Shown here: in pieces, positions 1 through 40,739 of the stretch
Layout of the letters: each line of letters begins with the position of its first letter
Numbering within the stretch: the stretch's first letter is position 1
Source: an uncultured Clostridia bacterium
GTDB lineage: Bacteria; Bacillota; Clostridia; TANB77; UBA1234
Assembly (NCBI GenBank): GCA_947164995.1
Contig: CAMUYU010000010.1
Coordinates: forward strand, 1-40,739
Direction of reading: 5' to 3'
Length of the DNA: 40,739 bases
Translations under genes and position numbers: made by a program
Notes under the pieces: generated by a model
Seen by the model: only the letters and a program-made list of their open reading frames with translations
Told to the model about the DNA's origin: nothing
Database searches by the model: none

Positions 1-55
1 ACCCCGGACCGACCGGTTATGAGCCGGTTGCTCTAACCAACTGAGCTAAATCTCC
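1..55 (-). tRNA. tRNA-Met (CAT), 3' end cut by window edge
   Basis: On the minus strand the 5' part of a tRNA is visible: acceptor GGAGATT, a D arm with GCTC/GAGC, and an anticodon stem ACCGG/CCGGT around the loop CTCATAA, giving anticodon CAT. The T arm is entered but lost at the window edge. It fits an elongator tRNA-Met; a lysidine-modified tRNA-Ile2, which also carries CAT, cannot be excluded. Confidence 0.9.
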
Positions 56-78
56 TTATCTCACTTGCGACAAATAAA

Positions 79-107
79 AGTATAAACGAAATACCTCTTG
101 TTGTCAA
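79..107 (-). promoter_or_regulatory. Promoter of the tRNA-Met gene
   Basis: Minus-strand TTGACA, a 17-nt spacer and TATACT lie about 24 nt upstream of the mature tRNA 5' end. This is a near-consensus vegetative sigma promoter. Confidence 0.8.
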
Positions 108-172
108 TCATTTTAATAAATATTTTCTTTCCATATAAAAAAGCCCTTTTCCTCTCAAATCACCAGTAATTC

Positions 173-201
173 TAGACATTACAATTCCATTATGTTACCA
201 T
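173..201 (+). promoter_or_regulatory. Probable promoter for the zinc-ribbon membrane protein
   Basis: TAGACA, a 17-nt spacer and TACCAT preceded by an extended TGT. The -10 is imperfect, so the call is moderate. The RBS of the next gene follows closely, at 207-213. Confidence 0.5.
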
Positions 202-222
202 AAACTAAAGGAGATATGTAAC

Positions 223-942
223 ATGCCAATTTATATAATTGTAATACTTTCATTGATTTTAATCATATTAATTGTAGCAATTTCATTCTTTTCTAGTCTA
301 AAAAGGACAATAGAAGGATATTCTTCTCAGCTTTTTGGAACAAAAGACTTTATTTCTGCTCTTAAAAAGCAAAAGCAAGAAATAGCCGAAACTCCAAAAA
401 CTCCATATGGAATTGATAATTTAATACTACCAGATATTACTAAAGATTTTCCAAATATGAATATTAATGAAATGAAAAAAATAGCAGAAGAAAGCATTCT
501 CACCTACTTCAATTCTTTAGAGAAAAAACAAGTTCTTTCTTTTAATAATCCAAGTGAAAAATTAAAGCTTGCTATTAAAAACAAAATTGAAGATTTAAAA
601 AATGAAACTATTAAATATGAAAACATTACTCCTCACAAAACTGTTATTAATAAATATGATCGTGGTGAAAGTATTTGTTCTTTAGTTTTTCAAACTGCTA
701 TTGGCTATAAACAAATAGCTAACAAACAAATTCAAAAATTTGAAGAAAGAATTAATACTGAATTTATTTATATTTACAATGACAAAAAAATAAATACAAC
801 TGAATCTATAAGTCTTCACTGCCCTAATTGTGGTGCTCCTATTGAAGGATTAGGTCATAAGATTTGTCCTTATTGCAAAGCTGGCCTTATTGACTTAGCT
901 CCTAAAACCTGGAAACTAAATGATATTAATATGGTTAAATAA
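223..942 (+). CDS. Membrane-anchored protein with Tim44-like region and C-terminal zinc ribbon
   Basis: Residues 1-23 form one hydrophobic segment with few charges before it, so this is a signal anchor rather than a cleaved signal peptide. Residues about 70-190 look like a soluble alpha/beta domain that begins 'ITKDFPNMN' and has the general pattern of the bacterial Tim44-like family; that assignment is an inference. A zinc ribbon follows: CPNC at 200-203 and CPYC at 215-218, twelve residues apart. The ATG is supported by AAAGGAG at 207-213. The gene is monocistronic, with its own promoter and a strong hairpin terminator. Its role is unknown. The zinc ribbon next to a Tim44-like fold suggests protein binding at the membrane face rather than catalysis. 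Confidence 0.75.
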   Translation: MPIYIIVILSLILIILIVAISFFSSLKRTIEGYSSQLFGTKDFISALKKQKQEIAETPKTPYGIDNLILPDITKDFPNMNINEMKKIAEESILTYFNSLEKKQVLSFNNPSEKLKLAIKNKIEDLKNETIKYENITPHKTVINKYDRGESICSLVFQTAIGYKQIANKQIQKFEERINTEFIYIYNDKKINTTESISLHCPNCGAPIEGLGHKICPYCKAGLIDLAPKTWKLNDINMVK

Positions 943-948
943 AAATTA

Positions 949-982
949 AAAAGCACTTTTAGTATTTACTAAAAGTGCTTTT
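949..982. terminator. Bidirectional intrinsic terminator
   Basis: A perfect 16-bp inverted repeat (AAAAGCACTTTTAGTA and its complement) with a two-base centre and A/T runs on both sides. It lies between convergent genes and can stop transcription from either side. Confidence 0.85.
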
Positions 983-1026
983 AGATTTTGCTAATAAATA
1001 GTATTAATTGTTGTCTATTACGATAT

Positions 1027-2289
1027 TCATTTTTTCTTACGCTCTTCACGTCTATTTGCATCTATTTCCTCTTTGTTGACGACGAGTCTTATAGGATATC
1101 TATAAGTCACGCCTTGCTTAGGATGAACTGCGAAAAGTTTTTGTGAAGGTGTATTTGCTGCTCCTAAGCCCTTCATCGAGAAAATGGTGCCGCCAGGCCA
1201 ACAACCGTTTATAAATTTTTCCGTAGTAACTCCCGAGAGTTCTGAAGGCATATGGAAGTGGCCAATTTCCATATAATCATAACGAATTCCAAGAAGCTCC
1301 AAGAGCTCACGATAATTCTTTGCTGCTCTATCAATGCCGTAATAAGGTACGCCCTGCCAGCCTCGTATATCGTCGCCATGGAACATCAAGAAATTGTAAT
1401 CATAGATAGAATCTACCTGCCACCAAGACTCCGAGATTTGCCACGTAAATTCAGGGTAATTCTTGAGAGTTTTTTCAACAAACTTGTATACTATGTAGTC
1501 AAAATTTACGTAGTGCAAGTTCTCTCCGCGTCTACCAATTCGACCATGGTTTCCTGGAACGCCAACAATATGAATATGCTTAAAGAGAGTTCTCGTTCTG
1601 TCGAGAAAATCAGCAATCAAATCAACAATATCTAAAACCTGATGTGCGATATCGTGATCGATGCTATGAGTTTGTCCTTTAAAGATGTCCCAACCTTCGA
1701 CTATGTCACCAATTAGGTGAACGTGAAGATTATTGATTGGAGCAACCATCTTATGGCGTGTAACAATTTCTTCTAATCCATAAAAAAGTGCATCAAATTG
1801 TTTTTCTAACACCGCCCAGTTATATTCATTAAGACCACCTGTAGATTCTTTGGAAATATAGGTGCCTGCCTGAATATCTGAAATCATTAGAACAATGGTT
1901 TCTTCAGAATACTTTACGTTGTGAGTAAACTCAAGGTACTTCGGTTGATAGTGTTCCCGTGAATTAATTACATCAATAACACCATCAATAATGATATCCG
2001 TAGCGGCTTTCATGACAACAGCTTCACGTTCTTTTGAACGTTCTGCTTTCTTTCGAATAGTACCCTTCATTTCTGTAACATTGTCTTCGAACGATTTGGG
2101 TGAATTGCCTGGATTTGCATGTGAATGCAAATATCTCTTCAGAGAGCGTCTACCAGACTCTTCACCTCTAAACTTGTTAGAATAATCTCTCCAAATTCTT
2201 TCAAATATCTCATCTTCAGTTAAACCCTTGGCTTGAAGATTTGTAGCTACTTCCCGCCAGGTCAAAGTTGAATCATCTTTGTTAGACAC
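1027..2289 (-). CDS. Phage-type calcineurin-like metallophosphoesterase
   Basis: 420 residues with the metallophosphoesterase motif series in order: SDIQAG (137-142), GDIVEG (194-199), GNHGR (246-250), FHGDD (313-317) and GHFHMP (343-348). The first motif is D-x-Q where most family members have D-x-H. Residues about 10-60 are helical and basic and resemble a helix-turn-helix segment, as seen in large stand-alone phosphoesterases of phages and plasmids. Start is GTG, with AAGGGGG eight or so bases upstream. The gene is visibly richer in G and C and uses codons such as GCG, CGC and CTC more than its neighbours, which suggests acquisition from elsewhere. Substrate is unknown; nucleic acid is plausible. 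No other phage gene accompanies it. Confidence 0.85.
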   Translation of the reverse strand: MSNKDDSTLTWREVATNLQAKGLTEDEIFERIWRDYSNKFRGEESGRRSLKRYLHSHANPGNSPKSFEDNVTEMKGTIRKKAERSKEREAVVMKAATDIIIDGVIDVINSREHYQPKYLEFTHNVKYSEETIVLMISDIQAGTYISKESTGGLNEYNWAVLEKQFDALFYGLEEIVTRHKMVAPINNLHVHLIGDIVEGWDIFKGQTHSIDHDIAHQVLDIVDLIADFLDRTRTLFKHIHIVGVPGNHGRIGRRGENLHYVNFDYIVYKFVEKTLKNYPEFTWQISESWWQVDSIYDYNFLMFHGDDIRGWQGVPYYGIDRAAKNYRELLELLGIRYDYMEIGHFHMPSELSGVTTEKFINGCWPGGTIFSMKGLGAANTPSQKLFAVHPKQGVTYRYPIRLVVNKEEIDANRREERKKK

Positions 2290-2320
2290 CTCATCGCCCC
2301 CTTACTGCTTTTGTGTCTAA
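2282..2320 (-). promoter_or_regulatory. Inverted repeat enclosing the RBS and start codon
   Basis: On the minus strand TTAGACAC is repeated as its complement GTGTCTAA 23 nt later. The second arm contains the GTG start codon of the metallophosphoesterase, and the loop carries its AAGGGGG ribosome binding site. In the mRNA an 8-bp stem could hide the start codon. Whether this is functional is unproven. Confidence 0.35.
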
Positions 2321-2490
2321 ACCTTTTGTAAAAAATTATTTTTACTTCCTCCATAAAACACTATCAACTTACAAATAGCGTAACATAGTATTAAAAAAAT
2401 TACAATTAAAAAAGGGCGATTTTTTATATTAAATATCAATTAATTTTTTATTTTTACTATTGACAAAACCTTGTGTTTCTTTTAGGTCCA

Positions 2491-4338
2491 TTAAAAACCT
2501 TTCATTGAGTAATCTGCTTTATCATCATCCCAATGATTTGGTTCATATACTGTTCCTACAAATAAGTTTTCTCCTGTCTTCTTATCTCTTATTACAAAGA
2601 AGAATGGATGATCAAATATAATATTTATATATTCTTTTTCAACTGGAACTGCTATTGAGGTGTTTTTATACATTGCAAATACTGTAACTGCAGCAGCCTT
2701 TATTCCCTCTTCTGAAAAATCTACCATTGCTTGGTGAATTGCTTCGCCAACATAATAGTTTTCACCTATATTGTTTTCTTTGTACATATTAAAGAAGTTT
2801 GCTTTATCTTTGTCAAATGCATCAACCATACCTAATTTGTATAAATCATTTTTAAAATCTAATTTATATTCAAATTTAAACTTTGGTATGTATAGATTAA
2901 CAACAGTTTCAACATTTGGATTGAATTTCATATTACTTAAATTATCAACATGGTTTCTTAGTGAATCTATTTTGCTCTCATCTAATTGTTTGGTGAAATC
3001 ACTTAGCTTTTCATTCTTTGGCATTATAGCCATAAATTCAAATTGATCATTTCCATATTTTTTCAAATCTTTTACAACAATTTGAAGATCATCATCCATA
3101 TAATAATTAAATGGTTCATAGTCTGTTGAACCTTTTATTGTAACTGATTGATTCATTGTTGTAGCTTCATACTTGCTACCATCTTCTTTAATGAATTCAC
3201 GGCCTTTTGTATTTTCATCCGCAAATTGATTTTGCCATTCCATATCCATAGCAATTGCGTTCATTAAAAGTGAAACACTTTTTGTAACTATATCATCTGA
3301 CAAAACATTTTTTAATAATCCTAATGTTCTGTCCTCTATCCATTTATTTGCATTGACTGCAGATTTAAAATCATCAAATACTATTTCTGCATTGTACTTT
3401 TCTTTTAATAGTTTTATATATTCATCTCTTACTTCGTCTTTGTTTTCATTTCTAATAAAGAAAGAATTTGCCATTGATAAATTATCTGATGATTTATAAT
3501 TTGTTAGTTTAACTCCACCAACTAAATTATCTATTTGAGATTTAGTTGTACCTTTTGCACCTTCACTTAACATTACTAGTGCATATCTAATTGAATATGG
3601 GCTGTATACTAAATTAGCTTTTTTGTTTTCAAGATTCATGAACTCAACATCTAAATCTTTTGTTGCTAATACTGGCTCTTGTTCTTCTGGTTCTTCTTCA
3701 CCTAGTTTAATGATTCTTGCTAATAAAGTAGCAGCTTGTGCTCTTGTTAATGATGTTGAAGGAGAAAATTCTGTGTCTGACATACCTTTCATATACCCAG
3801 TATAATACGTATTATAGACTGCTGCTTCGTACTCTTTATTAATGCTTGATGCATCTTTAATTGTATATTTTGATTTTAATTCTTTTGTTGTTAATCCATC
3901 AACGTCTGCATCTAATTCAAATATTTCATTTATTAAATATGCTACTTCTTGTCTTTGAATTGGTCTTGTTGGATATAAATATGTATAACCATCTGATGTT
4001 TCTTTTAGATAATATCCATAAACTTGAACTGGTTTATATGACCATCTATCTTCTTCAATATCTTCAAATTTTTGCATTGTATTACTTGTTGCTTTTGGTC
4101 TTCCATTTACGTTATATAACATTTGCATAAATTCTTCTCTTGTTACTTCTTTTTCAGGTTTAAAAGTTCCATCTTCATAACCTTTTAAATAGCCTTCTTC
4201 TTGCATTGATTGAATCATATCGTATGCCCAATGGTCTTTTTTTAGGTCAGAAAAATTCTTTGCAAAAGCAATGCTTGATACAATTAAAATCACAACAAAA
4301 AGTGAAATAACAATTTTGCTTAAAGATACCTTCTTCAT
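2491..4338 (-). CDS. Secreted SLH-domain serpin (serine/cysteine protease inhibitor)
   Basis: 615 residues. A signal peptide (1-26) ends in AFA. Three SLH repeats follow at about 27-80, 90-150 and 160-212, for example 'DHWAYDMIQSMQEEGYLKGYEDG', then an acidic linker rich in Glu (213-222) and a full serpin domain to the end. Serpin hallmarks are the helix D-F region, 'LYIPKFKFEYKLD', and a hinge EEGIKAAAVT at 543-552. The alanine-rich hinge with Gly at P15 is the pattern of inhibitory serpins. The P14 residue is Ile rather than Thr/Ser, and the reactive loop before PFFFV (578 on) is longer than in alpha-1-antitrypsin, so the scissile bond cannot be assigned by counting. SLH repeats should bind the protein to cell-wall polymer. 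RBS GGAGG. Monocistronic; no clear terminator downstream. Confidence 0.93.
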   Translation of the reverse strand: MKKVSLSKIVISLFVVILIVSSIAFAKNFSDLKKDHWAYDMIQSMQEEGYLKGYEDGTFKPEKEVTREEFMQMLYNVNGRPKATSNTMQKFEDIEEDRWSYKPVQVYGYYLKETSDGYTYLYPTRPIQRQEVAYLINEIFELDADVDGLTTKELKSKYTIKDASSINKEYEAAVYNTYYTGYMKGMSDTEFSPSTSLTRAQAATLLARIIKLGEEEPEEQEPVLATKDLDVEFMNLENKKANLVYSPYSIRYALVMLSEGAKGTTKSQIDNLVGGVKLTNYKSSDNLSMANSFFIRNENKDEVRDEYIKLLKEKYNAEIVFDDFKSAVNANKWIEDRTLGLLKNVLSDDIVTKSVSLLMNAIAMDMEWQNQFADENTKGREFIKEDGSKYEATTMNQSVTIKGSTDYEPFNYYMDDDLQIVVKDLKKYGNDQFEFMAIMPKNEKLSDFTKQLDESKIDSLRNHVDNLSNMKFNPNVETVVNLYIPKFKFEYKLDFKNDLYKLGMVDAFDKDKANFFNMYKENNIGENYYVGEAIHQAMVDFSEEGIKAAAVTVFAMYKNTSIAVPVEKEYINIIFDHPFFFVIRDKKTGENLFVGTVYEPNHWDDDKADYSMKGF

Positions 4339-4368
4339 TTTATTTCCTCCTTTTATTTTTCTACAAAA

Positions 4369-4397
4369 ATTTTATCAAAGTAAAATTCATTATTCAA
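4369..4397 (-). promoter_or_regulatory. Promoter of the serpin gene
   Basis: Minus-strand TTGAAT, 17-nt spacer, TAAAAT with an extended TGA before the -10. It starts 8 nt past the terminator of the upstream gene. Confidence 0.7.
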
Positions 4398-4400
4398 CAA

Positions 4401-4426
4401 AAAAAGAAGCGATAATAATCGCTTCT
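4401..4426 (-). terminator. Intrinsic terminator of the P-loop kinase-like gene
   Basis: AGAAGCGAT / ATCGCTTCT stem with a 4-nt loop, followed on the minus strand by a run of T. It lies 4 nt past the stop codon. Confidence 0.9.
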
Positions 4427-4430
4427 AAAA

Positions 4431-5354
4431 TTAAAAATATGAAACACAATTTAATATTTTATCAAATATGTCATCCAAGACAGCATTGGCAACAGTTAGT
4501 GCAGTTTCACTTATTGTTAAGTTGTCAGTATCTATCATAACAAAATCTGAAACAACTCTATTAAAGTACTCTGTCATACTATCCATAGAATTATTAAATG
4601 CTTTAATATTTTCAAAAGTATTAAACCTTCTTGGTTCAAGTGCTAAAGAATTAATATAGTCTCTATAGACAGATACTTCTGGACTTGCTTTTAAAGCTAC
4701 CAAAACATTTACAAACCTCATTGACATGGGTGCATACAGGTCTTGGTTTTCTACCATTGTATCATAGTCCATCTCTTTTGCTACATATCTACAATGGTTC
4801 CAAATCTGCCTATCATTTATACCACGGTCCACAATTATTATATCTGCATCCGAATTCATTGCTTTATGAAGTAAGCTGTATGTTTCAGATAAAATCAAAA
4901 GGTTCCAGTTTGCTAAGTTGAAGTTTTTACGGATATTACTTAGTGTAAATTTGTAATAATCTGACGTTGTAAGTTCTTCAACAATATGTACTTTAAAACC
5001 TGCTTTTTGAAAGAAATCTTTCAAGACTTTAATCGTTGAAGTCTTCCCCGTACGAGGTGTTCCTGTAAATTCTATTACAAATGGCCTTTTAAGTTTGAAA
5101 AGTTCTTTGTCCAAAGCCATTTTTAATAAATACTTCTTTTCATGAAGTTCCTTTAACCTAGCCAAAAGTTGTGAATCTTCATAAGATGTTCCAAAAACAT
5201 TTAATAAAAGACTCTCCTCGCTTTTTAAACAATACTTTTTATACTCATCACTAGCAATAGCTTCATCATCATTTTCTATAATTGCTGCCAACCGCTTCCA
5301 AGCCTCTTCTGTTTCATAAGGACTTTTTGAATATCTTTCAAGATTTATACTCAC
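4431..5354 (-). CDS. P-loop NTPase resembling nucleoside/nucleotide kinases
   Basis: 307 residues. A helical N-terminal region (1-90) precedes a kinase-like P-loop core: Walker A GTPRTGKT at 98-105, a second-strand 'VEELTT' (125-130), and a 'IIIVDRGIND' segment (172-181) like the DRG/DRx motif of thymidylate and deoxynucleoside kinases. The 'EPRRFNT' stretch later could form the lid. This places the protein in the kinase clade of P-loop proteins, but the substrate cannot be named. The start is GTG at 5352-5354, supported by AAAGGAG seven bases upstream. It has its own promoter and terminator, so no operon partner informs its role. Confidence 0.75.
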   Translation of the reverse strand: MSINLERYSKSPYETEEAWKRLAAIIENDDEAIASDEYKKYCLKSEESLLLNVFGTSYEDSQLLARLKELHEKKYLLKMALDKELFKLKRPFVIEFTGTPRTGKTSTIKVLKDFFQKAGFKVHIVEELTTSDYYKFTLSNIRKNFNLANWNLLILSETYSLLHKAMNSDADIIIVDRGINDRQIWNHCRYVAKEMDYDTMVENQDLYAPMSMRFVNVLVALKASPEVSVYRDYINSLALEPRRFNTFENIKAFNNSMDSMTEYFNRVVSDFVMIDTDNLTISETALTVANAVLDDIFDKILNCVSYF

Positions 5355-5388
5355 AGTGTTACTCCTTTCTAAATTATTACAAAAGAAA

Positions 5389-5428
5389 AAAATATGATAT
5401 ATTTACGCCAGCAAATATATCATATTTT
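5389..5428 (-). terminator. Intrinsic terminator of the DUF362 gene
   Basis: A 16-bp perfect stem (AAAATATGATATATTT) with an 8-nt loop and a T-rich tail on the minus strand. The stem contains the -10 element of the next gene's promoter. Confidence 0.85.
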
Positions 5429-5442
5429 ATGTTAATTAGCAA
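5414..5442 (-). promoter_or_regulatory. Promoter of the P-loop kinase-like gene
   Basis: Minus-strand TTGCTA, 17-nt spacer, TATATT with extended TGA. The -10 sits in the first arm of the terminator hairpin at 5389-5428. Confidence 0.55.
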
Positions 5443-5450
5443 CACTTTTA

Positions 5451-6335
5451 TTATACTTCTATAAACTCATATTCTTTTGAACCTACGCCTAGTTCAGCAG
5501 CATAATCTATTGTATGTGTACCATGGCGGCTATTTACTCTTTCCAAGAAGTGTTCTTTTCCTGGGTCATCAGATTTATTTACTAAATCAATACATGCTTG
5601 GTCTATTGCGACAGGGTCTAATGATGCAAGTATTCCTATATCTTTCATACAAGGGTCTTCTGCTACTGCACAACAGTCACAATCAACAGACATATTGGCC
5701 ATAACATTTATAAATGCCATGTTTCCTTTAAAATGATCTACTACCGCACTTGCAGCTTCTGCCATAGACTCTAGAAAATCGTCTTGGGCTGCGTGTTTGT
5801 CCCATACTGTGTATTGGTCTTTATTGGTACCACCTGAATGAATCCAAGCCTTTCCAACAGAAGATGCGCAACCAATTGAAAGTTGTTTCAAAGCTCCGCC
5901 ATATCCTCCCATAGGATGTCCTTTAAAGTGAGATAAAATTAGCATTGAATCATATTTTTCAATATTTTTTCCTAAAAAGTCTTCTTGCAAATGCTTTCCA
6001 TTTTTTACTGGAATAGATATATCTGGTCCTTCTTCATCCATTAAGTCAAATTTAAAGAATTTATTCCAACCATGTCTTTCAATAGTTTTAAGGTGTTTTT
6101 CTGTAGTATTTCTTTCACCACCATATGCTGTATTACACTCAACTACTGTACCATTTAGATAATCTATCATAGGTTTCATAAATTCTGGTCTTAAGTAGTT
6201 TTGATTTCCTTCCTCACCAGAATGAACCTTAATTGCTATGTTACCAGTTAATTCTTTTTCAAGTAATTTAAACATTTCTACAACCTTTTCAGGTGTTATT
6301 TCTCTCGTAAAAAACACTTTAGATTTTTCACTCAT
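5451..6335 (-). CDS. DUF362 domain-containing protein
   Basis: 294 residues covering a full DUF362 domain: 'GYGGALKQLSIGCAS' in the middle and, toward the end, a cysteine cluster (CDCC, then C a few residues later) followed by 'DIGILASLDPVAIDQA', which is the family signature. DUF362 proteins are often found alone or fused to 4Fe-4S ferredoxin modules. Here there is no ferredoxin module, though the conserved cysteines could hold a metal or cluster. No signal peptide, so it is cytosolic. RBS GGAGG, ATG start. It has its own promoter and terminator. The reaction is unknown for the family. Confidence 0.88.
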   Translation of the reverse strand: MSEKSKVFFTREITPEKVVEMFKLLEKELTGNIAIKVHSGEEGNQNYLRPEFMKPMIDYLNGTVVECNTAYGGERNTTEKHLKTIERHGWNKFFKFDLMDEEGPDISIPVKNGKHLQEDFLGKNIEKYDSMLILSHFKGHPMGGYGGALKQLSIGCASSVGKAWIHSGGTNKDQYTVWDKHAAQDDFLESMAEAASAVVDHFKGNMAFINVMANMSVDCDCCAVAEDPCMKDIGILASLDPVAIDQACIDLVNKSDDPGKEHFLERVNSRHGTHTIDYAAELGVGSKEYEFIEV

Positions 6336-6360
6336 TTTTCATTCCTCCATTTATTTTAGC

Positions 6361-6420
6361 TAAAAAAATAATAACATACTTAAAAGCGAGACTCAATCTC
6401 TTTTTAAGTATGTTATTATT
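6361..6420 (-). terminator. Intrinsic terminator of the 129-residue orphan
   Basis: A 19-bp perfect stem (arms 6367-6385 and 6402-6420) with a 16-nt loop, followed on the minus strand by TTTTTTA. The last arm and loop also carry the next promoter. Confidence 0.85.
6368..6396 (-). promoter_or_regulatory. Promoter of the DUF362 gene, inside a terminator
   Basis: Minus-strand TTGAGT, 17-nt spacer, TATTAT with extended TGT. The -35 lies in the loop and the -10 in the distal arm of the hairpin at 6361-6420. Confidence 0.6.
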
Positions 6421-6423
6421 ATG

Positions 6424-6813
6424 CTATGTCAAAAGCTGATATACAGCTTTCGCCCACTCCAATGCTTTTTCAGCATCAGACATGTAATCAAAATCTTGAG
6501 GAATAGTTTCGGCATAGGCCAGACATTTTTTATAAAACTTATTTCGAGAATATTTGGGAATATTATAAAGATTACAAATATGCTCAAAATAAAGTTTGGT
6601 TTCTTCATCGTCAAGATACTCAAAACCATTATCTACCAAAATGATAAAGCTTTCATCAATCGGCTCATAGCTTGTACTATTAGCCCTTTTGTCCTCAACC
6701 GCTTTGGCGAAATCGCTTCCGGAGTCTCCAATCAGCCTCCGAAATCCTGAAAGTACAAACACCAACCTATAGATTAAAGAATTGCAGTACTCTCTCCGTG
6801 TCATTTTAGGCAT
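6424..6813 (-). CDS. Small uncharacterised protein (129 aa)
   Basis: I do not recognise this protein. It is soluble, mostly helical by composition, and has no cysteine cluster or nucleotide motif. The middle holds acidic-aromatic segments such as 'FEYLDDEETKLYFEH', and the C terminus ends 'EWAKAVYQLLT'. The start ATG has GGAG at normal spacing. It has a good promoter (6903-6931), an untranslated leader of about 80 nt, and a strong terminator, so it is a real monocistronic gene. Its base composition is somewhat more GC-rich than that of the flanking genes, so it may be acquired. Confidence 0.7.
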   Translation of the reverse strand: MPKMTRREYCNSLIYRLVFVLSGFRRLIGDSGSDFAKAVEDKRANSTSYEPIDESFIILVDNGFEYLDDEETKLYFEHICNLYNIPKYSRNKFYKKCLAYAETIPQDFDYMSDAEKALEWAKAVYQLLT

Positions 6814-6902
6814 TTTGAAGTTCTCCTTTCAAAGTTTTGTAATTTTTGTTTTTCTATATTAATGGAAAAACAATTTCTCATAGTTTTCTTCATTACCAGT
6901 GT

Positions 6903-6931
6903 ATAATATCACACTTTACATAATTTTTCAA
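6903..6931 (-). promoter_or_regulatory. Promoter of the 129-residue orphan
   Basis: Minus-strand TTGAAA, 17-nt spacer, TATTAT with extended TGA. Confidence 0.7.
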
Positions 6932-6951
6932 GTTAATTTCACAAAAATCCC

Positions 6952-8832
6952 CTAAAATCTAAGCGCTCTCATAGAATTTAGCACCGCAATTACAGTAACT
7001 CCAACATCTGCAAACACTGCAAGCCACATTGGAGCATGTCCCAAAAAGGCCATTATAAGCACCACAAACTTAACTATTTCGGCAAACCATATGTTCATTA
7101 TGGCCAAATTTCTAGTCTTTTTAGATATTTTTATTGCATCTACAAGTTTTGAGACTTTATCATCCATCAATACTACATCTGCCACTTCTATAGCTGCATC
7201 TTGTCCCAAAGCTCCCATCGCAACACCGATATCTGCTTTTGCTATAACTGGAGCATCATTTATTCCATCCCCTACAAAAGCAGTTTTTCCACTTTTTTCA
7301 GTATTTTTTAATATTTCTTCAACTTTATCAACTTTGTCTTGTGGTAAAAGCTCCGCATAAAACTTTTTAATTGAAAGCTTTTCTGCAAAATCTTTTGCAA
7401 CTTCCTCGTGGTCGCCTGTAAGCATTATAGTGTTTATACCATTTTTATTTAAATATTCTACTGCCTCTTTTGAATCTTCTTTAATTTTATCTGATATAAC
7501 TATATGTCCTGCATATTCGTTATCTATCGCAACATGAACTATTGTACCAACATGGTGACATGGTTTCCATTCAATGTTTAACTTCTCCATTAATTTAGAG
7601 TTACCAACTACTACTTCTTGCTTATTTACAAGTGCTTTTATTCCATAGCCTGAAATATCTTCTATTACCTTAACTTCACAATCATCGTCTTCATTTTTAA
7701 ACGCTTGTTTTAAAGAAATGGCAATTGGATGTTTTGAATATCTTTCAACATGTGCAGATAAATGAAGAAGTTTTTCTTCATCATATTTTTCAGGATGAAT
7801 TGCTACAACTTCAAATACGCCTTGTGTCAATGTGCCTGTTTTATCAAATGCAATGTTTTTAAGAGCTGTTAAAGTTTCTAAATGACTTGAACCTTTTACA
7901 AGTATGCCATGCCTAGATAGCGCCCCTATTCCACCCATAAAAGCAAGAGGAACTGAAACAACTAGAGCACATGGACAAGATACTACTAAAAATGTAAGTC
8001 CCCTAACTAACCAAGTTGGAAATATTTCCATAAAATTTCCATGTATTAATGGTGGAATTATAGAAATAGCAACTGCTAAAAATACTACTATAGGTGTATA
8101 AAATCTTGCAAATTTTGTAATAAATCTTTCACTCTTTGATTTATTATCTGTAGCATTTTTTACCATATCTATTATTTTTGAAAATGTTGATTCTTCGTAT
8201 TTTTTTGTTACTTTAATTTTAATATTTGATGTTAAATTAACAAAGCCAGCAGATATAATTTCATTTTCTTTAATGGTTCTAGGAACACTTTCACCTGTTA
8301 AAGCAGCAGTATTAACGGAAGAATTTCCTGAAATAACCGTGCCATCTAAAGGAACTTTTTCTCCAGGATAGACTTCAATAATATCTCCTACTTTTACAGT
8401 TTCAGGATCTACTTTTTCTACCTTATCATTTACTAAAAGATTAGCATAATCTGGACGAAGTTTTATTAATTCTTCAATAGATTTTTCTGACTTTCCCTCT
8501 GCGATTTCTTCAAATAGCTCTCCTATTTTGAAAAATAGCATTACAAAAACTGCTTCATGAAACATTGTTTCTGTATTTGGTAAAAAACCAATTGCAAGTG
8601 CTCCTATTGTTGCAACACTCATTAAAAATTCTTCTTCTAGAAATTCACCATGAACTAACTTCTCAACAGCTTCTTTTAATACATCAAAGCCAACTATTAA
8701 ATATGGTATTAAAAAAATCAAAAGATATTGCCAAATTTCAAAATTTGAAAATTTTTCAATTAGTATAGCTACTACTAATAAGATGCCTGACAAAACAATC
8801 TTTACTATGTCTTTTTTTGTTTCTTCTTCCAC
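6952..8832 (-). CDS. Heavy-metal P-type ATPase, Zn/Cd/Pb type
   Basis: A PIB-type ATPase that exports soft divalent metals across the plasma membrane. Numbered from the GTG used here, it shows TGES (179-182, actuator), CPC (286-288, transport site), DKTGTLT (330-336, phosphorylated Asp), the YSKHP metal-ATPase motif, and GDGINDAP near the C terminus. The last membrane helix has 'FADVGVTVIAVLNSMR', as in ZntA/CadA (PIB-2), so Zn/Cd/Pb is favoured over Cu. There is no N-terminal metal-binding domain, and the protein is 626 residues. The longer ATG frame beginning at 8868 was rejected: it has no RBS and lies at the predicted transcription start, whereas GTG at 8832 has AAAAGGAG upstream. No ArsR-type regulator is adjacent. 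Confidence 0.92.
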   Translation of the reverse strand: MEEETKKDIVKIVLSGILLVVAILIEKFSNFEIWQYLLIFLIPYLIVGFDVLKEAVEKLVHGEFLEEEFLMSVATIGALAIGFLPNTETMFHEAVFVMLFFKIGELFEEIAEGKSEKSIEELIKLRPDYANLLVNDKVEKVDPETVKVGDIIEVYPGEKVPLDGTVISGNSSVNTAALTGESVPRTIKENEIISAGFVNLTSNIKIKVTKKYEESTFSKIIDMVKNATDNKSKSERFITKFARFYTPIVVFLAVAISIIPPLIHGNFMEIFPTWLVRGLTFLVVSCPCALVVSVPLAFMGGIGALSRHGILVKGSSHLETLTALKNIAFDKTGTLTQGVFEVVAIHPEKYDEEKLLHLSAHVERYSKHPIAISLKQAFKNEDDDCEVKVIEDISGYGIKALVNKQEVVVGNSKLMEKLNIEWKPCHHVGTIVHVAIDNEYAGHIVISDKIKEDSKEAVEYLNKNGINTIMLTGDHEEVAKDFAEKLSIKKFYAELLPQDKVDKVEEILKNTEKSGKTAFVGDGINDAPVIAKADIGVAMGALGQDAAIEVADVVLMDDKVSKLVDAIKISKKTRNLAIMNIWFAEIVKFVVLIMAFLGHAPMWLAVFADVGVTVIAVLNSMRALRF

Positions 8833-8873
8833 TTTCTTCTCTCCTTTTTTGTGATATAAACTTTTCATTAATA

Positions 8874-8902
8874 ATTATATAGCTTTGAAATCTAAATTTA
8901 AA
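8874..8902 (-). promoter_or_regulatory. Promoter of the P-type ATPase gene
   Basis: Minus-strand TTTAAA, 17-nt spacer, TATAAT. The predicted transcription start falls near 8867, which supports the internal GTG start of the ATPase. Confidence 0.65.
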
Positions 8903-8922
8903 GTTACAAATTAAACAATATG

Positions 8923-8931
8923 TGGTACAAT
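8923..8931 (+). promoter_or_regulatory. Extended -10 promoter of the HD gene
   Basis: TGGTACAAT, an extended -10 with five of six -10 matches. No good -35 is visible at 16-18 nt. The start codon follows 23 nt later. It is divergent from the ATPase promoter. Confidence 0.55.
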
Positions 8932-8954
8932 ATGCCCGAAGAAGGAAGGTTAAA

Positions 8955-9428
8955 ATGAACAAATTAGAAAACTACAACTTAGAAAAAGATTTTTTAAAAT
9001 ATATAATTCACAAAGAATATTATAAGTTTTTAAAAGAAGAACTAAGCAAATATAATCAACATGGTCATACAACTATTTTTAAGCATAGTAGAGATGTTGC
9101 TTTTAATTCGTATAAATTTGGACGTATGCTAGAAAGAAAATTTAATTTTAAATTAGATTTTGAAAGCTTAGTCGATGCTGGATATATGCATGACTTTTTT
9201 ATGTATGATTGGCACGAAAAATCTAATTGGCATAAATTGCATGGTTTTACTCACCCACTAGTTGCTGCACAAAATGCTGAAAAATACTTTAATGTATCTA
9301 ACAAAACTTTAAAAATTATTAAATCTCACATGTGGCCACTAACTATCACAAGAATCCCAACCTCTAGAGAGGCATGGATTTTATCTATTTGTGATAAACT
9401 AGTTACTATTTATGAAGTTTTTAACTAA
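8955..9428 (+). CDS. Small HD-domain phosphohydrolase
   Basis: 157 residues with the HD superfamily metal ligands: H44 ('FKHSRDVA'), H79-D80 ('[10 protein letters not shown]') and D147 ('ICDKLV'), plus H100 in 'GFTHPLVAA'. This is a minimal HD fold, typical of small metal-dependent phosphohydrolases acting on nucleotides or related compounds; the substrate is unknown. The ATG at 8955 is chosen over 8922 because AAGGAAGG precedes it and the upstream frame overlaps the promoter. It is divergent from the P-type ATPase and is followed by the tRNA-His/Gln unit, with no terminator in between. Confidence 0.8.
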
Positions 9429-9452
9429 TCCTTGTATTTTGCCCAAATATAA

Positions 9453-9481
9453 TTGACAAGAGGCTAAAAATAAGTTAAAAT
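9453..9481 (+). promoter_or_regulatory. Promoter of the tRNA-His/tRNA-Gln unit
   Basis: Near-consensus TTGACA, 17-nt spacer, TAAAAT, 21 nt before the tRNA-His. Confidence 0.8.
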
Positions 9482-9502
9482 ATAACTTGCTTGTTTGAAG
9501 AT

Positions 9503-9580
9503 GGTGGATGTAGCTCAGTTGGTTAGAGCGCCAGGTTGTGGCCCTGGAGGCCGTGGGTTCGAGTCCCATCTTTCACCCCA
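9503..9580 (+). tRNA. tRNA-His (GTG)
   Basis: Cloverleaf with anticodon loop TTGTGGC between CCAGG/CCTGG arms. It has the extra G at position -1 opposite C73 that marks tRNA-His, and CCA is encoded. One weak acceptor pair (T-T) is present. Confidence 0.95.
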
Positions 9581-9601
9581 TTTTTTATAACAATTTAATA
9601 T

Positions 9602-9677
9602 TGGGCTGTAGCCAAGTGGTAAGGCACCAGACTTTGACTCTGGCATTTCGGCGGTTCGAGTCCTCCCAGCCCAGCCA
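9602..9677 (+). tRNA. tRNA-Gln (TTG)
   Basis: Acceptor TGGGCTG/CAGCCCA, anticodon TTG in the loop ACTTTGACT, discriminator G and encoded CCA. It is cotranscribed with tRNA-His, 21 nt downstream. Confidence 0.95.
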
Positions 9678-9678
9678 A

Positions 9679-9709
9679 AAAAAAGACACCTTTTTAAGGT
9701 GTCTTTTTT
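9679..9709. terminator. Terminator after the tRNA pair (bidirectional)
   Basis: AAAAAAGACACCTT paired with AAGGTGTCTTTTTT. It also faces the end of the convergent HD gene. Confidence 0.9.
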
Positions 9710-9729
9710 GTTTAAATTATTTAAGCTTT

Positions 9730-10557
9730 TTATCTACACTTTTCACGCATAATTTTGCAAGCAATTTCAGCGTCTTGTTTGTGCAGATGCTTTTCAAAGA
9801 TGTGGCAATAGCCATCCACAGCATCAAGCCAGTGAATTCCTTTTTCATCTTTATAACAATAACACTTGTCCCTCATTGCTTCTCTTGCAATATCGCCAGC
9901 ATTATTACAGGCATTTACTGCAAGCATGGCAGCGAAAACAAAGTATTCTGCATAGGTGCGGCAAAGAGTCATTTTATTGAACTTCTCTCCTCGTTCCAAG
10001 TACTCAAGCAAAACAGGATTTAAGTCTTTCTGGTCACGATAAGGATCATTTTTAATATAGTGCTTGTCGTCCCTCTCTTTTTCATCTTCCAAATATCCCA
10101 AAGCACCATTGCAGCCGTTCTCAACATCATCTGCAAGAGATACTATTCTAATGTATGGAAGCGCATAGTCGTGAGCCAAAAGGTTCATATGAGGTGCTCC
10201 ATGAAGTTGCATAACCTCGGAAACAACAACCCAATCAGGAGTAAGCTCACATTTTTCTGTTCTTATAAACTGTTCAACCATCTGCAAACCGATAAATCTG
10301 TGGTTTATTTCACGGTCGCTAAAATTCTTACTAACTGCCCATTGCACGCTCCTGCCAATATCATGGAGTTGCAAAGAAATCTTTAAAAGCTCAGGATTTA
10401 ATTCCTCATGTGGAAGCTTCATACCCAACCGAACAACATTTTCTACATGCTTAGTTTTTCCACCAAGTCCGCTTCTAGCAGGCTTCCCAAATAAAACCTC
10501 AGGTTTATTTAGGTCTGCAAACCTTCTCAGTGAATCACTAACCCGAATCTGTTTCAT
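9730..10557 (-). CDS. HD-domain phosphohydrolase (275 aa)
   Basis: HD-family metal sites are H37 ('KTKHVENV'), H65-D66 ('LQLHDIGRSVQW') and D143/D144 ('SLADDVEN'), with H119 in 'VMQLHGAPH' in between, the spacing of an all-helical HD hydrolase. The C-terminal part (150-275) is rich in Cys (C149, then 'KCYCYK' and 'EKCR'), which may be structural. Start ATG with AGGAGG. The gene is monocistronic with its own promoter. It is visibly more GC-rich than most neighbours, like the metallophosphoesterase at 1027-2289, so transfer is possible. Substrate unknown; nucleotide-like substrates are usual in the family. Confidence 0.8.
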   Translation of the reverse strand: MKQIRVSDSLRRFADLNKPEVLFGKPARSGLGGKTKHVENVVRLGMKLPHEELNPELLKISLQLHDIGRSVQWAVSKNFSDREINHRFIGLQMVEQFIRTEKCELTPDWVVVSEVMQLHGAPHMNLLAHDYALPYIRIVSLADDVENGCNGALGYLEDEKERDDKHYIKNDPYRDQKDLNPVLLEYLERGEKFNKMTLCRTYAEYFVFAAMLAVNACNNAGDIAREAMRDKCYCYKDEKGIHWLDAVDGYCHIFEKHLHKQDAEIACKIMREKCR

Positions 10558-10609
10558 ATTTCCTCCTTCTATATATGAAAAAGTCCTAAAAAAGTATCTT
10601 TACGCAACA

Positions 10610-10638
10610 AATATACCACACATAATGCAAAATGTCAA
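10610..10638 (-). promoter_or_regulatory. Promoter of the 275-residue HD gene
   Basis: Minus-strand TTGACA, 17-nt spacer, TATATT with extended TGG. Confidence 0.75.
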
Positions 10639-10752
10639 CCAAATAGAAGGCCTATTTTTCAACGTTTATCATATTTATTGCTAAAAGTCATTATATATTA
10701 TGTAAAATTAGACTCCTAATTTAAATAATCAACACTAAAGTCATGCTAAGAT

Positions 10753-10782
10753 AAAAAAGACCATCATTTGATGGTCTTTTTT
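10753..10782. terminator. Terminator after the queuosine-precursor transporter
   Basis: AAAAAAGACCATCA paired with TGATGGTCTTTTTT around a two-base centre; symmetric T/A runs. It is 12 nt past the transporter stop. Confidence 0.85.
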
Positions 10783-10794
10783 TATTATTGTTTT

Positions 10795-11454
10795 TTAACT
10801 TAATTTTTTTGATAAATATAAAAATGGTGTATCACACAATGCGATTACAATTTCTATTACTGTAGTTGTAGTAGCTATCGATATAATTACTGGAAAAGGA
10901 AGTATTCCAGCAAATGCTAATGTATTAAAGAAAAAGTTTTCTACACAATTACATAGAATTGTGGAAACATTATTTCTAAGCCACATTTTATCTGGGTACT
11001 TTTCTTTAAGCTTATTATATAGATGAATATCTGCCATATTACTAATAAAGAACATAAACATACTTGCAGATATTGTTCTTAAACTAATAGCAAATAAATT
11101 CTTCATTGATTCATTTACAACATCATCACTACTTGGTACAAACAATAGTGTTAATTGTGTAATAATTATAAATACAATTCCACTAAATACACTAATAAAT
11201 ACTCCCCTTTTTGCATCTTCTTTACTATATTTTTCTGACATAATATCTGTTGCTAAAAAAGTCGATGCAAATAAAACGTTTCCAAGACTTGTTGTAAAAC
11301 CAAACAAATCAATCATTTTACATACAGTTATGTTTGCAAGAATTGTAGCTATACTAAGCCATACGTACAATCCTTCTTTTTTAAATAGTTTTTCAATTAA
11401 AACTACCATACTAAATGTTACTACAATGTTTACAAATCCAAGTATAATATTCAT
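10795..11454 (-). CDS. Queuosine precursor transporter, YhhQ/VUT family
   Basis: About six hydrophobic segments cover nearly the whole length. Family signatures are 'ATDIMSEKYSKEDAKRGV', matching the TDxxSExYGxxxA pattern of COG1738, and 'DIHLYNKLKEKYPDKMWLRNN', matching the D-x-H-x-Y/F ... W-x-R-N-N pattern. Known members import queuine or preQ0/preQ1 for tRNA modification. The second ATG (11454) is favoured because GGAG lies seven bases upstream; the first ATG (11460) is only one base from it. The gene is 55 nt downstream of the MBL hydrolase, with no terminator between them, so it may be cotranscribed with it. A short preQ1-I-like element precedes the RBS. 219 residues, normal for the family. 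Confidence 0.88.
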   Translation of the reverse strand: MNIILGFVNIVVTFSMVVLIEKLFKKEGLYVWLSIATILANITVCKMIDLFGFTTSLGNVLFASTFLATDIMSEKYSKEDAKRGVFISVFSGIVFIIITQLTLLFVPSSDDVVNESMKNLFAISLRTISASMFMFFISNMADIHLYNKLKEKYPDKMWLRNNVSTILCNCVENFFFNTLAFAGILPFPVIISIATTTTVIEIVIALCDTPFLYLSKKLS

Positions 11455-11469
11455 TTTCATTCTCCTTCC

Positions 11470-11503
11470 CTTTTTTTAACTAGGATGTGTAGGTTAACTA
11501 GTT
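11470..11503 (-). promoter_or_regulatory. Possible preQ1-I-like riboswitch (degenerate)
   Basis: Minus strand: arms AACTAG and CTAGTT enclose a loop containing CTACAC (11487-11492). An A-rich tail (seven A) and GGGAAGGAG, the RBS of the transporter, follow. The hairpin, a UACAC core, the A-rich tail and placement at the RBS of a queuosine-precursor transporter all fit the small preQ1-I class. However, two to three extra bases sit between the core and the second arm, and the P2 pairing is not obvious. Confidence 0.35.
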
Positions 11504-11515
11504 TGTCGTATTAAT

Positions 11516-12148
11516 TTATTTGTTTAAAAATGAATTAAAACGACGCTCATCTTTTATAGTTGTTGCTTCATGATGTCCAGGATAAAGTACTATATCTTCA
11601 TATAGATTTAAGATTTTTTCTAATGATTTTTTCATATCTTCATCGCTTCCGCCAGGTAAATCTGTTCTTCCGTGTGATGATTTAAATATAGTATCACCAA
11701 CAAAAGCAAATTTTTCTTCTTCATTTAAATATATTACTGAATCATAAGTATGCCCAGGCGTTGAAATCATTTTTAGATAAAAATCTTTGTTATCTTTTAA
11801 AGTTATTATTTCATTGTCTTTAACATAATTTGCACCAAATACTGTTATATCTTCATCAAACATATATGACATGTTGTATTCTACATTTTCTAAATACTGT
11901 TTTGATTTTTCGTTTGCATAAACCGGAATTTTTAGTTTTTTAGTAATTTCATTGATAGCTCCAATATGGTCAAAATGCCCATGTGTAATTAGTATTTTCT
12001 CTATTATCCAGTCATTTTCTTCTATTTCTTTAATAATTTTTCCCGCTTCTGCTCCTGGGTCAATCAAAAATCCATGTCTTGTTTTTTCGTCTATATAAAA
12101 ATATGTATTCTCTTTTATGTATCCTTGAACTTCTAGTTTTTTTATCAT
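11516..12148 (-). CDS. MBL-fold hydrolase, glyoxalase II-like
   Basis: Metallo-beta-lactamase fold with the THGHFDH metal motif at 55-61, then 'STPGHTYDS', 'FVGDTIF' and 'YPGHH' supplying the remaining His/Asp ligands. At 210 residues it is a short glyoxalase II/YcbL-type protein without the extra C-terminal substrate domain of GloB. It probably hydrolyses a thioester such as S-lactoylglutathione or a bacillithiol analogue; the true thiol is unknown. Start is the ATG at 12148, with GGAGG seven bases upstream. The longer frame to 12172 is excluded because that ATG lies in the promoter -10. Confidence 0.88.
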   Translation of the reverse strand: MIKKLEVQGYIKENTYFYIDEKTRHGFLIDPGAEAGKIIKEIEENDWIIEKILITHGHFDHIGAINEITKKLKIPVYANEKSKQYLENVEYNMSYMFDEDITVFGANYVKDNEIITLKDNKDFYLKMISTPGHTYDSVIYLNEEEKFAFVGDTIFKSSHGRTDLPGGSDEDMKKSLEKILNLYEDIVLYPGHHEATTIKDERRFNSFLNK

Positions 12149-12170
12149 AATAACCTCCGCAGCATTTAAC

Positions 12171-12199
12171 ATTTTAGCATTTTATTAATGCCAACTCAA
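12171..12199 (-). promoter_or_regulatory. Promoter of the MBL-fold gene
   Basis: Minus-strand TTGAGT, 17-nt spacer, TAAAAT with extended TGC. It lies back to back with the divergent promoter at 12206-12234. Confidence 0.7.
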
Positions 12200-12205
12200 G
12201 ATATA

Positions 12206-12234
12206 TTGAACATATTTTAAATCAATGTTATAAT
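12206..12234 (+). promoter_or_regulatory. Promoter of the SAMHD1-like HD gene
   Basis: TTGAAC, 17-nt spacer, perfect TATAAT with extended TGT. The leader is about 70 nt. Confidence 0.8.
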
Positions 12235-12312
12235 CACAACATCATTAAATATTTTTAATTGCTAATAATAATTTAACAGCTTTAAATCTATATTTGAGAG
12301 GAGAGAATTTTT

Positions 12313-13380
12313 ATGCAAAGATTTTATGATTCTCTTAATACTGAAATCCGGAATTATTTAAGAATTTTATCTCCAGAACTTCCTTGGTTTCTTTTGGATT
12401 ATATGCAAACTCCAGAAATGCAATTTTTAGATGGTATTAGTGTATCGTGTGGTACAAATCAAACGAAAATTTATAATGACAGATATTATTATTCTGTGCT
12501 CACACATAGCTTTGCTGTTGCTCTTATCGCCTGGCATTTTACAGGTGATAAAGTGCAAACTTTAGCAGGATTGTTCCATGACATAGCTACCCCTGCTTTC
12601 AAACATTGCATTGACTTTTTAAATGGAGATTCTGAGCGCCAAGAGTCAACCGAAGAACGTACTGCAGAAATTATTAAAAGTTCTTCAACTATTAGAAAGC
12701 TTTTGAAAGAAGATAGTATTGATTTATATAATGTTATTGATTATCACATGTACCCTATCCTTGATAATCAAATGCCTATGCTTTGTGCAGATAGACTTGA
12801 ATACACACTTTCAGGCGGCTTAAATCAAGTTAGAGTATTTGAACTCAATGATATTTCAGATTTTTACAACGACCTTGCTATTCTTATTAACGAATATGGC
12901 AAACATGAATTAGGATTTACCCATTATGATTTGTGTGAAGATTTTATTCATAGAATTTCTTCTTTGTGGCCTCGTTGGGTTGAAGATGAAGACAGACTTT
13001 GCATGCAATTTATTGCAGACATTGTTAGCTTCCTTATTAAAAACAAATACATAACTGTTGACGATCTTTATTCTCACTCTGAAAAAGATATCATAGATAT
13101 AATCTACTCTCCTTACACTTCTCCAGATATTCAAAGATCATTTCTTGATTTTCAAAAAGCAACTAGGGATTCAATTTATAAAGGTGATACTCCACCTGTT
13201 GATGGCTCTTATTATGTAAGTGTAAAAGGCAAAAAAAGATATTTAAATCCTCTTACACTTTATGGAAAAGAAGTTTGCAGAATTTCTGATATTTCAAATG
13301 TGGCTCTAAAAGATATTACCGAATTTTTAAAGTTAAAACAGCATAATTATGTTGGATTTAATTTTAAATTTAGGCCTTAA
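12313..13380 (+). CDS. HD-domain phosphohydrolase, SAMHD1/dGTPase-like
   Basis: 355 residues. HD ligands are H65 ('VLTHSFAVA'), H89-D90 ('GLFHDIATPAFKHCID') and D160 ('LCADRLEY'), with H145 between. The HD-x(3)-PxFxH stretch is the one seen in the SAMHD1 / dNTP triphosphohydrolase group (HDxGHxPFSH), which suggests action on nucleoside triphosphates; this is inferred from the motif only. The C-terminal 100 residues are not recognised and end 'NFKFRP'. RBS GGAGAG, ATG start, own promoter and terminator. No operon partner. Confidence 0.8.
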   Translation: MQRFYDSLNTEIRNYLRILSPELPWFLLDYMQTPEMQFLDGISVSCGTNQTKIYNDRYYYSVLTHSFAVALIAWHFTGDKVQTLAGLFHDIATPAFKHCIDFLNGDSERQESTEERTAEIIKSSSTIRKLLKEDSIDLYNVIDYHMYPILDNQMPMLCADRLEYTLSGGLNQVRVFELNDISDFYNDLAILINEYGKHELGFTHYDLCEDFIHRISSLWPRWVEDEDRLCMQFIADIVSFLIKNKYITVDDLYSHSEKDIIDIIYSPYTSPDIQRSFLDFQKATRDSIYKGDTPPVDGSYYVSVKGKKRYLNPLTLYGKEVCRISDISNVALKDITEFLKLKQHNYVGFNFKFRP

Positions 13381-13382
13381 AA

Positions 13383-13411
13383 AAGCACCCCTTATGGGGT
13401 GCTTCTTTTTT
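13383..13411. terminator. Bidirectional terminator between HD gene and alr
   Basis: AAGCACCCC/GGGGTGCTT stem, TTAT loop, T-run on both strands. It serves the convergent HD and alr genes. Confidence 0.92.
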
Positions 13412-14498
13412 ATTTAAATACTCTTGGTACTCTTGAACTAACACTAGATAATATTTCATAATTAATTGTATCACATTTACTTGCTAATTCTTCTAATTTG
13501 ATGTTTTCATTATCCCAAATATATACATCATCTCCTAGTTTTATATCTTCAATATCAGTAACATCACACATAAAACTATCCATACATATTTTTCCAATTA
13601 TTTTTGCAAGCTTTCCTTTAATTAACACTTCTCCATTATTTGAAAAAGCTCTTCTAAAACCATCTGCATATCCTATTGGTACTGTAGCAACTTTTGTTTC
13701 TTTTTCTGTAATAAAACTTCTATTATATCCAATACTTGTACCTGCTTTTACTGTTTTCAAAAATGTAACTTTAGATTTTAGTTTTGCAATTGGTTTAATA
13801 TTTATTTTTTTCAAAGTGTCAAAAGATGCCTCATATCCATACATTATAATTCCAGGTCGTACCAAATTAAAATGAGATTCTGGATAATTTAATATTGCAT
13901 TTGAAGCTGCGGCATGAATATATTTAATATTTGGTAAAATATGTTTTGTGTTTTCTAATGCTTTATTAAATGACCTTAATTGAGAATGTGTATATTCATC
14001 ATCTGAGTCTGCTGAAGAAAAATGTGTATATATTCCTTCAACAATAACATTTTTAGGAAGACTTAAAATATATTCTTCTGCCCTATCTGGTGTAATTCCG
14101 GTTCTACCCATTCCTGTTCCAAATTCAACATGTACTTTAACTTGTTTTTCTTGCTCTCCTAGTTTCTTAGCAAAATCTATTGAACTTATACCAACTATTA
14201 AATTATATTCTATAATTTTTGGTATTTCTGTTTCATATGGTTGATTTAAAATAAATATCTCTTTTTGATATCCTATACTTCTTAAATAAACGCCTTCATC
14301 TACAGTTGCTACTGCTACTATGTTAAATTCATTAATAATATCTAATCTAGTATTTATATAGGTTCCGTAGGCATTTGCTTTTATTACTGGCATTATTCCA
14401 ACATTTTCACCAACTATTTTTCTAATTTCATTTATATTATGCCTAAAATTATTTGTATCTATTTCCATAATTGTAGGTCTTGTAATTTCTTCGTTCAT
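13410..14498 (-). CDS. alr: Alanine racemase
   Basis: PLP-dependent fold-type III racemase making D-alanine for peptidoglycan. The PLP lysine is in 'PVIKANAYG' (K40 from this start), the second catalytic Tyr in 'SIGYNRSF', and the C-terminal beta domain has 'CMDSFMCDVT'. Length (362) is normal. The frame extends to a GTG at 14507, but that GTG sits one base from the GGAG site; the ATG at 14498 is 10 nt from GGAG and is the likely start. It follows apt with a 5-nt gap, so translation is probably coupled. Confidence 0.93.
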   Translation of the reverse strand: MNEEITRPTIMEIDTNNFRHNINEIRKIVGENVGIMPVIKANAYGTYINTRLDIINEFNIVAVATVDEGVYLRSIGYQKEIFILNQPYETEIPKIIEYNLIVGISSIDFAKKLGEQEKQVKVHVEFGTGMGRTGITPDRAEEYILSLPKNVIVEGIYTHFSSADSDDEYTHSQLRSFNKALENTKHILPNIKYIHAAASNAILNYPESHFNLVRPGIIMYGYEASFDTLKKINIKPIAKLKSKVTFLKTVKAGTSIGYNRSFITEKETKVATVPIGYADGFRRAFSNNGEVLIKGKLAKIIGKICMDSFMCDVTDIEDIKLGDDVYIWDNENIKLEELASKCDTINYEILSSVSSRVPRVFK

Positions 14499-14503
14499 TT
14501 CAC

Positions 14504-15052
14504 TCACTCTCCAGTTTCTTCCTCAATATCTATAAGTGAAAATAATTTTTTATCATCATTTAAAGAAGGAATATTTAAAACACATCCATACCCAACAAGT
14601 GTTCCACCAAGTTTTTCAATAGCTGAAGCTATTGCTTTAATAGTATTTCCTGTAGCATATAAATCATCTATTATATAGAATCTTTTCCCCTCATAACTTT
14701 CATTTACCAATTTTGGAAGTTCCAAAATATCTTTTCCATACTCTTTTTCATATTCAAAAGAACATTCAATATAGTCAGGTGGTAACTTTCCTTTTTTTCT
14801 TACTGGCAAAATACCAGCTCCTATTTTGCTTGCCACAGGAGTTCCAAACAAAAATCCTCTTGCTTCTGGAAGAACCAAATAATCTATATTTTTATTTTTT
14901 AATTCTTCTACAAATTTTTCAGTTATTTCATTTAATACATTTTTTTGAATAATAAGTGGTGTAATATCTATAAACTCAATTCCATCAATTGGAAAATTCT
15001 TTTGAGTTCTAATGTTTAGTTCTTCGTTTAATTCATTCCTTAAAATCTTCAT
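14504..15052 (-). CDS. apt: Adenine phosphoribosyltransferase
   Basis: Type I phosphoribosyltransferase that salvages adenine with PRPP to AMP. The PRPP-binding loop is 'FYIIDDLYATGNT', matching the (V/I)DDxxxTGxT signature. Other matches are 'FIDITPLI' and 'EARGFLFG', the typical Apt hood and base-binding segments. 182 residues from the ATG at 15052, which has GAGGTG five bases upstream. The longer frame to 15079 lies in the promoter. First gene of an apt-alr operon; the stop TGA overlaps an alternative GTG of alr. The untranslated leader is very short, about 11 nt by the promoter. Confidence 0.92.
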   Translation of the reverse strand: MKILRNELNEELNIRTQKNFPIDGIEFIDITPLIIQKNVLNEITEKFVEELKNKNIDYLVLPEARGFLFGTPVASKIGAGILPVRKKGKLPPDYIECSFEYEKEYGKDILELPKLVNESYEGKRFYIIDDLYATGNTIKAIASAIEKLGGTLVGYGCVLNIPSLNDDKKLFSLIDIEEETGE

Positions 15053-15069
15053 AAAAACACCTCGAAAAG

Positions 15070-15098
15070 AGTATATCATATATGGAAAACAAACTCAA
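15070..15098 (-). promoter_or_regulatory. Promoter of the apt-alr operon
   Basis: Minus-strand TTGAGT, 17-nt spacer, TATACT. It overlaps the divergent radical SAM promoter. Confidence 0.7.
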
Positions 15099-15111
15099 TT
15101 TGTGATATATT
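15083..15111 (+). promoter_or_regulatory. Promoter of the radical SAM gene
   Basis: TGGAAA, 17-nt spacer, TATATT with extended TGA. It overlaps the apt-alr promoter on the other strand, so the two may compete. Confidence 0.5.
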
Positions 15112-15127
15112 CATTTCGGAGGTAACC

Positions 15128-15943
15128 ATGAAATTTAAAAAGATTTATATAGAAATTACAAACATTTGTAACCTAAATTGCTCATTTTGTCCACCTCACA
15201 AACGTCAAAATGAGTATATGTCATTTGATAATTTTAAACATATTTTAGAGCAAATTAAGCCATACACAAAATACATCTATTTACACGTTAAAGGAGAGCC
15301 TATGCTCCACCCTGAATTTGACTCATTTGTAAAATATGCTTATGAGCAAGGCTTTTTTGTAAATATTACAACAAACGGAACATTACTTGAGAAGCATCTA
15401 GAATCTACAAAATATATTAGACAAATTAACATATCTTTGCACGCAACAAATAATGAAAAAATAGTAGAAATTGCAAAAAAAATTAATAATTGCTTTGTTA
15501 ATTTTAGAGTGTGGAATTTGGAAAGAACTTTACACAATAATCAAACTATTTCTTTACTAGAAAAAACATTTGACATTAATATAGAAAAAATCTTTGCAAA
15601 AAAAGAATCAGCTCTATCTTCTGCTCAAACAAATTTTACCTTAAAAGATAACTTTTATATTTCTTTGCAAAATGAATTTAAATGGCCGGATGTTTCAAAT
15701 CAATTAGAAAACTCAACTGGCTATTGTCATGCTACAACTGACCATATAGCAATCTTAGTTGATGGTACAGTTGTTCCATGTTGTTTAGATAACAATGGTG
15801 ATATTAATTTAGGAAACATATATAAACAAAATCTAGAAGAAATATTAACTTCTCCTAGGTTTTTAGATATGAAAAATGGATTTAAAAATAGAATTTGCAC
15901 AGAAAAACTTTGCAAAAATTGTGAATATAAAAATAAGTTTTAA
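15128..15943 (+). CDS. Radical SAM/SPASM-domain protein
   Basis: 271 residues. The radical SAM CxxxCxxC cluster is C14, C18, C21 ('NICNLNCSFCPP'), followed by 'GEPMLHPEF' and 'TTNGTLL', the usual SAM-contacting strands. The C-terminal region has CX-type cysteines in 'GYCHA', 'VVPCCLDNNGDINLGN' and 'CTEKLCKNCEYKNKF', the pattern of a SPASM/twitch domain binding extra Fe-S clusters. Such proteins modify peptides or act in cofactor work; no precursor peptide or partner enzyme is adjacent, so the substrate is unknown. RBS GGAGGT. Divergent from apt-alr. Confidence 0.85.
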   Translation: MKFKKIYIEITNICNLNCSFCPPHKRQNEYMSFDNFKHILEQIKPYTKYIYLHVKGEPMLHPEFDSFVKYAYEQGFFVNITTNGTLLEKHLESTKYIRQINISLHATNNEKIVEIAKKINNCFVNFRVWNLERTLHNNQTISLLEKTFDINIEKIFAKKESALSSAQTNFTLKDNFYISLQNEFKWPDVSNQLENSTGYCHATTDHIAILVDGTVVPCCLDNNGDINLGNIYKQNLEEILTSPRFLDMKNGFKNRICTEKLCKNCEYKNKF

Positions 15944-15972
15944 AAAAGACTTGGAAAAATCCAAGTCTTTTT
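15943..15972. terminator. Bidirectional terminator, radical SAM / mgtE
   Basis: AAAAAGACTTGGA paired with TCCAAGTCTTTTT around a 4-nt loop. It ends the radical SAM gene and, on the minus strand, the six-gene operon. Confidence 0.9.
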
Positions 15973-15976
15973 GTTA

Positions 15977-17308
15977 TTAGATATTCATAATCGCAACTGC
16001 AACGCTAAAGAATGCCCATACTGAAGCAGAGTCAACAATAGTAGTAATTATTGGAGAAGCCATTATTGCAGGATCCATTTTTAATTTTTTTGCCACAATT
16101 GGTAGAATTCCGCCCAACAATTTAGCCATCATCGCAGTTAAAATAAGTGTTATTCCTACCACTATTGATAGTTTAAAATCGTGATATTGTAAGTAAATTC
16201 TAATTCCATTACAAATAGCTAAAATTAATCCTACTCCAAGGGATACTCTTAATTCTTTCCATAAAACTTTTAATAAATCTTTTGTTTTTATTTCATCTAA
16301 TGCAAGTCCACGAATAATAAGTGTTGCCGCTTGTGAACCACAATTACCACCTGTGTCCATTATCATTGGAATAAATGCAACAAGTATTGGTATAGCTGCA
16401 AAAGCCGTTTCATAACGAGTAATAATAGCTCCTGAAATTGCTGATGAAATCATTAATAGTAATAACCAAACGATTCTATTTTTAGCATGTTGTGAAACTG
16501 AAGTCTTCATATATGTTTCATCATTTGGCGTAACGGCGGCCATGATTTCGAAGTCTTCTTCAACCTCTTCTTTAATAACATCAATAGCATCGTCCAGAGT
16601 GATGATTCCAACTAAGTGTTCATCTTTGTCTACAACTGGAAGAGATGTTTCATTATATTTTCCAAATAATTTACCTACTTCTTCTTGGTCATCTAATGTA
16701 TGAATATGGATTGTACTTTCAGTCATTAAATCTACAATTGGCGTTTTCTTATTTGCTAAAACCAAGTCTTTAGCATCAACAATTCCGCAAAGCTTCTTAT
16801 CTTTTGATATTATATATCCTTTATAGATGTCTTCTCTATCTTCTCCAACTTTTCTAATATGATTTAAAGCATCTTGAACTGTCATATCTTCAGTAAAATC
16901 CATAAACTCTGTTGTCATCATTGAACCTGCAGAGTCCTCTGGATATTGCAAAAGTCTATTAATAGTACTTCTTTGCTCTTTGTCTACTTGATTTAAAATT
17001 CTATCTACAATTTCCGAAGGCATTTCTTCAATGATTTCAACCGCCTCATCATCAAATAGTTCATCTACTACTTCTTTTAACTCTCTATCTGAGAATAGAT
17101 TAATCAATTTCTCTTGAAAATCAGAATCAAGATTTACGAATACCTCAGAGGCAATTTCTTTTGGCAAAAGTCTATATGCAAGTATCATGTCTTCATGAGA
17201 AAGTCCATTTAATGCAGCTGCAATATCTTCTGGTTCTTTGTAGCCTAAATATTTTCTTAATTCTATATACATTTTACAAGATAGCAATTCCTTTATTGTG
17301 TTCTCCAA
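15977..17308 (-). CDS. mgtE: Magnesium transporter MgtE (first paralogue)
   Basis: Mg2+-gated Mg2+ channel. It has the MgtE N-domain (about 20-125), the 'DSAGSMMTTEF' entry into paired CBS domains (125-250), and five membrane helices (about 275-443). 'MIMDTGGNCGSQ' (316-325) is the conserved pore-side segment, and D412 of 'MDPAIMASP' corresponds to the essential pore Asp of MgtE. The start is TTG (17306-17308) with GGGAGG seven bases upstream. It lies 32 nt after the second paralogue; last gene of the operon. No M-box riboswitch is seen upstream. Confidence 0.95.
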   Translation of the reverse strand: MENTIKELLSCKMYIELRKYLGYKEPEDIAAALNGLSHEDMILAYRLLPKEIASEVFVNLDSDFQEKLINLFSDRELKEVVDELFDDEAVEIIEEMPSEIVDRILNQVDKEQRSTINRLLQYPEDSAGSMMTTEFMDFTEDMTVQDALNHIRKVGEDREDIYKGYIISKDKKLCGIVDAKDLVLANKKTPIVDLMTESTIHIHTLDDQEEVGKLFGKYNETSLPVVDKDEHLVGIITLDDAIDVIKEEVEEDFEIMAAVTPNDETYMKTSVSQHAKNRIVWLLLLMISSAISGAIITRYETAFAAIPILVAFIPMIMDTGGNCGSQAATLIIRGLALDEIKTKDLLKVLWKELRVSLGVGLILAICNGIRIYLQYHDFKLSIVVGITLILTAMMAKLLGGILPIVAKKLKMDPAIMASPIITTIVDSASVWAFFSVAVAIMNI

Positions 17309-17340
17309 TTAATTGCCTCCCTTCGATTTAATAAAAACAA

Positions 17341-18690
17341 TTATGAATGAAATTCTGTTAATATACTTGTTGCAATTTGGAAATAAATTACTATTGCACA
17401 CAAGTCTATCACAGTTGTTAAAAGTGGAGCTGCAACTACTGCAGGGTCCTTCTTTATCTTCTTAACAAACATTGGTAATAAACAACCAATCGATTTTGAA
17501 ACAACAACCGTTGCAAATAACGTTAAACCTAGTGCTGCACATAGTTCAAAATCTTTATATTGAATATATATTCTAATTGAGTTTACTACAAGTAATGCCA
17601 TTCCTACTAAGAATCCTACTCTTATTTCTTTCCACAAAACTTTAAGCCAATCTTTTAATCCAACCTCTTCTGTTGCAAGTGCACGGATGATAATAGTCGA
17701 TGTTTGTTGTCCCGAGTTACCTGCTGTACCCATTATCATTGGAATAAAAGTTACTAGCAATGGAACGGCTTCAAATGCAGACTCATACTTAGCAAGAATT
17801 GTTCCTGTAATAGTTGCAGAAAGCATAAGTATAAGTAACCAACCTATTCTATTTTTTATATGAGTAAATACTGATGTTTTTAAATACGACTCTTCTGATG
17901 GAAGCATAGCGGCCATCTTTTCGAAGTCCTCTTCTTGCTCTTCCTTTAAGATAGCTAAAGCATCATCGATTGTGATAATACCAACCAATCTATCTTCTTT
18001 GTCTACTACTGGAAGCGCATATTCATCATATTTATCAAACATATTAGCAACATTTTCTTGATCTTCCATTGTGCTAATTTTAATGATACTTCTATCCATT
18101 ATTTCAGAAATTGTTTCATTTAAATCTGATAATAATAGTTTTTCTAACGTTATTACTCCTACAATTTTTCTTGTGGTAGATAAAACATAACAGTTATAAA
18201 CTGTTTCTGAATCAACACCTATTTTTTTAATTTTATCTAGTGCTTCTTCAACAGTCATATTCTCTTTTAAGTCAATAAATTCTGTCGTCATCATTGAACC
18301 AGCAGAATCATCTGGATATTGCAAAAGCTTATTAATTATTTGTCTGTCTTCTGGAGCTATATGTTTTAAAATTCTTTTTACTACATTAGATGGCATTTCT
18401 TCAATAATATCTACGGCATCATCAAAATATAGCTCATCTACAACGTCTTTTAATTCTTTATCTGTTAATACTCCAATTAATTTTTCTTGAATATCTGAGT
18501 CTAATTCTGTAAAAACTTCGGCTGCCTTTTCCTTTTCTAAAAGTCTATACATTAAAATAATTTCTTCGCCTTTTAATTCATCAAAAAGAGAGGATATATC
18601 GACACTGTTCAAATTTTTTAAATATTCTTTCAACTTAGAAAGTTCTTTATTTTTAAGCATTTCTTTAATCTCAGCAACTCTTTCTTCCAT
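17341..18690 (-). CDS. mgtE: Magnesium transporter MgtE (second paralogue)
   Basis: Same architecture as the downstream copy: N-domain, 'DSAGSMMTTEF', two CBS domains, five membrane helices, and the pore Asp in 'KKDPAVVAAP'. The conserved pore-side segment differs: 'MIMGTAGNSGQQ' here against 'MIMDTGGNCGSQ' in the neighbour. The cytosolic parts are clearly homologous but diverged, so this is an old duplication and not a recent one. 449 residues, ATG with AGGAGG. It follows the J-protein by 23 nt. It may differ from its neighbour in gating or ion preference. Confidence 0.94.
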   Translation of the reverse strand: MEERVAEIKEMLKNKELSKLKEYLKNLNSVDISSLFDELKGEEIILMYRLLEKEKAAEVFTELDSDIQEKLIGVLTDKELKDVVDELYFDDAVDIIEEMPSNVVKRILKHIAPEDRQIINKLLQYPDDSAGSMMTTEFIDLKENMTVEEALDKIKKIGVDSETVYNCYVLSTTRKIVGVITLEKLLLSDLNETISEIMDRSIIKISTMEDQENVANMFDKYDEYALPVVDKEDRLVGIITIDDALAILKEEQEEDFEKMAAMLPSEESYLKTSVFTHIKNRIGWLLILMLSATITGTILAKYESAFEAVPLLVTFIPMIMGTAGNSGQQTSTIIIRALATEEVGLKDWLKVLWKEIRVGFLVGMALLVVNSIRIYIQYKDFELCAALGLTLFATVVVSKSIGCLLPMFVKKIKKDPAVVAAPLLTTVIDLCAIVIYFQIATSILTEFHS

Positions 18691-18713
18691 CGTATCCTCC
18701 TTTTATTTTTTAA

Positions 18714-19346
18714 TTATTTATGCGAACTAATAATAATATCAATTAGGTTCTTTAATGGTCCACTTTCATTATATATTTCTATTATTTTATTATGTGTATA
18801 TGGTACATTCCATAGAACTATACACGTGATAATAAACAATATGAATGTCATTATTAACGTTCTTAAAATATCTAGTTGTTCTCTCCATGATTTTTTATAT
18901 ACTACTTTCACACCCATTTTTTCAAGTGCAGCTATATATGCATCATTATATGCTTTTTTTATTTTATACTCTTCTTCTAATTTTTGTCTTTTTATATCTT
19001 CTTCTTGCTTTCTTTTATATTCCTCTTGAATCTTAGCAATTTCTTCTTCATTCAAACGTGAATAATCTATTTGAGGTTGTTGAACATTAATAGTTTGATT
19101 TTGTGTATTTTGAGTATTTTCAATCATTCTTTGCGTTTTTAGTTTTTCATCATAGCTTTTTCTTTTTGACTCATCAGACAACACTTCATAAGCCTCTGTA
19201 ATTCTTTTGAATTTTTCTTCGGCCTCTTTAGGATTATCTGGATTAAGATCTGGATGATACTTTTTCGCAAATAATTTATACACTTTATCAATTACTTCTT
19301 GAGAGGCATTTTCACTTATCTCAAGCACCTCATAATAGTTTATCAT
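18714..19346 (-). CDS. Membrane-bound J-domain (DnaJ-like) protein
   Basis: Class III J-protein of 210 residues. The N-terminal J domain (1-65) has the HPD tripeptide at 31-33 ('KKYHPDLNP') and '[14 protein letters not shown]', enough to stimulate an Hsp70 ATPase. A charged helical coiled-coil stretch (about 90-140) leads to one membrane helix near residues 165-185 ('[18 protein letters not shown]'). It lacks the Gly/Phe and zinc-finger regions of DnaJ. The ATG at 19346 is preferred to the GTG at 19358, which overlaps the upstream stop (GTGA). It is a candidate substrate-delivery partner for the AAA/M41 protease first in this operon. Confidence 0.88.
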
Positions 19347-19351
19347 TCGTC

Positions 19352-20083
19352 TCACCACTTAGTTCCAAAAAATAGTCGTTTCATAACGTCTAATTGTGGA
19401 TAATCTAGTTCATTCATTTGTTCCAATACTTTGTCATAATCAAACTTAAAATCATATTCATTATAATTAGTATTGTCATCACTTACTTCTAAAATTCCAT
19501 ATGTTCCATAAGTTCTATAATCAGGTAGTCCTAAACTTCCTGGATTAAAAAGCCATTTATCTTCATAATGCTTTGCAAAAGCAACATGTGTATGTCCAAA
19601 AAGAAAAATATCTGCATCATATTTCTTAAATAAATAATTTGCTTCATCCTTTGTAGGATAAAAAATAAAATTATAATATTCTTTCTTCTCATTTGAAGGA
19701 TAATGCATAATAGCTATTTTTCTATTTCCATCTTCTATTATTATTTCCTCTGGCAAATTATTAATAAATTCTCTTGATTCTTCAGAAAGCATTGAATAAA
19801 CCCATTTAGCATGTGCTCTTTCTTTTTCTGTAACCTTTAGTTTGTTATCATGTAAGTATTCTGGCAACCCTTTTATTACTCTATCTTCATGATTACCTTT
19901 TACAATTATTAATCTATCACCCAAGCTTCTTAATTTATTAACGCATTCTTCTGGATATGGTCCAATTCCTACAAAATCACCTAAACAAATTATTTTATCT
20001 ACATTTTTTTCTTCTATTTCTTTTAAAGCATTTTCTAGAGCTATTATATCTCCATGAATATCTGATATTATTGCGTATTTCAT
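19352..20083 (-). CDS. YfcE/MJ0936-type metallophosphoesterase
   Basis: Small calcineurin-like phosphodiesterase, 243 residues. Metal motifs run 'SDIHGD' near the N terminus, '[12 protein letters not shown]', 'VKGNHED', 'IMHYP', 'LFGHTHVAF' and 'NPGSLGLP'. This is the complete set for the YfcE group, in contrast to the D-x-Q enzyme at 1027-2289. Cytosolic. ATG with AGAGGT. It lies between the EamA transporter (25 nt) and the J-protein (overlapping GTGA). The substrate is unknown; cyclic nucleotides and phosphodiesters are usual. Confidence 0.9.
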
Positions 20084-20108
20084 ATTTTAACCTCTTTACA
20101 TCTCATTT

Positions 20109-21002
20109 TTATACATCTAATACACATAGTATTATTAATCCAACAATTGCAAATCCTAAAGCAATATATTTTTTTAAGCTCAATTTTTCTTTTAAGAATA
20201 TACTTGAAAGAATCATTGATAAAATACAATATGAGCCAACAATCGAAGCACTTATTGTAGAATTTCCAGCCATTGCAAATACATAGAAAAATTGACCTGC
20301 TGTTTCAAATATTGCTGCTAAAAACTTTTCTTTTTCCTCAGGAATTATAATCGTTTCGTTCTTTTTCTTCAAGAAAATAGTAGCAAATAAAGCAAATAAT
20401 AAGAATGTGAATTCATAACAAATTAACGCACTATCTTCACTAATAATTTCTAATTTATCTAAATATATTCCATCTAAAAATGTTCCCAATCCATCAATAA
20501 AGCAATATAGAATTGGAAATGCAATTGCTAGCATTTTAAACTTCTTATTTTTTAGTAATTGTACTTTTCTTTCTTCTTTGTCTTCTTTTTTCTCAAGCAT
20601 ACATATATAAAATATTGAGAAAAATATAAATACAAAAGCTATATATGCTGGCACTGGCAAGGTCTCTTTAAAAAATATTAGAAGCAGTATTGAAGTAATA
20701 ACACCACTAGTATTTTGAACAGGACTTGCAAGTGAAAGTTCTATATATTTTAAACCTTTATATCCTATTACCATTGACAAAATGTAACAAAGTGAAACTG
20801 GAAGATATTTAATTATCTCTATAAAATCAATGTTAATGTTATTAAAAATCATGTAACCAAGTGCATGTATTCCCATAACAATTCCAACTATAATTCCAGT
20901 TTTAATATCATTATATTTTTCTTCTTTAATATTACCTTTTTTATAGAATAAATCTGCTATTCCCCACATTGCAAAGGTAATAATACTAAATAGCATTGTC
21001 AT
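20109..21002 (-). CDS. EamA/DMT-family transporter
   Basis: About ten membrane helices in two homologous halves; the second half has 'IVGSYCILSMILSSIFLKEKLS', the conserved EamA element. Drug/metabolite transporters export or import small metabolites; the substrate cannot be told from sequence. 298 residues from the ATG at 21002, which has AGGTG six bases upstream; the GTG at 21011 lies over that RBS. It starts within a few bases of the AAA/M41 stop, so translation is probably coupled. Confidence 0.88.
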   Translation of the reverse strand: MTMLFSIITFAMWGIADLFYKKGNIKEEKYNDIKTGIIVGIVMGIHALGYMIFNNINIDFIEIIKYLPVSLCYILSMVIGYKGLKYIELSLASPVQNTSGVITSILLLIFFKETLPVPAYIAFVFIFFSIFYICMLEKKEDKEERKVQLLKNKKFKMLAIAFPILYCFIDGLGTFLDGIYLDKLEIISEDSALICYEFTFLLFALFATIFLKKKNETIIIPEEKEKFLAAIFETAGQFFYVFAMAGNSTISASIVGSYCILSMILSSIFLKEKLSLKKYIALGFAIVGLIILCVLDV

Positions 21003-21007
21003 TTCTT

Positions 21008-24000
21008 TCACCTATTAAATTCTTTTATGAACTCCTCTTCATTTATTTCTTTTTTATCCACTAAATAATCTATAACATTTTGCATCTTAGCTTTGTTATC
21101 TGAAATTATTTTTATCGTTTGTTCATAACACTCATTTATGATGTTATTTGTTTCTTCAAGTACCATTTTTTCAACTTCTGCACCCGGATTTGTTATTTTA
21201 GCAAGTCCTAATGAAGACATACCATAATCAGTAACCATTGATTTAGCAATAGAAGTAGCCTTTTCTAAATCACTACTACAACCATTTTCATTAAATCCGA
21301 TAAATACTTGTTCTGAGCACATTCCAGCTAAGCATACTTTTATTTCATTACCTAAATACTCTTTTGATTGTGTATAAGGCCTAGAAGTATTTTTATTCAT
21401 AACATATCCTAAAGTGCCTGCGCCTTCTGCATTTATTGTAATTTTTACTATATTTGGGTCTTCAAATAGTACATACCTTACTGTAGCATGTCCTACTTCA
21501 TGAATAGCAGTTTTCTTAATACTAGATTCCGTAATTCTATCAACATCTATCATGTTATTTCCATTTAAAATAGTATTTGCAATATCTTTAATTTCTGGAA
21601 TATCTTCTACAGAAATTAAATCAATAGCGTCATCTTTTAAATTCATAGCATGTTTTAATAGCGTTTCGGCAAACACTTTATCTACAAATCTTCCATTACC
21701 AAAATTTTCAACACTATGGAAGTAATTCATAATAGAATGTATTTTATCCATAGCGCCATCAGATAATCTTAGATTTGAAGCATTAACTTTCAATTCAAAT
21801 ATTTTATCTAATTCATCTGGTTCATAATCTTCAAAATCAAATGTATAACCTACTCTAGATGAAATACCAGGATTTGAGTTAATAAATTCTTGCATTTCAT
21901 TTTTGTATCCTGCAAAGATAACAACAAGTCTATCTTTATTATCTTCCATTGCTTTAATCAAAGTTGCAACTGCTTCATGTCCAAAATCACCAGTAGCACC
22001 TTTATTACTCGCTAATGCGTATGCTTCATCTATAAATAGTACACCACCCATAGCTTTATCGATTACTTCTTGTGTCTTTGGTGCTGTCTGGCCAATATAC
22101 ATACCTACTAAATCTTTTCTAGAAACTTCGGTTAATTTATTTTCCTTTATAATACCCAAGTTATAAAGCATCTTAGCCATTATTCTAGCAATAGTAGTCT
22201 TTCCTGTTCCTGGATTTCCAGTAAATACCATATGCATATTAAATGCTGAAAGCTTAATGTTGTTGGCTTTAGCTTTAATCTGGAACATCATGAACTTTTC
22301 AAACTCTTTAACTTTTTCCTTAACTTTGTTTAATCCAATAATATTTTTTAAGCTTTCATCAAGTGATTCTTTTTTATAAATATTTTGAGGAAATTCAAAT
22401 CTTCCTTTGGAATTAACATATAAAGAAATATAGTTTGCAAGTCCTCTATCATCAAAAGGCATAAACTTTTTAGCGAATGATACATATTCATTAAAATCAT
22501 TTCTAACTTTTTCTTCATTTTTTCTAAACTCTTCAATAAGTTCTGGCTCAATGCCTTGTAAGAATAAGTCAAAAATTTGATTTAGAGTTAATTCTGGAAG
22601 TTTATACACACTATCTTGATATACGAAGTTAAATCTTGGATCAATGTCTAAAAGTTTTTCAACCTCTTCTTCATTTCCAGAAATGATTACATATTCATTT
22701 TTATTCATAGATGTAAGCAAATCTATAGTATGTCTAATTTGTTTTCTATTAATTGAAATGCCTGTGATATCTTTTGTATCTCTATAGTCATTTATAAATT
22801 CAGAAATATTATCTAATACATATAACGTATTTGGTTCAAATTGAGCATAGTAAAACAAGTCATTTCCCTTATACCTTACACCATTAATGTCTCTTTTTGC
22901 ATATGGCTCAGGCATTGGTCTTTGACTCTCTTTTGCCTTTTTTCTTGCCTCTATGCTCTTTTCATCTTCAATATATTCATTTTCCATATGTGAATATATT
23001 TTTGAAAATTGTTGCATAGAATAATATCTTGCATTTTTTACTTTTTCAACATTTTTTAAAGCTCCAACAATTTTTAAAACAAAGTCTTCACGCTCTTTAA
23101 TATTATTTCCAGAAACAATAATATGAAGGCTTCTTTGCTTTTCACTACCTAGGATTACACGTAGACTATCTAAATTTTCAATTGCATCTTTATAGTCATC
23201 TAATCCTTCTAGCTTGTCTCTCTTTTTATCCTCTATTGATTTTATTCTTTGTTCAAATTTTTCTTTAATTTTTTTATCTTGTTCTTCTTGGTGTTCATGA
23301 TAGTACTTTCTTTGTTCATCTAGTTCTGCTTGTCTTCCAGATTTTTTCATGTAATATATATAACCTGCAACTTCATAAGGGCAACAACTCAATTTGCAAA
23401 AATAATCTGAACAGATGAAAGGATCTCTAGAAAAATGTCTTTGAATATTTCCATATTTTCTTCCTGTAGTATCTGGAATTTGAGATATTTGATTGTTAAT
23501 AATTGCATATTCATCACAAGATATTTGCGAATAAATAAACATTAATCCTTCTTTATCTGTAACATTTGCCATATCAACGATGTTCCTATTTACAAGTTCT
23601 TCACAGAAAGCATAATCTTCATCCTTTATTTCTGTAACACCAACTTTTGTATTCCACTCAAAATCAAAATAAGGAGAAAGCTTTGTATGATTACTTCTAA
23701 ATTCTTCTCTTTCTATTAAAGCATCTATAAGTTCGTTTTTGTTATAAAGATAAAGAATATAGGCAGCGATTGCTTTAGGGCATTTTTCAAATTTACAATT
23801 TCTACAAACATCCCCATAAAAATAATTATATAAAGCTTCTGCATCTTCTACTAAAAATCTATTGCCTTCTCTTTTTTCTTTTCTTACTAAAACTTTATCT
23901 GGTTCAGTTTGAATTCTTTTTAATAATTCATCTTCATCTAATTTATTATCACATAAAGAGAATAATGAATTCTTTATAATAATTTGTTGCCTTTTATTGC

Positions 24001-24208
24001 TTGTAGATTGAATAGAAAATTCACCAATAGATAGCATTTCAATAGCTAATTCTAAAGCTTTATCCGAGACATAATTTAGCTTGTTAATCGTATTAGGAAT
24101 TTCAAAGTCGTACTCTTTCTTCTCGCTATTTCCCTCTTCTATTCTTTTAAGTATTTGTTCAATTTTAGCTTTCAATTCATCACTTATCTCATAATTTTTT
24201 TCTTCCAT
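21008..24208 (-). CDS. AAA+ (SpoVK/CbbX-type) and FtsH-type M41 metalloprotease fusion
   Basis: 1066 residues. (1) N-terminal part with two copies of a Cys motif: C135-x2-C138-x4-C143-P and C266-x4-C271-x4-C276-P, each followed by AxxY. (2) A charged coiled-coil-like stretch (about 295-345). (3) Residues about 355-545 look like an AAA domain without Walker A. (4) SpoVK/CbbX-type AAA+ motor: Walker A GNPGTGKT 664-671, pore loop 'MYIGQTAPKT' 703-712, Walker B LFIDEA 724-729, Arg finger near R785. (5) M41 protease: HEVGH 903-907, 'GTLGYVM' and third zinc ligand D980 in 'CSSDLEKAT'. No membrane segment. FtsH normally joins M41 to its own AAA type behind two membrane helices; here the motor is swapped and the protein looks soluble. 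First gene of a six-gene operon. AGGAGG lies 24 nt upstream of the ATG with a small hairpin between; TAG is in frame just upstream, so no longer start exists. Confidence 0.9.
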   Translation of the reverse strand: MEEKNYEISDELKAKIEQILKRIEEGNSEKKEYDFEIPNTINKLNYVSDKALELAIEMLSIGEFSIQSTSNKRQQIIIKNSLFSLCDNKLDEDELLKRIQTEPDKVLVRKEKREGNRFLVEDAEALYNYFYGDVCRNCKFEKCPKAIAAYILYLYNKNELIDALIEREEFRSNHTKLSPYFDFEWNTKVGVTEIKDEDYAFCEELVNRNIVDMANVTDKEGLMFIYSQISCDEYAIINNQISQIPDTTGRKYGNIQRHFSRDPFICSDYFCKLSCCPYEVAGYIYYMKKSGRQAELDEQRKYYHEHQEEQDKKIKEKFEQRIKSIEDKKRDKLEGLDDYKDAIENLDSLRVILGSEKQRSLHIIVSGNNIKEREDFVLKIVGALKNVEKVKNARYYSMQQFSKIYSHMENEYIEDEKSIEARKKAKESQRPMPEPYAKRDINGVRYKGNDLFYYAQFEPNTLYVLDNISEFINDYRDTKDITGISINRKQIRHTIDLLTSMNKNEYVIISGNEEEVEKLLDIDPRFNFVYQDSVYKLPELTLNQIFDLFLQGIEPELIEEFRKNEEKVRNDFNEYVSFAKKFMPFDDRGLANYISLYVNSKGRFEFPQNIYKKESLDESLKNIIGLNKVKEKVKEFEKFMMFQIKAKANNIKLSAFNMHMVFTGNPGTGKTTIARIMAKMLYNLGIIKENKLTEVSRKDLVGMYIGQTAPKTQEVIDKAMGGVLFIDEAYALASNKGATGDFGHEAVATLIKAMEDNKDRLVVIFAGYKNEMQEFINSNPGISSRVGYTFDFEDYEPDELDKIFELKVNASNLRLSDGAMDKIHSIMNYFHSVENFGNGRFVDKVFAETLLKHAMNLKDDAIDLISVEDIPEIKDIANTILNGNNMIDVDRITESSIKKTAIHEVGHATVRYVLFEDPNIVKITINAEGAGTLGYVMNKNTSRPYTQSKEYLGNEIKVCLAGMCSEQVFIGFNENGCSSDLEKATSIAKSMVTDYGMSSLGLAKITNPGAEVEKMVLEETNNIINECYEQTIKIISDNKAKMQNVIDYLVDKKEINEEEFIKEFNR

Positions 24209-24238
24209 GTTTTTCTAAGCTTAAAAGCTTTTCCTCCT
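24209..24238 (-). promoter_or_regulatory. Unusual RBS: AGGAGG separated from ATG by a hairpin
   Basis: On the minus strand AGGAGG, AA, AAGCTT, TT, AAGCTT and eight bases precede the ATG. The linear spacing is 24 nt, too long, but pairing of the two AAGCTT arms would bring the site to about 10 nt. Confidence 0.45.
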
Positions 24239-24278
24239 ACGTTTTTTGGATTAAAAATACCTAAATTTATCCATTATT

Positions 24279-24287
24279 ATTCTATCA
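24279..24287 (-). promoter_or_regulatory. Candidate extended -10 promoter of the protease operon
   Basis: TGATAGAAT on the minus strand, an extended -10 with five of six matches; the -35 is weak. It would give a leader of about 65 nt. Confidence 0.4.
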
Positions 24288-24328
24288 AAAAAAGGAATAT
24301 TTTTATAGCTTTTTTGTTAAAATATTGC

Positions 24329-24360
24329 AAAAAATTAGTGGCCCATTACATAGGCCACTA
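24329..24360 (-). terminator. Terminator of the CDF exporter gene
   Basis: TAGTGGCC/GGCCACTA stem with a 9-nt loop and a run of six T on the minus strand, just past the stop codon. Confidence 0.9.
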
Positions 24361-24364
24361 TATT

Positions 24365-25465
24365 CTAATCACTTACATCTGAATCTAGTATTACATTGCA
24401 CTTAAAATCAGGATAAATACTATTTATTTTATTGATTATTTCTCTCTTTATCTCTTTTCTATTAGAACACTTAAAATCAAATATTAAGTCAAATGATATT
24501 TCTTGTAGCTCTTCATCAAAATAAAAACCATGAATATCTAATATTTCTTTATAATCAGCTATTATTTTCTCAACTTCTTTTTTGATTTCTCCTGATTTTC
24601 CACTATCATTTGATACATAAATACCTATAGTCAATGCTATTTTAAAATCTTTATATATTTGCTTATTAATTTGTCTGGTCAATGCATGAATTTCTTTTGC
24701 TGTTAATGTATCTTCTACTTGAATGTTACATGAGCCTACAACTTTTTCAGGGCCATAATTATGAAGATTTAAATCATAAGTACCTAATACTTTTTCAAAA
24801 CTATTTATTTTTTCTTTTATTTTTTGTGTTAATTCAGAGTCTGCCCTTTCACCTATCATTGTATCAATAGTTTCTTTTAAAATACCAATTGCAGATTTTA
24901 AAATCATAATTGATATTAATACGCCTAAATATCCCTCAATATTTACATTTAACAATATTACTATTAGAGCACCTACTAATGTAGATAGAGATAACACAGC
25001 ATCCATAAAAGCATCTTCACCGGTTGCAACTAAAGTTTGAGAATTAATCTCCCTACCAACTTTTTTAACATGTTTTCCAAAAATAAATTTTGCAACAGTT
25101 GCAACAATAATTACTATTAAAGTGTAATACTCAAAGTGTGGATTTAATGGATTAATTATTTTTTCAATTGATTCTTTTAAGGCACCTACGCCTGCTGCTA
25201 AAACGATAAAAGAAATAATTGTAGCAGCAAAATACTCTATTCTACCATGACCATAAGGATGCTCCCTATCTGGAGCTTTGTCAGAAAGTTTAGCTCCAAT
25301 AATAGTAATAATAGCAGAAATTGCATCACTTAAATTGTTTACTGCATCTAAAACTATTGCAATTGAGTTAGCTAAAAAGCCAACAATAGCTTTAAAACAT
25401 ACCAAAAATATGTTTAATATAATTCCTTTTAAACTTGTTCTAATTATTATGTCTTTTCTATCCAC
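24365..25465 (-). CDS. CDF-family cation exporter, Mn-type site
   Basis: Cation diffusion facilitator with about six membrane helices and a cytosolic C-terminal domain longer than in YiiP/FieF. The helix-2 site reads N43-x3-D47 ('DAVNNLSDA') and helix-5 D151-x3-D155 ('EDAFMDAV'). Zn exporters use D/H-x3-D with His in helix 5. The N-D-D-D set is the one described for manganese exporters of the MntE type, so Mn2+ export is the best guess. 'HPYGHGRIEY' is the conserved loop after helix 2. GTG start at 25465 with AAAGGAG; the 11-codon longer frame has no RBS. 366 residues. Confidence 0.9.
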   Translation of the reverse strand: MDRKDIIIRTSLKGIILNIFLVCFKAIVGFLANSIAIVLDAVNNLSDAISAIITIIGAKLSDKAPDREHPYGHGRIEYFAATIISFIVLAAGVGALKESIEKIINPLNPHFEYYTLIVIIVATVAKFIFGKHVKKVGREINSQTLVATGEDAFMDAVLSLSTLVGALIVILLNVNIEGYLGVLISIMILKSAIGILKETIDTMIGERADSELTQKIKEKINSFEKVLGTYDLNLHNYGPEKVVGSCNIQVEDTLTAKEIHALTRQINKQIYKDFKIALTIGIYVSNDSGKSGEIKKEVEKIIADYKEILDIHGFYFDEELQEISFDLIFDFKCSNRKEIKREIINKINSIYPDFKCNVILDSDVSD

Positions 25466-25503
25466 AATTATTCTCCTTTGAGCTGTAAATATAAACAAAT
25501 ATT

Positions 25504-25532
25504 ATATTACCACTATAAAAAATTAAATGCAA
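25504..25532 (-). promoter_or_regulatory. Promoter of the CDF exporter
   Basis: Minus-strand TTGCAT, 17-nt spacer, TAATAT with extended TGG. Confidence 0.55.
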
Positions 25533-25561
25533 AATTATATACACCATTATCATTTTTAATA

Positions 25562-25587
25562 AATAAAACTCGAGGAAATCCTCGAGT
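25562..25587 (-). terminator. Terminator of ppa
   Basis: AACTCGAGGA/TCCTCGAGTT stem with a 2-nt centre, then TTTATT on the minus strand. The stem is strong and the T-run interrupted. Confidence 0.75.
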
Positions 25588-25593
25588 TATTTC

Positions 25594-26100
25594 TTATTTT
25601 AGAGACTCTTCATACATTTTTTTGCACTCTTCTAAAATTTGAAGTGCTTCAATTTTTCCATGATAATCTTCTACTTTAACTTTCAAGCCTTCAAGAGATT
25701 TGTAATTTTCAAAAAAGTTTTTAATCTCTTTTATCGTAAAGTCTGCTACATCATCTAGTTTATTAACTCCATCATATCTTGGATCACAGTCAGTAACTGC
25801 TATCAATTTATAATCTAATAAGCCTTTATCTATCATTTTAAGATAGCCAATAACTCTAGCTGGAACTACGCATCCTGGATAAGATGACTCAGTAGATAGC
25901 ACTAAAATATCCAAAGCATCTCCATCTGGTGAAAGTGTATTTTCAACATAGCCATACTCAGCAGGGTAACCCATTGCTGAATATAAAACTCTGTCTAGTT
26001 TCATTCTTCCAGTAGCTTTATCAATTTCATACTTGTTACGAGAACGATATGGAATTTCAATGATTGCACTTACTACATCTTCTTTGTTTGGATATATCAT
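25594..26100 (-). CDS. ppa: Inorganic pyrophosphatase, family I
   Basis: 168 residues, soluble family I PPase. The Mg-binding signature 'DGDALDILVL' matches D-G-D-P-x-D with Ala for Pro, and earlier 'IEIPYRSRNKYEID' and 'YPAEYGYV' hold the substrate-binding Glu, Lys and Tyr residues. It removes pyrophosphate, driving reactions such as aminoacylation, and it sits 51 nt downstream of aspS without a terminator between them. It is therefore probably cotranscribed under the T-box. ATG with AGGAG. Confidence 0.95.
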   Translation of the reverse strand: MIYPNKEDVVSAIIEIPYRSRNKYEIDKATGRMKLDRVLYSAMGYPAEYGYVENTLSPDGDALDILVLSTESSYPGCVVPARVIGYLKMIDKGLLDYKLIAVTDCDPRYDGVNKLDDVADFTIKEIKNFFENYKSLEGLKVKVEDYHGKIEALQILEECKKMYEESLK

Positions 26101-26151
26101 ATTCTTTTCTCCTATTGTTATTTATTAATTATAATTTTTGAACTCAATTTA

Positions 26152-27438
26152 CTATGGTGTTAAGCGGTTTGGTCCTCTGAATAAGAACTCTGTTTCTTTA
26201 ATTGCTAGGTCAAATATTATCATAGTTAATCTATCTACACCAAGACCAAATCCACCATGTGGAGGGCATCCATATCTAAAGAAGTCTAGATAGAATTTAA
26301 CGTCTTCACCTAATCCTTTTTCATCAGCTTGTGCTTTTAATTGCTCATATCTATGCTCTCTTTGTGCACCAGTTGTGATTTCACAGCCTTTCCAAATTAA
26401 GTCATATCCTTGTGGAATACCGTCTTTTCTCATATGATAGAATGCTCTCTTATCCTTTGGAAAATCAGTAACAAATAAGAACTCATGTCCAAATTTATCC
26501 ATAGCAAGTTGCTTACACATTCTTTCAGCTTCTGTTGTTAAGTCTGTCTTTTCACTTTCTGGAACTGTAAATCCATATCTTTCTTCAAGTTCTTTATAAA
26601 TATCTAGAAGTTTCATTCTTGGGAATGGAAGTGTTGGAACTATAACTTCTTTTCCATAAACTTCTTTTATTTTTTCACCATATTCTTCAGCAAGTTTCTT
26701 TAAAGCATAAGTTAAAAGCTCTTCTTCAAACTTCATAACATCTTCAAATGAATCAATATAACTCATTTCAATATCAAAGCCTGTGAACTCTGTAGCATGC
26801 TTATTTGTGAAAGATTTTTCTGCTCTAAATACTGGGCCTGTTTCAAATATTCTTTCTAATCCACCAGCCATAGCCATTTGTTTGTAGAATTGAGGGCTTT
26901 GAGCAAGATATGCTTTTGTATCAAAGTATTTTAATTCAAATACATCACTACCACTTTCGGAAGCAGCTGCAATTATTTTTGGTGTGTGAATTTCAACAAA
27001 GTTTTGTTTTAAACAATACTCTCTCATAGCAGCAATCATACATGTTTGAGCTTTATATAATAGATTGTTTTTATCTGTTCTTAAATCAACCCATCTATAA
27101 TCTAGTCTTGTATCGATGTTGGCATCATCACCCATTGGTAATGCTTCAGCCCTAGATAAAACTTCAATGTCTTCTGGAATCATTTCAATTCCACCAAGTT
27201 TTACGAAATCATTTGCAACAACTTCACCTGTTACTGCAACAACTGAATGAGGTAATAAACCTGAAATTATTTCAGCAACTTCTGGGCATTTTTCTTTCTC
27301 GATTGTTACTTGAATTTTTCCTGATGTGTCTTTTACTACGATGAAGGCCATTGTTTTCTTATCACGAATATTTTCCAAAAATCCTTCAATTTTGTTTTTC
27401 TCTCCTACTTTTACTTCATTAATGTAAGTTCTTTCCAT
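26152..27438 (-). CDS. aspS: Aspartyl-tRNA synthetase, archaeal type (AspRS2)
   Basis: Class II synthetase, 428 residues, without the bacterial GAD insertion that makes ordinary bacterial AspRS about 590 residues. It has an OB-fold tRNA-binding domain (1-100) and the catalytic core: motif 2 'GPVFRAEKS', 'FTGFDIEMSY', and motif 3 'CPPHGGFGLGVDRL'. The 'PPHGGFGLG' form separates AspRS from AsnRS, which has 'PHxGFGLG' in another context. The leader's T-box specifier GAC (Asp) agrees. Such enzymes are often non-discriminating and also charge tRNA-Asn for the GatCAB route, but this cannot be judged here. ATG with AAAGGAG. Confidence 0.92.
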   Translation of the reverse strand: MERTYINEVKVGEKNKIEGFLENIRDKKTMAFIVVKDTSGKIQVTIEKEKCPEVAEIISGLLPHSVVAVTGEVVANDFVKLGGIEMIPEDIEVLSRAEALPMGDDANIDTRLDYRWVDLRTDKNNLLYKAQTCMIAAMREYCLKQNFVEIHTPKIIAAASESGSDVFELKYFDTKAYLAQSPQFYKQMAMAGGLERIFETGPVFRAEKSFTNKHATEFTGFDIEMSYIDSFEDVMKFEEELLTYALKKLAEEYGEKIKEVYGKEVIVPTLPFPRMKLLDIYKELEERYGFTVPESEKTDLTTEAERMCKQLAMDKFGHEFLFVTDFPKDKRAFYHMRKDGIPQGYDLIWKGCEITTGAQREHRYEQLKAQADEKGLGEDVKFYLDFFRYGCPPHGGFGLGVDRLTMIIFDLAIKETEFLFRGPNRLTP

Positions 27439-27474
27439 ATTAGTATCTCCTTTCGTGAAGTACTGAGACCATCA

Positions 27475-27722
27475 AAAAATAAAAAAGCCCTTGAAAGCAA
27501 ATAGCTTTCAAGGGACGAATTTATATAATCGTGGTACCACCCAAATTACTTCTCAAGAATCTGTAACGTAGATAAAACGAATATACTTTTTGGTAAAACC
27601 TAATTCATATATCTGCTCCAAAGTGTCTTCAAAAGGTTGAATTTTAAGCACTTTCACCAAAATGTGCTATTCTCTAAAAAAATCAATTTCTTTTTACTCC
27701 TCTTTTTCATCGCATTTAAACA
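27475..27722 (-). promoter_or_regulatory. T-box riboswitch of aspS, specifier GAC (Asp)
   Basis: Minus-strand leader. Stem I starts 'GATGAAAAAGAGGAGTA', its apical part is 'GGTGAAAGTGC', and the specifier loop reads GAA-GAC-ACTTTGGAGC with GAC at 27625-27627. The T-box TGGGTGGTACCACG is at 27530-27543 and leads into the terminator. Uncharged tRNA-Asp should stabilise the antiterminator and allow aspS-ppa transcription. The acceptor-pairing UGGN is UGGU, which would need a G-U pair if tRNA-Asp has the usual G73. Confidence 0.93.
27481..27514 (-). terminator. T-box-controlled terminator before aspS
   Basis: CCCTTGAAAGC/GCTTTCAAGGG stem, 5-nt loop, six T on the minus strand. It competes with the antiterminator. 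Confidence 0.92.
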
Positions 27723-27728
27723 AAACTT

Positions 27729-27757
27729 ATATTACTACCATTATGTAAAAAAATCAA
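27729..27757 (-). promoter_or_regulatory. Promoter of the aspS T-box transcript
   Basis: Minus-strand TTGATT, 17-nt spacer, TAATAT, 14 nt past the polA stop. polA has no terminator of its own, so read-through would also meet the T-box. Confidence 0.65.
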
Positions 27758-27771
27758 GATATTTTTTAAAA

Positions 27772-30435
27772 TTAATGTGCTTCATACCAATTATCTCCAA
27801 CTTCTGCCTCCGCAACAAGTGGAACTTTTAGTTTGGCAACATTTTGCATTTCTTCTACTAAAATGCTTTTTGCTTTATCAACTTCATTTTCTGGTGACTC
27901 TAAAACTAATTCATCATGAACTTGTAAAACAATTTTAGATTTTAAATTTTCTTCATCTAATTTCTTTTGAACGTTTACCATTGCTATTTTTATAATATCT
28001 GCCGCACTTCCTTGAATTGGTGTATTCATAGCAATTCTTTCTGCGCCTTGCCTTATATTATAATTTTTAGCATTTATTTCAGGAACATATCTCTTTCTTC
28101 CCCACATTGTTTTTGAATAACCTTTTAATTTGCATTCTTCAACTGCCATGTTCATAAATGCCTTTATGCCAGGGTATTTTAAGAAATATTTTTCAATATA
28201 TGTCTTTGCTTTAAATCTTGAAATACCAATATTGGCACCAAGTCCAAAATCTGAAATTCCATATACAATACCGAAATTAACTGCCTTTGCTTCACTACGC
28301 ATTTTCTTTGTAACTTCTTCAAGAGGAACTTCAAATACTTGTGAAGCTGTAATTTGATGAACATCTAAGCCTTCTTTAAAACCATTAATCATTGTTTGGT
28401 CATTTGATATATGTGCTAATACTCTTAATTCAATTTGCGAATAGTCTGCATCAATAAATTTATAACCTTTTGGAGCTACAAATACTTTTCTAAACTCTCT
28501 TCCTATTTCTGTACGAATAGGAATATTTTGCAAGTTTGGATCTGAGCAGCTAATTCTTCCAGTTGCTGTAACTGTCTGATTAAATGAAGCATGTATTCTT
28601 CCATCATCTTTTACTAGTGGTAATAATCCATCTGCATATGTTGATTTTAGCTTTGCAAGTGTTCTATATTCTAATATTTTTTCTATTATAGGATGGTCTT
28701 CTCTTAATTTTTCTAGTGTTTCAGCATCCGTTGAATAACCGCTTTTTGTTTTCTTTGGAGCGTATAAATGTAGCACCTCAAACAAAATATGTCCTAATTG
28801 CTTTGGCGAATTAACGTTAAAAGGTTCTCCTGCTATTTCCATTATTTCGTCATTTAGATTTGTAACTTTTTGAGATAAATCTTTTTGATACTTTTGAAGC
28901 ATCTCTTTATCTACTAAAACACCTGCAATTTGCATTCTTGCAAGAACCAATCTAAATGGCATTTCTATTTCATGGAATAACTTATACTCTTCTTCGCTTT
29001 TTAATTTCTCTTCTAAAATAGTTTTACATGTTTCTATATATTTTACATACGAAATAGCAGTTTCTTTTTCCTTGGCTATGTCTTCTGTACTTTCAGCGTT
29101 ATTAGTTGATAAAAAGCTAATTTGCTCTGCCTCTTTTTTACTAGTTTCTTCAATTAAAATCCCTAATTCTTCTAATATAATATCATTAATAGAATATTTA
29201 TTCTTTGTAGGATTTAATAGATATGATGCAATTTTAATATCAAAGTCTAGTCCTCTTGGAATAATTTCTTTTGCATTTAAAGAAATATATGTGCTTTTTA
29301 CATCATAACTTGTCTTTAAACTATCTGTTTCAAAGTATTTTTTTAGTAGTTCATTTGAAGGATTAAAAGTATAAAAAAGCTTATTATCATTAATAACTGC
29401 CAAGCTTTTTTCGTTGTAATAATAAATTGAACTTCCTTTTAAAACTTCATCAAGCTGACTTGTTTCAACAAATTCTTTTTCTTTATATGCATGACTAATA
29501 GCACCTTCGTTTTCCGTTTTTTCAGAATTTTCAGGTGCTGACAATTTATATTTTTCTATGTAGTTTTTAAATTGTAATTTTATAAAAATACTATATAATT
29601 CATCATTATTTACTTCTTGAACTTTTATATCATCTAATGTGAGATTTAATGGAACTTCTCTAAAAATAGTACCTAAATCTTTAGATAAATAAGCTAAATC
29701 TTTATTAGCTTCTATTTTCTCACGAAGTTTTCCTTTAATTCCTTCTACCTCTTCATTCTTTGAAAGAATGTCATAAATATTATCTATATTTTCATATTTT
29801 TGAATAAGCGTAAATGCTGTTTTTTCACCCACTCCAGGAATTCCAGGAATGTTATCTGAAGCATCTCCCATTAGGCCTTTTATCTCTAAAAATTGAATTG
29901 GTTTAATTCCAAATTTTTCTTCAATAAGAGCTGGTGTATAATCGGTATATTCTGTATTTCCCTGTTTTGTTGTAGGAATTCTTGCAGTAGTTTTAGATGA
30001 TACTAATTGGAAATAATCTCTGTCACCTGTTAATAAAAGCACCTCATTATTGTCATTTTCTTCTTCTGCCATTTTAGAAATAGTACCTAAAATATCATCT
30101 GCTTCATAACCTTCAAGCTCTATAATTTTAATATTCATAGCCTTCAAAACATCTTTAATAAGACTCATTTGAGGCACAAGTTCTTCGGGCATTGGTTTAC
30201 GCGTGCCTTTATATTGGTCATATTTTTGATGTCTAAAAGTTGGCGCTTTTAGGTCAAATGCAACACAAATATAATCTGGCTTAAAGTCTTCTATTGTTTT
30301 ATTTAATATAGCTAAAAAGCCATATATGGCATTGGTAAAAATACCCGTTGTTGTTTTCATGATATTTCTACCCATTATGCCATAGAAGGCTCTATTCATA
30401 ATACTATTCCCATCTACACCTAATATCTTACTCAT
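27772..30435 (-). CDS. polA: DNA polymerase I
   Basis: 887 residues. The 5'-3' exonuclease domain (about 1-290) has 'DGNSIMNRAFYG' and 'GIPGVGEKTA'. The middle 3'-5' exonuclease-like domain (about 300-480) lacks the DxE metal motif where E. coli has 'FDTET', so proofreading is probably lost, as in Thermus and Bacillus enzymes. The polymerase domain has motif A 'DADYSQIELR', motif B 'RSEAKAVNFGIVYG' and motif C 'QVHDELVLE'. Functions are Okazaki fragment maturation and repair. ATG at 30435 with AAAGG; an in-frame TTG at 30450 has no RBS. Third gene of the gltX operon. Confidence 0.96.
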   Translation of the reverse strand: MSKILGVDGNSIMNRAFYGIMGRNIMKTTTGIFTNAIYGFLAILNKTIEDFKPDYICVAFDLKAPTFRHQKYDQYKGTRKPMPEELVPQMSLIKDVLKAMNIKIIELEGYEADDILGTISKMAEEENDNNEVLLLTGDRDYFQLVSSKTTARIPTTKQGNTEYTDYTPALIEEKFGIKPIQFLEIKGLMGDASDNIPGIPGVGEKTAFTLIQKYENIDNIYDILSKNEEVEGIKGKLREKIEANKDLAYLSKDLGTIFREVPLNLTLDDIKVQEVNNDELYSIFIKLQFKNYIEKYKLSAPENSEKTENEGAISHAYKEKEFVETSQLDEVLKGSSIYYYNEKSLAVINDNKLFYTFNPSNELLKKYFETDSLKTSYDVKSTYISLNAKEIIPRGLDFDIKIASYLLNPTKNKYSINDIILEELGILIEETSKKEAEQISFLSTNNAESTEDIAKEKETAISYVKYIETCKTILEEKLKSEEEYKLFHEIEMPFRLVLARMQIAGVLVDKEMLQKYQKDLSQKVTNLNDEIMEIAGEPFNVNSPKQLGHILFEVLHLYAPKKTKSGYSTDAETLEKLREDHPIIEKILEYRTLAKLKSTYADGLLPLVKDDGRIHASFNQTVTATGRISCSDPNLQNIPIRTEIGREFRKVFVAPKGYKFIDADYSQIELRVLAHISNDQTMINGFKEGLDVHQITASQVFEVPLEEVTKKMRSEAKAVNFGIVYGISDFGLGANIGISRFKAKTYIEKYFLKYPGIKAFMNMAVEECKLKGYSKTMWGRKRYVPEINAKNYNIRQGAERIAMNTPIQGSAADIIKIAMVNVQKKLDEENLKSKIVLQVHDELVLESPENEVDKAKSILVEEMQNVAKLKVPLVAEAEVGDNWYEAH

Positions 30436-30456
30436 AAATAAACCTTTCAATATTAG

Positions 30457-31548
30457 TTATCTAACTTTTCTTATTTCTGCTGATCTATCATTTTTATTAA
30501 CAGCATATTTATTTAATTCATTCATATATTCTAGATTTGTTCTATATTCTATGTGCTTAACTTTATCTCTATAAATAACCCTTACTTGCTCATCAGCTTC
30601 TTCTATCTTTGGTCCAAATAAACCTTTCTTAACTTTTCTATTACTTTCAAAATGCATATCACTAGCCATTTTTAAGGTTTGACCGTTAATATATAAGTAA
30701 TGTGTTTCACCATATGAATTATAATCAAAAATCCAAAATGGTAATAATACCATTTTTCTTGAAATATTTTTTATTTTATTAAATGCTCTAACTTCTTTAA
30801 TGTCTTCGTTTTTATCTTTGAATTTTTCCATTTCTCTTTCTGTGTGTGCTTTAACAATTTTTCCTAATTCGGCCCACGCAGTAATGTCTGAATGGGTAGG
30901 TTGAAGTGCAAAAAAATCACCCAAATGTTTTGCAAAAAACATATCCACATCTTTAAAGTTAAAATCACATAGTTCATTTACTAAATCATTAGATAATAAC
31001 TTCGTTGCATCAATTAAGACATCACTCTCATCGGTATACGAAAGTTTTTGAAAATAATAATCATCTGCTGCTCGTCTTCCTCCACTTTCTTTTGTTTGCA
31101 TGAAACAGTCTGCACTATTTTCAATTGTGTAAAGATAAAAAGGAATATAAACACCCTTTATAGACTCAAGGTTGATATTTGCAAGTATTTCATTTGGTAC
31201 ACCTTGAGATTTTGCATTTGAAAAGAAATGCTTTAAAAAGTTTTCTTTTGTATCTTGAAATTTAAGTATAAATTTAGGCTTGAACTCATATACTCCATCA
31301 ACAATGTCTATAAGGTTATTGTAGCAAAACGGACAAATACCGTAATTAAACTTTTTGCTAACTATTGTGTTTTTGTTGCACATCTTGCATTTTATTTCCA
31401 TATAAAGACCTGTAAACTGATTATCTTCATGTTTTTCAAATTCTGATGCATAGTAATATTCATTACACAAGCTACAAAAATAGCTATCTAAATTTGCATC
31501 ATAAATCAACATACTTCCACATTTAGGGCATACTTGCTCAAGATTCAT
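30457..31548 (-). CDS. Protein with two N-terminal zinc ribbons, unknown function
   Basis: 363 residues. Four CxxC pairs at C7/C10, C25/C28, C54/C57 and C72/C75 form two tandem zinc ribbons. The remaining 270 residues are not recognised. They contain 'GVYIPFYLYTI' and 'LLPFWIFDYN', two similar aromatic beta strands that suggest a duplicated beta-rich domain of the kind found next to zinc ribbons in some membrane-less scaffold proteins. ATG at 31548 with GGAG eight bases upstream; the GTG at 31557 overlaps the RBS. It lies between gltX (12 nt) and polA (21 nt) in one operon. DNA or RNA binding is possible but unproven. Confidence 0.75.
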   Translation of the reverse strand: MNLEQVCPKCGSMLIYDANLDSYFCSLCNEYYYASEFEKHEDNQFTGLYMEIKCKMCNKNTIVSKKFNYGICPFCYNNLIDIVDGVYEFKPKFILKFQDTKENFLKHFFSNAKSQGVPNEILANINLESIKGVYIPFYLYTIENSADCFMQTKESGGRRAADDYYFQKLSYTDESDVLIDATKLLSNDLVNELCDFNFKDVDMFFAKHLGDFFALQPTHSDITAWAELGKIVKAHTEREMEKFKDKNEDIKEVRAFNKIKNISRKMVLLPFWIFDYNSYGETHYLYINGQTLKMASDMHFESNRKVKKGLFGPKIEEADEQVRVIYRDKVKHIEYRTNLEYMNELNKYAVNKNDRSAEIRKVR

Positions 31549-31560
31549 AAGAAACACTCC

Positions 31561-33204
31561 TTATTTATTATTTTCAAAACTATTAATTCTATTTAGAATT
31601 CTTTCTTTTCCTAACAATTTCAAAATTTCATATAAACTCGGTGATTGATGCTTTGTTGTAACAACATAACGAAGCATCTCACAAATATTTCCTATACTTC
31701 CTGCAAAAGCTTCTGGACTTGCTTTGTATTCTTTTGTAGTAGCATAATTATACTTTTTGCCAAATTCGGCCATATCATCAAACCATTCTTGTTGAGTCTT
31801 AGTTGCATCATAATAATTTGAAACATAGTCTTTTAGCATATCTATATCAACTTTATATTCTTTATCTTCCCAACTATTTGTAAATAATTCATCATACATG
31901 TACCACATTTCTTTCTTAGCATCTGAATAGTAAGCTAAATCTTTACGTGGTTTCTTTTGCTCTCTTTCAATATTTAAAAATGCTGTAGAGTATTCTGGAT
32001 TAGCAGTGAATAATTTGTAAAAATCTTGATCAAACTCTTCTAAGTATTTTGCTATTCCCTCATAAACTTCTTTTGCAGAAATCTTAGCCATATATTCTTT
32101 ACAAATAAAGTTTAATTTATCTAAATCAAATATTGCTGGACTCTTTGACATCTTAGCAAATTCAAACACATATTCTTCTGCTTTAACTGCAGGATTTGAA
32201 GTATACCAAGGCTCAAAGCCCGAATTTGCTAAAGTTCCAAGATAAAGTTTAACTGCTTCTAGTGGAACTCCTAGCTCATGGTAATAAGATGTTGCAGCCT
32301 CTGGGTCTTTTCTTTTACTAATCTTTCTAACTTTTCCATCTTCCATTTTTGAAATTGGAGCAATGTGACAATATGTTGGTGGAGTAAATCCAAACACTTC
32401 AAAGAGTTGAACATGAATTGGAAGTGATGCCACCCACTCATCTCCTCTAATTACATGTGTTGTACGCATCAAGTGGTCATCAACTAAATGTGCAAAGTGA
32501 TAAGTTGGAAGTCCATCAGATTTACAAATAACTAGGTCTAAATCATTTTCTGGGAAAGTTAATTTACCTTTTATTGCATCTACTAATGTACGTTTATGAT
32601 TAAAGTTTCCTGGAGATTTTAATCTAATAATATATGGGTCTCCATTTTTAATTCTTTCTGCACGTTGGTCATTACTTAAATTTCTACAAGTAGCCCATGG
32701 ACCATAGTAACCAATTCTTGCTTTAGTTTTTTCTTGTTTTTGACGAATTGCTTCTAAGTCTTCTGGTGAGCAAAAACAAGGATATGCCATTCCTCTTTCT
32801 ATGAGAGCTTTAACAAATGCTTGATAAATATCTTTTCTTTCACTTTGAACATAAGGGCCATAATTTCCAATTGATTTATTATCATCAATTTGTCCCTCAT
32901 CAAATCTAACGTTGTATTCTTTTAATCCGTTAATAATATGATGAATACCATTATCTATGGTACGTTTTGTATCTGTATCTTCAACTCTTAAGAAAAACAC
33001 ACCATTTGTTTGTCTCGCAAAAGCTTGTGATACAAAGCTTTGATATAAAGCACCTATATGAATATAACCTGTAGGACTAGGAGCATATCTAGTAACAATT
33101 GCACCTTCTGGTAAATTTCTCTCTGGATACATTGCCTCATAGTCTTCTACTGTCTTTGTAATATTTGGAAAAATCAAATCTGCTAATTCTTTGTCTGTAA
33201 TCAT
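31561..33204 (-). CDS. gltX: Glutamyl-tRNA synthetase
   Basis: Class I synthetase charging tRNA-Glu. The HIGH motif is 'GYIHIGALYQ' and the KMSKS motif appears as 'KISKRKD', the usual GluRS form. 'RVEDTDTKRT' and 'GDEWVASLPIHVQLFEVFG' are typical of GluRS. 547 residues, longer than the ~480-490 of many bacterial GluRS, with the extra length mainly in the C-terminal anticodon-binding half; such long forms occur in Clostridia. It lacks the zinc-binding ligands of E. coli GluRS in full, but two cysteines are kept in 'CFCSPEDL'. ATG with GAGGTG. First gene of the gltX-zinc-ribbon-polA operon. No T-box precedes it. Confidence 0.92.
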   Translation of the reverse strand: MITDKELADLIFPNITKTVEDYEAMYPERNLPEGAIVTRYAPSPTGYIHIGALYQSFVSQAFARQTNGVFFLRVEDTDTKRTIDNGIHHIINGLKEYNVRFDEGQIDDNKSIGNYGPYVQSERKDIYQAFVKALIERGMAYPCFCSPEDLEAIRQKQEKTKARIGYYGPWATCRNLSNDQRAERIKNGDPYIIRLKSPGNFNHKRTLVDAIKGKLTFPENDLDLVICKSDGLPTYHFAHLVDDHLMRTTHVIRGDEWVASLPIHVQLFEVFGFTPPTYCHIAPISKMEDGKVRKISKRKDPEAATSYYHELGVPLEAVKLYLGTLANSGFEPWYTSNPAVKAEEYVFEFAKMSKSPAIFDLDKLNFICKEYMAKISAKEVYEGIAKYLEEFDQDFYKLFTANPEYSTAFLNIEREQKKPRKDLAYYSDAKKEMWYMYDELFTNSWEDKEYKVDIDMLKDYVSNYYDATKTQQEWFDDMAEFGKKYNYATTKEYKASPEAFAGSIGNICEMLRYVVTTKHQSPSLYEILKLLGKERILNRINSFENNK

Positions 33205-33245
33205 TTAAAAAAACACCTCTTCTATATACATAATACGTCCACTAT

Positions 33246-33274
33246 ATTTTATACAAAAAAACCTTATATTTCAA
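33246..33274 (-). promoter_or_regulatory. Promoter of the gltX operon
   Basis: Minus-strand TTGAAA, 17-nt spacer, TAAAAT. Confidence 0.65.
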
Positions 33275-33276
33275 GC

Positions 33277-33308
33277 TAAAAAAGGGAATTTCTTCATGAA
33301 ATTCCCTT
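33277..33308 (-). terminator. Terminator of the transglutaminase-like gene
   Basis: AAGGGAATTTC/GAAATTCCCTT stem, 5-nt loop, T-run on the minus strand; directly ahead of the gltX promoter. Confidence 0.88.
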
Positions 33309-33341
33309 CAAAAATCTATCACTATTCCTTATTATTCAATA

Positions 33342-34829
33342 TTATATGAATTCAACTGAGATTTTAACATAATATGAACTTTCTACTGTTGTATAGTAAA
33401 CTCTAATCGTACCATAAAAATTAGTTTTTATAGCATTTATATCATCATAAATATAAGGATCTTCTTGAGTTAAGTAATTATATAAAAATGAATCGTAATC
33501 ACTTTTGTTTGCAAATTTTATTTCTATATCAGAATAAATGTTATTTCTAAATTTTTCTTTAAAATAATCTCTTATTCTCATCATGTCATATCTATCAAAA
33601 TATGAACCATTTCTTCTATAATAATTTAGCGATTTATCTGTACAAGATGGATAATTAAATTTTCTAGTAGTTGGATAGTCTGAAGCAAATCTAATGCTAT
33701 AATCAATTCTATGATTTTTCATTAATTCTTCATCATCTACTAAAAAATAGTTATAATTTATTTCATCATCCGCTTCTCCAGCAAATACAGGGTCTCCCCA
33801 AGTTGCATCAACCCAATAATAATGTTGCCCTACTCTTACTATGTTCCATCCATGAGATTCATTTTGTTTTGTGTAGCCTGAAACGTAGGCACATTCAATA
33901 TTTGATTTTTGACACAAGTATAAAAATGCCTTTGAATAACCAGCACAAACAGAGGTGTGATTTACTAGTACACTTGTGATTTCTTGCGAATCATATGTTG
34001 AACCATATTTTGTATTATTTATAATCCATTCATAAAAGAATTTCAATTTATCATAATCCGAAGTAATATTTTGCGATTTCATTTTTGTAAGAATTGAATC
34101 AACATTTCTATCAATTTTTTGCATCATTTCTTTAGCATTTAAAGGAATATCATAAATAATTTCGACAACATAATCATTATTTACAATTTTAAATTGATAT
34201 TGACTTGTCCAATAGTATTCTGGATGGTCAAGAGTTAATGCATAAGTGGCAACCATAACCTTCTCTCTATCTGCATTATTTAATTCAATATCTCCGTTAA
34301 AATTTTTACATGCTTTTTCTATAGTATTATAAATTTGTTTTTCATCATAATTTAATTGATTATAATACAATAATCTTGCATCAGATTTTCCAGATGAAAC
34401 ATTTGATGGAGTAGGATAAATTGGTGTTGGTGGTGATGGTTTATTATCTATTGTGCTAGTCTTATCTGGATTACTTGTGTTTGTTGGAGTATTATTATCC
34501 GAAAATTTATTTGAATTATCTTCTGTATTATTGTTATTATTATAATAGTTTAAAACATTATTAATTGTTTCTTGAGAAATAGTAACGTTTGTATCATACT
34601 CTATTTCATCTTGACTATCGTTGTTATTGTAGTTTTCTTCGTTAAAGTTTTCAGTTTGTATTTGAGGTTGATAAGTATCGTTATAATCCGAATTTGAGCT
34701 ATGATATGTTAAATCGTTTAATGAGACTTTTGTCATTTGAATATATTTAAAAATGCAAAAACATAATATAAAAATTATCAAAAGCCAAACAATTATTTCG
34801 CCTTTATCTTCTTTCAATAGTTTCACCAT
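33342..34829 (-). CDS. Membrane-anchored transglutaminase-like protein
   Basis: 495 residues. One membrane helix (12-30), then an Asn/Asp/Pro-rich linker (about 45-145) and a transglutaminase-like fold with catalytic C295 ('TSVCAGYSKAF'), H326 ('ESHGWNIV') and D341 ('YYWVDATWGDP'). All three residues are present, so it should be active as a protease, crosslinker or amidase. Short N terminus and topology place the domain outside the cell. The last 130 residues form an unrecognised domain. Start ATG at 34829, though GAGAGG lies directly before it and the next GTG is possible. Known relatives act on cell-surface or peptide substrates; the target here is unknown. Monocistronic. Confidence 0.87.
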   Translation of the reverse strand: MVKLLKEDKGEIIVWLLIIFILCFCIFKYIQMTKVSLNDLTYHSSNSDYNDTYQPQIQTENFNEENYNNNDSQDEIEYDTNVTISQETINNVLNYYNNNNNTEDNSNKFSDNNTPTNTSNPDKTSTIDNKPSPPTPIYPTPSNVSSGKSDARLLYYNQLNYDEKQIYNTIEKACKNFNGDIELNNADREKVMVATYALTLDHPEYYWTSQYQFKIVNNDYVVEIIYDIPLNAKEMMQKIDRNVDSILTKMKSQNITSDYDKLKFFYEWIINNTKYGSTYDSQEITSVLVNHTSVCAGYSKAFLYLCQKSNIECAYVSGYTKQNESHGWNIVRVGQHYYWVDATWGDPVFAGEADDEINYNYFLVDDEELMKNHRIDYSIRFASDYPTTRKFNYPSCTDKSLNYYRRNGSYFDRYDMMRIRDYFKEKFRNNIYSDIEIKFANKSDYDSFLYNYLTQEDPYIYDDINAIKTNFYGTIRVYYTTVESSYYVKISVEFI

Positions 34830-34864
34830 CCTCTCTAAGTATCATATACAATAACCCATTATTA

Positions 34865-34893
34865 ATACTATCAAAAAAAGCCCTATATATCAA
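34865..34893 (-). promoter_or_regulatory. Probable promoter of the transglutaminase-like gene
   Basis: Minus-strand TTGATA, 17-nt spacer, TAGTAT with extended TGA. A second TTGATA overlaps the -10, so another start is possible. Confidence 0.5.
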
Positions 34894-34936
34894 CCTTTGT
34901 AATACTAACGTAATAGTAGATTTATATTATTATAGC

Positions 34937-34967
34937 AAAAAATCCTCAGCAATTTGCCGAGGATTTT
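34937..34967 (-). terminator. Terminator of the glycosyltransferase/GH18 operon
   Basis: ATCCTC/GAGGAT with one mismatch and GC inner pairs, then TTTTTT on the minus strand. It overlaps the GH18 stop codon. Confidence 0.82.
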
Positions 34968-35836
34968 TATAACGCAGATTGAACTACATTTAAAAGACTA
35001 TCTTTTCCTTTTACATCATAGTTTATTGCCCAAATAATAAGTCCACCACATTTTTCCTTTGCAAAAAATGTCTTTCTCCTTACTGTTGGAATACCATTAT
35101 ATGATTCAATTCCATAGTAGTCATTTGTCGCATTAATGGCAGACAAAGCTATAAGTTCTGAGTATAAAAAGGCCGATGGTCTCGAGTAAAAAGGAATTCC
35201 TATTAGAATTTTTTCTTTAGAAACCTTTCTTCTTTCTACCCAATATTCAACACACTTTTCTGCAAGTTCCAATGATGAGTGATTTACTGCTTCATCATCA
35301 TATGTCATAATGCCGAAAAAATCTAATTTTGAAATTACTAAATTAGATATAGCACTAATCCAATTATATTTTTCATCACCATCAACAGCAAAATAAATAG
35401 CCATAGAAAGTTCTTTCTTCATTTGATGGAGACTTTTACTGAGCTTTGTAATGATTTCTTCTAATACTTTTTGATATTCCTTAGTTGGAAACTCCCAGTC
35501 AAAATCAACACCATCAAAATCATATTCTTTAACAATTTCTAAAACATTTTTTAAAAAATCTTTCCGGAGTTCATCGCGATTCATTATCGTTTCAAAAATA
35601 GAACTTAATTTTTCTTTCTTTTCGTTACTCCAACCGCCGACTGAAACAAATATCTTTATTCCTTTTTGGTGTGCAATAGAAACAACATGCCTTACATTTT
35701 CTTCATCAAGAAAATATAATGTGCCATCTGACCGCGGAAGTAAAAAAGAATAATTAATTTGTGTAAGCGCATCAAGATTTATATGTTCTAGCATATCTTG
35801 GTGGTTAAACGAAGCATAATAACCCACTACTCTCAT
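34967..35836 (-). CDS. GH18-family glycoside hydrolase without signal peptide
   Basis: 289 residues. The GH18 signature DxxDxDxE is D108-G-V-D111-F-D113-W-E115, with E115 the acid/base; 'KIFVSVGGWS' is the SxGG strand, and 'FFGIMTYDDE' and 'GLIIWAINYD' supply later subsite residues. It is short, with no carbohydrate-binding or LysM module and no export signal, so it would act in the cytosol or be released by lysis. GH18 enzymes cleave beta-1,4-GlcNAc-containing polymers by substrate-assisted catalysis. RBS AGGAGG. It follows two GT2 genes by 52 nt, so a role in glycan turnover is likely. Confidence 0.9.
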   Translation of the reverse strand: MRVVGYYASFNHQDMLEHINLDALTQINYSFLLPRSDGTLYFLDEENVRHVVSIAHQKGIKIFVSVGGWSNEKKEKLSSIFETIMNRDELRKDFLKNVLEIVKEYDFDGVDFDWEFPTKEYQKVLEEIITKLSKSLHQMKKELSMAIYFAVDGDEKYNWISAISNLVISKLDFFGIMTYDDEAVNHSSLELAEKCVEYWVERRKVSKEKILIGIPFYSRPSAFLYSELIALSAINATNDYYGIESYNGIPTVRRKTFFAKEKCGGLIIWAINYDVKGKDSLLNVVQSAL

Positions 35837-35888
35837 TAGTTACCTCCTAGTAAAAATTATTTTCTTAGGATAAATATATATTATTAAA

Positions 35889-36917
35889 TTAATTTTTCCC
35901 TATTTCTAATTTTCTACTTGCTTCTATAAAATCAAGTACTTGCATAAATTCTTCTCTTTTATTATTCAACATGTAATATAGACAAACCAATCCATATTTT
36001 CCTATCATTTCCCTAGTCTTACTAAAATCATCTATCGAGTTATAAATGATTGAAATATTATTTTCTACTTGTTTGACTATTTCAGAATTAATTATTTCAT
36101 CATCTTTTGAATTATATGCTCTACTTAGTAGATTAAAAGCATTTTTTAAATATCCTAATTTTGACTCATTTGAAAGTTCAGGCATGTTTTTCATATAAAA
36201 ATCATGTCTTTCATTTAGATACAAAAAGTTATCATTAAGATGCTTTTGTGAATATTTTTTTGTTGTAATGCTATCTTCTCTACCTCTTAAATAATTATAA
36301 TAAGGTTGTTTTAGTACAACAGCATTATTATTTAAGTTATAAAGGATTTTATATATTGTTGATGAGTCCTCATAAATTCTATTAATTGGAAATTCTATGT
36401 TATTTAGCAATTCTTTTTTATATAATTTTGCAACTGGATAATGGTAAAAGTCTTCAACACGGATGAATTCATACATCATTTGCTTCTTATCAAAAATATC
36501 ATATTGCAAATTATCACTTTGTATTATTTCCTCATTTGTAGGTTCATATACAAATCTTGCCGGAGAAACTGCTAATTCCGCATTTGACTCTTTCATAGCT
36601 TTTATCATATCTTCAAGAATATATTTTGAAATAGTATCATCACTATCTACAAACATCACATATTCCCCATGGCTACGTTTAATAAGTTCATTTCTAGATA
36701 TAGCAATTCCCTTATTTTCCCTACTTATAACAAAAATTCTATTATCTTTTTGTGCATATTCTTGCATAATATTAAGGCTATTATCTGTTGATCCATCATT
36801 TAATAATATTAGTTCAAAATTTCCATATGTTTGGTTCAAAATAGACTCTATACATTTGCCAATATACTTTTCTGTATTGTAACAAGGAACTAGAATACTA
36901 ATAAATTTTTCATCCAT
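35889..36917 (-). CDS. Family 2 glycosyltransferase (A)
   Basis: GT-A fold inverting glycosyltransferase. 'SILVPCYNTEKYIGKCIESI' at the N terminus binds the nucleotide; 'NDGSTDNS' and the DxD metal motif in 'FVDSDDT' complete the donor site. The C-terminal 200 residues hold no membrane helix, so it acts on a lipid-linked or protein-linked acceptor in the cytosol. 342 residues, ATG with GAGGGG. Third gene of the cluster, 14 nt after the next GT2. Confidence 0.92.
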   Translation of the reverse strand: MDEKFISILVPCYNTEKYIGKCIESILNQTYGNFELILLNDGSTDNSLNIMQEYAQKDNRIFVISRENKGIAISRNELIKRSHGEYVMFVDSDDTISKYILEDMIKAMKESNAELAVSPARFVYEPTNEEIIQSDNLQYDIFDKKQMMYEFIRVEDFYHYPVAKLYKKELLNNIEFPINRIYEDSSTIYKILYNLNNNAVVLKQPYYNYLRGREDSITTKKYSQKHLNDNFLYLNERHDFYMKNMPELSNESKLGYLKNAFNLLSRAYNSKDDEIINSEIVKQVENNISIIYNSIDDFSKTREMIGKYGLVCLYYMLNNKREEFMQVLDFIEASRKLEIGKN

Positions 36918-36931
36918 AAGATCCCCTCTTC

Positions 36932-38014
36932 TTAATCATTATTTATATGGTTTGGAACATCTTTTCTAAGTCTTTCATACATTTGTGCGTCTGGTTTTGA
37001 CATTTTTTCTCTTTGCTCAGCCGTCATAAATGAACGTACATCAGCTATAACTCTACAAATATCTATAACTTCATTATATTTTTCACTTATTATTTTATCT
37101 AACAAAATTGAAAGTGAATCTTGGCATGCAGGAACATTTAGTTCTTTACTAAGTTTGTAAAACCATCTCATATTTGACAATACTTCAATTCTTTCTTCAT
37201 TTGTAAGTTTATTAGAATCAATGAATTTATAGAATATATATGTCATACTCTTTGCGTAGAAAAATCTATAAAATCCCAATTCATTGTTATCCTTGAAATT
37301 ATTATATATAAGTTTATATGCAACACTAATTCCTTCAAAATATTTTGCTGTACAATTATTAGAAATTGAAGATGTATCTTCTCTTTGTCTATATTTGTAA
37401 ACAACATCATCAATGTAGTACACATTTTTTGATTTAATAAAATATAATGTGGTAAATGGTGCATCTTCTCCTGGAATGCCAACTACAAATCTCATATTAT
37501 TTTTATTAATAAAATCTAATTTATATATCTTATTCCAAACTGCCGAATTCATAACATAGAATGAATCACCATAATCTTTAATGCTTAATTTAAAATTTTT
37601 ATATTTTGATTTAGGAAATACTTCACTAGACCATGGTGTTCCATCATTGTTAACATATATGTAGTTACCTATAACCATGTCTGCATCTTTTGACTCTATT
37701 TCATTACATAACTTTTCACAAGCAGTAAGTTCCATCAAATCATCTGAGTCAACAAACATAATATATTCACCTGTTGCTGCTTCTATTCCATAGTTTCTAG
37801 CATCTGATAGCCCACCATTTTCTTTATGAATTACTTTAATTCTTTTGTCTTTTTCGGCATATATATCACATATTTTTCCACAATTATCTTTTGAGCCATC
37901 ATCAACTAAAATAATTTCCAAATTAGAATATGTCTGATTAATAATAGATTCTAAACAGTCTTCCAAATAGTTTTCAACATTGTATATAGGAACTATAATA
38001 CTAATTAATTTCAA
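36932..38014 (-). CDS. Family 2 glycosyltransferase (B)
   Basis: Second GT2 with 'SIIVPIYNVENYLEDCLESI', 'VDDGSKDNC', 'GGLSDARNYGI' and DxD in 'FVDSDDL'. 360 residues, no membrane helix. It starts at TTG (38012-38014), with GGGGG seven bases upstream. It lies 17 nt after the GT-D gene. It is homologous to copy A only over the catalytic half, so the two probably add different sugars in sequence. Confidence 0.92.
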   Translation of the reverse strand: MKLISIIVPIYNVENYLEDCLESIINQTYSNLEIILVDDGSKDNCGKICDIYAEKDKRIKVIHKENGGLSDARNYGIEAATGEYIMFVDSDDLMELTACEKLCNEIESKDADMVIGNYIYVNNDGTPWSSEVFPKSKYKNFKLSIKDYGDSFYVMNSAVWNKIYKLDFINKNNMRFVVGIPGEDAPFTTLYFIKSKNVYYIDDVVYKYRQREDTSSISNNCTAKYFEGISVAYKLIYNNFKDNNELGFYRFFYAKSMTYIFYKFIDSNKLTNEERIEVLSNMRWFYKLSKELNVPACQDSLSILLDKIISEKYNEVIDICRVIADVRSFMTAEQREKMSKPDAQMYERLRKDVPNHINND

Positions 38015-38031
38015 TATATATCCCCCTTTTT

Positions 38032-38892
38032 CTATTCTATTATTGCCTCAATTTGACTTTCATATTTTTCATCTTTAATTTCACCAGGATTTTTTCCATC
38101 AGCAACTTCATTTACATACTTATTTTCTACTTTTTCTTTATTGGTTGCTTTTTTCAAAAACCATTCATATTCAATATCTACATGGCCAACATCAAGAGCT
38201 TGATATCCTTCTTTTGCCAAATCATATGCAAGTACTGTTGCCGTTGGGCCAAGAGCAAGCAAAATTAAGGAATCTTTAGAATACTTTCTTACTGTGTTTA
38301 TTATTTCATCATATTTATTAAAAGCATTTGTTGCAGGACACAAAACCCTCTTAATAGATTTACAATTATCAAGCAAATCATTTCCTATTCCAAGTCTTGT
38401 AAATTTTCCTTCACAAATGACTAAATCTTTGTTATCCCAAAGTTTTTTCATTTTTTCAAAATATTCGCCACAACCTGAATTATCTAAATACGCCATATAT
38501 GGTCTTGTGATATTGGCCGAGCAATACTCTCTATTAACATCTACATATTTTAGCCAAACATCTCTATAATCATAAAGATATTTAATCCAGTATTCTGTTG
38601 CATCTTCTTTATGATTTTCATATCCATTTAGTTCATCTAAAATTCCAATTAGACAAAAATCTTGTTTTGAACACAAAACTTCTTCTAATCTTTTTCCTAG
38701 TTCACTATTTTCTTCTTGAAACCCTACTCTTCTGCCATTAATAATTTTTAATTCACCATCACCAAATCTTGCTATAGATTTAGTGCTATTAATTAAAAGA
38801 TCTAAAGTTTCATCATGAGACAATATTTTAACTGGTTGCTTTTTTATATCTTCTTGTACTTTTTCGCTTTTTTCTATTAGTTCTATATCCAT
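38032..38892 (-). CDS. GT-D-fold glycosyltransferase (DUF1792)
   Basis: 286 residues matching the DUF1792/GT-D family. The DxE motif D45-G46-E47 in 'ARFGDGELKI' is the metal and donor site of this fold; 'LICEGKFTRLGIGNDLL'-like and 'LALGPTATVLAYDLA' segments are also typical. In streptococci such enzymes add a glucose in the glycosylation of serine-rich adhesins, sometimes fused to GT2 domains; here the GT2 enzymes are separate genes. First gene of the operon, ATG with GGAGTG. Its leader carries an intrinsic terminator. No adhesin gene is visible in the window. Confidence 0.87.
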   Translation of the reverse strand: MDIELIEKSEKVQEDIKKQPVKILSHDETLDLLINSTKSIARFGDGELKIINGRRVGFQEENSELGKRLEEVLCSKQDFCLIGILDELNGYENHKEDATEYWIKYLYDYRDVWLKYVDVNREYCSANITRPYMAYLDNSGCGEYFEKMKKLWDNKDLVICEGKFTRLGIGNDLLDNCKSIKRVLCPATNAFNKYDEIINTVRKYSKDSLILLALGPTATVLAYDLAKEGYQALDVGHVDIEYEWFLKKATNKEKVENKYVNEVADGKNPGEIKDEKYESQIEAIIE

Positions 38893-38908
38893 TATTTATC
38901 ACTCCATT

Positions 38909-38937
38909 AAAAAAATCGCAAAGAACCCTTTGCGATT
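38909..38937 (-). terminator. Leader terminator (attenuator) of the glycosyltransferase operon
   Basis: AATCGCAAAG/CTTTGCGATT stem with a 4-nt loop and T-run on the minus strand, ending 4-5 nt before the GGAGTG of the GT-D gene. It lies after the operon promoter, so transcription must pass it. A weaker hairpin CAAAAAG/CTTTTTG (38944-38960) precedes it. Confidence 0.8.
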
Positions 38938-38981
38938 GATTTTCAAAAAGATTCTTTTTGTTGCTTTTCAAAACCTTATAA

Positions 38982-39010
38982 ATTTTATCATAGTAGACAT
39001 AAACTGTCAA
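38982..39010 (-). promoter_or_regulatory. Promoter of the glycosyltransferase operon
   Basis: Minus-strand TTGACA, 17-nt spacer, TAAAAT with extended TGA: near-consensus. Confidence 0.82.
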
Positions 39011-39028
39011 TTTATACAGCCTTTGACA

Positions 39029-39057
39029 TTGACAAAAAGCTTATTTTGTGATATTAT
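39029..39057 (+). promoter_or_regulatory. Promoter of the 112-residue orphan
   Basis: TTGACA, 17-nt spacer, TATTAT with extended TGA. It is divergent from the glycosyltransferase operon promoter, with the two -35 elements 18 nt apart. Confidence 0.82.
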
Positions 39058-39094
39058 GTAAACGTATTTTAAATTTTATGGAGGTTAATCATAA

Positions 39095-39433
39095 ATGTGG
39101 GTAATCTTTGATGATCGGCAAACTGAAAATGCATGGCAAGAGTTAAGCCATGGCGGCATTGTCAAAACAACTAATCCTGAAACAAGACTATCTATTGAGT
39201 GCGCTAAACTAACCAAAAGAAAGATTGATGAATGGAGGGATGATATTCCTCGTAAGTACATTGATGGCTCTTCTCCAATTTATAAAAAAAGTGGCAAAGA
39301 AATCTTTCTTATAGATGATGAAGAGGATGAATTGGGATACAAATTTTTGGTTAGAGAAAACGGCAAAGAACAAAGGTCAGCCAGTTTTTCTTTAGCTAGA
39401 TACTCATGCTTTTGGTATGGCCGACATGGTTAA
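39095..39433 (+). CDS. Small uncharacterised protein (112 aa)
   Basis: I do not recognise this protein. It is soluble and charged, with Trp residues at both ends and an acidic run 'LIDDEEDELGYKF' in the middle; no cysteine cluster or nucleotide motif. Start ATG with GGAGG ten bases upstream. A near-consensus promoter and a strong terminator make it a real monocistronic gene. It is divergent from the glycosyltransferase operon, but nothing shows that it regulates it. Confidence 0.7.
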   Translation: MWVIFDDRQTENAWQELSHGGIVKTTNPETRLSIECAKLTKRKIDEWRDDIPRKYIDGSSPIYKKSGKEIFLIDDEEDELGYKFLVRENGKEQRSASFSLARYSCFWYGRHG

Positions 39434-39448
39434 TTATTAATCAATACA

Positions 39449-39484
39449 AAAAAAACGAGACTGAAAATTCAATCTCGTTTTTTT
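39449..39484. terminator. Bidirectional terminator
   Basis: AAAAAAACGAGA ... TCTCGTTTTTTT with an inner TGAA/TTCA and one mismatch. It serves the 112-residue orphan and the convergent membrane protein gene. Confidence 0.88.
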
Positions 39485-39568
39485 GGTACCAAGTATCTTA
39501 ATTATTTACAACTTTGATTTTTGTTTATGATTATTGCATATTTATCTATAATTTCATTATCGCTCTTT

Positions 39569-40447
39569 TTATTTTAAATAATCTTCAATCATTTCTTTTA
39601 AATCTTTTGTTGAATACTTGGAATACTTTGAAACAATGTATTCCTTATTTGATTCTAAATAGCCTCTAAAAGTCTGTAATATTTTTTCAGTTGGGTTGTC
39701 AAAATCTATTGAACTATCCATTTCAACTTTATACGTATATTCAGATTCTACTGACATATCTTGAGGTATTTTAGTAAAGTTTTCAGTGTCAAATTGGTCT
39801 GGATAAACATTGTCATAAGCTATAGCTATAATAGAACCTCCATGAGAGTACCTCGAGGCATTAATTATTAAGCTATTATCTGCAAATGTAAACTTGCTAA
39901 GTATCATTCCTTGATTTTCGTTATCTAGTTCATAAATTTCTTTTATTAATTTTCCTTCATCATTTACGGCAAATAATTTTTGGTATCTTATGTCCGTATA
40001 ATCATGATTTGTATAGAAAAAGTATTTTCCAAACGTGAAAACTTTTATTATTCTATTTGGAGCATCATAATAAGATGCATCCTCAATAATTGTTTCTCCA
40101 TCATTAACTGAAACTTTCCAAGACATAAAATCTTCAAATTCGTTCTCTATATCAAAATAAACAGTATAATTATTGTCTATCACTTGTTTAATCTTATCAC
40201 CTTTTTTAGCATGTGTTAAATCAATTTTATACTCTTTTACTTTAAAACTAATATCATTGTTATTATTCTCTTTTAATTGTGCTAGTTCTTGTTCCTTTTG
40301 TTCTATTTTCGCATCTTTGGCTGCTAGTTCTTGATTTCTAGTTTGAGCTTGCAATAATAATCCTACTATAATTGCAATTAAAACTATTACTAGTATTCCA
40401 AAAATCCATAATGCAACTGTTTGTTTCTTTCCGTTTGATTCATTCAT
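39569..40447 (-). CDS. Membrane-anchored protein with coiled coil, unknown function
   Basis: 292 residues. A short basic N terminus and one membrane helix (11-33) are followed by a heptad-like coiled coil (about 36-62, rich in Glu/Lys/Gln/Leu) and an extracytoplasmic region of unknown fold that looks beta-rich (about 65-250), then a helical tail with 'ESNKEYIVSKYSKYSTKDL'. Start ATG with AGGAGG. The 85 nt between its stop and the terminator at 39449-39484 hold no other feature. No operon partner. Role unknown; a surface or cell-envelope function is suggested by topology only. Confidence 0.72.
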   Translation of the reverse strand: MNESNGKKQTVALWIFGILVIVLIAIIVGLLLQAQTRNQELAAKDAKIEQKEQELAQLKENNNNDISFKVKEYKIDLTHAKKGDKIKQVIDNNYTVYFDIENEFEDFMSWKVSVNDGETIIEDASYYDAPNRIIKVFTFGKYFFYTNHDYTDIRYQKLFAVNDEGKLIKEIYELDNENQGMILSKFTFADNSLIINASRYSHGGSIIAIAYDNVYPDQFDTENFTKIPQDMSVESEYTYKVEMDSSIDFDNPTEKILQTFRGYLESNKEYIVSKYSKYSTKDLKEMIEDYLK

Positions 40448-40484
40448 TTGTTTTTCCTCCTCTATCTTCTTTTATATACTAAAG

Positions 40485-40514
40485 AAAAATCATTCAATTG
40501 CTTGAATGATTTTT
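40485..40514 (-). terminator. Terminator of tRNA-Leu
   Basis: AAAAATCATTCAA/TTGAATGATTTTT stem, TTGC loop, 22 nt past the tRNA-Leu end on the minus strand. Confidence 0.85.
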
Positions 40515-40535
40515 TTGTTCGAACTGATACGTCAT

Positions 40536-40617
40536 TGGTACCGGTGGTGGGACTTGAACCCACACGGTTTCCCGCATGATTTTGAGTCATGTGCGTCTGC
40601 CATTCCGCCACACCGGC
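40536..40617 (-). tRNA. tRNA-Leu (CAA)
   Basis: Cloverleaf with GCCGGTG acceptor, anticodon loop CTCAAAA (anticodon CAA, reads TTG), a long variable arm as expected for class II tRNA-Leu, A73 and encoded CCA. The first acceptor pair is G-U. Confidence 0.95.
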
Positions 40618-40630
40618 AATTAAATTATGT

Positions 40631-40660
40631 AGTGCAGTAAAGGTTTCCCTTTACTGCACT
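40631..40660 (-). other. Hairpin at the 5' end of the tRNA-Leu transcript
   Basis: A 13-bp perfect stem (AGTGCAGTAAAGG and its complement) with a 4-nt loop lies between the promoter and the tRNA. No T-run follows on either strand, so it is not a normal terminator. The predicted transcription start falls at its first arm. Confidence 0.6.
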
Positions 40661-40662
40661 TG

Positions 40663-40691
40663 ATTATAGCATTTAAATTCGCTAGTTGCAA
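40663..40691 (-). promoter_or_regulatory. Promoter of tRNA-Leu
   Basis: Minus-strand TTGCAA, 17-nt spacer, perfect TATAAT. Confidence 0.75.
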
Positions 40692-40739
40692 TAGGTTTTT
40701 CATACCAAAATATGGCAAAAAAGTACTACTTATTTCTCT

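Follow-up and report, generated by a model that had tools for sequence, protein, structure and literature searches.

A SpoVK/CbbX-type AAA+ motor fused to an M41 peptidase suggests a soluble energy-driven protease in gut Clostridia

In the window (the whole 40,739-nucleotide stretch analysed, contig CAMUYU010000010.1 of an uncultured Clostridia bacterium), we identified a complete open reading frame on the reverse strand, whose 1066-residue product consists, from the N terminus, of two Cys4 units, a degenerate AAA domain, an active AAA+ domain of the SpoVK/CbbX type and a Peptidase M41 domain (table below). The initial annotation had proposed that such a motor and an M41 peptidase are joined in this one protein, and profile searches bear this out: Pfam AAA matches residues 660-775 (1.9e-19), AAA_lid_6 residues 817-871 (26.4 bits against a cut-off of 24.3) and Peptidase_M41 residues 892-1060 (5e-29). 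Among the NCBIfam profiles, spore_V_K (4.3e-73) and CbbX (5.5e-68) match residues 613-873, whereas FtsH_fam has its best stretch at residues 879-1059 only, i.e., in the M41 half. The Walker A motif, the pore loop, the HEVGH motif and D980 are each intact at the position that had been claimed for them. No membrane helix was found in the window protein, as had also been annotated: the highest 19-residue Kyte-Doolittle mean is 1.07, compared to 2.2-3.6 in seven FtsH proteins.

Features of the fused gene and its product in the window
Feature	Residues	Position	Strand	Basis or remark
Putative protease gene, complete ORF, ATG to stop	1066 aa	21008..24208	(-)	
Cys4 unit 1 (C86, C135, C138, C143)	43-171	23696..24082	(-)	tandem unit kept in aligned relatives
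Cys4 unit 2 (C231, C266, C271, C276)	193-303	23300..23632	(-)	same HMM matches both units; unit alignment
Degenerate AAA domain	340-606	22391..23191	(-)	hhalign, Foldseek, alignment
Active AAA+ domain and lid, SpoVK/CbbX/EccA clade	612-875	21584..22375	(-)	profiles, trees, structure
Walker A, GNPGTGKT	664-671	22196..22219	(-)	
Pore loop, MYIGQTAPKT (Y704-I-G corresponds to the CbbX YIG loop)	703-712	22073..22102	(-)	
Walker B, LFIDEA	724-729	22022..22039	(-)	
Peptidase M41 domain	892-1060	21029..21535	(-)	profiles, predicted structure
HEVGH, zinc and catalytic motif	903-907	21488..21502	(-)	motif conservation
D980, third zinc ligand, within SSDLEKA	980	21269..21271	(-)	motif conservation

The N-terminal half, which the earlier reading had left aside, holds the two Cys4 repeat units and the degenerate AAA domain. 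The Cys4 units form a tandem repeat and are mutually homologous, and because each contains four conserved cysteines, a metal site in each unit is probable. For the degenerate AAA domain, iterative profile searches converge on AAA, and hhalign matches it to the CbbX/SpoVK AAA (E 3e-5; the probability, 73, is modest). In a Foldseek search of its predicted model, the top three matches are CbbX (E 5e-4 to 8e-4); the N-terminal model is weak overall (pLDDT 58), with blocks of mostly 75-90 across residues ~350-600 except in the 400-460 loop. Walker A and Walker B are eroded in this domain of the window protein, and one relative (L266) keeps GDRGVGKT at the corresponding position.

The window neighbours of the fused gene are housekeeping genes. 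At its stop codon, the gene shares four bases (21008-21011) with the start (GTG) of a membrane-transporter-like ORF of 300 aa (20109-21011), beyond which lie a phosphoesterase-like ORF and then a DnaJ-like ORF (18714-19358), an order that is not kept in relatives. Across 28 neighbourhoods of fused genes, no family recurs as a neighbour or operon partner in more than 3, so that a single gene seems to encode the whole machine.

Comparison with solved structures places the motor closest to CbbX (1.8e-52). In the careful AAA tree, the AAA domains of FtsH form a 100/100 clade from which the window AAA is excluded, and the fused AAA domains, the window included, form one 99/97 clade whose sister is a set of M41-less SpoVK-like proteins (support for the joint grouping, 100/99). 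A phylogeny of residues 620-860 had been put forward in the initial annotation as the refuting test; it leaves the AAA domain outside the FtsH clade, and the proposal that the motor comes from another AAA clade stands. The clade markers agree with this placement: the window protein carries GY at sensor 1 (G767-Y768), the conserved asparagine ahead of the arginine finger (N779), GNGR at sensor 2 (R840) and, in the second region of homology, NPGISSR (NPG..SR) as opposed to RPGRFDR in FtsH. In the NPG-R-S-R finger, the first arginine is replaced by S783 and R785 is kept; most fused members have A, S or T at the former position, a replacement that need not abolish ATPase activity because the M41-less SpoVK-like proteins show it as well. 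The window protein scores below the NCBIfam equivalog cut-offs for SpoVK (245.6 vs. 422.95), CbbX (229.3 vs. 459.25), FtsH (TIGR01241; 106.5 vs. 600) and EccA. Judged by sequence, it is a member of the SpoVK/CbbX/EccA clade and neither an FtsH nor a SpoVK/CbbX equivalog. Members of this motor family are known only as chaperones that remodel proteins. Delerue et al. 2023 (PMC10659427) defined the clade and its markers and placed it as sister to FtsH; they found no peptidase fusions or interactions within it. A quick tree of wider scope gathers the fused AAA domains and most of their upstream copies in one clade of 38 rows (96), by which the upstream copies look like internal duplications. The same genome also encodes a SpoVK-like paralogue without M41 (604 aa; L041:8422-10236, G000 contig C7), which has a degenerate AAA domain of its own and belongs to the M41-less group closest to the fused clade.

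We modelled residues 601-1066 as a monomer with AlphaFold (45 sequences; pLDDT 91.1, pTM 0.79). By Foldseek, the AAA-M41 model matches FtsH cytosolic structures over its whole length (3kds, E 2.7e-23; 2ce7_B, TM 0.60/0.67), and its AAA part matches CbbX at 38% identity (TM 0.73). This whole-length match, the identical order of AAA, lid and M41, and the existence of FtsH-type proteins that lack transmembrane helices could be taken to indicate an FtsH that has diverged, its membrane anchor lost and its AAA domain drifted. However, the window AAA lies outside the FtsH clade on a branch of ~3.5 changes per site, the SpoVK profile scores 245.6 bits whereas FtsH_fam matches best in the M41 half, and the genome has an FtsH of its own (L001). 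In AU tests, holding the window AAA with FtsH was rejected (p = 0.023), whereas holding all fused rows with FtsH gave a marginal result (p = 0.057). We reject drift from FtsH on the AAA phylogeny, although the latter test was marginal, and regard such an origin as highly improbable.

In the M41 domain, H903, E904, H907 and D980 show no variation among the fused members (26/26) or the FtsH proteins compared (41/41). Ka/Ks ratios in four comparisons range from 0.03 to 0.19 across each computable domain, and from 0.09 to 0.19 for M41 alone, which indicates purifying selection and hence that the fused gene is maintained. M41 domains can lose activity, as the FtsHi pseudo-proteases show, and by this precedent the domain might serve here as a dead structural ring; with the catalytic residues kept throughout and M41 itself under purifying selection, we consider this extremely improbable, and reject a dead protease on the motifs. 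The fused M41 domains are separate from those of FtsH in the tree, where 23 of the 26 form one supported clade and the other three (L056, L272 and L278) are long branches of uncertain placement; the family probably goes back to one main fusion event.

The 26 distinct fused sequences, the window included, come from separate genomes, mostly of Clostridia and one a Coriobacteriales MAG, in collections that may overlap in species. An assembly chimera is ruled out by this number of distinct sequences in separate genomes with the catalytic residues kept. The fusion is patchy, being present in 15/385 genomes of the window's order, in six further genomes of the class Clostridia and in five genome_contigs records (Clostridia, Lachnospiraceae, the Coriobacteriales MAG and an unclassified bacterium); the carriers besides the window organism are about two dozen other gut bacteria. 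At a threshold of 1e-85, no fusion was found outside the class Clostridia in a 299-genome sample of the phylum. The number of active AAA domains that precede M41 varies: one in the window protein, L033 (1027 aa), L271 and L274-277; two in L036, L039 (whose N-terminal part is a separate gene), L265-269, L272, L273, L053 and L054; and three in L034 and L035. Two homologues lack M41 (L040:204-3134 and L055), which shows that the ATPase can exist without proteolysis. One fused gene lies in two frames (L270:8055-9788 and an overlapping ORF from 9775), by frameshift or sequencing error, and a broken copy with in-frame stops upstream (L279:8961-10025, G325) is probably a pseudogene.

Patchiness, together with weak IetA matches to the AAA domain, might point to an anti-phage or conflict effector protease. 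The IetA matches are, however, confined to the generic AAA core; the 28 neighbourhoods contain neither conserved partners nor defence genes, and the window's neighbours are of the housekeeping kind. No fused copy was found among the best 10 matches listed from annotated phages or from plasmids, all of which are AAA-only or FtsH-like proteins at ~25% identity. We therefore regard a role in conflict as very unlikely.

We consider it probable, from the sequence and the predicted structure, that the window protein is an AAA+ zinc protease of the cytosol, complete in itself, that would act as a hexamer, thread its substrates at the expense of ATP and choose them through its N-terminal units. Under this proposal, the SpoVK/CbbX-type AAA module would form a hexameric ring whose YIG pore loop grips the substrate; ATP would drive threading into a second ring, made of M41 domains and stacked on the first, where the HExxH...D zinc sites would cut the substrate. 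The degenerate AAA domain, along with the extra active AAA copies in relatives, would form an upstream ring that serves as an oligomerisation platform replacing the membrane anchor of FtsH, and the two Cys4 units would select substrates or adaptors. Hexamerisation of FtsH-family enzymes relies on the membrane anchor, as stated for YME1L (PMC5095350), for which the degenerate AAA layer may be a natural substitute. The hexamer, the threading, the proteolysis and the N-terminal roles, among them the likely function of the Cys4 units as readers of substrates or adaptors, are what we infer; energy-driven proteolysis is suggested by the intact motifs, their conservation and the predicted structure.

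The same architecture might instead belong to a dedicated chaperone or remodeller of the CbbX or SpoVK kind, whose M41 domain would make limited cuts in a single client to regulate it and would not degrade it processively. Characterised members of the clade each act on one dedicated target (PMC10659427), the N-terminal regions of the fused proteins are variable, and the distribution within the order is patchy, all of which would fit a dedicated role. So would the presence of ClpP in 20/21 genomes with the fusion, by which general proteolysis is already covered. On the other hand, the YIG pore loop suits threading, as does a stacking of AAA on M41 like that of FtsH, and no conserved neighbour gene offers itself as the client; we consider dedicated remodelling unlikely, and favour a processive protease. 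ClpP is missing only from the window's own genome, which is 85% complete, and the idea that the fused protein stands in for a missing ClpP is unsupported given the other genomes. By gene content, the fused protein would appear to add to ClpP and FtsH and not to replace them.

The initial annotation stated that in FtsH the M41 domain always comes with the classical FtsH AAA module behind two membrane helices. As a general rule for M41 this is wrong: we identified FtsH-type AAA-M41 proteins of ~480 aa without transmembrane helices (L047:5987-7411 and L048:6054-7517), as well as fusions of M41 to a ClpA/B-type AAA in 26/238 genomes of the window's order. The Clp-type fusions (L040:3391-5391 (+) and L317-L325) are ~640-700 aa long, their motor matches the N-terminal half and D1 of ClpA/ClpB, and Walker A, HExGH and the Asp are intact in the ten that were examined. 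In genome G045, a homologue of the window gene without M41 is followed directly, on its downstream side, by the Clp-type gene. Most Bacillota sampled have open frames of ~500 aa that encode a second M41, which is more divergent. On IMG/VR contigs of 116-367 kb (L131, L133:4297-6465 and L315), a 722-aa protein combines an N-terminal P-loop with a C-terminal M41, and in L131 a SpoVK-like AAA gene lies ~1.3 kb from it. Given the pairings without transmembrane helices, with Clp-type motors and with viral P-loops, M41 appears to be more mobile between motors than has been assumed. On balance, we favour the view that the M41 peptidase is portable and has become attached more than once to AAA+ motors outside the FtsH clade, of SpoVK/CbbX type and, in the same order, of ClpA/B type. 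Gut Clostridia would thereby have gained new classes of AAA+ metalloprotease that work in the cytosol, and in the SpoVK/CbbX class an AAA ring without catalytic activity would, together with the Cys4 units, replace the membrane anchor.

The textbook classes of AAA+ protease are Lon, ClpXP/ClpAP/ClpCP, HslUV, FtsH and the proteasome. Like these, the window protein brings motor and peptidase together, in one chain and with the motifs of both intact, and its presence in the other gut bacteria suggests an energy-driven cytosolic protease class absent from the literature searched. In that literature, of which subscription journals formed little part, we found no described fusion of M41 with a CbbX/SpoVK or a Clp motor. 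If a soluble protease with M41 and a CbbX/SpoVK motor is confirmed, it would add a class to the AAA+ proteases, and the Clp-type and viral pairings widen the finding beyond the window fusion. The motor-peptidase pairing is new in that the 2023 survey of the clade reported no peptidase associations, a published absence that the fusion contradicts (PMC10659427), and it suggests that members of the SpoVK/CbbX/EccA clade are true threading unfoldases. Dependence on the membrane anchor has hampered the study of FtsH-family enzymes, as has been said for YME1L (PMC5095350); the window protein would be a natural soluble M41 protease.

Compared to FtsH and the m-AAA and i-AAA proteases (MEROPS M41), the window protein shares a C-terminal M41 with HExxH...D, the order of AAA, lid and M41, and the cytosolic fold, but differs in its motor from another clade, its lack of membrane helices, its additional degenerate AAA domain and Cys4 units, and its own M41 lineage. 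With the SpoVK, CbbX and EccA chaperones it shares the AAA core, lid_6, the YIG pore loop, the GY of sensor 1 and the sensor-2 arginine, and it differs from them in carrying a peptidase. The FtsH-type AAA-M41 proteins without transmembrane helices likewise appear to be soluble and combine AAA with M41, but their AAA is of the FtsH type with lid_3, and they are shorter and devoid of the N-terminal units. The Clp-type AAA-M41 proteins resemble the window protein in being soluble, in carrying M41 on a non-FtsH motor and in occurring in the same bacterial order, and differ from it in that this motor is of the ClpA/ClpB type and not of the CbbX type.
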